Assembly: GCF_037039395.1 (NCBI RefSeq)
Contig: NZ_CP146244.1
Coordinates: 1,153,501-1,217,500 of the forward strand
Direction: 5' to 3'
Length of the DNA: 64,000 bases
DNA from: Agrobacterium vitis
GTDB lineage: Bacteria > Pseudomonadota > Alphaproteobacteria > Rhizobiales > Rhizobiaceae
Position numbers and translations under genes: made by a program
Shown: one piece after another, positions 1-64,000 of the stretch
How the letters are laid out: every line of letters begins with the position of its first letter
How positions within the stretch are numbered: the first letter of the stretch is position 1
Notes under the pieces: model-generated
The model's database searches: none
What the model saw: the letters and a program-made list of their open reading frames with translations, nothing else
What the model was told of the DNA's origin: nothing

Positions 1-3
1 TCT

Positions 4-1740
4 TTACGCGATAATCTTCAAGAGCAGGCTTCCCGCCGCCAGATAATCGCCTTCGCTGGCAATGAGACTGACGGTGCCGGCTGATGTCGCGATGATCTGC
101 GTCTCCATCTTCATCGCCTCCATAACAGCGAGAAGATCACCTGCCTGAACTTGATCTCCGTCCGTCACCTTGAAGGATTGAACCGTGCCGGACACCGGCG
201 CGGTGATCGCGCCTTTTTCCGGCGTATTTGCCGCATCGCCTGTAGCTGCCGGTCCGGCATTGACTGACAGACTGCCAAGGCCCGCGAGAAGCTGGGCCGG
301 AATGCCGAGGGCATGGCGCTTGCCATCGATTTCCACATGGGTGCGGATCAGCGACGTGTCGGCGGCTGGCTCCGGTCGCATGGCCGCCTCGGGCATGGCG
401 GCGAAATCGGTCTCGATCCAACGGGTATGGACCTTGAAGCCGTCGGTGCCGATGAAATCGGCGGTTTCCATGGCGGCACGGTGGAAGGGCAGCACGGTTG
501 CCACACCTTCGATCTGGAATTCCTTCAGGGCGCGTCTTGCCCTTTGCAAGGCTTGCTCGCGGGTGGCACCGGTAACGATCAGCTTGGCCATCAGCGAATC
601 GTAGACGCCGGGAATGGTTGAGCCGGTATCGACGCCACTATCGAGCCGTACACCGGGGCCTGATGGGGACGCAAACCGGGTGATCGTGCCAGGCGTTGGC
701 AGAAAGCCGCGACCCGGATCTTCGGCATTGATGCGAAACTCAATGGAATGGCCGCGTGGAACCGGTGTTTCCGTGATTGCCAACGGCAGGCCTTCTGCAA
801 TGCGGAACTGTTCGATGACGAGGTCGATGCCAGTGGTTTCTTCCGTCACCGGATGCTCGACCTGCAGCCGGGTGTTCACCTCGAGGAAGGAAATCGTGCC
901 GTCAACGCCCAGCAGGAATTCCACCGTTCCCGCGCCGCTATAGCCCGCTGCCGCGCAGATCGCTTTTGCGGCATCATGGATGGATTGGCGTTGAGCATCG
1001 GAGAGGAAAGGGGCTGGGGCTTCTTCCACCAGTTTCTGGTTTCGTCGCTGCAAGGAGCAATCGCGGGTGCCGAGCACCAGCACGGTGCCGTGCTTATCGG
1101 CAATCACTTGCGCCTCGATATGGCGAGGCCGGTCGAGGAAGCGTTCCAGGAAGCATTCGCCCCGGCCAAAAGCGACTGTAGCTTCGCGCACAGCCGATGC
1201 GTAAAGCTCTGGGATTTCCTCCATTTTCCAGGCGACTTTCAAGCCACGCCCACCGCCACCATGGGCAGCCTTGATGGCGACCGGCAGGCCGTGACGCTCG
1301 GCAAAGGCAATCACCTCCTCGGCGGTGTCCACCGGCCCATCGCTGCCTGCCACCAGTGGCGCTCCGACGCTGGTGGCAATCCGCCGTGCCTCGACCTTGT
1401 CGCCCAGCGCTTCGATAACCTGCGGATCGGGGCCGATCCAGGTCAGACCAGCATCGATCACCGCACGGGCGAATTCGGCGCGCTCCGACAGAAAGCCGTA
1501 GCCGGGATGGACGGCGTCCGCGCCGGATCGTTTGGCAATGTCGATCAGCTTGACGATATCGAGATAAGTCTCTGATGGCTTGGCGCCGGATAGCCCATAG
1601 GCCTCATCGGCAAGCTGGACGAACAGCGCGTCGATATCCGGATCGGCATAGACTGCGACGGATTGCAGCCCGTAATCGCGACAGGCGCGGATGATGCGAA
1701 CGGCGATTTCGCCCCGGTTGGCGATCAGCACTTTCTTCAT
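4..1740 (-). CDS. Biotin carboxylase with C-terminal biotin carrier domain
   Basis: This 578-aa protein should carboxylate biotin with ATP and bicarbonate and carry it on its own swinging arm. The biotin carboxylase part fills about residues 1-445: [10 protein letters not shown] at 7-16, ATP-grasp loop GGGGRG at 161-166, [10 protein letters not shown] at 287-296. A linker leads to a carrier domain with biotin motif EAMKMET, the acceptor Lys near 544. The start has AGGAG just upstream. It is the last gene of a minus-strand operon behind a fused PxpB-PxpC protein. That fold is also the carboxyltransferase fold of urea carboxylase, so the carboxyl group probably goes to a lactam or amide rather than to an acyl-CoA (inference). 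No acyl-CoA carboxyltransferase beta subunit is nearby. The gene is complete; its stop lies at the window edge. Confidence 0.9.
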
Positions 1741-1760
1741 CGGTGTCTCCTCTTTTATCG

Positions 1761-3404
1761 TTATGCGTTCGCGGCTGGGGCATCGACATGGTTGGGGGCA
1801 AGGGTGGGGGCGATGTCTGCAAAAGGGGCAATGGGCCGAAAGCGGATGCTGGCATTGATCGGAATCTGTCCCGCAAGATCCAGATGATATTCGGCAACCG
1901 TGCCGATAACAGGATAGCCACCGGTCAGCGGATGGTCGGCAAGAAACAACACCGGCTGGCCGCTATGCGGCACCTGAATGGCGCCGGTGGCGGTGCCTTC
2001 GCTCGGCAGTTCAGCGCTGTCGATCCGTTCCAGCGCCACGTCGCCCGCAAGCCGGATGCCGATGCGGCTGGATTGCGGCGTCACCTGCCAAAGCTGGTCC
2101 GTCAGTGTCGCCAGACCCCTTTCGGTAAACCAGTCGGTGCGCGGTCCAAGCACGACATCCAGCGTGACGATGTCGCCTGCGCTTGGCAGGCTCTCCGGCG
2201 GAGATTCATGCAGCGAAACCGCAGTGAGCCCTTCGCTGCCGCCCTTCAGCGTTAAAACCGTGCCTGCTGTCACCGGTTCAGGGCCGACCACGGCCAGCGT
2301 ATCCGTGGCATAGCTGCCCAGCACCGGCTGGACCGCAAAGCCACCCCGCACGGCAAGATAGCTGCGCATGCCCCGTGGGGGCTGGCCAAGGCTGACGGTA
2401 TCGCCGGGTTCCAGCGAAATCGGCTGATAGGTTTCAGCCTGCATGACCCGGCCAGAGGCATCCCGAATATGGACCGGGCAGGGCGCACCGGTCAGCGCGA
2501 TGACGGCGCTTCTATCGCTTTCAAAGGAAAAGCCACCAAGCGTGATTTCCAGACACGGAAAGCCAGCCGGATTGCCCACCACGCGATTGGCAGCCTTCAA
2601 GGCCCCCTGGTCCAGAGCACCGGAGGCGGAAACGCCCTGGCCTGTCTGGCCAAGACGGCCAAGGTCCTGAAATACCGCAGGCATGGGGGCGGCAAGCACG
2701 GTGAAATGCCCCGCGCCATTCGCATCGGAAAGCTCATCAGACGGATTGGCAGGGGCTGCTGCGCTTGCCGTAACGGCAACCGGATGGACTGATTTCGCCA
2801 TATCGGTGAAGCGCACCTGATAGCCGGGCTGAAACAGTGCTGGAGGATCGCGGCTGAGATCCCACATTTTTACCGGTGTGAGGCCGATGATTTGCCAGCC
2901 GCCGGGGCTGGCCTGCGGATAGACCCCGCTGAAGGCGCCTGCCAATGCCACAGCGCCAGCAGGAATGCGGGTGCGCGGGCTTTTGCGGCGCGGCACATGC
3001 AAGTCAGGGTCGCCACCGACGAGATAGCCGAAGCCCGGCGCAAAGCCACAAAAAGCAACCGTGAACGTGCTTTCCGTATGGCGGCGGATAACCTCTTCCA
3101 CGGCAAGCCCGGTCAAGTCCGCCACGTCGGCCAGATCTTCGCCGTCATAGTGTACCGGTATTTCGACCAGATGATCTGAGGGTGCCAGTTTGGCCGAAAG
3201 GTCGCGGGTGCTGACCTCAGATGCCAGGGCTTCCGCTCGGATCGTCTGCGGGCGAAACCGGATCATCAAGGTGCGGGCGGCCGGCACCATTTCATCGATA
3301 CCGGGGACGGGGCTTGCCTGAAGCGAGGCGAACAAAGCCAGGGTCTCATCGAGATCGGCAAGCTCGACCAGCATCGTCGTCAGGCTGACGGGGAGAAAGC
3401 GCAT
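1761..3404 (-). CDS. Fused PxpB-PxpC (KipI-KipA) carboxyltransferase/5-oxoprolinase subunit
   Basis: Residues 1-about 225 are a KipI/PxpB domain, with [18 protein letters not shown] and SPGGW motifs. Residues about 245-547 are a KipA/PxpC domain, with [20 protein letters not shown] at its start. In Bacillus and most bacteria these are two proteins of the 5-oxoprolinase PxpABC; here they are one chain of 547 aa. The Met at 3404 is chosen because a GAGG ribosome site sits 5 bases upstream and the domain begins there. It overlaps the upstream gene's stop region by a few bases, so translation is probably coupled. An in-frame Met further upstream (3479) would lie inside the DUF1445 gene and has no homology. 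Neighbouring pxpA and biotin carboxylase suggest ATP- and biotin-dependent opening of a cyclic amide (inference). Confidence 0.88.
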
Positions 3405-3411
3405 CGGAACC

Positions 3412-4218
3412 TCAGGCGTGATAGGCGGAATCGGGAATGTCGGTGATGAACATATGGCCGGGCGCATGGGTGATGGCAAAGGGGACGCCCGACGCCATCA
3501 CGGCTGCTTGCGGGGTGACGCCACAGGCCCAGAACACCGGCACTTCACCCGGCTCAATGCGGACGGGATCACCGAATTGCGGCTTGGCCAGATCTAAAAT
3601 GCCGATCTGTTCCGGCGCGCCGACATGAACCGGCGCACCATGCACCGCCGGGAACCGACCGGAAATCGTCGCGGCATCGGCAACCCGCGAGGCTGGGATT
3701 GGCCGCATCGACACCACCATATTGCCATGCAAACGGCCTGCCGGGCGGCAGGGCTGATTGGTCAGATACATCGGCACATTGCTTTTATCAGTCATGTGGC
3801 GGATCTCGATACCCGCTTCCACCATCGGCGTCTCGAAGGTGAAGCTGCATCCGATCAGGAAGCTGACGAGATCGGGATGCTCGGCCCAGGCGGCGGTGGC
3901 ATCGGGTGTTTCCTCGGCCAGCTTGCCATCGCGCCAGATCCGGTAGAGCGGCAAATCGGTGCGCAGATCCGCGCCCTTGGCGAGCTCCGTCAGATGCGAA
4001 CCGGGATCGGAGACGTCAAGGACCGGGCAGGCCTTGGGATTGCGCTGCGCATAGAGCAGGAAATCAAAGGCCCAGTCGCGTGGCAGGACGATCATATTGG
4101 CCTGGGTAAAGCCGGGGGCGACACCGGACGTCGGCTCCACAGCGCCATTGCGATACCGGGTGCGGGCGGCACGCGCCGGTTCGACATCCCAATGCGCCAG
4201 ATGCTTCAAGGCAATCAT
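3412..4218 (-). CDS. DUF1445 protein, D-glutamate cyclase-type putative hydro-lyase (YcsI-like)
   Basis: A 268-aa protein of the YcsI/DUF1445 family, recognised by [20 protein letters not shown] near residue 35 and [12 protein letters not shown] near 64. The related vertebrate D-glutamate cyclase interconverts D-glutamate and 5-oxo-D-proline. In Bacillus subtilis ycsI lies beside ycsF (pxpA), ycsG, kipI and kipA, exactly the partners seen here. A role in supplying or draining 5-oxoproline for the downstream PxpABC-like proteins is therefore likely, but the activity of this bacterial branch is inferred from the family. GAGAGG precedes the start. The end nearly touches the start of the PxpBC gene, so the two are probably co-translated. 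Confidence 0.85.
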
Positions 4219-4229
4219 CGCCTCTCTTC

Positions 4230-4994
4230 CTATGCTGTTAGAAACGGTTGGACGGCAATGCCCTCAGCCTCGAATCGCCTGCGGATTTCCTGGGCAATGG
4301 CGACGGCGCCGGGGCTGTCGCCATGCACACAGATTGATTGCGCGTCCACCTTGATCACGCTGCCATCGATGGCTTCCAGCGTGCCTTGGCGGGCAAGCTG
4401 CACCATGCGACTGGCGATCTTTTCCGCATCATGCAGAACCGCGCCCGGCTCCCGGCGCGAGACGAGCTGGCCTTGCGGCGTATAGGCGCGGTCGGCAAAG
4501 GCTTCCGCCACGGTGCTCAAGCCCGACGTGCGGGCCAGATCAAGGATGGGTGCGCCTGCGAGACCCATCAGCACCAACGAGGAATCGATAGCCTTGACGG
4601 CATCGATCACCGCCTGGCCCTGACGGGCATCATTGGCGATCCGGTTATACAGCGCCCCATGCGGCTTGACATAAGTAACTGAGGTGCCAGCGGCAGCCGC
4701 CATGCCTTTCAGCGCGCCGATCTGGTAGATCACGTCGGCGATCAGCTCTTCACTGGTCACGTCCATGTCGCGCCGGCCAAAGCCGACGCGGTCGGGGTAG
4801 GAAACATGGGCGCCAATCGATACGCCGTTTTCAGCGGCAGCCTTGACGGTTTTCCAGATGCCGGACGGGTCGCCCGCATGAAAGCCGCAGGCAATATTGG
4901 CACTGGAAACCACGGCCAGCATGGCGCTATCGTCGCCCATGCTCCATGCGCCGTAGCTTTCCCCAAGGTCGCTGTTGAGATCGATGGCAGCCAT
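4230..4994 (-). CDS. pxpA: LamB/YcsF family protein, 5-oxoprolinase subunit A-like
   Basis: A 254-aa YcsF/LamB-family protein, the usual length. It begins [11 protein letters not shown] and continues with [14 protein letters not shown] (about 30-43), [15 protein letters not shown] (about 62-76) and [10 protein letters not shown] (about 108-117), all family hallmarks with acidic and His residues of the presumed metal or substrate site. In PxpABC this subunit completes ATP-dependent hydrolysis of 5-oxoproline to glutamate. A strong AAGGAAGGAA ribosome site precedes the ATG. Only about 10 bases separate it from the DUF1445 gene downstream. A second paralogue lies at 14537. Confidence 0.9.
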
Positions 4995-5026
4995 GTGCGT
5001 TCCTTCCTTGTTTAAAGGTTCAGCGT

Positions 5027-6304
5027 TTACAGCCCGAGCAGGGCGAAGATTGGCCCGACCGATTTATAAGCCATGTACCATGTCAGCGCGCAGGTGAGGA
5101 CACCGAGGACCAAGAGCCAGCGCGGATAGCGATAGCCGCCCATCAGGTCGGAGCGCGCCCAGGCGGCATAGATGAAGATCGACAGGCCGATAGGCAGGAT
5201 CAATCCGTTCAGGCCACCAACGAAGACCAGCATTTGCGCGGGCGGGGTGGTGATGATGATGTAGAAGAACAGCGAAATGGCGATGAATGCCACGGTGGCG
5301 AGATTGCGCGCCCGCTCACTCATATCCTGTTTGAAGGCGGTCAGGAACGAGACCGATGTGTAGGCTGCGCCGATGACGCTGGTGATGGCTGCGGCCCAGA
5401 AAATGACGCCGAACAGGCGAAGACCGATGTTACCGGCTGCACTCTGGAAGGCTTGCGCGGCCGGATTGGCGCTTTTGCCGGAAATGTCGATGACCACGCC
5501 GCTGGCGACGACGCCAAGCACAGCCAAAAACAGCACATAACGCATGACGCCCGTCACGGCGATGCCGGTCAGGGCGGCGCGGTTGACGGCACCGAGATTT
5601 TCAATGCCGACGGTGCCCTTGTCCAGCAGGCGATGCGCACCGGAATAGGTGATGTAACCGCCAACCGTGCCGCCGACAATGGTGGTGATGGTGGCAAAAT
5701 TGATTGTGTCGGGCAGTATCGTCTGGCGCAGTGCCTCAAACAGTGGCGGGCCGGATACATAGGCGACAAACAGCGTCAGGGCGATCATCAGCAAGCCAGC
5801 GACGATGATGAAGCGGTCAATTGCCAGCCCTGCGCGCTTCGATAGGAAAATGCCAATGGAGAGCAGGGCGCTGAGTGCGCCACCCCATTTCGGGTCAAGG
5901 CCCAGCATGGCGTTGAGGCCAAGGCCGGTGCCGCCGATATTGCCGATATTGAAGAACAGCCCGCCGATAATGACCAGAACGGCAAGTAGATAGCCGGAGC
6001 CGGGAATGGCGGCATTGGCAATGTCAGAAGCGCGCATCCGGGTGAGCGTGACGATCCGCCAGATATTCAGCTGGACGACGAAGTCGATGATGATCGAGGT
6101 CAGGATGCCGAATGCGAAGGCTGCTCCCATGGTCGCGGTAAAGGTGGCTGTCTGGGTAATGAAGCCCGGCCCGATCGCCGATGTTGCCATCAGGAAAACC
6201 GCGGCTGTCAGCGCGGCGCGGCGGGTCTTGGTGGATTGTGGGCCTGAATTGCTTGTCACGGCGATCTTCTGCGGATCGCGCGCTGGGACGTGGTTCTGCG
6301 CCAT
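5027..6304 (-). CDS. Nramp-family transporter (YcsG-like)
   Basis: A 425-aa integral membrane protein with about 11 hydrophobic segments, starting after a hydrophilic leader of about 30 residues. The first membrane segment carries [20 protein letters not shown], the Nramp TM1 region in the YcsG branch. This segment lacks the canonical DPGN metal motif, so transport of Mn2+ or Fe2+ cannot be assumed; related divergent Nramps carry other cations, and an organic substrate is possible. It is the promoter-proximal gene of the pxp-biotin carboxylase operon, matching ycsG in B. subtilis, so it may bring in the cyclic amide or a cofactor metal (inference). GGAG lies upstream of the ATG. It is divergent from a GntR regulator. 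Confidence 0.83.
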
Positions 6305-6387
6305 TGGGAGGCTCCATGGTCATCGTCATCCGCCCCTCTGCGGATGATCCATGCAGGCAGTCTGCCACGTTTCACAATTCCGTCAAT

Positions 6388-6400
6388 ATTGTTGAACAAT
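6388..6400. promoter_or_regulatory. Candidate GntR/FCD operator
   Basis: A perfect 6-1-6 palindrome, ATTGTTGAACAAT, lies in the AT-rich divergent intergenic region 84-96 bases upstream of the transporter start. GntR/FCD regulators often bind short palindromes of the TTGT-N-ACAA kind, and such a regulator is encoded next door. The assignment is inference. Confidence 0.45.
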
Positions 6401-6439
6401 TTTATTTTATCGTTCTATCATTCTGTTTATTTGATGAGC

Positions 6440-6486
6440 GACTTGCCCACACCATTGGCAGAACATGCCAATGGTGTGGGCAAGTC
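6440..6486. repeat. Perfect 21-bp inverted repeat with 5-base loop
   Basis: The arms 6440-6460 and 6466-6486 are exact reverse complements over 21 bases around the spacer gaaca. No T-run follows on either strand, so an intrinsic terminator is unlikely. It sits between the divergent Nramp-like operon and the GntR gene, where it could be a large operator, a stable 5'-UTR hairpin, or the footprint of a small mobile palindrome. Confidence 0.9.
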
Positions 6487-6590
6487 TGCCCCGTTTTCCG
6501 CGCTGCCTTGCTCTGCCGGAGGGCATCGGCAATAGTCCCGGCGAAAGATGGCAGCCGTTGAACATGTTCGTGGCTGGGCAAGAGGGACCT

Positions 6591-7256
6591 ATGGCAGACG
6601 AGGATGAGAGCCTTTCGCTGGCGGAACGGCTGGTGACAAAGATCCGCGATCAGCTGATCGCCGGGGAGTTGAAGCCCGGCCAGCGGCTGTCTGAAGCAGC
6701 ACTCAGTACCCGGCTCGACGTGTCACGCAATTCGCTGCGTGAAGCCTTCCGGCTGCTCACCAAGGATGGCTTGCTGCGCCACGAGGCCAATCGCGGTGTG
6801 TTCGTCGCCACTCCCAGCATGGCCTCGATCATCGATATCTACAGGGTGCGGCGGCTGGTGGAATGCAAGGCGCTGGAACAGGCATTTTCCGGCCATCCCG
6901 CCGTCCGACGGATGCGGTTGGCGGTGGAGACGGCGCGGGCCTGCCGCAATAGCCGTGACTGGCTGGGGGTCGGCAGCGCCAATATGCAGTTTCACGCTGC
7001 CATCGTCGATCTCGCCGATAGCAGCCGCCTCAGTGAATTTTATACGCGAATCGCTGCGGAATTACGCTTGAGTTTTGGCCTGCTGGACGATCCGGAACTG
7101 TTACATGCGCCCTTCGTGGAGCTAAATGGCGAAATTCTCGGCCTGCTGGAAGTCGACAAGGCGAAAGAGGCGGCAGCCGCGCTCGATGCCTATCTGGTCC
7201 GCTCCGAGCGCACGGTGTTGGCGGCATTTGCCCGCGCCACGGCGGATGCTGGCTAA
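6591..7256 (+). CDS. GntR family (FCD) transcriptional regulator
   Basis: A 221-aa regulator with an N-terminal winged helix-turn-helix (LAERLVTKIRDQLIAGELKPG, then LSTRLDVSRNSLREAFRLL at about 40-58) and a C-terminal all-helical FCD ligand domain from about residue 85. The ATG at 6591 is preferred because AGAGGG lies just upstream; longer in-frame starts would run through the 21-bp inverted repeat. Divergent placement suggests that it controls the Nramp/pxp/biotin-carboxylase operon, probably in response to an acidic intermediate, since FCD domains usually bind carboxylates through a metal. In B. subtilis the equivalent place is held by KipR, an IclR-type protein. Confidence 0.88.
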   Translation: MADEDESLSLAERLVTKIRDQLIAGELKPGQRLSEAALSTRLDVSRNSLREAFRLLTKDGLLRHEANRGVFVATPSMASIIDIYRVRRLVECKALEQAFSGHPAVRRMRLAVETARACRNSRDWLGVGSANMQFHAAIVDLADSSRLSEFYTRIAAELRLSFGLLDDPELLHAPFVELNGEILGLLEVDKAKEAAAALDAYLVRSERTVLAAFARATADAG

Positions 7257-7721
7257 TCAGAATTCCAGCGCCCGGTTATCGACCACTTCCTTCATCACGA
7301 AGAAGGTTCGGGTTTGCCGCACGCCGGGCAGGGCGATCAGCTGGCTGCCGTGAATGCGGTTGAAATCGGCCATGTCGCCGACCCGGATTTTCAGGAAATA
7401 ATCGAAATCTCCGGCCACCAGATGGCAATCCAGCACGAAATTCAGCTTGGCCACCGCCGTTTCAAAATCGGCAAAGCTCTCGGGCGTTGACCGGTCCAGC
7501 ACCACGCCGACCATGACCAGAGCCGCCCTGTTGACCTTGGCTGGCGCCACCATGGCCCGCACACCGGTGAGATAGCCTTGCGCAAACAGTTTCTGGGTGC
7601 GCCTGTGGCAAGTGGCCGGGCTGATCGAGACCTGCTCTGCCAGTTCGGCATTGGTCAGGCGACCGTTTTTCTGCAACAGACGGATCATTTTCAGGTCGAT
7701 GCGATCCAGCGATTCAGTCAT
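7257..7721 (-). CDS. acdR: Lrp/AsnC family regulator of ACC deaminase
   Basis: A regulator of 154 aa (159 if the Met at 7736 is used). Residues 1-60 hold the AsnC-type helix-turn-helix (LTNAELAEQVSISPATCHRR) and the rest is a RAM effector domain with HLVAGDFDYFLKIRV. Divergent, close linkage to acdS is the standard arrangement of AcdR, which in Pseudomonas and rhizobia activates acdS in response to ACC; its role here follows from that. Its stop codon begins one base after the stop of the convergent GntR gene. Neither candidate start has a strong ribosome site; the second is chosen because the family alignment begins there. Confidence 0.85.
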   Translation of the reverse strand: MTESLDRIDLKMIRLLQKNGRLTNAELAEQVSISPATCHRRTQKLFAQGYLTGVRAMVAPAKVNRAALVMVGVVLDRSTPESFADFETAVAKLNFVLDCHLVAGDFDYFLKIRVGDMADFNRIHGSQLIALPGVRQTRTFFVMKEVVDNRALEF

Positions 7722-7736
7722 GAAAGAAGCTTCCAT

Positions 7737-7883
7737 TTTTAGGGATCAAATAGCAGAATATGCACCTATTATTTCTAGAAAATTGAAATATAGCGCGTTT
7801 CATATTGCAACTTAGAAAGCACCTTTCACATTCAAAAGTCTAGCATCCGGGCATTATCAACCACCATTTTCAATGAGGATGCC
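7737..7883. promoter_or_regulatory. acdR-acdS divergent promoter region
   Basis: This AT-rich 147-base region holds a perfect 10-bp palindrome TTTCTAGAAA at 7772-7781. GAGGA before acdS gives a good ribosome site. Lrp-type activators bind degenerate AT-rich inverted repeats, so this is where AcdR would act. No exact Lrp box could be proven by eye. Confidence 0.4.
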
Positions 7884-8897
7884 ATGCTCGACGCTTTTGA
7901 ACGTTACCCGCTGACCTTCGGCCCCACACCAATCGAGAAGCTGGAGCGGCTGACCGATCATCTCGGCGGCAAGGTTCAGCTTTACGCTAAGCGGGACGAT
8001 TGCAATTCGGGTCTGGCCTTTGGCGGCAACAAGCTGCGCAAGCTGGAATATATCATCCCGGATGCCGTTGCCTCAGGTGCCGATACGCTGGTGTCGATTG
8101 GCGGCGTCCAGTCCAACCATACCCGCATGGTGGCAGCTGTCGCTGCCAAGATCGGCTTCAAATGCCGTCTCGTGCAGGAAGCCTGGGTGCCGCATGAGGA
8201 TGCGGTTTACGACCGGGTCGGCAATATTATGCTGTCGCGCATCATGGGTGCGGATGTGCGGCTGGTCGATGACGGATTCGATATCGGCATCCGCCGCAGC
8301 TGGGAGGAGGCGATTGAAGAAGTGAAGGCGGCGGGCGGCAAGCCTTATGCTATTCCGGCTGGTGCCTCCGTGCATAAATATGGTGGGCTGGGCTATGTCG
8401 GCTTTGCCGAGGAAGTGCGGGCGCAGGAAGCGGCATTGGGATTCGCGTTCGATTATATTGTCGTCTGCACTGTGACCGGTTCAACCCATGCCGGCATGGC
8501 GGTTGGCTTTGCCAAGGATGGCCGCGCCGACCATGTTATTGGCATCGATGCCTCCTTCACCCCGGATCAAACCCGCACCCAGGTGCTGGAAATTGCCCAG
8601 CGCACAGCGGATCTGGTCAAGCTTGGCCGTGACATGCGTCAGGAAGACATTGTTCTGGTCGAGGATTATGCCTATCCGGTTTACGGCGTCCCTTCGGAAG
8701 AAACCAAGGATGCCATTCGTCTTGTGGGGCGTCTGGAAGGAATGATCACCGATCCCGTCTATGAGGGGAAATCCATGCAAGGCATGATCGATCTGGTGAA
8801 GAAGGGGTATTTCCCGGAAGGTTCTAAAGTGCTCTACGCCCATCTTGGCGGAGCGCCGGCCCTGAACGGCTATGGGTATGCGTTTCGCAACGGCTGA
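7884..8897 (+). CDS. acdS: 1-aminocyclopropane-1-carboxylate deaminase
   Basis: A 337-aa PLP enzyme that cleaves ACC, the plant ethylene precursor, to 2-oxobutyrate and ammonia. The length and nearly every motif match known AcdS: FGGNK with the PLP Lys at 50, [11 protein letters not shown] at about 72-82, VTGSTHAGM. The two residues that separate true ACC deaminase from D-cysteine desulfhydrase are present: Glu in DPVYEGKSM and Leu in [11 protein letters not shown]. Plant-associated bacteria use it to lower root ethylene and to gain nitrogen. It is monocistronic, followed by a convergent hairpin. Confidence 0.95.
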
Positions 8898-8912
8898 AAC
8901 CATCAGCTAGAC

Positions 8913-8935
8913 GACCGGCCCGAAAAGGGCCGGTC
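8913..8935. terminator. Convergent hairpin after acdS
   Basis: The 9-bp stem gaccggccc / gggccggtc closes a gaaaa loop. It lies between the stop of acdS and the stop of the minus-strand small gene, with no long T-run. It probably serves as a bidirectional terminator. Confidence 0.6.
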
Positions 8936-8945
8936 CGTAGACATT

Positions 8946-9419
8946 TCAGCCGCGAACGCCAGCCTTCTTGGGGGCAAAGGCGACGCGGGTTGTGGTGGTC
9001 GCAGTTGGCATCCGCTCTACCGGGCGGCGGTTGCTGTTGGCCGAGACGGTGCGCATGCCGACCGGACGAATAATGGTCTTGGCTGCCACGGGACGGGCTA
9101 CGGGCGTGGGCGCCGGTGCGGGCGCAGCCTTGGCCTTCTGGGCCAGCGTGACCCAGCGCATGATCGCTTCGAAAGCATGGCGGCCTTCGCGGCGCGCGGT
9201 GACCAGGCCGTCTTCGCTGAGCAGACAGGTGGCGCCGATTTCTTTCCAGTTCGGACGGCCGCCATGCAAAGGCGGGGTGGCCTGACGAACGATCAGCCCG
9301 AGCATATAGCTGCGCAAATTCTGGTAATCGGATTTGGCAAGCGCCGGCGCAAGCCGCACTTCGCAAAAGGTTTCGATTTTCCGATGAAATACCGGAGCGG
9401 AAGGGGTCAATCTTGGCAT
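8946..9419 (-). CDS. Hypothetical protein, 157 aa, basic C-terminal tail
   Basis: I do not recognise a function with certainty. Residues 1-about 95 look like a folded domain (RKIETFCEVRLAPALAKSDY near 13-32, GRPNWKEIGATCLLSEDGL near 54-72). The rest is an Ala/Pro/Arg/Thr-rich, probably disordered, strongly basic tail. The N-terminal part faintly recalls the first domain of some larger rhizobial integrase-like proteins, so this could be a truncated relic or a stand-alone DNA-associated protein. Overlapping reading frames on both strands here lack homology features. Codon use is like its neighbours. Confidence 0.5.
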   Translation of the reverse strand: MPRLTPSAPVFHRKIETFCEVRLAPALAKSDYQNLRSYMLGLIVRQATPPLHGGRPNWKEIGATCLLSEDGLVTARREGRHAFEAIMRWVTLAQKAKAAPAPAPTPVARPVAAKTIIRPVGMRTVSANSNRRPVERMPTATTTTRVAFAPKKAGVRG

Positions 9420-9691
9420 AATACTCGCAACTCATGAATGGCCCGGCGGTGAGATGCCGGGGTGGCGCTGCTACAGCATAATCGGCCCGACCGCAAGCGA
9501 TTGGGTTGAAAATTATGCAGTATATTGAATATGTTACAGCGTGACGCTGGTGTCGTCGCCGACGCATCGCGCTGTAAGACATGGATGTTAAAATAGTGTT
9601 TCATCAGCCAGAGGGAGAGACCGCGAAGCAGCGGTCAATCACCTGCGAACCGATAGGGGAGCGCCGCTTTACGACTGTCAGGGTGTCTTAG

Positions 9692-10615
9692 TCAACCCAG
9701 TGCTTGGCTCGCCAATCCATAAGTGATGGCACGGGGCTCTGAGTGGCCCTTGTCATCGGCGCTCGGTTCCCCTTTTGGCCCGACCGGCCAGGGTGCTCGC
9801 AGCGACATGGTGGTGACGGTATCAAACAGGGAAAGCCCGGATTCCAGCAGGAATTCGGCAAAAGCACCCGAGCCATGCCGCGTATCGAGCCGCAGGAACC
9901 GTCCCTGATGGCGTGCGACATGAGGTCGCGTCACGGCAATGGCATCTTCATCGCTGGCGGCAACCACCGGTCCGATCACATGACCCCGCCCAAAGGGTCG
10001 GGATAGCGCGAAGGCGACGATTTTACCGGCGCGCAGCAGTGCCACGCCTTCGGACAGGGGCAGAAGGGTGCCAAGCCACCGCTGACGGTTTGCACCGAAG
10101 GCAATTGCATCCAGCGCGGCGACATCCGGTAAATCCTCAGGTTTTATGTCGCGCAGCTCTGCGCCATCCGCTGGATTTGCGGTTTCCGGCGGCAACCGTG
10201 CCTCGCCCTGGCATTGAAAGACCGAGGCTTCGACGGCAAAGCCGATGCCGCGATAGAGGCGTCTTGCTGCCCGGGTGGAGTTCAGCCCCAGCCGTGCGAC
10301 GGGAATGCTGCCGAGGATATGATCCATCAGCCAGCGGCCGGTTCCCTGGGTTTGCAGGCGCGGCGAGGTGATCACCATGCCGATGGTGGCGAAATTCTCG
10401 TCCATGGGAAACCACATGGCCGAGCCCAGCACCCGGTCTATCGGGTCGATGGCGGCGACGCCCTGGCCATTTGCCAGAAGAAAAGCCCAATCCTCAGTCC
10501 GGTGCGGCCAGCCGACGGCGACGGAAAGCCCATGCAGGTGCTCGATGCCGACATCATGAATGTCGGTCAACGTCAGTTCAAAGGATTCCACCTGGATCGA
10601 CGTTTTCACCGTCAC
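9692..10615 (-). CDS. GNAT family N-acetyltransferase
   Basis: A 307-aa protein with an N-terminal GNAT fold: FATIGMVITSPRLQTQGTGR at about 75-94 is the acetyl-CoA pyrophosphate loop region (Q/R-x-x-G-x-G/A), followed by LGLNSTRAARRLYRGIGF, the usual GNAT beta5-alpha4 segment. The C-terminal half (about 150-290) resembles a second, degenerate GNAT domain. The substrate is unknown. AAGGAAG lies 8 bases before the ATG. It is transcribed away from the dehydrogenase to its right. Confidence 0.8.
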   Translation of the reverse strand: MTVKTSIQVESFELTLTDIHDVGIEHLHGLSVAVGWPHRTEDWAFLLANGQGVAAIDPIDRVLGSAMWFPMDENFATIGMVITSPRLQTQGTGRWLMDHILGSIPVARLGLNSTRAARRLYRGIGFAVEASVFQCQGEARLPPETANPADGAELRDIKPEDLPDVAALDAIAFGANRQRWLGTLLPLSEGVALLRAGKIVAFALSRPFGRGHVIGPVVAASDEDAIAVTRPHVARHQGRFLRLDTRHGSGAFAEFLLESGLSLFDTVTTMSLRAPWPVGPKGEPSADDKGHSEPRAITYGLASQALG

Positions 10616-10664
10616 ATTGTCTTCCTTGCATCGGGTCGGTTTGCAGCAGATGCGACCGATGCTT

Positions 10665-10796
10665 ATCTAAAGCTGTCCAAGGCAATAGATTCCACTGAAA
10701 GCGCCGCAATTTCCAGCATGTTTTATCGAAAAACCCACCAAGAGCGACACTTAGCCTGATGAAAGCGCGTTACTTTCACCTCCAGCGCTCTTTTTT
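10665..10796 (+). ncRNA. Candidate small RNA or attenuated leader ending in an intrinsic terminator
   Basis: The divergent intergenic space between the GNAT gene and the dehydrogenase ends in a terminator-like structure: AGAGCG at 10741-10746 pairs with CGCTCT at 10786-10791 around an inner GAAAG/CTTTC hairpin (10761-10777), and the run of T goes on to 10796. A weak promoter, TTGCAG at 10631 with TTATCT at 10653 (16-base spacer), lies upstream. Neither neighbouring gene ends here, so the terminator needs another explanation: a small RNA, or an attenuator for the dehydrogenase. The 5' end is a guess. Confidence 0.35.
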
Positions 10797-10851
10797 GTGA
10801 CACCGGCATCGTCAATGACGCCGGATTGAATTGACCCGTTTTAGGATAATC

Positions 10852-11775
10852 ATGGCCTTTCTTTTCAACTCAGATCCGGTGCGTGGCGCGATCTTCGCGC
10901 AGGCCTTCGAACGCGACATGCCCGAGGTGGAGTTTCATGTTGTGCCATCGCCGGTCGAGCCTGCGCGTATCCGCTACCTGATGACCTGGGCGATGCCGGA
11001 GGAGATCGAGCGCTACACCAATCTCGAGGTGCTGTTTTGCATCGGTGCCGGTGTCGACCAGTTCGATCCCGCCCGGCTGCCCGATACCGTCAAGCTGGTG
11101 CGGATGGTGGAGGATGGCATCGTGCGGATGATGCAGGAATATATCACGCTTGCCGTGCTTTCCGTTTACCGCAAGCTGCCAGCCTATATTTGCCAGCAGC
11201 AGCAAGGTGAATGGCAGCCCCAACCGGTATCCCGGTCACTTGGGCAACGGGTGACGGTGCTGGGCCTGGGTATGCTGGGGCAGGCGGCGCTGGAGCGGTT
11301 GAAGCCTTTCGGCTTTCAGCTGTCGGGCTGGAGCCGTTCGCCCCGCGAAATCGATGGCGTCACCTGCCATGCCGGAATGGAGGCTCTGCCTGATCTGCTG
11401 GAGCAGACCGATATTCTCGTCTGTCTTTTGCCCCTGACAGCCGAGACCCGGCATTTCCTTAATGCCCAACTGTTTGCCCGCCTGCCGCGCGGAGCATCGC
11501 TTGTTCACGCCGGGCGTGGTGCGCAACTGGATCAGGCAGCATTGCTGGCGGCGCTCGATAGCGGCCACCTCACCAGCGCCTTTCTCGATGTCACCGATCC
11601 CGAACCGTTGCCGTCGGACCATCCGCTGTGGCGGCAGCCGAATGTGATCATCACGCCTCATATTGCCAGCGTCACTCAGCCAGAAACGGCGGCCATGGCT
11701 GTTATCGATAATATCCGTCGTCATCGCTCCGGTGAACAGATGATTGGCCTTGTTGATCGCGAGCGCGGATATTAA
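10852..11775 (+). CDS. D-2-hydroxyacid dehydrogenase (GhrA-like glyoxylate/hydroxypyruvate reductase)
   Basis: A 307-aa NAD(P)-dependent dehydrogenase of the 2-hydroxyacid family. It has the dinucleotide motif VLGLGMLG at about 138-145 and the catalytic set Arg in HAGRGAQLD, Glu in DVTDPEPLP and His in VIITPHIAS. The short, single-chain form with this motif spacing is closest to GhrA, which reduces glyoxylate and hydroxypyruvate. The ATG at 10852 has AGGAT 4 bases upstream; an earlier in-frame TTG at 10831 has none. A small palindrome (10803-10824) lies in the leader. The gene reads toward gabD and may share its pathway. Confidence 0.85.
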
Positions 11776-11869
11776 AGATTTTCCAACTCCAACGGTGACT
11801 GCGGCAGGACCGCACCTATGTTTCAACGACAGGACGGACCTTTTCGTCTCACTTTATTGAGGACATCCT

Positions 11870-13327
11870 ATGCATAATCTCAAAGACAACACCTTGCTGC
11901 GCCAGCAGGGGCTGATTGGCGGCGAATGGGTCGATGCGGCCTCCACCAAGGTGATCGATGTCATTGATCCGGCCACACAATCGGTGATGGGCACGGTGCC
12001 GGATATGGGCGCCGAGGACACAAGCGCCGCTATCAAGGCTGCCGAAAAGGCCTTCAAGCTCTGGAAGAAAAAGACTCATGCCGAGCGCGCCGGGCTGCTG
12101 GAAGCTTGGTACGGCCTGATGATCGAGCATGTCGAGGATCTGGCGCTGATTCTGACGATGGAACAGGGCAAGCCGCTGGATGAAGCGCGCGGCGAAATCC
12201 GCTACGGCGCCTCCTTCGTCAAATGGTTTGCGGAAGAGGCGCGCCGCATCGGCGGCCATACCATTCCCTCGCCAACCACCGACCGCCGCATTGTCGTGCT
12301 GAAGGAGCCGGTTGGTGTCTGCGGCATCATCACGCCCTGGAATTTCCCCAACGCGATGATCACCCGCAAAGTGGCCCCGGCCTTGGCGGCGGGCTGCACC
12401 GTGGTGATCAAGCCCTCGGATTTCACGCCCTATTCGGCGCTGGCGCTGGGCGTGCTGGCTGAGCGTGCCGGTATTCCGGCGGGTGTCGTCAACATCGTCA
12501 CCGGCATGCCGACCGAGATCGGCAATGAAATCATGGCCAATGACGTCGTGCGCAAGATTTCCTTTACCGGCTCCACTCGGGTCGGATCGCTGCTGATGCG
12601 CGGTGCCGCCGATACGATCAAGAAGCTCAGCCTGGAGCTTGGTGGCAATGCGCCATTCATCGTGTTCGACGATGCCGATCTCGATCTGGCTGTGGAAGGC
12701 GCCATCGTGTCGAAATTCCGCAATGGCGGCCAGACCTGCGTCTGCGCCAACCGCATCCTGGTTCAGTCCGGCGTCTACGATGCCTTCGCAGCCAAGCTGA
12801 CGGCCCGGGTCAATGCCATGAAGGTTGGCCCCGGAACCGAGCAAGGCGTTTCGATCGGACCGATGATCAACGAGGCGGCAATCGGCAAGATCCGCCAGCA
12901 TGTCGAGGATGCCGTTTCCAAGGGCGCGAAAATTGCCACGGAGAGCCATGCGCTGCCGGAGGGCAAGCAGTTCACCGCCCCCATCGTTCTGACCGGCGCC
13001 ACCACGGATATGCTGCTGGCCAGCGAAGAGACTTTTGGCCCGGTCGCGCCGCTGTTCAAGTTCGAAACCGAGGAAGAAGCGCTGGAGATTGCCAATGGCA
13101 CGCCCTTCGGTCTGGCCGCCTATTTCTACACCGAGAGCCTGAAGCGCTCCTGGCGGGTGGCCGAGGCGCTGGAAGCGGGGATGATTGGTCTGAATACCGG
13201 AGCCATTTCCACGGAAGTGGCACCGTTTGGCGGCGTCAAGCAATCCGGCCTTGGCCGCGAAGGCGCCCAGATCGGCATCGAGGAATATCTGGAAATGAAG
13301 ACCTTCCATATCGGCGGTCTGGCCTGA
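11870..13327 (+). CDS. gabD: NAD(P)-dependent succinate-semialdehyde dehydrogenase family
   Basis: A 485-aa aldehyde dehydrogenase of typical GabD length. The motifs are TPWNFPNAMITRKVAPALAA near 155-174, the general-base Glu in LELGGNAPF near 260, and the nucleophilic Cys in NGGQTCVCANR near 290. The double-Cys CVC is the signature of GabD/GapN-like succinate-semialdehyde dehydrogenases, where it forms a redox switch. It would oxidise succinate semialdehyde or a related 4-5 carbon semialdehyde to the acid. GAGGA precedes the ATG. Confidence 0.88.
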   Translation: MHNLKDNTLLRQQGLIGGEWVDAASTKVIDVIDPATQSVMGTVPDMGAEDTSAAIKAAEKAFKLWKKKTHAERAGLLEAWYGLMIEHVEDLALILTMEQGKPLDEARGEIRYGASFVKWFAEEARRIGGHTIPSPTTDRRIVVLKEPVGVCGIITPWNFPNAMITRKVAPALAAGCTVVIKPSDFTPYSALALGVLAERAGIPAGVVNIVTGMPTEIGNEIMANDVVRKISFTGSTRVGSLLMRGAADTIKKLSLELGGNAPFIVFDDADLDLAVEGAIVSKFRNGGQTCVCANRILVQSGVYDAFAAKLTARVNAMKVGPGTEQGVSIGPMINEAAIGKIRQHVEDAVSKGAKIATESHALPEGKQFTAPIVLTGATTDMLLASEETFGPVAPLFKFETEEEALEIANGTPFGLAAYFYTESLKRSWRVAEALEAGMIGLNTGAISTEVAPFGGVKQSGLGREGAQIGIEEYLEMKTFHIGGLA

Positions 13328-13340
13328 TATTCGCTTATGG

Positions 13341-13368
13341 TTCCGGGGCAGGGTAACCTACCCCGGAA
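13341..13368. terminator. Convergent terminator hairpin after gabD
   Basis: The 8-bp arms ttccgggg and ccccggaa flank a 12-base loop between the stop of gabD and the stop of the minus-strand LysR gene, whose stop codon lies in the structure. There is no T-run on either side. A shared bidirectional hairpin is the likely role. Confidence 0.55.
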
Positions 13369-14257
13369 TATGAAAGGCCCGCCGGAAATAGGCGCGGAAC
13401 GCCTCCATGGCCGGGCTGAAGTCCGCATTGCGCCGCCAGGCAAGGCCGACATCCATTGATGGTACCGGATCGGTCAGCGTGACCGTCTCGATCCGTCTAC
13501 CCTCCAGTGACCATGGCCGATGCACCATATCGGAGAGAATGGCGACGCCCTGGCCATTGGCGACCAGTGAGCGCACGGCTTCGACCGAGGATGTCCGCAG
13601 CGTCACCTTCGGCTGGTAGGGCGTCGGGCTCCAGTATCTCAGCGTGGTATGCGACGCTTCGTCCACCGTCAGCATGATATAGTTTTCCTCCGCCACGTCC
13701 TTCAGGCCAACCGAGGGACGGGTCAGAAGCGGATGGCGGGCCGGTAGCCAGAGGCGCCGCTGCGAATTCAGCAGTGTTTCGGTGGTCAGTTCCGGGTTGA
13801 GAATGTTTGACGTCAGCAGCACGGCGACGTCATAGCGATTGGCGAGCAGACCCTCCTCGACGCTTTCCCGGTTGAGTTCGAATAGCTGAATATCGACCCC
13901 CGGAAATTGCCGTTTCAACCTTTCGATATGCAGCGGCAGAAAATAACCGATCACCGTATAGCTGGCGGCGACGCTGAGCTTTCCCTGCACCTTGCCGGTG
14001 ACGGGATTGAGCGTGGTGATGTCATCGACCTTCCGCAGAATGTCATAGGCCTGGGATAGCAGCAGACGCCCGGCCTCGGTCAGGTCCATGCCATGCGGCG
14101 TACGCTCGAACAGCGGCGCGCCGACAATGGTTTCAAGCTCCTTGATTGCGGTGGTCACCGCCGATTGAGAGATGGCGAGGTTGATGGCTGCCTGCGAGAC
14201 CTGCCCGGATTCGGCGGTTGCCACGAAATAGCGGATCTGACGAAGACTGAGCGACAT
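13358..14257 (-). CDS. LysR family transcriptional regulator
   Basis: A regulator of 299 aa (304 if the upstream Met at 14272 is used). LRQIRYFVATAESGQ then SQSAVTTAIKELE give the LysR helix-turn-helix in residues 1-60, followed by a substrate-binding-like effector domain. It is divergent from the second pxpA/biotin-carboxylase operon, which it probably controls. The Met at 14257 is favoured by GGGAA upstream and by the usual LysR N-terminus. LysR proteins normally bind inverted repeats in such shared promoters; several TCTGA/TCAGA repeats are present. Confidence 0.87.
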   Translation of the reverse strand: MSLSLRQIRYFVATAESGQVSQAAINLAISQSAVTTAIKELETIVGAPLFERTPHGMDLTEAGRLLLSQAYDILRKVDDITTLNPVTGKVQGKLSVAASYTVIGYFLPLHIERLKRQFPGVDIQLFELNRESVEEGLLANRYDVAVLLTSNILNPELTTETLLNSQRRLWLPARHPLLTRPSVGLKDVAEENYIMLTVDEASHTTLRYWSPTPYQPKVTLRTSSVEAVRSLVANGQGVAILSDMVHRPWSLEGRRIETVTLTDPVPSMDVGLAWRRNADFSPAMEAFRAYFRRAFHIPG

Positions 14258-14291
14258 GTAACGAATTCCCATCTTTATTTTTAATAATGCT

Positions 14292-14446
14292 ATCTGAAAA
14301 TCAGAACGAATAATCTTCTGATTGCAGTGCTTGGCATATTCACCTGGATCTTATGGTCTAGGGGGCGAAAAACATTCAAATTTCTCTCCTGACCTCCCGA
14401 TCTACAGTTATCAGTAAATCAGATAATGACTTTCTGAAAATACCAT
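14292..14446. promoter_or_regulatory. Putative LysR operator region with TCTGA/TCAGA repeats
   Basis: Between the divergent LysR and pxpA genes, a TCTGA-AAA-TCAGA palindrome (14293-14305) overlaps an 8-bp inverted repeat AATCAGAA / TTCTGATT (14299-14306 and 14316-14323). Further down, AATCAG and CTGAAAAT recur around 14417-14442. Repeated half-sites of one sequence in a LysR-shared promoter are what a two-site LysR operator looks like. The link to this regulator is inferred. Confidence 0.45.
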
Positions 14447-14536
14447 TTTTCAAATGATGATTTTCTGCCTAGCTTTTCCTGACGAAAATGATGGCACTTG
14501 AGTTTTTTGCATAAAATTAAAGCATAGAGGTTCCCT

Positions 14537-15313
14537 GTGGCGCTTGAATCTGTCGATATCAATTGTGATCTGGGCGAGGCCTTTGGCCGCTGGCGGATCG
14601 GCGATACCGCCGATCAGGCTTTGATGGGGCTGATCAGTTCCGCCAATATCGCCACCGGGTTTCACGCTGGCGATCCCAATCTGATGGATGAGACCGTGCG
14701 GCTGGCGGTGGAGCATGGTGTCGGTATCGGCGCTCATCCCGGTTATGACGATCTCCAGGGGTTTGGGCGCCGCAAGATCAATGGCACGCCGCGTGAATTG
14801 GTCAACGATATCGTCTATCAGGTCGGAGCGCTGAAGGAATTCATGCGCCGCCATGGGTCAAGCCTGCAACATGTGAAGCCACACGGCGCGCTCTATATGG
14901 AAATGGCTGTTAACCCCGAATTGGCGCAGCTTTTCGTGCACTATATGCGTATCGCCAACCCCAATGCCTATGTGCTGTGCATGGCGGGTTCTGCGACCGA
15001 AATCGCGGCGCGCGAGGCAGGCCAGCCGGTGGCGCGGGAATTCTACGCCGACCGTGATTATGACGAAAGCGGCTCTATCGTCTTTACCCGCGATGTCGGG
15101 CGTCCCGATCCCGCCGCCATTGCCCGCAAGGTGTTGCGCGCCTGCCTGGAAGGCAAGGTGACGGCGGTGACGGGCAAGGATATCGAAGTGCCGTTCGAGA
15201 CCATCTGCTTCCATTCCGACACGCTGGGCGCTTTCGACATCGTCCGCCATATGCGCGACGCCCTGGTTGCCGAAGGCATTCGCATTTCGCCCCTTTCAGA
15301 CATTCTCAAATAA
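14537..15313 (+). CDS. pxpA: LamB/YcsF family protein, second PxpA paralogue
   Basis: A 258-aa YcsF-family protein starting at a GTG with AGAGG 6 bases upstream. Motifs parallel the first copy: [40 protein letters not shown] and [10 protein letters not shown]. It heads a five-gene operon with separate biotin carrier, biotin carboxylase, PxpB-like and PxpC-like genes. In 5-oxoprolinase this subunit acts with PxpBC; with a biotin carboxylase present, the natural reaction may be carboxylation-assisted opening of a cyclic amide (inference). Confidence 0.9.
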
Positions 15314-15325
15314 TCGGAGACAGCC

Positions 15326-15568
15326 ATGAGCACCCACGAGATCAGATCGCCCCTGCCTGGCACATTCTACCGCAAGCCGTCTCCCGATGCCCCGAGCTTC
15401 AAAAATGATGGAGACGCGGTGGCTGAAGGCGATGTCATTGGCTTGATTGAGGTGATGAAGACCTTTCATGAAGTGCATGCGGATGCCGCCGGCACTGGCC
15501 TCATCTTCGTGGCGGAAGACAATGAGCCGATCATGGCCGGTCAGGTGATCGCTGAGGTGCAGGCATGA
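15326..15568 (+). CDS. Biotin carboxyl carrier protein, short stand-alone form
   Basis: An 80-aa biotinyl-lipoyl domain protein. It starts EIRSPLPGTFYRKPSPDAP and has the biotin motif EVMKTFHEV with the acceptor Lys at 45; Met-Lys is kept but the usual AMKM is replaced by EVMK, as in this branch. At 80 aa it lacks the Pro/Ala-rich N-terminal arm of AccB of fatty-acid synthesis, so it is a dedicated partner for the next gene. Its end overlaps the start of the biotin carboxylase gene by 4 bases. Confidence 0.9.
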   Translation: MSTHEIRSPLPGTFYRKPSPDAPSFKNDGDAVAEGDVIGLIEVMKTFHEVHADAAGTGLIFVAEDNEPIMAGQVIAEVQA

Positions 15569-16956
15569 GCATCTCGTCGCTATTGGTGGCCAACAGGGGC
15601 GAGATTGCCGTTCGGATCATCCAGGCGGCCAAGGCGCTCGGCATTCGCACCGTGCAGGTTCATTCCGCCGCCGATCGCGACATGCTGGCGGTCAAACTGG
15701 CCGATCAGGCGGTGGAGATCGGCCCGCCATCCGCCGCCAAGTCCTACCTGAATATCGAGGCCGTGCTGAAAGCGGCGCTGGAAACCGGTGTCGATGCCGT
15801 GCATCCGGGCTATGGCTTCCTGTCCGAAAGTGCTGCTTTCGCCAAGGCTGTCACCGATGCCGGGCTGATTTTCATTGGTCCAAGCCATGAAGCGATCAGT
15901 CTGTTGGGCGACAAGGTTGAGGCCCGGAAGGTGGCGATGCAGGCAGGTGTGCCGACGGTGCCGGGATCGAATGGCCGGGTGGATGATCTGGACGCAGGGC
16001 GGGCGATTGTCGAGACAATCGGGTTTCCTGTGATGATCAAGGCGGCTGCCGGTGGCGGTGGCCGGGGCATTCGCATTGCTGAGACCATGGAGGATTTCGA
16101 GCGGCATTTCCCGCAGGCGTCCTCCGAAGCGCTGGCTGCGTTTGGCGATGGCGGTCTTTACATCGAGAAGGTCATTACCCGCGCCCGCCATGTCGAAGTG
16201 CAGATCCTCGGCGATGGGGAAAATGCCATTCACTGCTTCGAGCGGGAATGCTCGCTGCAACGCCGCCGCCAGAAGGTCTGGGAAGAAGGCCCATCGGTGC
16301 GTCTGCCTGCGGATGTGCGAAAAGCCCTGTGCGACAGCGCCGTGGCGCTGGCCCGCTCGGTCCACTATCGCGGCGCGGGTACGGTTGAATATCTCTATGA
16401 CGAGCAGAGCGGCGAATTTTATTTCATTGAGGTCAACACCCGCATCCAGGTCGAGCATCCGGTGACGGAAATGATTACCGGCATCGATCTGGTGCAGGAA
16501 ATGATCCGCATTGCCGGTGGCGCGCCTTTGTCGCTGCGCCAGGAAGATGTGGTGCTTTCTGGCCATGCTATCGAATGCCGGATCAATGCCGAGGACCCGG
16601 CGCGTGGCTTTCTGCCTGGTCCGGGCACGGTCTCAACCCTGCACATTCCCGAGGGCGAGGGTATCCGCTTCGATACCATGCTCTATGAAGGCTATCAGGT
16701 GCCGCCGTTCTACGATTCCCTGCTCGGCAAGCTGATCGTCTGGGCGGAAAGCCGTGAGGCCTGCCTGGAAAAGCTTGGCTCGACGTTGGAGCACTTCGAG
16801 ATTGGCGGCCTTGCCACCACCATCCCGCTGCACAAAAAGCTGGTGGCTGATCCCTCCGTGCGAAGCGCCGATGTCCATACCCGGTTTTTGGAGCCGTGGC
16901 TGGAAACGGCCTTTCCGGCTCCCTCCAAGGCACCCGCTTCAAAGGAGACTGTCTGA
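15565..16956 (+). CDS. Biotin carboxylase, stand-alone
   Basis: A 463-aa biotin carboxylase: [19 protein letters not shown] at the N-terminus, ATP-grasp GGGGRGIRIA near 160, ERECSLQRRRQKVWEE near 225, and [15 protein letters not shown] near 290. It has no carrier domain, which is the separate 80-aa protein before it. The operon order carrier-carboxylase-PxpB-PxpC splits into four genes what cluster 1 holds in two, so the set is a functional unit and not the housekeeping acetyl-CoA carboxylase. The stop overlaps the next ATG (TGATG). Confidence 0.9.
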   Translation: MSISSLLVANRGEIAVRIIQAAKALGIRTVQVHSAADRDMLAVKLADQAVEIGPPSAAKSYLNIEAVLKAALETGVDAVHPGYGFLSESAAFAKAVTDAGLIFIGPSHEAISLLGDKVEARKVAMQAGVPTVPGSNGRVDDLDAGRAIVETIGFPVMIKAAAGGGGRGIRIAETMEDFERHFPQASSEALAAFGDGGLYIEKVITRARHVEVQILGDGENAIHCFERECSLQRRRQKVWEEGPSVRLPADVRKALCDSAVALARSVHYRGAGTVEYLYDEQSGEFYFIEVNTRIQVEHPVTEMITGIDLVQEMIRIAGGAPLSLRQEDVVLSGHAIECRINAEDPARGFLPGPGTVSTLHIPEGEGIRFDTMLYEGYQVPPFYDSLLGKLIVWAESREACLEKLGSTLEHFEIGGLATTIPLHKKLVADPSVRSADVHTRFLEPWLETAFPAPSKAPASKETV

Positions 16957-17831
16957 TGGCAATGCGATATACATTCGGCGGTGATGAGCATCTGTTCGTG
17001 GAATGCAGCGAGGCGATGTCGCTGGAAGCATTCTTCACCTCGCTGTCGATGACCAACGGCATTTCTCAAGCCCGGATCAAGGGCGTTACCGAGATCTGCC
17101 CGGCCAATGCCTCCTTCCAGGTCAAGTTCGATCCTGACATCATTCACCCCGATGATATTTTGAAGGAAGTCCAGGCCATCGAAGTGGCGGCGGCGAAAAG
17201 CGATCCGGTGATCGCCACGCGGATCGTCGAAATCCCGGTCTTCTACAACGATCCATGGACCCATGAGACTCTGATGCGGTTTCGCGAACGCCATCAGGAG
17301 CCTGAGGGCACCGATCTCGATTATGCCGCGAAGATCAACAATTACTCTGGGGTCGAAGACTTCATCGCCGCCCATGCCGGTTCACCCTGGTTTGTCTCCA
17401 TGGTCGGCTTCGTGTCCGGCCTGCCTTTCATGTACCAGATGGTCGAGCAGCAGCGGCAGATCGAGGTGCCGAAATATCTGCGGCCCCGCACCGATACGCC
17501 GAGGCTGACGGTCGGCCACGGTGGCTGTTTCGGCTGTATCTATTCGGTGCGCGGTGCCGGCGGCTACCAGATGTTCGGCATTACCCCGATGCCGATCTAC
17601 GATCCGACGCAAACCACCTCTTACCTGCGCGACTTCATGGTGTTCTTCAAGCCGGGCGATATCGTCAAGTTCAAGCCGGTGGATAGAGACGGTTACGATC
17701 AGGCGGTGGAAGAGGTGGACAAGGGCATATTCGTACCGCCGATCCGCGAGGTGCGCTTTGATCTCTCGGAATTCCAGAAAGACATCGGCGGCTACAACGC
17801 CAGGCTGGAGGGCCTTCTCCATGGTCATTAA
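16956..17831 (+). CDS. PxpB-like (KipI/allophanate hydrolase subunit 1) protein
   Basis: A 291-aa carboxyltransferase domain, subdomain C/D, family protein. The ATG at 16956 is chosen for the AAAGGAG site and the TGATG overlap with the biotin carboxylase. It is clearly KipI-like in order but divergent: the GFxPGFxYL motif appears as GFVSGLPFMYQM, and the SPGGW region as GAGGYQMFGITP. That divergence suggests a substrate other than 5-oxoproline. It overlaps the following PxpC-like gene by 11 bases. Confidence 0.8.
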   Translation: MAMRYTFGGDEHLFVECSEAMSLEAFFTSLSMTNGISQARIKGVTEICPANASFQVKFDPDIIHPDDILKEVQAIEVAAAKSDPVIATRIVEIPVFYNDPWTHETLMRFRERHQEPEGTDLDYAAKINNYSGVEDFIAAHAGSPWFVSMVGFVSGLPFMYQMVEQQRQIEVPKYLRPRTDTPRLTVGHGGCFGCIYSVRGAGGYQMFGITPMPIYDPTQTTSYLRDFMVFFKPGDIVKFKPVDRDGYDQAVEEVDKGIFVPPIREVRFDLSEFQKDIGGYNARLEGLLHGH

Positions 17832-18798
17832 GGTTTTGCATCAAGGGCTTGCAACCACGGTTCAGGATCTGGGCCGTCCCGGTTATTTTCACCTCGGCAT
17901 TCCCCTCGGCGGTGCCATGGATCGGCTGGCGCTGAAGGCCGCCAACCTGCTCGTCGGCAATGATGAAGGGGCGGCGGGGCTGGAAGCGGTGTTCATCGGA
18001 CCGAAACTGGAATTTGCCGTCGACACCATGGTCGCCGTTACCGGAGCGGAAATGCCGATCCGGCTTGATGGCGAAGAACAGCCCGGCTGGACCGCCTTCA
18101 AGGTGCGTGCCGGTCAGGTGCTGAGTTTCGATTTCCTGAAAGCGGGGGCGCGGATCTATATCGCAGTTGCCGGTGGTATCGATGTGCCGCTGGCGCTCGG
18201 CTCACGCTCCACCTATGCCATCGGCGCGCTTGGTGGTTTCAAGGGTCGCGCAATTGCTGCTGGAGATGAATTGCCGGTCGGGCAGGCGAAGCCTGTGCCC
18301 GAAGGCCGGACCATTCCGCAGGCGCTGCGCCGCCGTCCGGGCGCGCCTGCCGAACTGCGCGTGCTGCCCGGTCTTTACTGGGATCGGTTGACGGAAGAGG
18401 CGAAGGGCAATTTTTTCGCGGACGAGTGGAAGGTAGCGCCTGAAGCTGACCGGATGGGCTACCGGTTTCGCGGCGGGCGCAAGCTTGATTTTATGCCCCG
18501 CACCCCGCCGTTCGGCGCCGGTTCCGATCCGTCCAACATTGTCGATAGCTGCTATCCCTACGGCTCGATCCAGGTGCCGGGTGGTACAGAGCCGATTGTC
18601 TTACACCGCGACGCCGTTTCCGGCGGCGGCTATTTCATGGTCGGCACGGTGATCTCAGCCGATATGGACCTGATCGGCCAATTGCAACCGCATACGCCGA
18701 CCCGTTTCGTCAAAGTGGATATGGAGCAGGCATTGGCGGCACGGCGTGAGCGGCAGGCGATGATCCGCGACATCAGCGCCCATCTTGCCAAGGTTTAG
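17821..18798 (+). CDS. PxpC-like (KipA/allophanate hydrolase subunit 2) carboxyltransferase
   Basis: A 325-aa protein starting MVIKVLHQGLATTVQDLGRP and continuing HLGIPLGGAMDRLALKAANL, the start typical of KipA/PxpC and of the urea carboxylase carboxyltransferase half. GGAGGG precedes the ATG at 17821, which overlaps the pxpB-like gene, so stoichiometric co-translation is likely. A longer frame open upstream belongs to the overlap and is not used. Together with the preceding protein it should form the catalytic complex that receives carboxyl from carboxybiotin (inference from urea carboxylase). Confidence 0.86.
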   Translation: MVIKVLHQGLATTVQDLGRPGYFHLGIPLGGAMDRLALKAANLLVGNDEGAAGLEAVFIGPKLEFAVDTMVAVTGAEMPIRLDGEEQPGWTAFKVRAGQVLSFDFLKAGARIYIAVAGGIDVPLALGSRSTYAIGALGGFKGRAIAAGDELPVGQAKPVPEGRTIPQALRRRPGAPAELRVLPGLYWDRLTEEAKGNFFADEWKVAPEADRMGYRFRGGRKLDFMPRTPPFGAGSDPSNIVDSCYPYGSIQVPGGTEPIVLHRDAVSGGGYFMVGTVISADMDLIGQLQPHTPTRFVKVDMEQALAARRERQAMIRDISAHLAKV

Positions 18799-18830
18799 GA
18801 GCGCAGGTCATGGCTGGGTCTGCACAACAC

Positions 18831-19829
18831 TCATTCCTGAACACGGGTCAGATAGGCTGCGGTGGCGCCGGGGTCGGGAATGATCGCGACGATTTTCATC
18901 TGGGCGATGGTCCGGTTCAGGGCTGCGTCCAAATGGGTGCCATGCATGGCCGCCGCTGCCGTGGTCGCCCCACGGGCCAGCAACTCGACGATCAGCCGGA
19001 ATTCGGTAATCGTCGTCAGGTCGCCGGGAAGACCAAGGCGGGCCAGCAGGCTGGTTGCCGCCGTCACCGGCAGAAGATTGTTGCGGATCAATTCCCGCAG
19101 CTTCTCATTGGGCGTGGCCAGAATGCAGACCTCGATGAAGCATTGCTGCATCTCCATCACATCTTTCAGCCCGTCTCCGGCATGATCCCTCTCCAGTTGC
19201 CGAAGCCGGTCCAGCAGGCAAAGCAGCGCCTCGCTATCGATGTTGGGCGCAGCCGTCGTCAATGCCTGTGGCTCCAGCATGGCGCGCAGCCCGAAATGGT
19301 CCTTGATGGTCTGGGCGGTCAACGGACCGGCGATCCAGTGGGAGCTTTGGTTCTTGCGCACCAGTCCCCGTTCGCTCAACCGCGCCAGCACATCGCGCAC
19401 CACCGTGCGGCTGACATTGAAATGGCTGGCGAGTTCGGTCTCGATAATCCGGTAGCGGCCAAACACCACGCATCCGGCCACATCGCGCTCGACGGTGTCG
19501 TAGATCCGCTCCCAGGAGGACCGGTTCTGCAAGGCGTCGTCGGCATGTTTGGCGACGGTCAGGCCAATGCTGCGGATATCGGTCCTCAACGGCTCGATGC
19601 CAAACCCTGTCGGTCCGACGAGATAGCCGCGCCCGTGAAACCGATGCACCAGCCCGTCCGCCTCCAGCGCCTGCAAAGCCCGTTGTACCGGCGCACGGGA
19701 CGTTTGCAGGATCTCGGCAATATGGCCTTCCAGCAGCACAAGCCCTTGAGGCAACAGGCCTTCGGCGATGTTGGAACGCAGCACCGCCTCGGCAATTTCA
19801 TAGCGGCGTTGGCCGGTTTGTGTCGTCAT
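18831..19829 (-). CDS. GntR family regulator with two winged-helix domains and FCD domain
   Basis: A 332-aa protein, about 100 residues longer than a usual FCD-type GntR. Two GntR-like winged-helix domains can be seen: residues about 8-72 (HIAEILQTSRAPVQRALQAL) and about 105-170 (ELASHFNVSRTVVRDVLARL). An all-helical FCD domain follows from about 175. It is convergent with the second pxp operon and divergent from the ABC importer locus, so it could control either. A duplicated DNA-binding domain in one chain is uncommon. Confidence 0.85.
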   Translation of the reverse strand: MTTQTGQRRYEIAEAVLRSNIAEGLLPQGLVLLEGHIAEILQTSRAPVQRALQALEADGLVHRFHGRGYLVGPTGFGIEPLRTDIRSIGLTVAKHADDALQNRSSWERIYDTVERDVAGCVVFGRYRIIETELASHFNVSRTVVRDVLARLSERGLVRKNQSSHWIAGPLTAQTIKDHFGLRAMLEPQALTTAAPNIDSEALLCLLDRLRQLERDHAGDGLKDVMEMQQCFIEVCILATPNEKLRELIRNNLLPVTAATSLLARLGLPGDLTTITEFRLIVELLARGATTAAAAMHGTHLDAALNRTIAQMKIVAIIPDPGATAAYLTRVQE

Positions 19830-20357
19830 GGCGCAGACTGTTCCCGTTGGTCTGTCTTCTCTGTAAGGCGAAAACCGCTTTCGAGACTAGAGGCATAAAA
19901 AGCAATATCCGCATGCAGCATCTAATTTTTGGATATCGTGTGCAATAGTCATTTTTAGATCGTATTCGGATTAGCTCAAAGCGTGGGCATTCCGAGGGCG
20001 ATTGCAGGCATTCAATCTAAAAATCCTCGGGGAAATCGGCAGAAATTGCCGATTTTGATTGGTCCCTTTGTGCTTGCCTGTAGGAATGCGCAATGTATGG
20101 CGTTGGCGGGAACTTGATGGGTTACCCTAAAAATCAACTGAATTTAAAAATCATAAAAAAGTATATTGAATACAAAAATCATCCGTGCAATGCTTCGACT
20201 GTATCGTGCCAACAGAAGCGCGGACAAGCGGAACGAATAGAAAAATGCCCGATTGCCGATTCCTGTGATGCGCCTTTGCTAAAAGGTGCAAGCGCTCTTC
20301 CTGTGTTTTCGGGGAGGGTGTTCGGGTCCGGCTGGGGCGCAACTGGCGAGAACCGAC
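19830..20357. promoter_or_regulatory. Long divergent intergenic region with inverted repeats
   Basis: This 528-base AT-rich stretch has no convincing gene. It holds a 10-bp inverted repeat, ATTTTTAGAT at 19952-19961 and ATCTAAAAAT at 20015-20024, 53 bases apart. A compact 9-bp hairpin at 20033-20055 (AAATCGGCA / TGCCGATTT) is followed by a short T stretch. These are candidate operator and leader or terminator elements between the two-domain GntR gene and the ABC importer operon. Confidence 0.5.
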
Positions 20358-21431
20358 GTGACATCCGTGCTCGAGCTACACAATCTGGTCAAGACCTATG
20401 GGGACACGCGCGCCCTTGATGGCTTGAGCCTTTCGCTGCCCGACGATCATTACATTTCACTGCTCGGCCCGAGCGGATCGGGAAAGACAACCCTGCTCAG
20501 GGTGATCGCCGGGTTTGAGCGTTGCGAAGGTGGTTCTATCCGCTTTGCCGGACAGTCCATGCAGGACGTGGCACCGCATCGCCGTGGCATCGGCTTCGTC
20601 TTTCAGAATTTCGCGCTGTTTCCACATCTGAGCGTGCGGGAAAACATCGCCTTCGGCCTTGCCAATCGTGAGGTCGCGCCGGTGACCAATGCTGGCGAAG
20701 TGGCTGACAGGGTGCGTGACATCATCGCGCTGGTCGGCCTGCAAGGCTTGGAAACCCGCGCCGTTACCCAGATTTCCGGTGGCCAGAAACAGCGTGTCGC
20801 GCTGGCCCGCACCCTGGTCACCGAGCCGAAAATGGTGCTGCTGGACGAGCCACTCGGCGCGCTGGACGCCAATCTGCGCGCTCGCATGCGCAATGAGTTG
20901 CGCGACATCCGCGAGCGCTGCGGTGTCACCTTCCTGCATGTTACCGGCAGCGAGAGCGAGGCGCTGGCCATGGGCGACATGGTTCTGGTGCTGGACCGCG
21001 GGCGGATTGCCCAGACCGGCAGCTCGGACACGATCTATAACCGTCCGGTTTCCGCCGATGTGGCGCGTTTTCTGAATTGCTACAATCTGTTTTCCGGTTC
21101 TGTTGACGGCAACAGTTTCGTTGCCCCGGCAGGCCGCCTGCCGCTCGGCGGCTTCAGACAATCGGCTTCTAGCCCCGCCTATGCCATTCGCCATGACCGC
21201 ATCTCCATCCGTCCTGTTATCGCCGAGCGCGGCATTGATGAGGTGGCAATCGAAGCGAGCTTTCTGGCCGAGGAATATACCGGTTCGGCGGTCTATTCGT
21301 TCTTCTCGGCGGATGATGGCTCGGTCTTCGAAGTGGAAACCCATTTGAGCAAGGACGCCCGCCCGATCCTCGAACCGCAGACCCGCTACGCGCTGGTCTG
21401 GAACAAGGAGCACGCCCTTGTCTACGCATAA
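20358..21431 (+). CDS. ABC transporter ATP-binding protein (polyamine-type importer)
   Basis: A 357-aa PotA-like ATPase: Walker A GPSGSGKTT near 38, Q-loop FQNFALFPH, signature ISGGQKQRVALAR, Walker [12 protein letters not shown], and a C-terminal TOBE domain. The GTG at 20358 is chosen because GCGAG lies 7 bases upstream and the domain starts 5 residues later; a longer in-frame start at 20286 has no ribosome site. The switch region reads HVTGSESEA instead of the usual HVTHDQEEA, replacing the conserved H-loop His with Gly. The ATPase may thus be impaired or rely on the second ATPase in the cluster. It overlaps the first permease. Confidence 0.88.
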   Translation: MTSVLELHNLVKTYGDTRALDGLSLSLPDDHYISLLGPSGSGKTTLLRVIAGFERCEGGSIRFAGQSMQDVAPHRRGIGFVFQNFALFPHLSVRENIAFGLANREVAPVTNAGEVADRVRDIIALVGLQGLETRAVTQISGGQKQRVALARTLVTEPKMVLLDEPLGALDANLRARMRNELRDIRERCGVTFLHVTGSESEALAMGDMVLVLDRGRIAQTGSSDTIYNRPVSADVARFLNCYNLFSGSVDGNSFVAPAGRLPLGGFRQSASSPAYAIRHDRISIRPVIAERGIDEVAIEASFLAEEYTGSAVYSFFSADDGSVFEVETHLSKDARPILEPQTRYALVWNKEHALVYA

Positions 21432-22323
21432 TCAAGCCCTTGGTGACACCATCACCGCCATCGCGGAACCTGCCGCCAAGCCGTCGCGCATCTCCTTCTG
21501 GCTGGTCCTGCCGGGCGTTGTCTGGATGCTGTTGTTCCTGGTGCTGCCGATGTTGATGATGGTCTATGTGTCCTTCTGGACGCAGACCACCTTCACCATC
21601 AAGCCGGTGTTGACGCTGCAAAGCTGGATCACCTTTTTTTCCAGCGATACTTATCTGGGTGCGCTCTGGACCACGGTCAGGATTTGGCTTCTGGTATTGG
21701 TTGCGACCTTGGCTGTTGGCTATCCGGCGGCGCTGTTTGTCGGGCTGTTCGTCAAAAACAAGACGCTGCAAACCGTGCTTCTGGTGCTCTGCGTCATTCC
21801 GTTCTGGACCTCTTTCCTGATCCGCGTCCTCGCCTGGCGGCCAATGCTTGGCAAGGAAGGGGCGATCAACATGATCCTGATGAAGCTTGGTATTGTCAGC
21901 CATCCCATCGAAGTCCTGCTGTTTTCCGAACTGTCTGTGATCATCGGCATGACGCAGATCTATTGTGTGTTCATGGTCGGCCCCATCGCCTTCATGCTGG
22001 GGCGGATCGAGCCGGCAATCATTGAGGCGGCACAGGATCTCGGGGCCGGTTTCTGGCGGATTTTCCGCACCATCATTCTGCCGATGTCGATGCCGGGCGT
22101 GGTGGTGGGGGCGATCTTTGTCTCGGTCATGGTGCTCGGCGAATTTGCCACCTCGGCGGCACTGTCGGGCCGCAAGGTCAATCTGCTCGGCAATATCATT
22201 GTTACCCAAGTCGGGTCGCTGAAATGGGCCTTTGCGGCGGTGGCGGGCGTTATCCTCACCCTGCTGATGGGGCTGGTTGTCGCGGCGCTGCTGCGGGTCG
22301 TCGATCTCAGGAAGGAGTTGTAG
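21418..22323 (+). CDS. ABC transporter permease (PotB-like)
   Basis: A 301-aa inner membrane protein with about six transmembrane segments after a 28-residue cytoplasmic leader. The EAA coupling motif is EAAQDLGAGFWRIFRTIILP near 200. It starts with TTG, with AAGGAG 7 bases upstream, overlapping the ATPase gene by 14 bases, so it is translationally coupled. It pairs with the following permease. Confidence 0.88.
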   Translation: MSTHNQALGDTITAIAEPAAKPSRISFWLVLPGVVWMLLFLVLPMLMMVYVSFWTQTTFTIKPVLTLQSWITFFSSDTYLGALWTTVRIWLLVLVATLAVGYPAALFVGLFVKNKTLQTVLLVLCVIPFWTSFLIRVLAWRPMLGKEGAINMILMKLGIVSHPIEVLLFSELSVIIGMTQIYCVFMVGPIAFMLGRIEPAIIEAAQDLGAGFWRIFRTIILPMSMPGVVVGAIFVSVMVLGEFATSAALSGRKVNLLGNIIVTQVGSLKWAFAAVAGVILTLLMGLVVAALLRVVDLRKEL

Positions 22324-22324
22324 G

Positions 22325-23170
22325 ATGAATTCCGGAGCGGTCAAACTGGGGCTTGGCGTCTATACCACGCTGTTTCTGGTGTTTCTCTACGGGCCTTTGG
22401 TGGTTCTCGCCATCCTGTCCTTTCAGACGGGACCGGAAGGTGGCCCGCAATTTCCGATCATCGAATGGTCGGTCTATTGGTACAAGCACCTGTTCGGCCT
22501 GACTCCGCCCTCGCGCATTGCGCCACTGCCGATCAACGACGCCCTGGTGCGGTCCATGGGGCTGGCGGTGATGACAATGATCGTCTCCACCGTGCTGGGG
22601 GTGATTTCGGCCCAGGCTTTCCGCAGCCGGTTCAAAGGCTCCGGCCTGGTCTTCTACCTGATCGTGCTGGGCATGATGGTGCCGGGCGTGCTGGTCGGGC
22701 TTGGCATGGCGCTGGTTGCCAACACATTGGGCATCGACCGCCACTGGTGGGGCACGGCCTTTGTGCTGCATGTCGTCTATACCTTCCCCTTCGCCTTTCT
22801 GGTGATGCTGGCGATTTTCAATCGCTTCGACCCAAGCGTCGAGGAGGCGGCCTGGTCGCTTGGCGTCAGCCCGATGCGGACCTTTCGCAAGATCACCTTT
22901 CCGCTGATCTTTCCGGGCGTGCTGTCGGCCATGCTGTTTGCGTTCACGCTGTCCTATGACGAGTTTTCCCGCACGCTGTTTGCCTCTGGCCGCGATCTCA
23001 CCCTGCCGCTGGCGATCTACGGGACGTTTTCGGTGGAAGTACACCCGAATGTCTTTGCCTTCGGCGTGCTGACCACGCTGTTTTCCTTCGCGCTGCTTGG
23101 CACTTACGCTGTGCTGATGGGGCTTTCGGTGCGCCGCGCCCGGCGCATGGCTGTTCAGGAGGATGCATGA
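22325..23170 (+). CDS. ABC transporter permease (PotC-like)
   Basis: A 281-aa permease with six predicted transmembrane segments and the EAA motif EAAWSLGVSPMRTFRKITFP near 180. AAGGAG lies 7 bases before the ATG at 22325, one base after the previous stop. It completes the heterodimeric channel. Its stop overlaps the start of the following dehydrogenase (ATGA). Confidence 0.88.
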   Translation: MNSGAVKLGLGVYTTLFLVFLYGPLVVLAILSFQTGPEGGPQFPIIEWSVYWYKHLFGLTPPSRIAPLPINDALVRSMGLAVMTMIVSTVLGVISAQAFRSRFKGSGLVFYLIVLGMMVPGVLVGLGMALVANTLGIDRHWWGTAFVLHVVYTFPFAFLVMLAIFNRFDPSVEEAAWSLGVSPMRTFRKITFPLIFPGVLSAMLFAFTLSYDEFSRTLFASGRDLTLPLAIYGTFSVEVHPNVFAFGVLTTLFSFALLGTYAVLMGLSVRRARRMAVQEDA

Positions 23171-23916
23171 TGGAAAAGTCCAAGTCCCCGTCCGCCATTG
23201 TCACCGGAGCTGGTTCCGGCATTGGTCGCGCCATCGCGCTTCGGCTGGCTAAAGACGGGTATGGCGTGCTGGTCAACGATCTTGCCATCGACCGGGCCAA
23301 AGCCGTGGCCGATGAGATCATCGCCGCAGGCGGCAAAGCCTCGGCCTATGCTGGCGATGTCTCGGATGAGGTGCAAGCGGCGGCCATTTGCGCTGCCGCC
23401 GTTGTCGCCCATGGGCCGGTCGCACTGCTGGTTAACAATGCCGGGATTGCCCATCAATCGCTGTTTGAACACCTAGAGGTCGCTGATTTCGACCGGATGT
23501 TTGCGGTGCATGTGCGCGGCAATTTCCTGATGACCCGCACTGTGTTGCCGCCGATGGTGGAGCGGGGAGACGGTGTTATCGTCAATATTGCCTCACAGCT
23601 CGGCCAGATCGGTGGCGTCGAACTGGTGCATTATTCCGGCGCCAAGGCGGCGATCATCGGCATGACCAAGGCACTTGCCCGCGAAGTTTCAGCCCGTGGC
23701 GTGCGTGTCAATGCGGTCGCTCCCGGCCCAATCAATACGCCGCTGGTCATGGGTCTGTCGGAAGACTGGCGAGCCGCCAAAAAGGCGCAGCTGCCGCTTG
23801 GCCGGTTTGGCGAGCCAGAGGAAGTGGCCGCTGCCGTCTCCTTCCTTGCCTCCCCGGATGCTGCCCTGTTCGTCGGTCAGACTCTGGGGCCGAATTCCGG
23901 CGATGTGATGCTTTGA
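23167..23916 (+). CDS. Short-chain dehydrogenase/reductase
   Basis: A 249-aa classical SDR: cofactor motif TGAGSGIG near 13, NNAG near 88, catalytic Ser in IVNIASQLG and Tyr-x3-Lys in HYSGAKAA near 155. It would oxidise or reduce an alcohol or carbonyl of the imported compound with NAD(P). It is coupled by a 4-base overlap to the permease and followed 19 bases later by a second SDR. The substrate cannot be told from sequence. Confidence 0.87.
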   Translation: MMEKSKSPSAIVTGAGSGIGRAIALRLAKDGYGVLVNDLAIDRAKAVADEIIAAGGKASAYAGDVSDEVQAAAICAAAVVAHGPVALLVNNAGIAHQSLFEHLEVADFDRMFAVHVRGNFLMTRTVLPPMVERGDGVIVNIASQLGQIGGVELVHYSGAKAAIIGMTKALAREVSARGVRVNAVAPGPINTPLVMGLSEDWRAAKKAQLPLGRFGEPEEVAAAVSFLASPDAALFVGQTLGPNSGDVML

Positions 23917-23935
23917 ACCTTGAAGGAAGAGAGCC

Positions 23936-24703
23936 ATGAGCAAGCAGAACCAGCGGATCGTCATCATCACCGGAGCCGGCATCGGCATTGGCGCCGCCGC
24001 CGCCAAAGCCTTCGGCGCGCTTGGTGACCATGTCGTTGTTACCGATATCATGGACGCCGAAGGCGAGGCGGTGGCGCAGGCTATTCGCGCTGGCGGTGGC
24101 TCGGCGGAATTTCATCATTATGACGTGCGCTCGACACCGGCAGCCGATGCGCTGGTCGCCGATATCGAGGCGCGGCTTGGCCGGATCGATGTGGTGGTCG
24201 CCAATGCCGGCATTGCGCATCGCGTGCCGCTTAAAGAGTTGACCGATGAAAAATGGGACCTGACTTTTGATATCGACCTCAAGGGTATCTTCCGCCTCGT
24301 GCGGGCGGCCACTCCCGGCATGCGCGCCCGCAAAAGCGGGGCGATTGTCGCGTTGTCATCGATCATGGGCATTGCCTATGGCTGGGATGAGCATGTCCAT
24401 TATTCCGCTGCCAAATCTGGGGTGGTCGGGCTGGTGCGCGGTCTGGCCGTCGAGCTTGCCCGTGAGGGGGTGCGGGTCAATGGCATTGCGCCGGGCTATA
24501 TCCGCACCGCGCAATTGCTGTCGGAGGAAAACTCGCTCGGGCCGGTAGGGGCCGAAAAAGCTGCCGAAATCATCCCGATGGGACGGCTCGGAACACCCGA
24601 GGATATTGCCGATGTCATCACCTTCCTCGCCTCCAATGCCGCCCGCTACATGACCGGTCAGGTGCTGGTCGTCGATGGTGGCCTGCTGGTTGGGCGTTAC
24701 TAA
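23936..24703 (+). CDS. Short-chain dehydrogenase/reductase, second of pair
   Basis: A 255-aa classical SDR with TGAGIGIGAA at the cofactor site, ANAGIAH, catalytic Ser in VALSSIMG and Tyr-x3-Lys in HYSAAKSG. It resembles the preceding gene in general plan but is clearly a different family member. GGAAG precedes the ATG. Two SDRs in a transport operon suggest two redox steps on the same carbon skeleton, for example alcohol to aldehyde or epimerisation through a keto intermediate (inference). Confidence 0.87.
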   Translation: MSKQNQRIVIITGAGIGIGAAAAKAFGALGDHVVVTDIMDAEGEAVAQAIRAGGGSAEFHHYDVRSTPAADALVADIEARLGRIDVVVANAGIAHRVPLKELTDEKWDLTFDIDLKGIFRLVRAATPGMRARKSGAIVALSSIMGIAYGWDEHVHYSAAKSGVVGLVRGLAVELAREGVRVNGIAPGYIRTAQLLSEENSLGPVGAEKAAEIIPMGRLGTPEDIADVITFLASNAARYMTGQVLVVDGGLLVGRY

Positions 24704-24770
24704 AAGCAACTATCAACAACAACAAAAACCGGCAAAGCCGGATCGGGAACTCAAAAACTGGAGAACTGCC

Positions 24771-26003
24771 ATGTCATTACTGGAATTAAACCGCAGATCG
24801 CTTCTCAAACGCTCCACCGGCATGATGGCGCTGGCTATGGGGGCAGGCACGCCCTTTCTGTCGTCGCGGGCTGCCTATGCCCAGGCGACCAGCCTTGCCA
24901 GCCAGCAATTGCGCACCATCGGCCTGTCGGTGACGGTGCAGGAACGCATTCTTAATGACTTCAAGAAGGCCTCCGGCGTTGGCGGCACATCAGGTACGGC
25001 TGCAACCTTCCCGGATGCGCAGACCAAGATCCTGTCTGGCTCGAAGGATTATGATTGCTGGGAAATCATCGCCGAGCGCCTGCCTGCCATCGTCATGACC
25101 AACAATGTCGAGCCGCTGCCGGCCTCGGGCTTGAAAAACTGGGCGAATATCCGCGACACCTTCACCAAACCATCCGACAAATGGGACCGCAAAGCGCAGA
25201 TCGTCGGGCAGATCTGGGCCGATGAAGGCCAGACGACGCTGAACATGGTGCCCGCCGTCTATAACTACGATTCCATCGGCTATAACCCGGATGTGGTCTC
25301 TGCCGAGGAAGCCAATAGTTGGGCGGCGATTTTCGACAAGAAGTGGAAGGGCAAGTCCGGCCTTAACACCGATCCGCTGATTGCCTTCGGTCAGGCGATC
25401 ATGGCGATGAACACGCTTGGCCTGCTCAACGTCAAGAACCCCGGTAATCCGAGTGCCAAGGAAATCGACGAGGCGGCGGCATTTCTGGTGTCGAAGAAGA
25501 AGGAAGGTCAGTTCCGGGCTCTGTGGGGCGATTTCGGCGAACTGGTCAATCTGATGGCCTCGGGTGAAATGGTGGTTTGCGATGCCTGGCAACCGGCCGT
25601 CATGGCGGTGAAGGCGCAGGGCAAGCCTTGCAAATATGCCGTACCGAAGGAAGGCTATCGCGCCTGGGCCATCGGTCCGTCGATGATTGCAGGCACCACC
25701 AACAAGGAAGCCGTCACCGCCTATGCCGATTACTGGCTGTCGGGTGAGCCGGGCATCGCGGTGTCGGAGCAGGGTTATTATTCGCCCTCCACCAATATCA
25801 AAAGCGTCATGGCACCGGAAAAATATGCCTTCTGGTACGAGGGTAAGCCTTGGACCGGCGCGGCCGAGCGCGGCATCAAGGAAGGCGACCTGCGCGATGG
25901 TGGCTCGCTGGAAGAGCGCGCCAAGAACGTCGCTTATTGGCATCAATGGCCGGATGAATACGACCATCTGGTGCAGAAGTGGGACGAGTTCCTGAATGCC
26001 TGA
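24771..26003 (+). CDS. ABC transporter substrate-binding protein, Tat-exported
   Basis: A 410-aa PotD-like periplasmic binding protein. A twin-arginine signal begins NRRSLLKRSTGMMALAMGAG and ends near AYAQA, about residue 36. The mature part contains GYRAWAIGPSMIAGTTNKEA and YADYWLSGEPGIAVSEQGYY. The ATG has GGAGA upstream; a longer open frame upstream overlaps the SDR and is not used. It feeds the two permeases. A strong hairpin follows at once, so this gene may be made in excess of the downstream ones. Confidence 0.9.
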   Translation: MSLLELNRRSLLKRSTGMMALAMGAGTPFLSSRAAYAQATSLASQQLRTIGLSVTVQERILNDFKKASGVGGTSGTAATFPDAQTKILSGSKDYDCWEIIAERLPAIVMTNNVEPLPASGLKNWANIRDTFTKPSDKWDRKAQIVGQIWADEGQTTLNMVPAVYNYDSIGYNPDVVSAEEANSWAAIFDKKWKGKSGLNTDPLIAFGQAIMAMNTLGLLNVKNPGNPSAKEIDEAAAFLVSKKKEGQFRALWGDFGELVNLMASGEMVVCDAWQPAVMAVKAQGKPCKYAVPKEGYRAWAIGPSMIAGTTNKEAVTAYADYWLSGEPGIAVSEQGYYSPSTNIKSVMAPEKYAFWYEGKPWTGAAERGIKEGDLRDGGSLEERAKNVAYWHQWPDEYDHLVQKWDEFLNA

Positions 26004-26011
26004 CGAGACGC

Positions 26012-26043
26012 GGGAAGACCGGCTGGCTCCGGTCTTCCCTTTT
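26012..26043 (+). terminator. Intrinsic terminator or processing hairpin inside the operon
   Basis: The 11-bp perfect stem gggaagaccgg / ccggtcttccc closes a 6-base loop and is followed by TTTT. It stands 9 bases after the stop of the binding-protein gene and before the second ATPase. The position suggests partial termination or 3'-end protection that raises binding-protein output over downstream genes. Confidence 0.7.
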
Positions 26044-26065
26044 GATACTGCACCGGAGAAAGCCG

Positions 26066-27175
26066 ATGATTTACGACCTGGAACTGATCGATGTGGGCAA
26101 GGTCTATGACAATGGCACCACGGCTGTCAGCGCCTTCAGCCTGGCGGTGAAGAAAGGTGAGTTCATCGCTTTTCTCGGCCCATCCGGCTGCGGCAAGACC
26201 ACGACGCTGAGGATGATTGCCGGGTTCGAGGGCATTTCCTCCGGCGATATGATGATCAAGGGCGTGCGGATGAACGACGTGCCGCCGCAAATGCGTCCGA
26301 CCGCGACGATCTTTCAGAACTACGCGCTGTTTCCCCATATGAGCGTGCGCCGCAACGTCGCGTATGGTCTTGAAGTCAAGGGGATGGCCAAGGCCGAGCG
26401 CGACCGCAAGGTGGAGCGGATCATTGCAACGCTTGGGCTCGAAGACATTGCCGAACGCAAGCCGGAAAAGCTTTCCGGCGGCCAGCGTCAGCGGGTGGCC
26501 CTGGCGCGTGGACTGGTGATCGAGCCGGACATTCTGCTTCTGGATGAGCCGCTTGGTGCTCTGGATGCCAATTTGCGCAAGGCGATCCAGAACGAGCTGA
26601 AAATTCTGCAAAGGACACTGGGCGTCACCTTCATCTTCGTTACCCACGCGCAATCGGAGGCGCTGGCGCTGTCCGACCGGGTGGTGGTGATGAACCAGGG
26701 CCGCGTTGAGCAGGTCAGCCCGCCACACCAGCTCTATACAAGGCCCGCCACGCCGTTTGTGGCGCAATTCATTGGCCGAAACGCGATTTTCAAGGGGCAT
26801 GCCCGTGCCGATGGCGCAGGCGACTTGCGGGTCGAGACCCCGGAAGGATTGCTCGCAGGCCTGGTCAATGGCCCGTTATCTGAAGGTGGCCTCGCCAATC
26901 TCGTCGTTCCCGCCGAGGCCATTCAGGTTCATCAGGGAAGCCGCGAACAGCTTGCCCGGGTGGCTATGGCCCACGGTGGCAACGCGGTGCATGCCCGCAT
27001 TCAACGCGCCGATGTCGTTGGTCACGTCTCGCATATCTCAGCGGTGCTGGCGGATGGTCGGTCTCTGTCTCTCGAGGCCCATGTCGAGAAATATCGCCCG
27101 GATGAGTTTCCTGTCGGCTCAGACGTGTTCCTGTCGTGGAAGCCTTCGGATGCCACCATTATCGCCGCACATTGA
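26066..27175 (+). CDS. ABC transporter ATP-binding protein, second
   Basis: A 369-aa PotA/UgpC-like ATPase: Walker [10 protein letters not shown] near 39, [20 protein letters not shown], signature [13 protein letters not shown], Walker [12 protein letters not shown], then a TOBE-type C-terminus. The H-loop reads [11 protein letters not shown] with its His intact, unlike the first ATPase (Gly in that place). GGAGA precedes the ATG. The importer may thus use a heterodimer of one canonical and one H-loop-deficient ATPase. Confidence 0.88.
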
Positions 27176-27222
27176 CAATCCAGCACCTGATTAAAAAGTC
27201 TTTATCAAAAGGAGAAAACACC

Positions 27223-28104
27223 ATGGCAAAGGAAATCTTTTGCAGCTTCGGCATCGATGTGGACGCGGTGGCCGGCTGGCTCGGCTCTTACGGCGGCGAG
27301 GACTCGCCTGACGATATTTCCCGTGGCCTGTTTGCCGGTGAAGTCGGTGCGCCGCGCCTGCTGAAACTGTTCGAGCGTTTCGGCATCAAGACCACATGGT
27401 TCATTCCCGGCCATTCCATCGAGACCTTCCCGGAACAGATGCAGGCGGTGGCCGATGCTGGCCATGAAATCGGCATTCATGGCTATACCCACGAAAACCC
27501 GATTGCCATGACCCGCGAGCAGGAAACCGAGGTGCTGGACAAGTGCATCGAGCTGGTCACCAAGCTGTCTGGCAAGCGTCCGACAGGCTATGTCGCGCCG
27601 TGGTGGGAGTTTTCCAATGTCACCAATGAATTGCTGCTGGAGCGGGGCATCAAATACGACCACTCGCTGATGCATAATGATTTCACGCCTTATTATGTGC
27701 GGGTTGGCGATAGCTGGACCAAGATCGACTATTCCAAGAAGCCATCCGACTGGATGGTGCCCTTGAAGCGTGGTCACGAGACCGACCTGATCGAAATTCC
27801 GGCCTCCTGGTATCTCGATGACCTGCCGCCGATGATGTTCATCAAGAAATCGCCCAACAGCCATGGCTTCGTCAATCCGCATGATATCGAGCAGATCTGG
27901 CGCGATCAGTTCGATTGGGTCTATCGTGAAATGGATTATGCGGTTTTCCCGATCACCATTCACCCTGACGTTGCCGGGCGCCCGCAGGTGCTGATGATGT
28001 TGGAGCGGTTGTTTGCCCATATGAGCAAGCATCCCGGGGTGAAATTCGTGACCATGAACGAGATCGCCGACGATTTCGCCAAGCGCTTTCCGCGCAAAAA
28101 GTAA
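27223..28104 (+). CDS. Polysaccharide deacetylase-family (NodB fold) amidohydrolase
   Basis: A 293-aa NodB-fold protein of the PuuE/HpPgdA-like cytoplasmic branch. The metal-site pattern is visible: Asp in SFGIDVDAV near residue 11, then His-x3-His in [12 protein letters not shown] near 82-86. There is no signal peptide, so the substrate is small and cytoplasmic rather than cell wall. The branch includes allantoinase-like and N-deacylating enzymes that cleave C-N bonds with a divalent metal. AAAAGGAG lies before the ATG. The COG0523 metallochaperone-type gene nearby fits a metal enzyme under metal limitation (inference). Confidence 0.82.
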
Positions 28105-28173
28105 CGGGGCAAGACGTGAAAAGACTGGAAGGGGCGGCGCTATGCCGTCCCTTGGCTGTGAAAGGAGATCGTC

Positions 28174-28506
28174 ATGTGTTCACTCTGCGGTGTGATCGGC
28201 GGCAATGAGCATTGGGCCGATGCCGTGGCCCGCCCCGGTGTCTACACCCGCAATGGCGAGCGGGTGGACCGCCGCCGGGAACGGATGAACCGGGTGAGCA
28301 CCGCCAACCGGGTGCTGAAGGCGTTCGGCCTGTCGCTGTCGGATTGGCAGGGCTCATCCTATCTTCTGTCCAGCCTGACGGGAAAGACCGAGATCATCGA
28401 GGATCTCGGTCATCTCTGGGTGGTTGCTGAAAAAATGTCCGGTCGGGCCTGCGATCCGCTTGATCCGGCGCTGATTGCGCGGATGGAAACGGCCAATAAT
28501 GGCTGA
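28174..28506 (+). CDS. Conserved small protein with N-terminal CxxC, 110 aa
   Basis: I do not recognise a characterised family. It starts MCSLCGVIGGNEHWADA with a CxxC pair at residues 2 and 5. An Arg-rich stretch (RVDRRRERMNRV) follows, then a helical segment ending DLGHLWVVAEKMSGR. GAAAGGAG gives a strong ribosome site and its end overlaps the start of the COG0523 GTPase gene by 8 bases, so the two are co-translated. It may be a metal-binding partner or client of the GTPase, or a subunit of the deacetylase; this is inferred from position only. Confidence 0.75.
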   Translation: MCSLCGVIGGNEHWADAVARPGVYTRNGERVDRRRERMNRVSTANRVLKAFGLSLSDWQGSSYLLSSLTGKTEIIEDLGHLWVVAEKMSGRACDPLDPALIARMETANNG

Positions 28507-29515
28507 TGCAAGGAGTGCTATTCCCCAGTTCACGCCCGTCAATCTGCTGACCGGCTTTCTGGGCTCCGGCAAGACGACACTGCTCAAGCGCTTGCTGTCG
28601 GACCCGGCGCTTGCCGATACGGCGGTACTGATCAATGAATTCGGAGAAATCGGCCTCGATCACGATCTGGTGGAAACGGTTGATAGCGATACGGTGCTTC
28701 TGCAATCCGGCTGCGTCTGCTGCACGATTCGCGGCGATCTGGCAGAAGCCGTACGCACCTTGCACGAGCGGCGCGAGCGCGGCGAGGTTGCACCCTTTCG
28801 CCGGGTGATGATCGAAAGCACCGGGCTTGCCGATCCGTTTCCGATCTTATCGACGCTGAAAGCCGATCCGGTTCTGCGCCATCACTTTCGCCACGGCAAT
28901 GTCATCACCACGGTCGATGCCATCAACGGCTTGGGTCAACTGGACGCTTACGGCGAATCGGCCCGCCAGGCGGCAATTGCCGACCGGTTGGTCATCACCA
29001 AAACCGATATGGCTGAAGCCCTCGAACATCAGGAATTGGCGGCCCGGCTGAAGGGACGGCTTGTGGCGATCAATCCGGATGCGGCCATTCTGACCGCGGC
29101 GGATGCGGATTTTTCAGTTGCCAGCCTGCTGGAAGACGATGCCAGCCTGCATAGTTCCACCCTGCAATCGGCCAGCGGTTTTTACTGCGAAGCGCCCGCA
29201 GATGCTGGCCATAGCGGTGACTTCCGCTCCTTCGTGGTCACGGTTGACGCGCCGATCGATTGGACCGCTTTCGGTATCTGGTTGACCATGCTGCTCAACC
29301 GCCATGGCGCCAAGGTTATCCGGGTGAAGGGCATTTTGAACATCGCGGGCGAAGACCGGCCCGTTGCCATTCACGGCGTCCAGCATCTGGTGCATCCGCC
29401 GGTCCATATGGCCGGCTGGCCATCGGCGGATCGGCGCTCCAGACTGGTCTTCATTGTTGATGGATTGGAGACGGCGCTGATCAGGCGGTCTTTCGAGGCT
29501 TTTGCGATAAAGTGA
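28499..29515 (+). CDS. COG0523/CobW-family GTPase, putative metallochaperone
   Basis: A 338-aa G3E GTPase: Walker A GFLGSGKTTLLKR near 20, INEFGEIGLDHDLVE near 52, the diagnostic Cys motif GCVCCTIRGD near 77, Walker B IESTGLADP and an NKxD-like TKTDMAE, with a C-terminal CobW_C domain. Such proteins insert or allocate Zn, Co or Fe, or activate specific metalloenzymes. Here the likely client is the NodB-fold hydrolase or the small CxxC protein encoded just upstream. No zinc-regulator box was identified upstream. Confidence 0.87.
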   Translation: MADARSAIPQFTPVNLLTGFLGSGKTTLLKRLLSDPALADTAVLINEFGEIGLDHDLVETVDSDTVLLQSGCVCCTIRGDLAEAVRTLHERRERGEVAPFRRVMIESTGLADPFPILSTLKADPVLRHHFRHGNVITTVDAINGLGQLDAYGESARQAAIADRLVITKTDMAEALEHQELAARLKGRLVAINPDAAILTAADADFSVASLLEDDASLHSSTLQSASGFYCEAPADAGHSGDFRSFVVTVDAPIDWTAFGIWLTMLLNRHGAKVIRVKGILNIAGEDRPVAIHGVQHLVHPPVHMAGWPSADRRSRLVFIVDGLETALIRRSFEAFAIK

Positions 29516-29587
29516 GAGCATGGATGGTGGTGGAGGCTCTCTGGTTTTACAGTGGCTTTATAAGTGAGTGAGGAATGTCAAACCCGA

Positions 29588-30814
29588 ATGAACACCCATA
29601 ACCCACCGGCTGCCTTTCCTGCGCCCGCCCTTCATACCGAAGGCAAGCCGCGTCTGCGGGTACTCGGCACGGCGATTTCATTGCTGGAGCCGCTGCGTCT
29701 CCAAGCGCAGCAGGATCTCGGCATCGAAGTCGTGTTCGACAATAACGATTTCCTGACTACCCAGCATAAGGCGGCGCAGGCACCGGACTGTTACGACATC
29801 TACGACCAGTGCTTTCATAACCTGGATATCGTCTGGTACTGGCGGGCCGTCCAACCGATAGAACTAAAGCGGATCGACCTCTGGACCGAGATTTCCGATC
29901 TCACCAAGACCGGTCGGCTGGAGCCGAGCGCCCAACTGGGCAAGGGTGATGCTCCGGTCAAAAAGCTTTTCGTCCAGCCGGATCTGTCACTGGGAGAAAA
30001 TCCGACCGGCCATATTTCCATGCTGCCCACCACCCATAATTTCGATAGTTTTGCCTATCGCAGCGACCTGGTGAATAGCCCCAAATCTGTGTCCAGCTGG
30101 GCAAGCCTGTTGGACGAGGCCTGGGCGGGCCGAGTGGCACTGGTGGATGAGCCAGCCATCGGTATCTTCGATGCAGCTCTTGCTGCGGAGGCGGCTGGCT
30201 TGATGCGGTTCGACAATATCGACAATATCGGCAATATGACCGTGGCCGAAATCGACCGGCTGATCGCCATCCTGACTGAGAAGAAAAAATCCGGATTTTT
30301 CAGAGATTTCTGGCGCACCGCCGAAGATGCCGCGACCCTGATGGTCCGGGGGCGTACCGATATCCAGAGCATGTGGTCAACAGGCATTACCATCCTGAGC
30401 GGCCAGGGCATGGCCGTCGAGCAGGCGGTGCCGGTGGAAGGTTACCGGGCCTGGCATGGCGGGCTTTGCCTGTCGCGCGGCCTTGAAGGCCGGATGCTGG
30501 ACGTGGCCTATGACTATCTTAACTGGTGGATATCAGGCTTGCCAGGCGCGGTCGTTGCGCGGCAAGGCTATTATATTTCCACGCCGCAACGCTCAAAGGC
30601 GTATCTGAGCACGGCGGAATGGGATTATTGGTATGGCGGTTTACCCGCCGCGCAGGATTTGCCCGGACCGGATGGCGCCATTCGGATCAAGGCTGGCGAA
30701 AGCCGCAGCGGTGGGTCTTACTGGCAGCGTGCCAACCGCATCGCGGTGTGGAACACCACCATGGACGAACATAATTACCTGGTGCGTCGCTGGCTTCAGC
30801 TGATGGCAGCATAA
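29588..30814 (+). CDS. Substrate-binding-protein paralogue without signal peptide
   Basis: A protein of 408 aa (416 if the GTG at 29564 is used) that is homologous to the Tat-exported binding protein at 24771. Shared features include GYRAW near 290, YDYLNWWISGLPGAVVARQGYY near 310, and the start LRVLGTAISLLEP matching LRTIGLSVTVQER. It cannot have a signal peptide: a TAA stop lies in frame at 29561, directly before the first possible start, and the first 30 residues are polar and Pro-rich. It may be a cytoplasmic sensor or carrier, as NasS is to NrtA in this same window. Confidence 0.82.
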   Translation: MNTHNPPAAFPAPALHTEGKPRLRVLGTAISLLEPLRLQAQQDLGIEVVFDNNDFLTTQHKAAQAPDCYDIYDQCFHNLDIVWYWRAVQPIELKRIDLWTEISDLTKTGRLEPSAQLGKGDAPVKKLFVQPDLSLGENPTGHISMLPTTHNFDSFAYRSDLVNSPKSVSSWASLLDEAWAGRVALVDEPAIGIFDAALAAEAAGLMRFDNIDNIGNMTVAEIDRLIAILTEKKKSGFFRDFWRTAEDAATLMVRGRTDIQSMWSTGITILSGQGMAVEQAVPVEGYRAWHGGLCLSRGLEGRMLDVAYDYLNWWISGLPGAVVARQGYYISTPQRSKAYLSTAEWDYWYGGLPAAQDLPGPDGAIRIKAGESRSGGSYWQRANRIAVWNTTMDEHNYLVRRWLQLMAA

Positions 30815-30840
30815 TATTCTATTGATTGAAGGAGTAACCG

Positions 30841-32205
30841 ATGACCCCCACCATGTCAGGCAAAAGCATTGCGCAGCTTGCGGTGTTGATCCAGTCCGGC
30901 GCGCTCGATCCGCAGGATCTGGCCCATCAGACGTTGGCAGCCATCCGGGATCACGCGGATCAGACGATTTTCACCCGGCTGACGCCGGAGCGGGCGATGC
31001 AGGAGGCTAAGGCTTCGGCATCGCGCATCCGGGCCGGTTGCTCGCTTGGCCCTTTGGACGGGATACCGATTGCCTGGAAGGATCTCTTCGATCTCAAGGG
31101 AATAACCACCACCGCAGGCTCCGTGGTGTTGGGTGATCAGCCACCGGCGGTGCGCGATGCGGATGTGGTCCAGGCTTTGGCAAACGCCGGGATGGTTTCC
31201 ATCGGTCATGTCAATATGAGCGAATTTGCCTTTTCCGGCCTTGGGGTCAACCCGCATTACGGTACGCCGCGCAATCCGCACAGCATGGGTGACGCACGGG
31301 TTCCCGGCGGATCGTCCTCAGGCTCTGGCGTTGCCGTTGCCTCCGGGCTGGTGCCTGTGTCGATCGGGACGGATACGGGCGGATCTGTCCGCATTCCCTC
31401 CGCCTTCAATGGTATTGTCGGCTATAAGGCGACCCGTGGCCGCTATTCCATGCGCGGCGTCTTTCCGCTCTCCAAAAGCCTCGATTCCCTTGGGCCACTC
31501 TGCCGCACGGTGCAGGATGCGGTTTGGGTGGATGCCGCCATGCGCGGGTTGACGCAGCCGCAGGTGACCCGCACCGCCTTGGCCGGACGCCGTTTCGTGG
31601 TCCCGGAAACAGTGTTTTTCGACGGTGCGGAGGATGGTGTGGTTCAAGCCTTTGAGGCAGCGATCCGCCGCCTGGAGCAGGCGGGTGCTGTTGTGCGTCG
31701 TCAAGCCTTCTCGATCATGCAGCAGATCCTCGATATTCTCGCCAAGCATGGTCCGCTGGTGACGGCGGAGGCCTATGTACTGCATCGCCACCGTCTGCAT
31801 GGACCGGAGGCGGCCCGCATGGACCACCGCGTCGCCACCCGGGCGCGGTTGGGCGAAAACATCAGCCTTTCCAGCTATGTCGAGCTTATCGACCGGCGTG
31901 AGCAATTGATCGCGGAATTTACCGGCCAGATCGGCACGGATGAATTCATCCTGACGCCAACCGTCGCGCATGTCGCACCGCTGACCGCGCCGCTTGTGGC
32001 TGACGATGACCTGTTCGTGGCAACCAACGGCAAGACATTGCGCAACACGATGCTCGGCAATTTTCTCGACTGGTGCGCGGTTTCGCTGCCATGCGGAACG
32101 GGTGACGCCAATATGCCTGTTGGCCTGCAAGTCTCCGGACCCGCATGGTCCGATGAGGCCCTGCTTGGTCTGGCGCTTTCGGTGGAAGCGGTGGTTTGCG
32201 GCTAA
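30841..32205 (+). CDS. Amidase (amidase-signature family)
   Basis: A 454-aa amidase with the catalytic Ser-cisSer-Lys triad: Lys in GIPIAWKDLFD near 80, Ser in GGSSSGSGVAVASG near 158, and the nucleophilic Ser in GTDTGGSVRIPSAFNG near 180. It would hydrolyse a carboxamide to acid plus ammonia or amine in the cytoplasm. It ends the plus-strand importer locus, which makes an amide the most likely transported compound or intermediate. GAAGGAG precedes the ATG. Confidence 0.9.
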   Translation: MTPTMSGKSIAQLAVLIQSGALDPQDLAHQTLAAIRDHADQTIFTRLTPERAMQEAKASASRIRAGCSLGPLDGIPIAWKDLFDLKGITTTAGSVVLGDQPPAVRDADVVQALANAGMVSIGHVNMSEFAFSGLGVNPHYGTPRNPHSMGDARVPGGSSSGSGVAVASGLVPVSIGTDTGGSVRIPSAFNGIVGYKATRGRYSMRGVFPLSKSLDSLGPLCRTVQDAVWVDAAMRGLTQPQVTRTALAGRRFVVPETVFFDGAEDGVVQAFEAAIRRLEQAGAVVRRQAFSIMQQILDILAKHGPLVTAEAYVLHRHRLHGPEAARMDHRVATRARLGENISLSSYVELIDRREQLIAEFTGQIGTDEFILTPTVAHVAPLTAPLVADDDLFVATNGKTLRNTMLGNFLDWCAVSLPCGTGDANMPVGLQVSGPAWSDEALLGLALSVEAVVCG

Positions 32206-32211
32206 ATAAGC

Positions 32212-32688
32212 TTACATCGGAAACAGGCTGGTCAAGGGCATATGCGATTTGACGATCGGTGACTTCAGCACCACGAAGCTGAAATATTTGTCGATGCCGA
32301 TATCCATGTCGGTCAGCCTTTCCATGATCGACTGATATTCGCCGATCCCCGATGTGACGAATTTCAGCATGTAATCATAGCCGCCGGAAACCAGGTGACA
32401 TTCGATCACCTGGTCGACCTTTTCAACTGCGGCCAGAAAACGGGCAAAATCGATCTGTCTGTGGTTCTTCAAGGTGATTTCGGTAAACACCGTCAGCGTC
32501 TGGCCGAGCTTGCTGACATTGATCTGGGCGGAATAGCCTTCGATATAGCCCTCCGCTTGAAGTTTCTTTACGCGCATCAGGCAGGGGCTAGGGGAGAGAT
32601 TGACCAGTTCGGCCAGTTCCACATTGGTTATCCGGCCGTTCTTTTGCAATTCATAGAGAATCTTGATGTCGATCCTGTCGAGTTTCAC
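32212..32688 (-). CDS. Lrp/AsnC family transcriptional regulator
   Basis: A 158-aa protein starting at GTG 32688 with GGGGAAA upstream; longer starts give a non-homologous N-terminus. Residues 1-60 hold the helix-turn-helix (RIDIKILYELQKNG, ITNVELAELVNLSPSPCLMR) and the rest is the RAM ligand domain (HLVSGGYDYMLKFV). It is convergent with the amidase and divergent from the FAD oxidoreductase. A specific amino-acid-responsive regulator of that oxidoreductase, as in dadR-dadA, is the simplest reading. Confidence 0.87.
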   Translation of the reverse strand: MKLDRIDIKILYELQKNGRITNVELAELVNLSPSPCLMRVKKLQAEGYIEGYSAQINVSKLGQTLTVFTEITLKNHRQIDFARFLAAVEKVDQVIECHLVSGGYDYMLKFVTSGIGEYQSIMERLTDMDIGIDKYFSFVVLKSPIVKSHMPLTSLFPM

Positions 32689-32911
32689 TCTACTGTTTCC
32701 CCTAATGCCTGTCTGCCAGCATATTATGCTTCGAAAGCCAAAGTGCAAGCCGTCATCATCAGGAAAGCAAGCTGGAAGGCTTTGAAAAACCTTATGCAAC
32801 GCAGGGATTGTTTGCGTTTCTAAAAACGGAAGGAAATGCTGAATCTGGGGCAATCGCGGTGCTTTTCACTGATGGAAATGCTTATGCTGATCGGCAATCA
32901 AGGAGCTTTTC

Positions 32912-34249
32912 ATGCGTGTACCCCTGTTGCGAATCGAGACCCACACCACCCTGCCTGAGGCGGCTGATGTCGTGGTGATCGGCGGCGGTATCGTCGGGAC
33001 ATGCACCGCCTATTTCCTGGCAAAGCGCGGCGTCAAAGTCGTGCTGTTGGAAAAGGGATTGATCGGGGCGGAACAGTCCAGTCGCAATTGGGGCTGGTGC
33101 CGCCAGCAAAACCGCGATGCCCGCGAATTGCCGATGGCGACCAAAAGCCTGGATCTGTGGGACAGTTTTGCCAGCGATATTGGTGAGGATGTCGGGTTTC
33201 GCCGCTGTGGCCTGCTTTACCTGAGCAATAGCGAGGCGGAAATCGCCACCTGGGCCAAATGGCGTGACTTTGCCAAAACGGTCGGCGTCACTACCCATAT
33301 ACTTTCGGGTAAGCAAGCCGCCGAAAAAGGCAGCGCGACGCACAAGCCCTGGCTCGGCGGGGTCTTTTCGCCCAGCGATGGCATCGCTGTCCCTGAGCGG
33401 GCTGCACCCGTCATTGCCCGTGGCGTGATGAAATTCGGCGGAACCGTCATGCAGCATTGCGCGGCCCGTGGGTTGGAAACCGAGGCTGGCCGGGTCAGTG
33501 CCGTGGTGACGGAAAAGGGTACGATCCGCACGGCAACGGTGGTGATGGCGGGCGGCGCCTGGGCGTCGTCCTTCTGCAATCAGCTGAACATTCGCTTTCC
33601 TCAGGCCTCTATCCGATCCTCCATTCTGTCTGTCGGTCCTCTTGACGGATTAGAGGCAGAAGCTTTGCCGGACGCCCTGCATACGGCGCGGGTGTCGGTG
33701 ACCCGCCGGGGCGATGGCGGCTATACCATGGCGATCAGCGGTCGTGCCAGCGTCGATCTGACCCCCCAGCAGATCCGCTACGGCAAGGCCTTCCTGCCGA
33801 TGTTCCAGCGGCGGTGGAGAAGCCTGAAGCCAGGTACGATCGAAGGTCTGCGCAATGGCCATGAGACACTGGCGAAATGGGCGCTGGACAAGATCACCCC
33901 CATGGAGCGCAACCGTATTCTCGATCCGATACCGGATCGCAAACTGATCGCCGAAACCTATCGCCGCGCCGGCGAATTGCTGCCTGCTTTGGCTGGTGCA
34001 AAAATTTCGGCCAGTTGGGCTGGCTATATCGACAGCACCCCGGATGGTGTGCCCGCCATCGGCGAGATTCCATCCCTGCCGGGCTTTATTCTGGCCGCCG
34101 GATTCAGTGGCCATGGTTTTGGCATCGGGCCAGGGGCAGGGCATCTGATCGCCGACATCATCACCGGTTCCGAACCGATTGTCGATCCGGCTGACTATCG
34201 GCCCGAGCGGCTGGCTCACTCCGCCTGGGGCAAGGTCGCGGGCTTCTGA
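32912..34249 (+). CDS. FAD-dependent amino-acid oxidoreductase (DadA-like)
   Basis: A 445-aa DAO-family flavoprotein. The FAD-binding motif VVVIGGGIVGTCTAYFLAKR is near 20-39, and AAGFSGHGFGIGPGAGHLIADI near the C-terminus closes the FAD site. It probably oxidises a D-amino acid or N-alkyl amino acid to the keto acid. AAGGAG precedes the ATG. The divergent Lrp regulator supports an amino-acid substrate. A GC hairpin (34330-34348) follows without a T-run. Confidence 0.86.
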   Translation: MRVPLLRIETHTTLPEAADVVVIGGGIVGTCTAYFLAKRGVKVVLLEKGLIGAEQSSRNWGWCRQQNRDARELPMATKSLDLWDSFASDIGEDVGFRRCGLLYLSNSEAEIATWAKWRDFAKTVGVTTHILSGKQAAEKGSATHKPWLGGVFSPSDGIAVPERAAPVIARGVMKFGGTVMQHCAARGLETEAGRVSAVVTEKGTIRTATVVMAGGAWASSFCNQLNIRFPQASIRSSILSVGPLDGLEAEALPDALHTARVSVTRRGDGGYTMAISGRASVDLTPQQIRYGKAFLPMFQRRWRSLKPGTIEGLRNGHETLAKWALDKITPMERNRILDPIPDRKLIAETYRRAGELLPALAGAKISASWAGYIDSTPDGVPAIGEIPSLPGFILAAGFSGHGFGIGPGAGHLIADIITGSEPIVDPADYRPERLAHSAWGKVAGF

Positions 34250-34466
34250 TCCCCGCTTCTTCCCGGCCAGGGCGGGTATGGGATTGCAAAACTGCGGCTT
34301 TCTGCCTATAGAAAGGCCATTAACCCCGGACCCGGTGAAATTCCGGGTGGCTATTCTGGCCGCCGATCCGCCAGACAACGCACGACATTTCTGAAACGTG
34401 ATGATCCGTTTATTCGGTCAGCTCTGAGCGTTTGTGAAAAATCTTCCCCGTTGCGAAACAATCTCC

Positions 34467-35948
34467 ATGAAAAAAATTGAACGATACCAGCGAGACTGGT
34501 TCTCGAATATCCGTGGCGATGTCCTGTCGGGCATTGTCGTGGCCCTTGCGCTTATTCCCGAAGCCATCGGCTTCTCGGTGATTGCCGGGGTCGATCCGAA
34601 GATCGGGCTGTTTGCCTCAGTTATCATCGCCTGTGTATCCGCCTTCTGTGGTGGGCGCCCCGGCATGATTTCCGCTGCCACTGCCGCAACCGCTGTGTTG
34701 ATCGGTGGGCTGGTCAAGGACCATGGCATTCAATATCTGTTTGCCGCAACCGTGCTGATGGGCCTGTTGCAAATTCTGGCTGGCTTCCTGAAGCTCGGGC
34801 GTTTGATGCGCTTCGTGTCGCGTTCGGTGATGACGGGCTTCGTCAATGCCCTGGCAATTCTGATCTTCATGGCGCAATTGCCGGAATTGCTTGGCCGCCC
34901 ACCATCGACCTTCGTGATGATCGGTGTGGCGCTTGCCATCATCTATCTCTTCCCGCGTCTCACCAAGGCGGTGCCATCGCCGCTGGTGGCAATCGCCGTG
35001 CTGACGGCTGCGACCTGGTGGTTCGGATGGGATGTCCGCAGCGTCAGCGATCTCGGCGAATTGCCGTCCAGCCTGCCATTGTTCGGCTGGCCGCAGGTGC
35101 CGCTGACCTTCGAGACGTTGCAGATCATTTTCCCGTATTCCATCGCGCTCGCTGCCGTTGGCTTACTGGAATCGCTGCTGACGGCGCAGATCGTCGATGA
35201 CATGACGGATACGCAAAGCAACAAGAGCCAGGAATGCATCGGCCAGGGAGCAAGCAATATCGCTTCCGGCTTGTTTGGAGGCATGGGCGGCTGCGCGATG
35301 ATTGGCCAATCGGTGATCAATATCTCGTCGGGTGGGCGAGGGCGTCTTTCGACCTTCGTGGCCGGTAGCTTCCTGCTTGTGCTGCTGCTGGTGCTGGATG
35401 ATATCCTGCGGGTGGTTCCCATGGCCGCCCTGGTGGCGATCATGATCATGGTGTCGATCGGCACGTTTTCCTGGCGGTCGATCATCGACCTGCGCACCAA
35501 CCCTCCATCCTCGTCGCTGGTCATGCTGGCAACCGTGGTGACAGTGGTTGCCACCCACGATCTGTCGAAAGGCGTGCTGGTCGGCGTGCTGCTGTCGGGC
35601 GTGTTCTTTGCCGGTAAAGTGGCGCGCATGGTGCATGTCAAAGCCGAAGACCATGCCGATGGTTCAAGACTGTACCGGGTGGACGGGCAGATTTTCTTTG
35701 CGTCCTCTGAAGCCTTTATCGCCGCCTTCGACTTTGATGACGAAGTGAAATCCATCACCATCGACGTAACCCAGGCGCATTTCTGGGACATTACCGCGGT
35801 TGGCGCCCTCGACAAAGTGGTGCTGAAGTTCCGCGCCAAGGGGGCTGTGGTGGATGTGAAGGGACTGAATGTTGCCAGCGCCCATATGATGGACCGCTTT
35901 GCCTTGCATCGCGATCCGCAAGCCGTTCTCAGCGCGGGTGGGCATTGA
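34467..35948 (+). CDS. SulP-family anion transporter with STAS domain
   Basis: A 493-aa membrane protein. The N-terminal part has 10 or more hydrophobic segments with SulP landmarks [20 protein letters not shown] near 28-47 and [24 protein letters not shown] near 275-298. A C-terminal STAS domain (about 385-490) contains [11 protein letters not shown] and [20 protein letters not shown]. It imports an oxyanion such as sulfate, or bicarbonate. The ATG at 34467 is the natural family start; an upstream in-frame GTG has no better ribosome site. It is followed by a structured small RNA on the same strand. Confidence 0.88.
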
Positions 35949-36039
35949 TACGACTCGTGATTGAAGAGGGAATTTCGGATGAGGGACGGATGAGCAATTC
36001 GCTACGCGCATAGCGCATGGCTGACGTGCGAAAAACTGC

Positions 36040-36068
36040 CTCGAAAATGTGCGAAAATCAGGTATAAC
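36040..36068 (+). promoter_or_regulatory. Promoter of the alpha-r14-type small RNA
   Basis: CTCGAA at 36040 and TATAAC at 36063 are 17 bases apart and would start transcription near 36075, just before the first hairpin. The -35 resembles the CTTGAA of heat-shock sigma RpoH promoters in rhizobia as well as the housekeeping type, so the sigma factor is uncertain. Confidence 0.5.
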
Positions 36069-36071
36069 TCT

Positions 36072-36238
36072 CTTCATCGAAGCAATGCATCCTCCTCCCG
36101 CAGAGCTTCGATATACCGGGCCAGCTTCTCCTCCTCCCAGAGCGGCCCGTCGGAATGACGACACTCCTCCTCCCAGTCGTCATTCGGTTCTTTCGAAAAG
36201 CCTGCCGCACCTCCTCCCGCGGCAGGCTTTTCGTTTTT
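36072..36238 (+). ncRNA. Alpha-r14 family small RNA with four anti-Shine-Dalgarno hairpins
   Basis: Four consecutive perfect hairpins each place the same motif CCTCCTCCC in the loop. Stem 1 spans 36076-36112 (motif 36091), stem 2 36117-36149 (36130), stem 3 36153-36185 (36166), stem 4 36194-36233 (36210). Stem 4 has 15 bp and is followed by TTTTT, an intrinsic terminator. Sinorhizobium Smr14C2/NfeR1 and relatives (alpha-r14 family) expose this motif to pair with ribosome-binding sites of many transporter mRNAs, and related cuckoo RNAs in Rhodobacter carry it too. The four stems differ from each other in sequence while the loop is fixed, which is strong evidence for function. Confidence 0.9.
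36194..36238 (+). terminator. Intrinsic terminator of the small RNA
   Basis: A 15-bp perfect stem at 36194-36208 and 36219-36233 around a 10-base loop carrying CCTCCTCCC, followed by five T. It doubles as the fourth functional hairpin of the small RNA. Confidence 0.9.
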
Positions 36239-36267
36239 GGAGGGTTTTCTCTCAATAAGCCGCTCTT

Positions 36268-37749
36268 TTACGAAGCCGCCAATTGCTGTACTGCCTGTTC
36301 GGGCAAAGCAGACTGCATAGCTGTGCCTGGCTGGGCAAAGGCCGCGCCGACGCCGATGAGGATTGGGTTGCTGACACCAAGTGTGGCGACCGCATCGGCC
36401 AGTTCCCCGACCGTTCCACGCCAGCTCGTCTGTTGCGCACGGCTGATTGAGGTCATCGCCACCGCTTGCGTGTTGGACGCCATACCAGCTGCGATGAGAT
36501 TTTCGGCAATCCGGCCCGCCATCCGGCCGCCCATATAGAAGATCGTCGTGACGGATGGATCGGCCATGTCGCGCCAGTTGAGGCTTTCCGGCAGGTCGCC
36601 GTGTCTGGAATGGCCCGTCACCAATCGCAGTGATTGAGCGTGATCGCGGTGGGTGAGCGAAATGCCAAGCGCCGCCGCCATGGCGCTGGCCGAGGTAATT
36701 CCGGGTACGACATCCACGGCAATACCCTCATTCGCCAACCTGGCGATTTCCTCGCCTGCTCGCCCGAAAATCATCGGATCGCCGGATTTCAGCCGCACCA
36801 CCCGTTTTCCAGCCTTGGCAAACCGCACCATCATCTCATTGATATCGTCCTGCTTGCAGCTTTCCCGCCCGCCACGCTTGCCAACCAGCATGCGCTTGGC
36901 CTCACGGCGGGCAAGTTCGAGAACGTCAGGGGAGACCAGATCGTCAAACAGGATGACATCGGCAGCTTGCAGCGCCCGCACGGCTTTCAGGGTCAATAAT
37001 TCCGCATCGCCTGGTCCCGCGCCGACCAGTGTGACCCGCCCATGTGCCGGGGCGTTTGCGAGCCTGGCCGCCTCGTTCAGCAGCAAATGCTCCTCATTGT
37101 CCTGCGGCGGTGCATTGCCGGCAAAGGCGCGGTCCACGAACCGTTCCCAGAATGTGCGGCGCGGTGAGCCGGGTGCCAGCTTTTCATTGATCCGGCCACG
37201 GATCGCTTGTGCCAGTTCCGCCCATGGTTTGAGCGCTGGCGGTAGCAGCGTTTCAATCCGCCGCCGGATAGCCTGCCCGAGGATTGGTGCTGCGCCATCG
37301 GTGGAAATCGCCACCACGACCGGCGAGCGGTTGACGATGGAGCCGAACTGGAATTGGCAATAGGCGGGCTTGTCGATGACATTGACTGGAACGCCCGCCG
37401 CTTTTGCGGCGCAATAGAATGCCTTAGCCTCGTCCTCCGTCTCGCAATCGGCAAGCGCCAAAGCGGCGTTTTCAAAAATGCCGATATGCCAGCAATGGGG
37501 ATGAAGGACCATGCGGTCTTGCTCATCAAGGAGGGTGCGGAAGGTGTCGGACAATTCGTCCTTGGCGCAGAACACCTCGACATCAGCGCCACAGGCCGCT
37601 AGCAATTCGGCCTTCCAGGCTGCTCCTTCCGAACCACCGGCGACGATGACCCGCTTGCCTTCCAGCGCCCAGAAAACCGGCAGTTTGGAAAGCGGTGCGA
37701 CCCGTTCCGGGCGCCGAGACTTATTCTGCGGCAAGGATTTGAACAGCAT
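36268..37749 (-). CDS. cysG: Siroheme synthase (multifunctional)
   Basis: A 493-aa protein that makes siroheme, the cofactor of nitrite reductase NirB. The N-terminal half (about 1-210) is the precorrin-2 dehydrogenase/ferrochelatase domain, with a variant dinucleotide motif VAGGSEGAAWKAELL. The C-terminal half (about 220-475) is uroporphyrinogen-III methyltransferase, with VTLVGAGPGDAELLTLKA, VRLKSGDPMIFGRAGEE and GVTSASA-type segments. The ATG at 37749 has GGAGGA upstream and lies 29 bases inside the end of nasA, so the two are translationally coupled. It is the last gene of the nitrate operon. Confidence 0.92.
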   Translation of the reverse strand: MLFKSLPQNKSRRPERVAPLSKLPVFWALEGKRVIVAGGSEGAAWKAELLAACGADVEVFCAKDELSDTFRTLLDEQDRMVLHPHCWHIGIFENAALALADCETEDEAKAFYCAAKAAGVPVNVIDKPAYCQFQFGSIVNRSPVVVAISTDGAAPILGQAIRRRIETLLPPALKPWAELAQAIRGRINEKLAPGSPRRTFWERFVDRAFAGNAPPQDNEEHLLLNEAARLANAPAHGRVTLVGAGPGDAELLTLKAVRALQAADVILFDDLVSPDVLELARREAKRMLVGKRGGRESCKQDDINEMMVRFAKAGKRVVRLKSGDPMIFGRAGEEIARLANEGIAVDVVPGITSASAMAAALGISLTHRDHAQSLRLVTGHSRHGDLPESLNWRDMADPSVTTIFYMGGRMAGRIAENLIAAGMASNTQAVAMTSISRAQQTSWRGTVGELADAVATLGVSNPILIGVGAAFAQPGTAMQSALPEQAVQQLAAS

Positions 37750-40393
37750 CGATAATCCTCCTGATTTCGGCGCGGCAGGAGCCGCAATTGGTTCCAGCGG
37801 ACAAGGTCTGGCCGACGGCTTCGACCGAGCAGCAGCCGCCCCTGACAGCATTGGTGATCTGGTTGATCCCAACCGAGAAACACGAGCAGACAATCGCTCC
37901 CGGATCGACCTGGCCCGCGCCTGGCCGTCCGGCAATTAGCGCCAGCCGGGCGTGGCGATCGCTGAAGTCGTCGGCAAGCCGGGCGCTGGCCCAATTGCGT
38001 GACACCGCAACCGGTTGGCTCGCCATGAACAGCGCGGCGCAAAGCCTGCCTGCGTTAAAAAACGCCAAACGGACATCGCCACTGGCATGGTCGCTATAGC
38101 CGATCATCTCTGCGGTGACGGGTACGGCAAGCGTTGCTCTCGCCCAGCTTTCCCAATCGCAGTCACGCTCAAACGCCAGCTCCAGCCGCCAGCCATGCTC
38201 GGCCTTGGCCAAAGCCCAATAGGATGCATCCAATGCCTGCGGCTTATGAGCTGACACGGCAAAACCATAGGCCTTAGCCGCATAGGGCTTTGCCGCAATG
38301 GCCACATGTTTCAGCGCTGGCTGACCCGAAACCGGGTCTACCAGGGAAGGTACGAGGCTATCGATGCGGGCCAGTGAGGCGGTTTCGCCAGTCCAGTGCA
38401 TCGGCACGAAAATGGCACCACGGCTTTGGCGGTTGGTCAAAAGCGCGCGAACGATCACCCGGCTGCCGGTCTCGCTGGAAATCTCCACCAGGGCCGCATC
38501 GGCAATACCGAGATTGGCGGCGTCCAGCGGGTGGATTTCCGCGAAGGGTTCGGCCAGATGCGCCGATAGCCTCGCGCTTTTTGCCGTCCGTGTCATCGTA
38601 TGCCAATGATCGCGCACCCGCCCGGTATTGAGGGTGAGGGGAAAATCCTGGCTTGCCCTATCTGGTATTACGGGTTCGCAGGCAATGAAACGGGCCTTGC
38701 CATCGGCATGATAAAAGCCGCCATTGGCGAAAAACCGGCTTTCCGCCGCAGGCTCGCCTTGTCTCTGGGGCCATTGGAAGGGGGCAAGCGCCTGATAGTC
38801 TGCATCCGTGATCGCGCCGTAAGCACCGATATCGAAATCGCGGGTGCCATTGTTTTCAAAACCCGATAGGGCGGCATGTTCGGCAAAGATATCGGCGGGC
38901 GACTGATAGCGAAAGGCTTTGCCAAAGCCCATGCGGCGGCCAATCTCAGCCATCTGCCACCAGTCTGCTCTGGCCTCGCCGGGGGCTGGTTTGAATGGTC
39001 GCTGGCGGGAAATCCGTCGTTCCGAATTGGTGACGGTGCCGGATTTTTCGCCCCAGCCAGCCGCTGGCAGCAGCACATGCGCCAGCTTTGCCGTATCGGT
39101 ATCGGCCTGCATGTCGGAGACGACAACGAAGGGGCAGGCGGCAATCGCCGCTTTGACGGCATCGGCATTGGGCATGGAGACGACTGGATTGGTGGACATG
39201 ATCCACAGCGCCTTGATCCTGCCATCGGCCACCGCCTGGAACATGTCCACGGCCTTCAAGCCGGGCCTGTCGGCCATGGTGGGCGAGGCCCAGAACCGCT
39301 GCACACGATCCCGATCCGTGGGATTGCCCAGCTCCATATGGGCGGCCAGCACGTTGGCGAGCCCACCGACCTCGCGTCCTCCCATGGCATTCGGCTGGCC
39401 GGTCAGCGAAAACGGTCCCATACCGGGTCTGCCGATCCGTCCGGTCGCCAGATGGCAATTGATGATCGCATTGACTTTGTCGGTGCCAAGCGACGACTGG
39501 TTGACGCCCTGGCTATAGCAGGTCACGGTTTTTTCCGTCGCGGCAAACAGTTGGAAAAACTGCCGCAACTGCATGGCAGGCAGGCCGGTCGCTTCCATCA
39601 GATCACCAAGCGATTGACCGGCAGCGGCGGCAAATGCTTCGGCAAAACCGTTTGTATGGGCGGCAATGTAGGATTGGTCGATGCTACCGTTTTCGACCAG
39701 ATGCGCCAGCAAGCCGTTGAACAGCGCCACATCGCCATCCGGGCGGATGGATAGATGCAGGTCGGCAATGTCTGAGGTCGCGGTGCGGCGCGGATCGATC
39801 ACCACCACTTTCAAGCCGGGGCGCTTGGCCTTTTCCGCAGCAATCCGCTGATAGAGCACCGGATGGCACCAGCCCATATTGGAGCCGACCAGCACGATGA
39901 GATCGGCCAGTTCCAGGTCACGGTAGGTGCCGGGAACGGTATCGGAGCCGAAGGCCCGCTTATGGCCAGCGACCGAAGAGGCCATGCAGAGACGCGAATT
40001 GGTGTCGATATTGGCCGAGCCGATAAAACCCTTCATCAGCTTGTTGGCGACGTAATAATCCTCGGTCAGCAATTGGCCGGAGAGATAGAAGGCGACCGAA
40101 TCCGGCCCATGCTCGGCAATGCTGCGGGAAAACCTCTCGGCGACGAGATCGAGCGCCACATCCCAGGTCTGGCGCTCGCCGTAGACGGTCGGAGTGAGTG
40201 CCCTTCCATCCAGATCCAGCGTTTCACCCAGCGCCGAGCCCTTGGAACAGAGCCGGCCGAAATTGGCCGGATGATCCGGGTCGCCCATGATGCTGACGGC
40301 ACCATTGTCCTCAACCTTGGTGTCCTCGACCTTGGCAATCACGCCGCAGCCAACGCCGCAATAGGGACAGGTGGTTTTCGTCTCGCCGGACAT
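37721..40393 (-). CDS. nasA: Assimilatory nitrate reductase catalytic subunit
   Basis: An 890-aa molybdopterin enzyme reducing nitrate to nitrite in the cytoplasm. The N-terminal [4Fe-4S] ligands are in TCPYCGVGCGV (Cys 9, 12, 16) with the fourth in LCSKGSALG. The bis-MGD domains carry NSRLCMASSVAGHKRAFGSD and ending segments such as NTGRVRDHWHTMTRTAKS. The last 60 residues form an added BFD-like [2Fe-2S] domain (VCSCFSVGI ... GTNCGSCRAEI), which lets it take electrons from a ferredoxin- or NADH-linked partner. The ATG at 40393 has GGAG 8 bases upstream; the GTG at 40402 is an alternative. Confidence 0.95.
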   Translation of the reverse strand: MSGETKTTCPYCGVGCGVIAKVEDTKVEDNGAVSIMGDPDHPANFGRLCSKGSALGETLDLDGRALTPTVYGERQTWDVALDLVAERFSRSIAEHGPDSVAFYLSGQLLTEDYYVANKLMKGFIGSANIDTNSRLCMASSVAGHKRAFGSDTVPGTYRDLELADLIVLVGSNMGWCHPVLYQRIAAEKAKRPGLKVVVIDPRRTATSDIADLHLSIRPDGDVALFNGLLAHLVENGSIDQSYIAAHTNGFAEAFAAAAGQSLGDLMEATGLPAMQLRQFFQLFAATEKTVTCYSQGVNQSSLGTDKVNAIINCHLATGRIGRPGMGPFSLTGQPNAMGGREVGGLANVLAAHMELGNPTDRDRVQRFWASPTMADRPGLKAVDMFQAVADGRIKALWIMSTNPVVSMPNADAVKAAIAACPFVVVSDMQADTDTAKLAHVLLPAAGWGEKSGTVTNSERRISRQRPFKPAPGEARADWWQMAEIGRRMGFGKAFRYQSPADIFAEHAALSGFENNGTRDFDIGAYGAITDADYQALAPFQWPQRQGEPAAESRFFANGGFYHADGKARFIACEPVIPDRASQDFPLTLNTGRVRDHWHTMTRTAKSARLSAHLAEPFAEIHPLDAANLGIADAALVEISSETGSRVIVRALLTNRQSRGAIFVPMHWTGETASLARIDSLVPSLVDPVSGQPALKHVAIAAKPYAAKAYGFAVSAHKPQALDASYWALAKAEHGWRLELAFERDCDWESWARATLAVPVTAEMIGYSDHASGDVRLAFFNAGRLCAALFMASQPVAVSRNWASARLADDFSDRHARLALIAGRPGAGQVDPGAIVCSCFSVGINQITNAVRGGCCSVEAVGQTLSAGTNCGSCRAEIRRIIDAVQILAAE

Positions 40394-40398
40394 GATGC

Positions 40399-40734
40399 TC
40401 ACTCCGCTGCCTGCAACAGGCTTTCCATGGCAATGGAGAGCACGCCTTCGACATTGCGCACGGCAATTGTTCGTACTGCCCCTTCATCGGCACCCAGCGC
40501 TTTGCCGCTTTCCAGCGAGATCACCCAATTGTGCAGCGGGCAAGTCACCGCCTTGCCATGGACGATGCCCTGGCTGAGCGGCCCACCCTTGTGCGGGCAA
40601 TGGTCCTCGATGGCGAAGACCTCGTTTTCGGCGGTGCGAAATACCGCGATCTTGCCTTGAGGGGTTTTTACGCAGCGCGCGCCGCGCAGCGGAATGTCGT
40701 CGATATGGCCGATAGAGGTCCAGTTCTGATCCAT
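40399..40734 (-). CDS. nirD: Nitrite reductase small subunit
   Basis: A 111-aa Rieske-like protein. The Cys-His pairs are kept in DHCPHKGGPLSQG and VTCPLHNWVISLESG, so it could hold a [2Fe-2S] cluster, unlike the E. coli NirD where ligands are lost. It works with NirB in NADH-dependent reduction of nitrite to ammonium. The ATG at 40734 follows the nirB stop by 4 bases, and its own stop sits just before the nasA start. Confidence 0.93.
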   Translation of the reverse strand: MDQNWTSIGHIDDIPLRGARCVKTPQGKIAVFRTAENEVFAIEDHCPHKGGPLSQGIVHGKAVTCPLHNWVISLESGKALGADEGAVRTIAVRNVEGVLSIAMESLLQAAE

Positions 40735-40738
40735 GATC

Positions 40739-43186
40739 TCACTCCGCTGCCTGGGTGTAGCCGATGGTCGCCATCGGCTTGAACTCATGCTTGTCCTTGC
40801 CGGAAACGCGCTCCGACCAGGGGTCGACCTGGGCGAATGTCTGGCTGAAAACGAAGCGGTCGAAATAGGCCTTGCGCTTGGTTTCATCCTCCATGATCTG
40901 GCGGCGCACCTCGTCATGGCCAATGCGTTTTGCCCATTTGTAGATCCGCTCCAGATAGCGGCCCTGTTCGCGGTACATCTGGGTCAGCGCAACGATATGC
41001 TCCAGCGCCTCTTCCTCGGTTTTGACGAGGCCCAGAACATCGGTACCCTTGATGTCGAGACCAGCAGCGCCTGCGAAATGAATCTCGTAGCCTGAATCGA
41101 CGCAGATGACGCCAATATCCTTGCAGGTCGCTTCGGCGCAGTTGCGCGGACAGCCGGAGACGGCCAGTTTCAACTTGGCGGGCGTCCAGGAGCCCCACAT
41201 GAATTTTTCAAGCTTGATGCCAAACCCGGTGGAATCCTGCGTGCCGAACCGGCACCAGTCGGAGCCGACGCAGGTCTTTACGGTGCGCAGACCCTTGGCA
41301 TAGGCCTGGCCGGAGACGAAGCCTGCCTTGCCGAGATCGGCCCAGACGGCGGGCAGGTCTTCCTTTTCGATGCCCAGCAGGTCGATGCGCTGGCCGCCGG
41401 TGACCTTGACCATGGGGATTTCGAACTTGTCGACCACATCGGCAATGGCCCTGAGTTCGGCGGCATTGGTGACGCCGCCCCACATGCGCGGCACGACCGA
41501 ATAGGTGCCGTCTTTCTGGATGTTGGCATGGACGCGCTCATTGATGAAGCGCGACTGATAGTCGTCGGCATATTCGTCCGGCCAATCGCAGACGAGGTAA
41601 TAGTTGAGCGCCGGGCGGCATTTGGCGCAGCCGCAGGAGCTTTTCCATTCCAGTTCCTGCATGACGGCGGGGATGGTCTTCAGTCCCTTGGCCTTGATCA
41701 GCCTGCGCACATCGTCATGGCCAAGGTCGGAGCAGGCGCAGATCGGCGTGACGGCCTTTGGGTTATAAGCATCACCCAGCGTCAGCGCCATGACCTGCTC
41801 GACAAGGCCGGTGCAGTTGCCGCAGGAGGCGGAGGCTTTCGTATGGGCGCGCACCTCATCCAGTGAGGTCAGGCCTTTGCCGGTAATGGTCGAGACGATC
41901 TTACCCTTGCAGACGCCGTTGCAGCCGCAGATTTCCGCATCATCCGGCAAGGCTGCAACGGCCGCCATAGGGTCCAGCGGTGTACCCCCCTGGTAGGACT
42001 GGCCGAAAATAAGCGTGTCGCGCATCTGCGAAATGTCGGTGCCGCGCTTCATCAGATCGAAGAACCACGAGCCATCACCGGTTTCGCCGTAAAGCACGGC
42101 GCCGACAATGCGGTTATCCTTCAGCACCAGCCGCTTGTAGATGCCGGATGAGGCATCGCGCAGCACGATTTCTTCGCGGTCAGGTGCTTCTGCAAAATCC
42201 CCGGCGGAAAACAGGTTGATGCCGGTGACCTTGAGTTTGGTATTGACGACGGAGCCGTGATATTCGGCATGACCACCAGTCAGCCGGTCGGCCAGCACCC
42301 GGGCGCTTTCATAGAGCGGCGCAACCAGGCCGTAGCACATGCCGCGATGCTCGGCGCATTCGCCAAGCGCAAAGATCGACGCGTCCGACGTCTGCATGCC
42401 GTCATCAACAACGATGCCGCGATTGACGGCAAGACCGGCATCCTTGGCAAGCTGTGAAGCCGGACGAATACCAACCGCCATCACCACCACGTCGCCTGAA
42501 ATCACCCGGCCATCTTCCAGCTCGATGCCTTCGACTTTGTCCGTACCGAGGATCGCCTTGGTATTGGCTTTGGTGATGATCTCGATGCCCCGTTCGGAAA
42601 GCGCCTTTTCCAGAAGATAGGCGGCAGCGGGGTCGAGCTGGCGCTCCATGATGGTCGGCATCAAGTGAATGACGGTGACCTCCATGCCCTGACGCTTCAA
42701 GCCATAGGCGGCTTCAAGCCCCAGCAGCCCCGCGCCGATGATGATGGCCCGGCCTTGGCCCTTGCTGATCTCCAGCATTTTCTCGACATCATCGAGATCG
42801 CGATAGGCGAGCACGCCGGGCAATTGATGACCGGGGACCGGAATGATGAAGGGCAGGGAGCCGGTGGCAATCACCAGCTTGTCATAGGCGGCGGTGATGC
42901 CGTTTTCCGAGGTTACGGTTTTTGCCTGCCGGTCAATACCGGAGACTTTCGCGCCGCGATGCAGGGTCACGCCATGGGTTTCATACCATTGATCGTTATG
43001 GATGATGATATCTTCATAGGCTTTTTCGCCCGACAGCACCGGCGAGAGCATGATGCGGTCGTAATTGACGCGCGGCTCGGCATTGAAAACGGTGACGTCA
43101 TAAAGGCCGGGAGCTTTTTCGAAAAGCTCTTCCAGCATCCGGCCCGGCGCCATGCCATTGCCGATGATAACCAGTTTTTCCGCCAT
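40739..43186 (-). CDS. nirB: NAD(P)H-dependent nitrite reductase large subunit
   Basis: An 815-aa siroheme enzyme. It has an N-terminal FAD/NAD(P)H oxidoreductase part (LVIIGNGMAPGRMLEEL; second dinucleotide motif AIIIGAGLLGLEAAYGL near 145), two BFD-like [2Fe-2S] motifs (EICGCNGVCKGKIVS and TPICACSDLGHDDVRRLI), then the ferredoxin-like and siroheme/[4Fe-4S] domains. The cluster Cys residues lie in TCVGSDWCRFG and VSGCPRNCAEATCKD. It reduces nitrite to ammonium with six electrons. GGAG precedes the ATG. It is flanked by nrtC and nirD in one operon. Confidence 0.96.
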   Translation of the reverse strand: MAEKLVIIGNGMAPGRMLEELFEKAPGLYDVTVFNAEPRVNYDRIMLSPVLSGEKAYEDIIIHNDQWYETHGVTLHRGAKVSGIDRQAKTVTSENGITAAYDKLVIATGSLPFIIPVPGHQLPGVLAYRDLDDVEKMLEISKGQGRAIIIGAGLLGLEAAYGLKRQGMEVTVIHLMPTIMERQLDPAAAYLLEKALSERGIEIITKANTKAILGTDKVEGIELEDGRVISGDVVVMAVGIRPASQLAKDAGLAVNRGIVVDDGMQTSDASIFALGECAEHRGMCYGLVAPLYESARVLADRLTGGHAEYHGSVVNTKLKVTGINLFSAGDFAEAPDREEIVLRDASSGIYKRLVLKDNRIVGAVLYGETGDGSWFFDLMKRGTDISQMRDTLIFGQSYQGGTPLDPMAAVAALPDDAEICGCNGVCKGKIVSTITGKGLTSLDEVRAHTKASASCGNCTGLVEQVMALTLGDAYNPKAVTPICACSDLGHDDVRRLIKAKGLKTIPAVMQELEWKSSCGCAKCRPALNYYLVCDWPDEYADDYQSRFINERVHANIQKDGTYSVVPRMWGGVTNAAELRAIADVVDKFEIPMVKVTGGQRIDLLGIEKEDLPAVWADLGKAGFVSGQAYAKGLRTVKTCVGSDWCRFGTQDSTGFGIKLEKFMWGSWTPAKLKLAVSGCPRNCAEATCKDIGVICVDSGYEIHFAGAAGLDIKGTDVLGLVKTEEEALEHIVALTQMYREQGRYLERIYKWAKRIGHDEVRRQIMEDETKRKAYFDRFVFSQTFAQVDPWSERVSGKDKHEFKPMATIGYTQAAE

Positions 43187-43191
43187 AGTGT

Positions 43192-43989
43192 TTACTCCGC
43201 GGCTTCGACGAAGCGGTGACGTTCGTAGAGGAACTTCAACACGGCTTCGCGGGATTTGAGATAGGTCCGGTCTCCGGCCAATGCGATGCGGTCACGAACG
43301 CGCGGGATCGGCACATCAAGCACTTCACCGATCTTTGCGGCGGGGCCGTTGGTCATCATGACGATCCGGTCGGAGAGCAGCACGGCCTCATCGACATCAT
43401 GGGTAATCATGATCATCGTATTGCCGAGGCGCGCATGGATTTCCATCACGGCGTCCTGCAAATGGGCGCGGGTCAGCGCGTCCAGTGCCCCGAACGGTTC
43501 GTCCAGCAACAGGATTTTCGGCTCCATGGCCAGCGCCCGGGCAATGCCGACACGCTGTTTCATGCCGCCGGAAATCTCCGCGGGCCGCTTGTCCTTTGCA
43601 TGCCCCATCTGCACAAGATCGAGATTGCGCATCACCCAGTCATGCTTTTCCGCTTTGGTCTTGCGGCCAGCAAACACCTTGGAGACGGCGAGATTGACGT
43701 TTTCATACACCGTCAGCCATGGCAGCAGCGAATGGTTCTGAAAGACCACGGCCCGTTCCGGCCCCGGCGCGTTGACCTCGGTGTTTTCCAGCAGGATCGC
43801 GCCTGCGGTTACGCGGGTCAGACCGGCGATCAGATTCAGCAGCGTGGACTTGCCACAGCCGGAATGGCCGATGATCGAGACGAACTCGCCCTTGCCGATG
43901 GACAGGGAGACATCTTTCAATACCTCGGTCTTTGTGCCTGATCGTTCGAAGCTTTTGTCGATATGGTCGATTTTGAGATAGGCATTCAT
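43192..43989 (-). CDS. nrtC: Nitrate ABC transporter ATP-binding protein
   Basis: A 265-aa ATPase of the nitrate/sulfonate/taurine class: Walker A GHSGCGKSTLLNL near 40, Q-loop FQNHSLLPWLTVYENV, signature ISGGMKQRVGIARAL, Walker B ILLLDEPFGALDALT. It is the length of NasD/NrtD and has no extra binding-protein domain as in cyanobacterial NrtC, so the name follows rhizobial use. AGGAGAGG lies upstream of the ATG. It ends 5 bases before nirB. Confidence 0.92.
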   Translation of the reverse strand: MNAYLKIDHIDKSFERSGTKTEVLKDVSLSIGKGEFVSIIGHSGCGKSTLLNLIAGLTRVTAGAILLENTEVNAPGPERAVVFQNHSLLPWLTVYENVNLAVSKVFAGRKTKAEKHDWVMRNLDLVQMGHAKDKRPAEISGGMKQRVGIARALAMEPKILLLDEPFGALDALTRAHLQDAVMEIHARLGNTMIMITHDVDEAVLLSDRIVMMTNGPAAKIGEVLDVPIPRVRDRIALAGDRTYLKSREAVLKFLYERHRFVEAAE

Positions 43990-44058
43990 TAGCAGGCCTC
44001 TCCTTTTGTTGTGCGCATGACCGGACGGAAAACCGCTTCACACTTTTCCTGGTCATGC

Positions 44059-44967
44059 TTAGTTTTTCGCGGTGCCACGGGTGATGACACTGCCAAGGAG
44101 AGCGACGAGCTTGTCGAGGACAAAGCCGGTCACACCGATATAGGCAAGCGCCACGATGATGTCGGAGAGCCGCGAGGAATTCCACGCATCCCAGATGAAG
44201 AAGCCGATGCCGACGCCGCCGGTCAGCATTTCAGCGGCAACGATGGCCAGCCACGACAGGCCGACGCCGATGCGAAGCCCGGTAAAGATGTAAGGGGCGG
44301 CGGCAGGCACCATGATGCGGATGAAGAATTCCAGCGGGTTCAGCCGCAGCACCCGGGCAACATTGCGGTAATCGTCGGGAATATTGCGCACGCCGACGGC
44401 AGTGTTGATGATGACCGGCCAGATCGAGGTGATGAAGATCACGAAAATCGCCGAGGGATTGGAATTCTGGAAGGCAGCCAGCGATAGCGGCAACCAGGCA
44501 AGCGGCGGCACGGTGCGCAAGATCTGGAAGATCGGGTCCAGGCCGCGCATTGCCCAGATGCTCTGGCCGACCACAGCACCGAGAAAGACGCCGACAATGG
44601 CCGCCAGCCCGAAGCCGATTGCCACCCGCTCCAGCGACACCAAAACGCGCAGGCCAAGACCGATATCCTGCGGCCCATTGTTGAAGAACGGGGCCGTGAT
44701 CAGGTCATGGGCTTCTTCCCAGACCTGGCTTGGCGGCGGCAAGGTTGCACCTGCATGGGAACAGGCGATCTGCCAGATGCCCAGCAGGATGGCGAGAACG
44801 ACGAATGGTGGCACGACATTGCGCAACACATTTGCGCCGATGCGCTGACTGTTGAGCCTGCGGGTGGGGCGGCGCGTCATGGCAACCACTGTTCCAACTG
44901 ACTGAGGGGCGGCCGATTGATGGGCGGCAAGGGCTGTGGGTTCTGCTTTGCGAAGACTTGCGGACAT
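44059..44967 (-). CDS. nrtB: Nitrate ABC transporter permease
   Basis: A 302-aa inner membrane protein of the NrtB family with an extended polar N-terminus and about six transmembrane segments. The coupling EAA-like loop lies near NVARVLRLNPLEFFIRIMVP. The ATG at 44967 has CAGGAGAA just upstream. It lies between the binding-protein gene and the ATPase gene, the usual nrtABC order. Confidence 0.92.
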   Translation of the reverse strand: MSASLRKAEPTALAAHQSAAPQSVGTVVAMTRRPTRRLNSQRIGANVLRNVVPPFVVLAILLGIWQIACSHAGATLPPPSQVWEEAHDLITAPFFNNGPQDIGLGLRVLVSLERVAIGFGLAAIVGVFLGAVVGQSIWAMRGLDPIFQILRTVPPLAWLPLSLAAFQNSNPSAIFVIFITSIWPVIINTAVGVRNIPDDYRNVARVLRLNPLEFFIRIMVPAAAPYIFTGLRIGVGLSWLAIVAAEMLTGGVGIGFFIWDAWNSSRLSDIIVALAYIGVTGFVLDKLVALLGSVITRGTAKN

Positions 44968-45005
44968 TGGTTTCTCCTGTTGCGGCTTTCTCCTGTTGCG
45001 TGCGG

Positions 45006-46304
45006 TCACGCCGTAGCCTTGATGGTCAGGCTGTCGAGATAGGCCTTCGGGTTTTCAGGGTCGAAGACCTTGCCGTCGAAGAAGGTCTCTTTGCCGCGTG
45101 AGGTCGATGCCGGAATATCGGCGCTGGCGACCGACAGATCCTTGGCGGCAGCCCGCCAGATGTCTTCCCGGTTGACCTTGTCGACCAGTGCTTTCATGTC
45201 GAGATCGGCGGCAAACTTGCCCCAGCGGATGTTTTCGGTGAGGAACCACAGGTCATGGCTCTTGAACGGGTAGGAGGCATGGTCCTGCCAGAATTTCATC
45301 TGCAAGCCGGTGTTTTCCACCACGCGGCCATTGCCGTAATTGATATTGCCCTTCAGGCGGCCAAGCACATCCTTTGGCGGCACGTTGAACCATTGGCGCT
45401 TGCCGAGAATGTCGGCCATTTCGGCCTTGTTCTCCATGCTGTCGCACCAGATCTGCGCTTCCATGATCGCCATCATCAGCGCTTTGGTGGCATTGGGGTT
45501 CTTTTCCACCCAGTCGGTGCGCATCGAGAAGGCTTTTTCAGGGTGGCCCTTCCAGAGCTCGCCGGTGGTACAGGCTGTAAAGCCGATGCCCTGGTTGACC
45601 AGTTGCTCGTTCCAGGGTTCGCCGACGCAGAAGGCGTCCATGGAGCCGACTTTCATATTGGCGACCATCTGCGGTGGCGGCACGACGATGGTTGAGACGT
45701 CCTTGTCGGGATTGATGCCGCCAGCGGCAAGCCAGTAGCGAATCCACAGATCATGGGTGCCACCCGGAAAGGTCATCGCCACCTTGACTTCGCCGGTCTT
45801 GGCTTTCTTGGCGGCAAAAGCGTCCTTCAGCTTGGCGGCGTCAAGGGCGACGCCGGTTTCTGCATATTCCTTGGCCACCGAAATGCCCTGGCTGTCGAGA
45901 TTGAGGCGGGCAAGGATCGACATGGCCACGGGCACGCTGTTTTGCGTTACTTTGCCGGTTTGCATCAGGTAGGGCATCGGGGTGAGGATATGAGCGCCGT
46001 CAATGCCATTGGATGCGCCGCCCAGCACAAGGTTGTCGCGGGTCGCACCCCAGGATGCCTGTTTCGACACTTCCACACCGGTCATGCCATATTTGGCAAA
46101 CAGGCCTTTTTCCTGCGCGATGATCAAGGGGGCGGCATCCGTCAGGGCGATGAAGCCAAGCTTGGCACCGCTGACTTCCGGGGTGGCGGTGGCCGCCAGC
46201 GCGCCTGTGGGCAACAGGATGCGGGCGGCGGCAAGTGTGGCGGCCGCACCTGTTGCCTTGAGAATTGAACGGCGATTGATAGCGTGATGGGCGATGCGGG
46301 TCAT
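45006..46304 (-). CDS. nrtA: Nitrate ABC transporter substrate-binding protein
   Basis: A 432-aa nitrate-binding protein with a twin-arginine signal (NRRSILKATGAAATLAAARI), cleavage near residue 37. The mature part starts KLGFIALTDAAPLIIAQEKG, followed by WIRYWLAAGGINPDKDVSTI and CVGEPWNEQLVNQGIGF, diagnostic for NrtA/CmpA. GACAGGAG gives a strong ribosome site for the ATG at 46304. Just upstream lies a 160-base regulatory leader. It captures nitrate in the periplasm for NrtB and NrtC. Confidence 0.94.
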   Translation of the reverse strand: MTRIAHHAINRRSILKATGAAATLAAARILLPTGALAATATPEVSGAKLGFIALTDAAPLIIAQEKGLFAKYGMTGVEVSKQASWGATRDNLVLGGASNGIDGAHILTPMPYLMQTGKVTQNSVPVAMSILARLNLDSQGISVAKEYAETGVALDAAKLKDAFAAKKAKTGEVKVAMTFPGGTHDLWIRYWLAAGGINPDKDVSTIVVPPPQMVANMKVGSMDAFCVGEPWNEQLVNQGIGFTACTTGELWKGHPEKAFSMRTDWVEKNPNATKALMMAIMEAQIWCDSMENKAEMADILGKRQWFNVPPKDVLGRLKGNINYGNGRVVENTGLQMKFWQDHASYPFKSHDLWFLTENIRWGKFAADLDMKALVDKVNREDIWRAAAKDLSVASADIPASTSRGKETFFDGKVFDPENPKAYLDSLTIKATA

Positions 46305-46341
46305 GACTGGCTCCTGTCGGGCGGGCAAAAGGGCAAAACGC

Positions 46342-46386
46342 AAAAAAACGCCGCGAAGATTCCTGCGCGGACCGGGAGGTGTCCGC
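46342..46386 (-). terminator. nrtA leader: competing antiterminator and terminator hairpins
   Basis: Read on the minus strand, GCGGAC (46386-46381) pairs with GTCCGC (46372-46367). CCGCG (46370-46366) can instead pair with CGCGG (46355-46351), and the latter is followed two bases on by TTTTTTT (46348-46342). The two pairings share bases 46370-46367 and exclude each other, so this is an attenuator. Formation of the first frees nrtA from termination. Confidence 0.78.
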
Positions 46387-46393
46387 TCAAAAA

Positions 46394-46417
46394 CCTTGCG
46401 ACGTCGATGTCTCAGGG
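46394..46417 (-). promoter_or_regulatory. ANTAR-type hexaloop hairpin P2 in the nrtA leader
   Basis: On the minus strand CCCUGAGAC pairs with GUCGCAAGG (two mismatches) around the six-base loop AUCGAC. ANTAR proteins bind hairpins with six-base loops having A at position 1 and G at position 4, as here. NasT, encoded upstream, is an ANTAR protein. Confidence 0.65.
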
Positions 46418-46441
46418 AAAGCGCAGCGTCTGCGCTATTTC

Positions 46442-46464
46442 GCGTCGGTCGCCGTTGACCACGC
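46442..46464 (-). promoter_or_regulatory. ANTAR-type hexaloop hairpin P1 in the nrtA leader
   Basis: On the minus strand GCGUGGUC pairs with GACC-ACGC (one bulged G) around the loop AACGGC, again six bases with A1 and G4. It would begin at the very 5' end of the transcript from the sigma-54 promoter. A further hairpin, AGCGCAG-ACG-CTGCGCT (46420-46436), lies between P1 and P2. Confidence 0.7.
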
Positions 46465-46475
46465 AAATATACAGA

Positions 46476-46491
46476 AGCAAAGCCTGTGCCA
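46476..46491 (-). promoter_or_regulatory. Sigma-54 (RpoN) promoter of the nrt-nir-nas operon
   Basis: The minus strand reads TGGCACAGGCTTTGCT, an exact match to the -24/-12 consensus TGGCAC-N5-TTGCW with GG and GC at the right distance. Transcription would start near 46465, 160 bases before nrtA. RpoN with NtrC normally drives nitrate assimilation under nitrogen limitation. No convincing NtrC site could be picked by eye in the AT-rich 46492-46710. Confidence 0.85.
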
Positions 46492-46710
46492 GTTTTATAA
46501 AAACCTAGCGAGAAGAGCGGAATTGCTCGGGTCTGATGCGAATTAAGAAGTTAATGTATTGAAATTAAACAATTTAAAAAATCAGGCGAAAGACATGGAT
46601 TTTGGATGTCGATGGAACGTTAACGGAGGCCAATCGAAAATCTGTCGAGGCTCTCGTCTAATTATTGCGCAGTGCTTATTTACGTGGCGAAAAAACTGCC
46701 CGAAATCCGA

Positions 46711-47982
46711 TCAAATTTCGTCTGGTCCCGCAGATGTTGCAAGAGGGGCGTGCACCGGAAACTGCTTTGGATAGGAGGCAAGTTTGGCGGGATCGAAGAC
46801 GAAACCATCGATGAAACGGTCTCCGTCGCGCAGTCCCTCTACCCGTAAATCGTCTTCTGCCAAGTGGTCAGGCAGACCAAGAGCGGTGCGGTAGATATCC
46901 GGGCGAAAAGCGCTGGCTGCTTTTTCCACATCGGCGGCGTCGTAGCGCGTCTGTCCCCAGCGGATCATCTGGCTATAGATCCACAAGGCCTGGCTTGGGC
47001 GGGGGTAGTTTGCCTGCTCGGCATGGAAGCGGAAATAGTGGTCGATGACCCGGCGATTGCCTTTTGCATCCAGATGGAAGACACCGCCCAGTACATGACG
47101 GATGATGTCTCCAGGCGCGCCGATATAGCGTGGTGCGGAGAGCATTTCGGCCAGCGCATCGCGGTTGTCGGGCGCGTCGCACCAACGGGCAGCCTCATCG
47201 AGAGCCGTGATCAACCTGTTAACAGTATCCTGGTTTGCCGCCGCCCAATCCGGGCGCATACCCAGCACTTTTTCAGGGGCCGATGGCCAGATATCCTGCT
47301 TGGCGGCGACGATCCGGCCAACGCCGCGCTCGGACGCGACCATGTTCCAGGGGGCGCCGACACAAAAGCCATCGATGGCGCCTGCGGCCAGGGCATCGGA
47401 GGTGAGCGGCGGCGGCACCACGACCAGCTTCACATCGCGGTCTGGATCGATGCCGCCAGCGGCCAGCCAATAGCGAAATTCGTAATTATGCGAGGAAAAC
47501 GGATAGGTCATGCCCAAGGTCGGCATCGGCTCGCCGCGTTCACGCATGGTCTCCAGCACACGGGCCAGCGCCCGGACATTGTCCAGCGCGCTCGCCTGCG
47601 CTGCAACCAACCCGGTTTCTTCCATCCGCTGAAACAGCCGGATCGACAGGGTGATAGCATTGCCACCCTGTCCCAGCGAAAACGCCGTAATGGTCGGGGA
47701 GGGGTTGGAGCCGAGGCCGAGCATGGAGGCGACCGGCATCGGCGACAACATGTGAGCGACATCGAATTGCTGGAAGGCCAGTCGGTCACGGAGATTGGCC
47801 CAGGACACGTCCTTGACCAGCTCCAGCGTCAGGCCATGGCGCGCCGCAAAGCCGAATTCAACGGCGGCAATCAACACCGAGGCATCGACCAGCGGAATGA
47901 AGCCGACGCGCAGGTGACGGGTTTCCGTCCGGCCTGGTGCCGGTGCGGAAAGAACGGACCTCTGTGTGGCGGCCTCGGTCAT
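46711..47982 (-). CDS. nasS: Nitrate sensor, NrtA-like without signal peptide
   Basis: A 423-aa protein homologous to NrtA (LRVGFIPLVDASVLIAAVEFGF, FRYWLAAGGIDPDRDVKLVV, FCVGAPWNMVASERGVG), but its N-terminus MTEAATQRSVLSAPAPGRTE is polar and not a signal. This is the mark of NasS, which binds nitrate or nitrite in the cytoplasm. Without nitrate NasS holds the antiterminator NasT; with nitrate it lets go. It follows nasT by 12 bases and precedes the regulated operon. Confidence 0.92.
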   Translation of the reverse strand: MTEAATQRSVLSAPAPGRTETRHLRVGFIPLVDASVLIAAVEFGFAARHGLTLELVKDVSWANLRDRLAFQQFDVAHMLSPMPVASMLGLGSNPSPTITAFSLGQGGNAITLSIRLFQRMEETGLVAAQASALDNVRALARVLETMRERGEPMPTLGMTYPFSSHNYEFRYWLAAGGIDPDRDVKLVVVPPPLTSDALAAGAIDGFCVGAPWNMVASERGVGRIVAAKQDIWPSAPEKVLGMRPDWAAANQDTVNRLITALDEAARWCDAPDNRDALAEMLSAPRYIGAPGDIIRHVLGGVFHLDAKGNRRVIDHYFRFHAEQANYPRPSQALWIYSQMIRWGQTRYDAADVEKAASAFRPDIYRTALGLPDHLAEDDLRVEGLRDGDRFIDGFVFDPAKLASYPKQFPVHAPLATSAGPDEI

Positions 47983-47994
47983 GGTCTGGCGTCC

Positions 47995-48582
47995 TCACAT
48001 CAAAAGGCTGGCGGCGGTGACAACGCTTTGGGCGATCTCCACCATTTTCTTTTTCTCGTTCATGGCGCTTTGCCGCAGCAGGGCGAAAGCCTCTTCTTCC
48101 GAAAGGCCGCGCATTTTCATCAGGATGCCCTTGGCCCGCTCGATCACCTTGCGCTCTTCCAGCGCCGTGCGGGCTTCCGTCAATTCGCGCTGCAACCTGT
48201 CGAAGGCCCTGAACCGGATGACAGCCATATCGAGGATCGGCTTGACGCGCTCCTTGCGCAATCCATCGACGATATAGGCGGAAACCCCGGCATCGACGGC
48301 AGCGGCAATCGATTCCGTATCGGCGCGGTCGACGAACATCGCAATCGGTCGGCTGACACTGCGGCTCAGTTGAAACAGATGTTCAAGCATATCGCGATTG
48401 GGGCTTTCCAGGTCGATGATGATCACGTCTGGCGCCAGCGTTTCTATGCTGCGGGCGATACCCTGGACCTCATTGATAACTGTGACATGCAGATGCCCTG
48501 CCTCCCGCAGCCCTTCCTCGATAATCGAGGCGCGGATGGCATTTTCATCGATGACAAGAATGGTCAGGTCGCTATGGGTCAC
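47995..48582 (-). CDS. nasT: ANTAR-domain antiterminator
   Basis: A 195-aa response-regulator-like protein. Residues 1-about 125 form a receiver-like domain that has lost part of the acidic phospho-site (LTILVIDENAIRASIIEEGL), so control by NasS rather than phosphorylation is expected. The C-terminal ANTAR domain (about 130-190) has RKVIERAKGILMKMRGLSEEEAFALLRQSA with the conserved aromatic replaced by Leu. It should bind the two hexaloop hairpins in the nrtA leader and prevent termination. Confidence 0.93.
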   Translation of the reverse strand: MTHSDLTILVIDENAIRASIIEEGLREAGHLHVTVINEVQGIARSIETLAPDVIIIDLESPNRDMLEHLFQLSRSVSRPIAMFVDRADTESIAAAVDAGVSAYIVDGLRKERVKPILDMAVIRFRAFDRLQRELTEARTALEERKVIERAKGILMKMRGLSEEEAFALLRQSAMNEKKKMVEIAQSVVTAASLLM

Positions 48583-49063
48583 GCAGCAGGCTTACCGCAC
48601 CGCGAAATACTTGACAATTGCATTGCATACCAATGAACCTGCCAAGTTGTTCGAAAGGATCGCCGCCCGGCATGATTTGTGAGCATGACAGTCTGTCCGG
48701 GTGATGTTTTTCTTGACGAAGCTGGGTTTTTGAAGGGCAATCGACGATTTTGGAGAAAAATCGTACCCGTAAAGGGCGATTTGAGCAGAGACTTGTTGGG
48801 TAACAAGGGAAGGTCTGGTTAGATAGGTCGATAGCAGACTTGACGCCTCTATCGTTTCCATATGTGAATGGTGCGCAGAGATGCGTCAAAACAAGATGTG
48901 TCAAACAAGATGCGTAAAAACAAAGGGCTATAGCACGTTAAATTGCTGCATGATTTTCTCCTTACATCAGGTGGGATTTAAGGAATTATGCAGTGGGGGG
49001 AATGCGTGGTGACCGTGTTGTTGGTTTCCGTGCATGGCCAAAAGGTGAGGTTGGACCAGATCT
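48583..49063. promoter_or_regulatory. Divergent nasT / pentapeptide-protein intergenic region
   Basis: There is no convincing gene in these 481 bases. An 8-bp inverted repeat ACGATTTT / AAAATCGT with 5-base spacer lies at 48744-48764. Three tandem 14-15-base direct repeats (consensus aagatgcgtcaaaac) occupy 48879-48921. A sigma-54-like string near 48617-48640 has the wrong GG-GC spacing. Confidence 0.5.
48879..48921. repeat. Three tandem 14-15-bp direct repeats
   Basis: Unit 1 (48879) reads agatgcgtcaaaac, unit 2 (48893) aagatgtgtcaaac, unit 3 (48907) aagatgcgtaaaaac. The units touch without spacers, one and a half helical turns each. They could be stacked binding sites in the promoter of the following secreted protein or a chance expansion. 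Confidence 0.7.
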
Positions 49064-49789
49064 ATGCAATTCGCTTTGTTCCAGGATGTCAAAAACACTG
49101 CCAGGCTTGCGTCTTGCCTGTTTTCTCTCGTTGTCGTCTCCATGCTCGGAACGAGCGTTGCTCAGGCAGCCGATTGCCGAAGCGGCCCGGCCAGCAAGGT
49201 CGATTGGTCGGAATGCCGCAAACGGCAATTGATGCTGGGCGGCAGCGACCTACGCGCTGCCAATCTCTATGATGCGGACTTGAGTTTTACCGATTTGAGC
49301 AATTCCAGTTTGCAGGCCGCCGATCTGGAAAAGGCGACATTGATCCGCGCCTCTTTTGCCGGTGCCAATGCCGATGGTGCGAAATTCGACCGTATCGAAT
49401 CCTACCGAGCCGAAATGTCGGCAATGTCTGGCGTGGACGCCACTTTTATCTCCGCGGAAATGCAGCGCGTCAATTTAGCTGGCGCCAATCTGGCCGGTGC
49501 TGATTTTACCAAGGCGGAACTCAGCCGGGTCAATTTCGAAAAATCCATTCTGATGGGAGCCAAATTCACATTGGCAAATCTGTCGCGCGCCAGTTTTAAT
49601 TTTGCGCGGCTGGATGGCGGCGTCGATTTTGAAGACGCATTTCTGTTTCGGACCCGCATTGAGGGCGTGGACCTGTCGACAGCCAAAGGGCTGAAACAGG
49701 AGCAGGTCAACCTTGCCTGCGGTGATGCAAAGACCAAGCTTCCCGCAGGATTGACCAATCCATCAGATTGGCCCTGTCCTGCGGATTAA
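49064..49789 (+). CDS. Secreted pentapeptide-repeat protein
   Basis: A 241-aa protein with an N-terminal hydrophobic signal (ASCLFSLVVVSMLGTSVAQAA) cleaved near residue 35. The core (about 60-200) is a run of A(D/N)LXX pentapeptides: LRAANLYDADLSFTDLS, VNLAGANLAGADFTKAEL, which fold into a right-handed square beta helix. Cys residues near both ends (DCRSG ... WSEC, NLACGD ... DWPCP) may form disulfides in the periplasm. The function is unknown. The ribosome site is weak and distant (GAGG). Confidence 0.85.
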   Translation: MQFALFQDVKNTARLASCLFSLVVVSMLGTSVAQAADCRSGPASKVDWSECRKRQLMLGGSDLRAANLYDADLSFTDLSNSSLQAADLEKATLIRASFAGANADGAKFDRIESYRAEMSAMSGVDATFISAEMQRVNLAGANLAGADFTKAELSRVNFEKSILMGAKFTLANLSRASFNFARLDGGVDFEDAFLFRTRIEGVDLSTAKGLKQEQVNLACGDAKTKLPAGLTNPSDWPCPAD

Positions 49790-49825
49790 TGGCCTGCGGA
49801 TTAACGACTGGCAGCGTTCAGCGGT

Positions 49826-50785
49826 TCAGCGCAGGATCGGTTCGCCGTGGAAGCGGCGCTTTGACGGTTTGGAAACACCAAAGCCGACTTCCATCATCAA
49901 GCGTGGCTTAGCCGTTGGCACCGTACCCATATGGAAACCAAACGGGTCTTCAACAAAGCCTGATCCCGCCGGTCCGGTGAGCGTGACAGCGCTGTCCTTG
50001 CCGTAATAGTCAAGAACTTCTTCTGCCGGGTGGCCGACAAGCAAGGTCAACTGGTGTTTCAGACGGCGGCGGCGGTGGCTGCCCTTGACGAAGATATGCG
50101 GCCCCGTTCCCTCATCGACGCTATTGATATTGAAGAAGAATTTCAACATGCGCCAGTCGTCGAGGTCGAAATGAAACTTGTCGAGCGAGGCCATGCTGCG
50201 GTCTTTCTCGGTGGCGGCAGTTGGAAAGCTCCACCAGAGACGAGTGGTGATCAACTGCGCCTGACCGCCAAGATAATTTTTGGCGATATCGATCAGCAAC
50301 GGATCTCTTTGCACGGCGACAGCGGCTTCGCAATTCAATGTCCGCTCGAACAGGTGACCGCTCAGGATCGGGCGTCCGAAGGTTTTCTCGGCTTCGGCAT
50401 GATCGCCTGCCTTGAATTCCAGTCGCCGGTCGAAATTCCCGAAGCAGGACGTTTTCAGCGCATGGTCATGAATGGCTTCATGGATGTCGCCGGGCAATTG
50501 CAGGCCGGTGAAAATTCCGTCCTTGCGCAAGGCAAGAGTGGCGGCACCGCTGTCTGCCTTAAACATGCTGGCTTGGGTATGGGTGCCTGTTTTATGCTTG
50601 CGTGCCGTCAGCCAGTGCAGGTGTCGACCCGGCATGGTTCTGGCCAGCATAAACATCGGCAGCCATGCAGGGTTTTCCTTCACGTCGGCAATATATGTCG
50701 GAATTCGCACAGCCATGCGGCGAAAGGCACTACCTTTACGAGCAATGGATTCTAGGTCCTGCGGGTTCGATTCAATTGTCTGCAT
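49826..50785 (-). CDS. Phytanoyl-CoA dioxygenase-like (PhyH) protein
   Basis: A 319-aa protein. DKFHFDLDDWRMLKFFFNIN supplies an H-x-D iron-binding pair near 205-207, followed by GPHIFVKGSHRRRR, and a later His in DPFGFHMGTVPTAKPRLMME completes the facial triad of 2-oxoglutarate Fe(II) dioxygenases. The Arg in KPRLM would bind 2-oxoglutarate. A hydroxylation of an unknown small molecule is expected. The ATG at 50785 has GGAGA upstream; an earlier Met at 50821 has none. Confidence 0.75.
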   Translation of the reverse strand: MQTIESNPQDLESIARKGSAFRRMAVRIPTYIADVKENPAWLPMFMLARTMPGRHLHWLTARKHKTGTHTQASMFKADSGAATLALRKDGIFTGLQLPGDIHEAIHDHALKTSCFGNFDRRLEFKAGDHAEAEKTFGRPILSGHLFERTLNCEAAVAVQRDPLLIDIAKNYLGGQAQLITTRLWWSFPTAATEKDRSMASLDKFHFDLDDWRMLKFFFNINSVDEGTGPHIFVKGSHRRRRLKHQLTLLVGHPAEEVLDYYGKDSAVTLTGPAGSGFVEDPFGFHMGTVPTAKPRLMMEVGFGVSKPSKRRFHGEPILR

Positions 50786-51024
50786 CACTGAAGTCTCCTG
50801 GCGAATGCTGCCAAACAGCACGATTCGATGGATAGGAGTTATGCGTCATCCACGCCTAATACAGTACATTACATTGTGGCGAAATCGTGACATTTGTTTT
50901 ATTTCAATGAGTTAGAGTATTCTCGGGCAAAAAAACACTTGCTTTCAGAGGTGTGTTTGAGGCAGGAAAATAAACCTTACTATTGTTTCAGTAACGAGCC
51001 CTTGTCACAGGATCATGAACAACC

Positions 51025-51675
51025 ATGCTTGATCGCTTTTTTGGCAGTAACAACCTATCGGGTGTATTTCGCTCGAAGAAAATGGCTATTGGCGTTATGG
51101 CATGGCTTTTTTTAAATGTCGCAAATCCATCATTCGCAGACTGGCAAGCGGTCGAGCAGATTGCGACTTACCCCGTATCAGGTCAGAGCGGGCCGCAACT
51201 CTATCAATCCATCGGGGAAAAAGGCCCGATGATTGGTACTGACAAACGGATACATGTTATTGCTCATACCACATTCAAGCTGACATGGACACGCAAATAT
51301 GTGCCGCATGGCAGCACGTGCGTGCTGGAGACGGCCATTCCCAAATTGACTGTTATCTATACGCTGCCCCGTCCATCCCAGTCGCTTACAAGTCCGGTTC
51401 GGGAAAACTGGGCGAAATTTATCGCCGGGATTGAGACACACGAGCGCGTCCACGGTCAAAACATCAAGGACATGGTCAAGGCGATCGAGGCGGCAAGCAT
51501 CGGTCTGACCGTGCCGGATGATCCCGACTGCAAGAAAATCCGCACGGACCTGACAAAGCGCCTGGGAGAAATTTCCGACCGGAAGCGTGAGCGGGACCGG
51601 ATATTCGAGCAAGCCGAAATGGCGCCGGGCGGACCCATCCAGCAGCTTATCCTGGCGCTGGTCAATGGCGGGTGA
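51025..51675 (+). CDS. DUF922 protein, predicted secreted Zn-dependent protease
   Basis: A 216-aa protein with an N-terminal hydrophobic segment (MAIGVMAWLFLNVANPSFAD) acting as signal peptide or anchor. The DUF922 signature is ETHERVHGQNIKDM near 135-148, in which HERVH fits the HExxH zinc protease motif, and a WAKFIAGIE helix precedes it. Family members are presumed periplasmic metalloproteases; none of the neighbours tells the target. A start at 51082 just before the hydrophobic segment is also possible. Confidence 0.78.
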   Translation: MLDRFFGSNNLSGVFRSKKMAIGVMAWLFLNVANPSFADWQAVEQIATYPVSGQSGPQLYQSIGEKGPMIGTDKRIHVIAHTTFKLTWTRKYVPHGSTCVLETAIPKLTVIYTLPRPSQSLTSPVRENWAKFIAGIETHERVHGQNIKDMVKAIEAASIGLTVPDDPDCKKIRTDLTKRLGEISDRKRERDRIFEQAEMAPGGPIQQLILALVNGG

Positions 51676-51691
51676 AAAGCAGCGTTTTTCG

Positions 51692-52606
51692 TTAAATTGG
51701 CTCTCCGTCTGTGAAGGCCTTTACCTCCTGCAGAAGCCATTGCGAAAATGCCGCCAGCGGTTTTGATGCTGAACGGTTATCCGGTGACACGAGATAATAA
51801 TTGCTCTGGCTGTTGACCCTGTGCTGCGATGCCAGGACGAGCTGACCGCTTTCCAACTCCGGCCCGATCAGAAATAGCGGCATCAGCGCGATGCCAAGCC
51901 CGGCAATGCTGGCCTGGGCCACATTCATGAACTGCTCGAAACTCATGGCGGCGCGCGGTGTGGCGGTGATGCCGAGGCTGTCAAACCAATGGTCCCAAGC
52001 CAGCGGTCTCGACTTCATCTGGATCAGCGGCAGGTCGGCGAGATCGCTGTCCGATTTGATGCGATGGCTGGCTAGAAAAGCCGGACTGCACACCGGCGCC
52101 ACGGTCTCGTCCATCAGGAAAGTGCTGGTGGCACGCGGCCAGTTTGGCTTGCCGATATGGATGGCGGCATCCAATTGTTCGGCATCGAAATCAAATATCC
52201 CGATGCGGGTTGCGAAATTCAGGTTGATATGCGGATGGGTGGCGACAAAGCTGGAAATGCGTGGCAACAGCCAACGTGTTCCAAAGGTCGGGAGAATGGC
52301 GATGTTCAGCGCATTGCCTTGCGAACCGGTCATGGCCTCCAGCGAGGCGTCCTGAATGAGAGAGAGCGCTGCCTGGATGGCGCGGTGAAAATTCTCCCCA
52401 CGCGGCGTCGGGACCACGCCGCGACCGTTGCGCAGGAAAAGTTGCGTTCCCAATTGCTCTTCCAGGGTCTGAATCTGCCGGCTGATCGCGCCCTGCGTCA
52501 GGTTCAATTCGCTGGCGGCAGCGGAAAAACTGCCCAGCCTCGCCACGGAGTCCATGGTGACCAGGGCGCTGGTGGACGGCAGCAAACGGCGTTGAATGAG
52601 CTTCAT
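51692..52606 (-). CDS. LysR family regulator, probably of the glutarate genes
   Basis: A 304-aa LysR protein with the helix-turn-helix in residues 15-75 (LGSFSAAASELNLTQGAISRQIQTLEEQLG) and an effector domain beyond 95, of the GcvA/GcdR-like subgroup (TFGTRWLLPRISSFVATHPH). It is divergent from gcdH with about 100 bases between, the arrangement known for GcdR, which activates glutarate catabolism in Pseudomonas. The inducer is inferred. Confidence 0.85.
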   Translation of the reverse strand: MKLIQRRLLPSTSALVTMDSVARLGSFSAAASELNLTQGAISRQIQTLEEQLGTQLFLRNGRGVVPTPRGENFHRAIQAALSLIQDASLEAMTGSQGNALNIAILPTFGTRWLLPRISSFVATHPHINLNFATRIGIFDFDAEQLDAAIHIGKPNWPRATSTFLMDETVAPVCSPAFLASHRIKSDSDLADLPLIQMKSRPLAWDHWFDSLGITATPRAAMSFEQFMNVAQASIAGLGIALMPLFLIGPELESGQLVLASQHRVNSQSNYYLVSPDNRSASKPLAAFSQWLLQEVKAFTDGEPI

Positions 52607-52706
52607 CAGCTATGATTATAACTCATATCCCGTTTCGTAAACATTGTTTTGCGAATCCGGTTTGATCTGCGAAACTGGTGTTCAGAATTTTTGATGCGAG
52701 GATGCC

Positions 52707-53882
52707 ATGAGCTTTGTGTGGGACGATCCCTTTCTGCTGGAAGACCAGTTGAGCGAAGAAGAGCGGATGATCCGCGATGCAGCGGCGGCATTTGCCAAGG
52801 CGGAACTGAGCCCCCGTGTCGAGGACATGTATCTCAACGAAACGACGGAGCGTGGACTGTTCCCGCTGATGGGCAAGGCTGGCTTGCTGGGCGTAACCCT
52901 ACCGGAAAAATATGGCGCAGCGGGAGCAAATTACGTCAGCTACGGGCTGGTGGCGCGCGAAGTGGAGCGGGTGGATTCCGGTTTCCGGTCGATGATGAGC
53001 GTGCAATCCTCGCTGGTGATCCATCCGATCTTTGCCTATGGCTCGGAAGAACAGAAAGACAAATATTTGCCTGGTCTGGTGTCCGGTGAGTTGATCGGTT
53101 GCTTCGGCCTGACCGAACCTGACGCGGGCTCCGATCCGGGCGGCATGAAAACCAGAGCCGAAAAGATCGAGGGCGGTTACCGTTTGCGCGGCTCGAAAAT
53201 GTGGATTTCCAACGCGCCGATTGCCGATGTCTTCGTGGTCTGGGCGAAATCCGAGGCGCATGATGGCGCCATTCGCGGCTTTGTGCTGGAAAAGGGCATG
53301 AAGGGGCTGTCCGCCCCGAAGATCGGCGGCAAGCTATCGCTACGCGCCTCGATTACCGGCGAAATCGTTATGGACGGCGTCGAGGTTGGTGAGGATGCCT
53401 TGCTGCCAGGCGTCAGTGGGTTGAAAGGCCCGTTCGGCTGCCTGAACCGGGCGCGCTATGGTATTTCCTGGGGCGTCATGGGCGCTGCCGAGGATTGCTG
53501 GGTTCGCTCGCGTCAATATGGTCTCGACCGCCATCAGTTTGGCAAGCCGTTGGCCGGGATGCAGCTCTATCAGAAGAAGCTCGCCGATATGCAGACCGAA
53601 ATCGCGCTGGGCTTGCAGGCGTCCTTGCGGGTTGGGCGGTTGATGGACGAGCACAAGCATGCGCCGGAAATGATTTCCCTTATCAAGCGCAACAATTGCG
53701 GCAAGGCGCTGGATATTGCCCGCATGGCCCGCGACATGCACGGCGGCAATGGTATCCAGATCGAATATCATGTCATGCGGCATTCGCAGAACCTGGAAAC
53801 GGTCAATACCTATGAAGGCACCCATGATGTGCATGCGCTGATCCTGGGCCGCGCCCAGACCGGCATCCAGGCATTTTTCTGA
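52707..53882 (+). CDS. gcdH: Glutaryl-CoA dehydrogenase
   Basis: A 391-aa acyl-CoA dehydrogenase that oxidises and decarboxylates glutaryl-CoA to crotonyl-CoA. Evidence: [22 protein letters not shown] near 133, [16 protein letters not shown], and the C-terminal catalytic Glu in [20 protein letters not shown], a sequence that marks the GCDH subfamily. It is followed 10 bases later by a class III CoA transferase, which supplies glutaryl-CoA. The set handles glutarate from lysine or 5-aminovalerate. Confidence 0.93.
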
Positions 53883-53892
53883 GGGCAGATCG

Positions 53893-55044
53893 ATGTCGAA
53901 TGCGCCACTGTCGGGATTGAAGGTCATCGAACTGGCCCGGATTCTGGCCGGTCCCTGGATTGGCCAGACGCTGGCCGACCTTGGCGCCGACGTGATCAAG
54001 GTGGAAAGCCCGCAAGGCGACGATACCCGTAGCTGGGGACCGCCTTTCATCGATGACGGTGTGGAGAAGGCTGCTGCCTATTTCCACGCCTGCAATCGCG
54101 GCAAACGGTCGATCACAGCGGACTTCACCAAGGCTGAGGATATCAAAACCCTTCGCGATCTGATTGCCTCCGCCGATGTGGTGATCGAGAATTTCAAGGT
54201 TGGGGGTCTTGCCAAATATGGCCTCGATTACGACAGCCTGAAAGACCTCAATCCGAAGCTGGTCTATTGCTCCGTCACCGGCTTTGGCCAGGATGGGCCA
54301 TATGCGCAACGTGCTGGGTATGATTTCATGATCCAGGGCATGAGCGGCATCATGGACCTGACCGGAGAACCTGATGGTGCGCCGCAGAAGATCGGCGTTG
54401 CCTTTGCCGATATCTTCACCGGGCTTTATGGCGTGATCGCCATCCAGGCGGCGCTGGCCCAACGCCTTCAGACCGGGCGCGGGCAGTTCATCGACATGGC
54501 ATTGTTCGATTGCATGTCGGCGGTATTGGCCAATCAGGCGATGAATTACGCTGCTTCCGGCATTGTGCCGAAGCGGATGGGCAATAATCATCCCAATATC
54601 GCACCCTACCAGACCTTTCCGGTTGCCGATGGCCATATCATCATCGCCTGCGGCAACGACGGCCAATTTGTCCGGCTGTGCGGTGTGCTGGGTCTTTCCG
54701 AACTGGCGGTGGCACCTGAATTTTCCACCAATGCGGCCCGTGTCGCCCATCGCGATCAATTGACCATGGTGATGGAAGACAAGACAAGGCAGTTCGAGCG
54801 CGACGATCTTTTGGCACGGCTGGAGGCGGCGACCGTTCCAGCCGGGCCGATCAACACGGTGGCGGACCTGTTTGCCGATCCGCAATTTGCCTTCCGGCAG
54901 ATGAAGATCACCCCGGATGGCGTGCCGGGCATTCGAACACCCATTGTGTTTTCGCAGGCAGAGCTGGAGACCGCACGTCGCGCACCGCGCCTGGGAGAAC
55001 ATACCGCTGAGGTTCTGGCGGAGATACGGCGCGCTAAGGATTGA
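53893..55044 (+). CDS. Class III (CaiB/BaiF) CoA transferase, probably succinyl-CoA:glutarate
   Basis: A 383-aa family III CoA transferase: VIELARILAGPWIGQTLADLGADVIKVE at the N-terminus, RGKRSITADF, and the catalytic Asp in FIDMALFDCMSAVLANQAM near 170. Linkage to gcdH matches SUGCT in animals and GcdG in Pseudomonas, which move CoA from succinyl-CoA to glutarate. GAGG precedes the ATG. Confidence 0.88.
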   Translation: MSNAPLSGLKVIELARILAGPWIGQTLADLGADVIKVESPQGDDTRSWGPPFIDDGVEKAAAYFHACNRGKRSITADFTKAEDIKTLRDLIASADVVIENFKVGGLAKYGLDYDSLKDLNPKLVYCSVTGFGQDGPYAQRAGYDFMIQGMSGIMDLTGEPDGAPQKIGVAFADIFTGLYGVIAIQAALAQRLQTGRGQFIDMALFDCMSAVLANQAMNYAASGIVPKRMGNNHPNIAPYQTFPVADGHIIIACGNDGQFVRLCGVLGLSELAVAPEFSTNAARVAHRDQLTMVMEDKTRQFERDDLLARLEAATVPAGPINTVADLFADPQFAFRQMKITPDGVPGIRTPIVFSQAELETARRAPRLGEHTAEVLAEIRRAKD

Positions 55045-55149
55045 AAAGGCTGGTTTCCTTTTGGTTTCTATGGGTCGGAAAACTGCCGTCTTGCATGGGG
55101 CGCTGGGGTGTGATCTCAAAGCGTCCATCATTCACTGACGGGATCGGCC

Positions 55150-55638
55150 ATGAAAATCTTTCTTTCCATCGTTGCGCTGTCGTTCAGCCTCGCCTCAGGT
55201 GTTTTTGCACAGGAGCCAGTTCGTGGCGTTGACAATGCCGAAGCGCTGTTTACCAGCCCCGATCCGGTGCTGAACCGCAACAAGCAGGCGACCTATAAGA
55301 TCCTGAAGGAACTGCTGGAGGCCAATCACTGGGACCGTGCCGAGCTCTATCTGACCGAGCGCTACATTCAGCACAATCCCAATGCGGCATCGGGCCGTCA
55401 GGGCGTGATCGACTATTTCACCAAGGTGCGAAAAGTCACGCCTTCGCCGATCCCGGAAAAGATGCAGACCAAAGTGGTCTCGGTGGTGGCTGAAGGGGAC
55501 ATCGTCACCGTTGCCTTTCCCCGCGAACTGAAGGACCCCAAAGACCCGACCAAGACCTATACCACGACCTGGTTCGACAGCTGGCGTTTCGTGGATGGCA
55601 AGGCGGACGAACATTGGGATTCCGCGACCAAGCCGTGA
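55150..55638 (+). CDS. Secreted SnoaL/NTF2-like protein
   Basis: A 162-aa protein with a cleavable signal peptide (MKIFLSIVALSFSLASGVFA, then QEP). The remainder is an NTF2-like alpha+beta barrel of the SnoaL type: ELYLTERYIQHNPNAASGRQ near 70 and TWFDSWRFVDGKADEHWD at the end. Similar proteins are annotated as predicted SnoaL-like aldol-condensation enzymes, but function is unproven. An intrinsic terminator follows directly. Confidence 0.82.
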   Translation: MKIFLSIVALSFSLASGVFAQEPVRGVDNAEALFTSPDPVLNRNKQATYKILKELLEANHWDRAELYLTERYIQHNPNAASGRQGVIDYFTKVRKVTPSPIPEKMQTKVVSVVAEGDIVTVAFPRELKDPKDPTKTYTTTWFDSWRFVDGKADEHWDSATKP

Positions 55639-55639
55639 A

Positions 55640-55673
55640 CGATCAGTCATTGAAGATCACTGATCGGTTTCCT
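55640..55673 (+). terminator. Intrinsic terminator after the SnoaL-like gene
   Basis: CGATCAGT (55640-55647) pairs with ACTGATCG (55659-55666) around an 11-base loop, followed by a T-rich tract. The stem starts just after the stop codon. Confidence 0.65.
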
Positions 55674-55848
55674 TTTGCAAATCCCTCGAGCCCCGGCTGC
55701 ATTCGAGAGATTTGCAATGTCTTCAAGCCGAGGATGCGTAAGCATCTTCGAGCCTTTCGACAACATGGTGGATATCCCTAGATTTGCCGTGATATTTGTT
55801 AGACCCGGGCGTAGGGTGCCGCCGATTTGACGATTGGCGGAGCAGGAT

Positions 55849-56898
55849 GTGACGGAAAATTCGCGTGCGCGGTTCAGGGAGCTTGGTGGCCCCGTCGGCC
55901 ATTATCCCGCCGGACCGCTCAATGCCATTACCGATGTCACAGGCGTTTCCGTTGGTCATAAGACCCTGATAGACGGGGAGCGGACGCGCACCGGCGCTAC
56001 CGCGATCCTTCCGCATGGTGGCAATCTGTTTCAGGACAAGGTGCCTGCCGGTTTTGCTGTTTTGAATGGTTACGGCAAATTTGCCGGCAGCACCCAGATC
56101 GTCGAGCTTGGTGAGATCGAGACCCCGATTGTGCTCACCAACACGCTTGCGGTCGGGCGCGCCATCGAGGCGATCAATCTCTATACGCTGGCCCAGAAGG
56201 GTAACGAGTGTGTCACCTCGCTCAACGCCGTAGTCGGTGAAACCAATGACAGCCGCCTCAATGATATCCGCGCTGCCCGTCCCGATGCCCAGGAGATTTG
56301 CGCGGCGATTGCGACGGCACAGCCTGGTCCGGTAGAGGAGGGGGCTGTCGGTGCCGGCACGGGAACCGTGGCTTTCGGGCTGAAAGGTGGCATCGGCACC
56401 AGCTCGCGGCTGGTTGAGATCGGCAATGCCCGATATACAATCGGCGTTCTCGTGCAGTCCAACTATGGCGGCCATTTGCTCGTTGCGGGCAAGCCCTATC
56501 GCTCCGATGCGGTTCACGACAAGGATGGCTCCATCGTCATGATCGTGGCGACCGATGCGCCGCTTTGCCCGCGCAATCTGACCCGGTTGGCTGAACGCTG
56601 CTTTGGCGGCCTTGCCCGCACCGGTGCTGCGCTCAGCAATGGTTCAGGCGATTATGCACTGGCATTCTCGACGGCAGACTCGGTCCGGCGCACCCCGGCG
56701 CGCCGAAAGGCGATGATGAGTGTCGAACAGCTCTCCAATGACGTTGTTTCGCCGCTTTTCGAGGCTGTGATCGAGGCAACCGAGGAGGCGATCCTCAATT
56801 CGCTGACCATGGCCGTTTCCATGGCCGGCGTTAATGCCGCAACGGGCAAGCCGACCGTTGTTTCCTCCATTTCTCTCGACACGATCCGTCGTCTCTGA
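55849..56898 (+). CDS. P1 (S58) family aminopeptidase, DmpA-like
   Basis: A 349-aa protein of the DmpA/L-aminopeptidase D-esterase family, first described in Ochrobactrum anthropi. It starts RFRELGGPVGHYPAGPLNAITDVTGVSVGH. The autoprocessing site is Gly-Ser in ALSNGSGDYALAFST; Ser (residue 266 from this start) becomes the N-terminal nucleophile of the beta chain. Members release N-terminal L- or D-residues or beta-amino acids from peptides. The GTG at 55849 has GGAG 6 bases before it; a TTG at 55834 is the alternative. It lies 26 bases before a D-amino-acid aminotransferase gene. Confidence 0.88.
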   Translation: MTENSRARFRELGGPVGHYPAGPLNAITDVTGVSVGHKTLIDGERTRTGATAILPHGGNLFQDKVPAGFAVLNGYGKFAGSTQIVELGEIETPIVLTNTLAVGRAIEAINLYTLAQKGNECVTSLNAVVGETNDSRLNDIRAARPDAQEICAAIATAQPGPVEEGAVGAGTGTVAFGLKGGIGTSSRLVEIGNARYTIGVLVQSNYGGHLLVAGKPYRSDAVHDKDGSIVMIVATDAPLCPRNLTRLAERCFGGLARTGAALSNGSGDYALAFSTADSVRRTPARRKAMMSVEQLSNDVVSPLFEAVIEATEEAILNSLTMAVSMAGVNAATGKPTVVSSISLDTIRRL

Positions 56899-56924
56899 CG
56901 TTCTTCCGCATGACAGGAGTTTGC

Positions 56925-57791
56925 ATGTCCAATCCCGCCCTTCGCACCGTCTATCTCAATGGCGCCTTCCTGGCTGAAAACGAAGCGCATATCTCGATTT
57001 TCGACCGTGGTTTCCTGTTTGGTGACGGCATCTATGAAGTGACCGCCGTGCTGGACGGCAAGCTGGTGGACAGCGCCCTGCACATGGCCCGGCTGGAGCG
57101 CAGTGTCGGCGAAATCGGCGGGCATCTGCCGGTTTCGACGGATGAAATCGTCGAGATTGAGCGGCGGCTGATTGCCGAGAACGGCTTGAAGGAAGGGATG
57201 ATCTATCTGCAATATACAAGAGGCGCCGAGGACCGCAATTTTCTCTATTCCGAGGACCTCGCTCCGACGTTGCTGCTGTTTACCCAGTCGAAATCGCTCG
57301 ACCTTGCCGCCGTCATGGAAAAAGGCCTGAAGGTCAAAACCGTGACGGACCAGCGCTGGGCGCGGCGCGACATCAAAAGCGTCTGCCTTCTGCCGCAGGT
57401 TCTGGCCAAGCGCATCGCTAAGGCCGAAGGATGTGACGAAGCCTGGATGGTGGAAGACGGTTTCGTGACCGAGGGCGCGTCCTCAACGGCCTATATCGTC
57501 ACCGCCGATGACAAGATCATCACCCGCGCCAATAGTAACGCGACATTGCCCGGCTGCACCCGGCTGGCGCTGTTGCAATTGGCAAAGGAAAGTGGGCTTG
57601 TTATCGAAGAGCGCCCGTTCAGCGTCGAGGAAGCACTGGCGGCCCGCGAAGCGGCATTGACCAGCGCCTCGAATTTTATCGTGCCGATCACCACCATCGA
57701 CGGCAAGCCGGTCGGCGATGGCAAACCCGGCCCGGTCGTGACGCGGTTGCGGGCGCTGTACATGGAGAACGCCCGCAGGACGGCGATTTAA
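56925..57791 (+). CDS. D-amino-acid aminotransferase
   Basis: A 288-aa fold-type IV PLP enzyme with FDRGFLFGDGIYEVTAV near 26-42, the PLP Lys in RRDIKSVCLLPQVLAK (Lys 151), and EGASSTAYIV near 182. These match D-alanine transaminase (Dat), which exchanges amino groups between D-amino acids and 2-oxoglutarate or pyruvate. ACAGGAG precedes the ATG at 56925. Being directly after a D-selective peptidase, it can use the D-residues released. Confidence 0.9.
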   Translation: MSNPALRTVYLNGAFLAENEAHISIFDRGFLFGDGIYEVTAVLDGKLVDSALHMARLERSVGEIGGHLPVSTDEIVEIERRLIAENGLKEGMIYLQYTRGAEDRNFLYSEDLAPTLLLFTQSKSLDLAAVMEKGLKVKTVTDQRWARRDIKSVCLLPQVLAKRIAKAEGCDEAWMVEDGFVTEGASSTAYIVTADDKIITRANSNATLPGCTRLALLQLAKESGLVIEERPFSVEEALAAREAALTSASNFIVPITTIDGKPVGDGKPGPVVTRLRALYMENARRTAI

Positions 57792-57866
57792 TCGAACCTG
57801 AAGTTTGGTTGTCAGGGAAAGGTGGAGCCTGGGTTTCCCTTACACGACGCTATCGTTTTTATCTGT

Positions 57867-58030
57867 GGCCTACCCCCCTCTGTCCTGCCGGACATCTCCC
57901 CCTCAAGGGGGGAGATCGGATGGGGTCAATCCGCAATTTCAGCCGATACGGCCATGATGTCCACATTTAAAGAGCAGATATGGAGCGACAAGCTTACCCT
58001 TGTCGATCTCCCCCCTTGAGGGGGATGTAC
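57867..58030. repeat. RIME-like intergenic palindromic repeat
   Basis: This block has the look of rhizobial intergenic mosaic elements: cccccctctgtcctgccg followed by a C-rich/G-rich hairpin at the left end (around 57895-57919), and an inverted, slightly shorter copy (around 57999-58027) at the right end. It fills the space between the aminotransferase and the convergent D-aminopeptidase. Such elements occur in many copies in Rhizobium and Agrobacterium genomes. They are non-coding and may act as terminators or RNA-processing sites. Confidence 0.75.
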
Positions 58031-58057
58031 CGTGGTCCGATCCCAACCTAAAAAACG

Positions 58058-59566
58058 CTAACCCGCCCGTTGATACTCAATCATCCGGGCGCGGGACAGA
58101 ACCAGTTCCAGGCGGTTTTCACTGAGCATGTTCAGGCAGATCCGCTTGGTCCAGGGACCATCGTGAAGCGTGAAGAGGTAGCGTCCGCCCCCCAGGGCTT
58201 GCAAGCGCATGGACTGGCGGGTTGGGCCGATGCCCATCACCAGCATGGAACCGTGGATTTCAAATCGGGCGCCTTCCGGCGAAAACCAGGTGCCGGAAAG
58301 CGATGGTGAAACACCATTGTTCTTGGCTGGTCGGTAATGGCGCGGCCCATGGCCGACGTCGCCGATAATATCGTCTCCCTGCATTTTCAGCCGCAGCGGC
58401 GAGGTGGAAGAGCGCGAGGAAACCCAGCCGTCGCCGTCATCATAGGCCGCGTCCTCGGCATCGAGCGCAATGATGCTGCTTGCCTTCACTTCAATCCAGT
58501 TCGGGCCGCTGTCTTCCACGTAAAGCCCGTCACGAAGCGCCCTCGACAAGCGTGGCAGGGGCAGGCCGAACAGCGCGATCATTGCCGATTGGGCAATTTT
58601 AGCGCCATTGGTGTCCTCCCGGTTGGAAACAACGACGAAACCAACGCCTGTTTCAGGATCGAGCAGAAAATATGTCTTGTAGCCCGGATGCGAGCCGCCA
58701 TGACCAACAAAGTCCTTCTCGCCCAACCGTGTGCGTGCCAGTCCCAGCCCGTAACCGCTTGGCCTGCCATCGGCGAGCGGGCGAAAAGCTGCCATGGCTT
58801 CGAGCCGCCCGGCCAGCGCGCTTTCTCCCTTCAGCAGGGCTTGCAGCCATAGGGCAAGCGAGCGGGCGCTGCCTGTCATGCTGCCGGAGGCGGAAATATG
58901 TAGGCCAGCGGCGGAAAGCTGCCATTTCTGGCCATCATTCCAATAGCCGGGGACAAGCCCGCTGATGACATCGTTCCAACCTTCTGGCGCATCGAAAGCC
59001 GCACCGGTTTCTGCGCCAGCACGCTGGATATAATCGCGGAAATAAATGCCCTTGCGCTCAAGCGCTGCTTCCACCAGCCGGTAGCCGGTATTGGAATAGG
59101 AAACTTCACTGCCTGCGGCAAAGTTCAGCCGGGTTTGGCGGCTGAGAAAGTCCAATAACGGCCCGCTTCTGGTTTCCGAATAGACCGACAATCCAAGCAG
59201 GCTTAGCGCCTCACGGGTATCCGGCAAGCCGCCGCTCATATCCAGAGCGCGGCCAACCGTGACACTGGCGAGCGGTTCTTGCAGTTCCGGCAGATGCGCA
59301 CCCAACCGGTCATCAAGGCGGATAAGGTCTGGATGAGACAGAACCAGCGTACAAAAGGCATGTTTGGTGACCGAGGCATAGCGAATGACACTATCGGGGG
59401 TAAAGAACGCGCCCGTGCTCAGGTTTTCAACGCCGCCGCTTAACCCAAACCGGATGCCATCTAGGTCAAAACCGATCACCGCCCCGCCGGGGCCGTCCTG
59501 CGTCCAAGGTTCAAGAGCGGCTTTGACGGCCCGTTCGGCGTCTTTCCAGTTTAACATCTGTTCCAT
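58058..59566 (-). CDS. D-aminopeptidase-like serine hydrolase (family S12)
   Basis: A 502-aa penicillin-recognising hydrolase close to Ochrobactrum D-aminopeptidase Dap, which has three domains of similar total length. The catalytic SxxK is in RYASVTKHAF near 64-67 and the YxN motif in VSYSNTGYRLVEAAL near 156. GHGGSHPGYKTYFLLDPETG supplies the third motif (HxG). The two C-terminal beta-barrel domains follow from about 335. No signal peptide is seen, so it acts in the cytoplasm on D-residue-ending peptides. It fits the neighbouring DmpA-like peptidase and D-aminotransferase. Confidence 0.84.
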   Translation of the reverse strand: MEQMLNWKDAERAVKAALEPWTQDGPGGAVIGFDLDGIRFGLSGGVENLSTGAFFTPDSVIRYASVTKHAFCTLVLSHPDLIRLDDRLGAHLPELQEPLASVTVGRALDMSGGLPDTREALSLLGLSVYSETRSGPLLDFLSRQTRLNFAAGSEVSYSNTGYRLVEAALERKGIYFRDYIQRAGAETGAAFDAPEGWNDVISGLVPGYWNDGQKWQLSAAGLHISASGSMTGSARSLALWLQALLKGESALAGRLEAMAAFRPLADGRPSGYGLGLARTRLGEKDFVGHGGSHPGYKTYFLLDPETGVGFVVVSNREDTNGAKIAQSAMIALFGLPLPRLSRALRDGLYVEDSGPNWIEVKASSIIALDAEDAAYDDGDGWVSSRSSTSPLRLKMQGDDIIGDVGHGPRHYRPAKNNGVSPSLSGTWFSPEGARFEIHGSMLVMGIGPTRQSMRLQALGGGRYLFTLHDGPWTKRICLNMLSENRLELVLSRARMIEYQRAG

Positions 59567-59813
59567 TCAATCTTTTACCGCCGAAATATCCGCGACAATG
59601 ATAGCGTTGTCACTTACCACATCCGTAGAGGTTGGATGGCAACGCGCTTTGTTGCCCGCGCGTGATGACAATACAGTCTGACATCGGTCTCAATGGGTGG
59701 CATTTGGGAGCCAAATATGTCAAGTCTTTGATGCATTTGGATATTCACGAATCTTCAATGCAAGGATGCATCGGCGTGGCAGATGCGTGCGTATGATGTG
59801 CAAGGAAAGAGCA

Positions 59814-60848
59814 ATGACACAGACCGTTCCCGTTTTCGATGGCCATAACGATGTGCTGCTACGGCTGCGCCGCTCTGGCCGTCCCCATCCCTACCGCGAT
59901 TTTTTGCAGGGTGGCGAGGCCGGGCATATTGATTTGCCCAAGGCGCGCCAGGGTGGACTGGCCGGTGGACTTTGTGCCGTGTTCATTCCCTCACCAAGCT
60001 TCAAACCCAATGACGCCGGGGATTTTCAGGCCCCGGCCCAGCCGGAAGCGCTGAATGAGACACTGGCCATGGCTCGGCTGCTGTTTGAAATCGAGGCGAA
60101 CTCGGCTGGTCGCGTCAAGGTCTGCCGCAGTGCCGCCGATATCCGGCATTGCCTGGAAAATGAAATCTTCGCGGCGGTTTTTCACATCGAAGGCGTAGAG
60201 GCCATCGCTGCCGATCTCGATGCACTTTATGTGCTGCATCAGGCGGGGCTCCGCTCGCTCGGTCCCGTCTGGAGCCGACCGAATATCTTTGCGCATGGCG
60301 TTCCCTTCCGCTTTCCATCCTCCCCGGATATCGGCCCCGGCCTGACTGATGCTGGCAAGGACCTGATCCGGGCCTGTAATGAGCTGAAGATCATGGTCGA
60401 TCTCTCTCATATGAACGAACAGGGGTTTTGGGATATCGCCGGTCTTTCCAAGGCGCCGCTTGTCGCCTCCCATTCCAACGCCCACGCGCTTTGCCCTCAT
60501 AGCCGCAACCTTACAGACAAGCAGCTGGACGCCATCCGTGACAGCGGCGGACTGGTCGGCATCAATTTCGGGGTGATTTTCCTGCGCGAGGACGGCCAAC
60601 GCAATCTCGATACACCGCTGGATGTGCTCATCGACCACATCGATTATATGGTGACGCGCATGGGCATCGATCATGTGGCGCTCGGCTCAGACTTCGACGG
60701 CACCACCGTTCCAGACGCCCTGAAGGATGCAACCGGTCTTCCCTTGATCGTCCAGGGGCTGGAGGCGCGTGGTTATGATGCGACCTCGATTGCCAAGATC
60801 TGCCACGGAAACTGGATTTCAGTGCTGGAACGGACCTGGGGCGCTTGA
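59814..60848 (+). CDS. Membrane-dipeptidase-family (M19) dipeptidase
   Basis: A 344-aa cytoplasmic member of the renal dipeptidase family. Zinc ligands are visible as FDGHNDVLLRL near the N-terminus (His-x-Asp), Glu in HIEGVEA near 125, VDLSHMNEQGF, and SHSNAHALCPHSRNLT. The family cleaves dipeptides with an L- or D-residue at the C-terminus. AAGGAAAG lies before the ATG at 59814; the longer open frame has no ribosome site. It completes a D-peptide degradation group. Confidence 0.88.
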   Translation: MTQTVPVFDGHNDVLLRLRRSGRPHPYRDFLQGGEAGHIDLPKARQGGLAGGLCAVFIPSPSFKPNDAGDFQAPAQPEALNETLAMARLLFEIEANSAGRVKVCRSAADIRHCLENEIFAAVFHIEGVEAIAADLDALYVLHQAGLRSLGPVWSRPNIFAHGVPFRFPSSPDIGPGLTDAGKDLIRACNELKIMVDLSHMNEQGFWDIAGLSKAPLVASHSNAHALCPHSRNLTDKQLDAIRDSGGLVGINFGVIFLREDGQRNLDTPLDVLIDHIDYMVTRMGIDHVALGSDFDGTTVPDALKDATGLPLIVQGLEARGYDATSIAKICHGNWISVLERTWGA

Positions 60849-60900
60849 CGTACATTAACCATTGACGCCAGAGCGAACCCAGCTATTCTAAAGGCATTCA

Positions 60901-61001
60901 CCAGGGGTGTCCCGCAAGGGGCTGAGATTCCGCTACGCATAACAGCAGCGCGGTGACCCGTTGAACCTGATCCAGTTCATACTGGCGTAGGGACGGTGCA
61001 A
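60901..61001 (+). promoter_or_regulatory. TPP riboswitch (THI element)
   Basis: The conserved parts are all present: ggggtgtcc at the 5' side, ggctgagat, gacccgttgaacctgatcc and agttcatactggcgtaggga. It lies about 115 bases before thiC, which it represses when thiamine pyrophosphate is plentiful, probably at translation because no T-tract hairpin follows. Confidence 0.95.
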
Positions 61002-61098
61002 GCGCTGCAAAACCATGGCCCGTATTGGGTTGTCCCGTTATGGGCTGGTAAAGCGTCTTTCCATCATTCCGGCTGTCATGACTGGGTCTCCAACCTGA

Positions 61099-62949
<1,851 letters not shown>

Positions 62950-62950
62950 C

Positions 62951-63943
62951 ATGTCCATTCTGATCAAGGGGGCCGGCGTTGCCGGCCTCACATTGGCGTT
63001 TGAACTCGTTCAACGCGGTATCAATGTCGCGTTGCGCGATATCAAAACCTCCGTGGGGCAGGGGGCCTCTCACTATGCAGGCGGCATGCTGGCGCCCTAT
63101 TGTGAGCGGGAAGCCGCGGAAGAGCAGGTTCTGACGCTGGGTCTGGCAGCTGCAGATTGGTGGGAGCAGGCTTTGCCTGGCTCCGTCACGCGCAAGGGGA
63201 CGCTGGTGCTGACCCCGAACCGCGATATCCAGGACCTGAACCGCTTTGCGAGCCGTACGCGTGGCTACCAATGGCTGGATGCCGATGGCATCGCCGCATT
63301 GGAACCTGATTTGGCCGGGCGTTTTCGCAAGGGCCTGTTTTTTGCCGATGAAGCCCATCTCGATCCACGCCAGGCACTGGACGGTCTTTATCAGGCGTTG
63401 GTGCAGCAGGACGTCTCTTTCTATCTCGGACCAGATGCCGAGCCTGATACCAGCAGCTTTGATAGCATCATCGACTGCACCGGCGCGGCTGCCATCGACA
63501 CGATCGAAAACCTGCGCGGGGTGCGCGGCGAAATGATCTATCTGCAAACAACTGATATAAGCCTGAGCCGCCCCATCCGGCTGCTGCATCCGCGCCATCC
63601 GATCTATATCGTGCCCCGCGACAACAATTGCTTCATGATCGGCGCCACCATGATAGAGGCGCAAGATGACGGGCCAATCAGCGCCCGGTCTCTCATGGAA
63701 TTCCTGAATGCCGCCTACACGCTGAACCCGGCTTTCGGCGAGGCCCGGCTGATCGAGGCTGGCGTTGGCATTCGCCCGGCCTTTGCCGATAATCTGCCGC
63801 GCATTGTCGAGACACAAGATGGTTTGGCGATTGCCGGAATGCACCGTCATGGCTTCCTGCTGTCTCCCGCCATGGCCCGGCAGGCTGCGGACCGGATAGA
63901 GCACGCGACGTCAAATCAACCCACCCGGAGAGCGACCCGATGA
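62951..63943 (+). CDS. thiO: Glycine oxidase ThiO
   Basis: A 330-aa FAD enzyme that oxidises glycine to the imine needed for the thiazole of thiamine. It starts SILIKGAGVAGLTLAFELVQRG (dinucleotide motif GAGVAG) and later has HYAGGMLAPYCEREA and a C-terminal IAGMHRHGFLLSPAMARQAAD. The ATG is one base after the thiC stop. An alternative, much longer upstream frame lies inside thiC and is rejected. Confidence 0.93.
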   Translation: MSILIKGAGVAGLTLAFELVQRGINVALRDIKTSVGQGASHYAGGMLAPYCEREAAEEQVLTLGLAAADWWEQALPGSVTRKGTLVLTPNRDIQDLNRFASRTRGYQWLDADGIAALEPDLAGRFRKGLFFADEAHLDPRQALDGLYQALVQQDVSFYLGPDAEPDTSSFDSIIDCTGAAAIDTIENLRGVRGEMIYLQTTDISLSRPIRLLHPRHPIYIVPRDNNCFMIGATMIEAQDDGPISARSLMEFLNAAYTLNPAFGEARLIEAGVGIRPAFADNLPRIVETQDGLAIAGMHRHGFLLSPAMARQAADRIEHATSNQPTRRATR

Positions 63944-64000
63944 AACTGATCGTCAATGGGGAGCAATTGGACTGCTCCGCCCCCACTCTTTCGACGCTTC
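63940..64000 (+). CDS. thiS: Sulfur carrier ThiS, 5' part only
   Basis: The first 20 codons (MKLIVNGEQLDCSAPTLSTL) are visible before the window ends. They match the start of ThiS, the ubiquitin-like sulfur carrier of thiazole synthesis. The ATG overlaps the thiO stop by 4 bases. Confidence 0.85.
   Translation, partial: MKLIVNGEQLDCSAPTLSTL

Follow-up and report, generated by a model that had tools for sequence, protein, structure and literature searches.

We find that the window, a 64-kb stretch (64,000 nt) of contig C4 within the 6.04 Mb genome of Agrobacterium vitis, carries a gene for a SmelA099-type (alpha-r14 / cuckoo) anti-Shine-Dalgarno (anti-SD) small RNA at positions 36072..36240 on the + strand. 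The gene is well supported by an Rfam match, the z score of its fold, homology to SmelA099 of Sinorhizobium meliloti and a fold kept in 31 aligned sequences, and it is solidly placed as an ordinary example of a four-hairpin group first reported in 2010–2011; we regard the RNA as real but ordinary because related root bacteria were already credited with the four-hairpin form in 2011. Very probably, its product is transcribed on its own, measures about 165 nt with four hairpins and acts in trans to block translation starts.

Sequence, fold and conservation of the four-hairpin RNA

The exact motif CCTCCTCCC is present four times on the + strand of the gene, at window positions 36091, 36130, 36166 and 36210. 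The whole 64-kb window contains five exact copies on both strands, compared with a mean of 0.52 and a largest value of 3 in dinucleotide shuffles of the window (n = 100), none of which reached 5. The region 36050–36270 folds at -86.2 kcal/mol versus a shuffled mean of -55.4 (z = -7.8; 0/200 shuffles were as low), and in the predicted fold every copy of CCTCCTCCC is unpaired, one per hairpin loop. The stems of the four hairpins (CGAAGC/GCUUCG, CGGGCC/GGCCCG, GAAUGACGAC/GUCGUCAUUC and CGAAAAGCCUGCCGC/GCGGCAGGCUUUUCG) have no mutual relation. A sequence-only reading of this DNA had set the RNA at 36072–36238 and described four hairpins with unrelated stems and identical loops; the coordinates fit, and the description is borne out by the four exact motifs, each unpaired in its own loop.

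Hairpin 1 occupies 36078..36110 (loop motif 36091–36099), hairpin 2 occupies 36117..36149 (loop motif 36130–36138) and hairpin 3 occupies 36153..36185 (loop motif 36166–36174), all on the + strand. Hairpin 4 (36194..36233, + strand; loop motif 36210–36218) has a stem of 15 pairs with TTTTT immediately after it (36234–36238), and this last hairpin is the only one of the sRNA with a terminator-like appearance. A consensus terminator scan with a loop limit of 8 gave no report of hairpin 4. The 5' end of the sRNA would lie near 36075 and its 3' end within the T tract; the 5' sequence UCGAAGC is also found in a three-hairpin copy (L001) from the same genome.

Conservation of the fold was assessed with an alignment drawn from 39 candidates (30 of the 63 places found in the genus, the window RNA, locus L002 and seven named loci), from which five duplicates, L042 (without four exact loops) and the three-hairpin RNAs L049 and L050 were excluded, leaving 31 sequences. 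Paired bases fill 97.7% of 1207 cells, and 14 of the 39 pairs changed on both sides. The covariation score was 0.249 versus 0.149 in shuffles; none of 500 shuffles, which leave relatedness in place, reached the observed pairing, both-side changes or covariation score, 5/500 reached the number of pair types, and slid partners fell to 35–47% paired. The covariation signal came mostly from hairpins 2 and 3. Hairpin 2, whose two helices have 91% and 82% of their cells paired, is the least regular; in some relatives both partners have changed at five of its six consensus pairs. In hairpin 3 both partners have changed at 6 of 10 pairs, and 98.7% of cells are paired. Hairpins 1 and 4 say little by covariation because they are almost invariant: 5/6 outer stem pairs of hairpin 1 do not vary across the 31 sequences, and the 14 consensus pairs of hairpin 4 are paired in 100% of cells.

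Relatives, copies and distribution

Membership in the alpha-r14 anti-SD family, as the sequence-only reading had it, is confirmed by the Rfam ar14 model (RF02344), which matches 36111–36234 with 104.2 bits (E = 3.6e-18) against a gathering score of 58.8. The match spans hairpins 2–4 only and leaves hairpin 1 (the 36072–36110 region) outside; therefore, annotation from Rfam alone would place the 5' end about 35–40 nt too late. Reinkensmeier et al. 2011 gave RFMSmelA075 three hairpins and RFMSmelA099 four, CCUCCUCCC being in every loop, and the paper mentions merging the two as one family in which the number of modules varies (PMC3927594). The coordinates of SmelA099 are tabulated in Schluter et al. 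2010 (PMC2873474), and for A. tumefaciens L5, which belongs to RFMSmelA099, both sequencing and Northern blot are reported to have shown the transcript (PMC3927594). The window RNA likewise has four consecutive hairpins with CCUCCUCCC in each loop, is homologous to SmelA099, and retains stem structure with varying stem sequence (stems 2 and 3). SmelA099 (S. meliloti 1021 pSymA 1328175–1328334) has its four loops at 16, 53, 89 and 135 of 160 nt, and its alignment with the window RNA gives 133 identities and 22 mismatches over 155 aligned bases, with 19 gap positions. Hairpins 1 and 4 are nearly identical in the two RNAs, whereas stems 2 and 3 differ, and SmelA099 is located on a plasmid, pSymA.

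The four loops had been taken for a possibly expanded form of the family. We reject a new form, on the 2011 description, the four loops of SmelA099 itself and the frequency of four-loop spacing in the genus, which is found in 33 of 63 genomes at 63 places. This count comes from a pattern that requires exact loops 1, 2 and 4 and so misses copies changed in one of these (a copy on contig C5 of the same genome escaped it and was recovered through its Rfam match), and it also caught, among the 63 places, at least two three-hairpin RNAs (L049, L050) in which a stray fourth motif lies beyond the terminator. The word "vitis" is absent from the main text of PMC3927594, and a literature search combining A. 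vitis with RNA terms gave, among the matches listed, none that concerned the window locus by title.

Within the family, four-loop spacing was found in 65/199 sampled genomes and 39/109 genera, the genome count including many places where three-loop units in tandem happen to match this spacing. A wider-spaced pattern (five or more loops) was found in 55/394 sampled genomes. The four-hairpin anti-SD RNA is common in the genus, and a good share of the family has it. Outside the genus, tandem arrays of three-loop anti-SD units were seen at L077 (G238 C1:878340-879172 region), L081 and L067–L086, with 21 loops within 980 bases at L077; such an array may possibly form one long precursor. Among plasmids, 488 records matched the 169-nt query and 454 of them cover at least 80% of it in one place. 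SmelA099 and seven further plasmid loci were read: besides SmelA099, four exact loops are present in Shinella (L092), Pararhizobium (L093), R. johnstonii (L094) and S. meliloti (L096), and four hairpin positions with one loop one base off in A. tumefaciens (L097), R. tropici (L098) and R. leguminosarum (L099); an eighth, L095, is SmelA075 and has three loops. Four-hairpin copies with one inexact loop thus include L097, L098, L099 and L026 (one base) and L005 (several bases), and these loops are perhaps decaying or specialised.

The A. vitis genome itself carries five ar14 copies. Four exact loops are present in two, the window copy and one at C4:888k; the C5 copy (L005 1465–1640) has four hairpin positions, its second loop changed by several bases; and the two C2 copies have three hairpins each, one with a variant last loop. 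The copy at C2:1667634 is the best-scoring three-hairpin copy and scores above the window copy. DUF1127 genes are located about 250–270 nt from three of the five copies (C5:169179-169289, C4:888530-888640 and C2:3540932-3541036), an arrangement as in the CIN1 locus. A search of the genome with PF06568 placed the nearest DUF1127 gene on the window contig about 94 kb off, and found none near C2:1667634. The window RNA thus differs from the CIN1 / CcsR locus in having no DUF1127 gene next to it.

The label "NfeR1-like" that had been given to the RNA is right as to family and loose otherwise. NfeR1 and the window RNA have the loop motif in common, and the ar14 model fits hairpins 2–4 of the latter; however, NfeR1 is a three-hairpin member of 123 nt (PMC10746234), the window RNA has four hairpins, and the NtrC motif of the NfeR1 promoter is absent upstream of the window RNA. 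We rejected the window copy as the NfeR1 ortholog, given that NfeR1 has three hairpins and that the same genome has a separate, better-scoring three-hairpin copy. SmelA075, the three-hairpin cuckoo RNA (pSymA 1220693–1220808), has the loop motif of the window RNA in each hairpin but gives only 76 identities, with many gaps, in global alignment to it. The CcsR1-4 stress RNAs of Rhodobacter sphaeroides also present anti-SD loops (PMC3927594, PMC10253847); Rhodobacter RS0680a differs in having the motif in two hairpins (PMC3927594), and CcsR1-4 share their transcript with a DUF1127 gene and are released from a single precursor by cleavage (PMC10253847), whereas the window locus is without DUF1127.

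Locus and upstream region

The RNA lies, as the earlier reading had proposed and as the profile matches agree, between a SulP-family transporter gene and a nitrate assimilation operon. The transporter gene (34434..35948, + strand) matches TIGR00815 with 300.9 bits, not reaching the cut-off of 380, and relatives of its protein, 98, 98, 96 and 89% identical in four A. vitis genomes, point to the Agrobacterium (Allorhizobium) vitis group; a sul1 RNA above its Rfam gathering score is found ahead of it at 34325–34380. Elsewhere in the window a TPP riboswitch is present at 60893–61011, also above the Rfam gathering score. Downstream, the siroheme synthase gene cysG (36268..37749, - strand; NF007922, 546 bits, cut-off 400) is the end gene of a converging nitrate/nitrite run, which continues on the - strand with nitrate reductase-like, nirD, nirB and nitrate ABC transporter ATPase genes (37721..43989). 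The nitrate reductase-like gene matched several molybdopterin enzyme models, all below cut-off; the names SulP and nitrate reductase are family-level only, because these matches stand below the curated cut-offs.

Of nine named Rhizobiaceae loci, seven (L006–L010, L012 and L023) retain the order sulP, four exact loops, nitrate reductase, with cysG matched in four of these seven. L011, another of the nine named SulP loci, is without the motif. In L026 three loops are exact and the first is one base off, and the 2.7 kb after the RNA gave no match to cysG or nitrate reductase. Given the conserved position next to the nitrate operon, a possible role in nitrogen control deserves a simple test, although the type of RNA and the way it acts have been described before.

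Upstream, a -10-like TATAAC is found at 36063..36068 (+ strand), its TATA core retained in the orthologs, and no good -35 was seen; a consensus promoter scan upstream of the sRNA found nothing. Ahead of the -10 region, some 45 nt are almost the same in 9/9 aligned sequences (the window, the seven order-keeping loci and L026), and this block is retained even where the surroundings of the locus differ. Within the block is a T-N11-A box, TTCGCTACGCGCAT, at 35998..36011 (+ strand), about -77 to -64 from the probable start. The NfeR1 promoter has an LsrB box, TGCA-N6-GCAT, at -72 to -57 (PMC10746234), and the loose box of the window copy, at a near-matching distance, might be a weak counterpart of it. 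The strict motif TGCA-N6-GCAT is absent upstream of the window copy and present in 10/34 upstream regions, those of the C4:888k and C5 copies of the same genome included. No NtrC motif (TGC-N11-GCA) was found in 35901–36075; the NtrC signature is described as not apparent in pathogens of plants or mammals, A. tumefaciens among them (PMC10746234).

Mode of action and alternative explanations

In the predicted fold each loop displays an accessible CCUCCUCCC, a copy of the 16S anti-Shine-Dalgarno sequence. In the mode of action that we favor, the loops would most likely base-pair with the G-rich ribosome-binding sites of several mRNAs and block their translation, and binding by the four loops would be redundant or cumulative. 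The sequence-only reading had likewise proposed binding to ribosome sites, which is probably how the RNA acts. In S. meliloti, ntrB is silenced by NfeR1 via its anti-SD loops but not by a triple loop mutant (PMC10746234); from NfeR1 we infer anti-SD activity in A. vitis. The window RNA would be transcribed, would be subject to stress or nitrogen control via an LsrB-like activator, and would silence targets such as ntrB. An ntrB-like ORF after dusB in the same genome (best family NR(II), 190.7 bits, under the cut-off of 240) has GAGGAGG 4 nt ahead of its ATG, and the cysG start is preceded by the candidate target site CAGGAGGAT, unchanged in 4/4 orthologs read; these sites are weak evidence because they are also simply good ribosome-binding sites. 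The energies calculated for single-loop duplexes with candidate sites ignore accessibility, and we draw no proof from them.

An abundance of AGGAGG-type sites in the window had been offered in support of ribosome-site binding, and we discard it. The three sites cited, 16941, 22312 and 30833, read AAGGAGA, AAGGAGT and AAGGAGT. AGGAGG is found only 24 times on both strands, four of these being the antisense of the sRNA itself, and 4/24 are located 3–12 nt ahead of the start of an ORF of at least 60 aa. Control hexamers before starts gave mixed results (CCTCCT 1/24, TCCTCC 4/30, AGGCGG 16/79, GCGGAG 9/23); AGGAGG is not enriched there, since AGGCGG and GCGGAG stand before starts too. With AGGAGG few and not enriched over other G-rich hexamers, few targets would be expected within the window.

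The transcript could instead be mainly a precursor, from which RNases cut single hairpins or pairs as the active units, so that four loops only raise the dose. We consider this possible, at rather less than even chances: RNase E releases CcsR1-4 of Rhodobacter from a single precursor (PMC10253847), and elsewhere in the family tandem three-loop arrays pack up to 21 loops into about 1 kb (L077), whereas the spacing of the four loops and the order of the hairpins are conserved from the genus to Sinorhizobium, and the single terminator-like hairpin stands at the end only. SmelA075 also exists as shorter forms (PMC2873474), so forms other than the full four-hairpin RNA may be active as well. That the locus acts mainly in cis, with hairpin 4 as a bidirectional terminator shared with the converging nitrate operon and transcript overlap coupling the two, we hold to be unlikely. 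The geometry would suit it, as only 34 nt separate the cysG stop (36268) from hairpin 4, and the sole hairpin predicted there is a weak one of 6 pairs that lacks a following T tract; in L009, L010 and L023, which have no cysG match, the nitrate reductase match ends about 45–50 nt beyond the loop-4 motif; and A and T runs flank the hairpin 4 stem on both sides. However, the T tract on the minus strand is short, and four-hairpin RNAs are found without annotated nitrate genes nearby, e.g., on R. johnstonii pRL11 and A. tumefaciens pAt15955, and beside DUF1127 genes in the same genome.

Titration by the loops of a protein, or of the ribosome itself, in place of mRNA sites is highly unlikely. The DUF1127 protein CcaF1 acts with RNase E in maturation of the CcsR RNAs (PMC10253847), DUF1127 genes adjoin three of the five ar14 copies in the genome, and SmelA075 came down with Hfq (PMC5928592). 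Against this, the window copy has its nearest DUF1127 gene on the contig about 94 kb away, and NfeR1 is described as Hfq-independent and as acting by base pairing through its anti-SD seeds (PMC10746234), as we propose for the trans-acting window RNA. There is, lastly, a very slim chance that the trans-acting RNA is part of a two-way circuit in which it silences cysG via CAGGAGGAT, while the nitrate-operon mRNA, whether it stops at the shared hairpin or reads on through it, would expose up to four GGGAGGAGG decoys for this RNA and its paralogs. The one line of support for such a circuit is the geometry of the converging nitrate genes and the RNA; were it true, high transcription of the nitrate operon would relieve a whole set of silenced genes.
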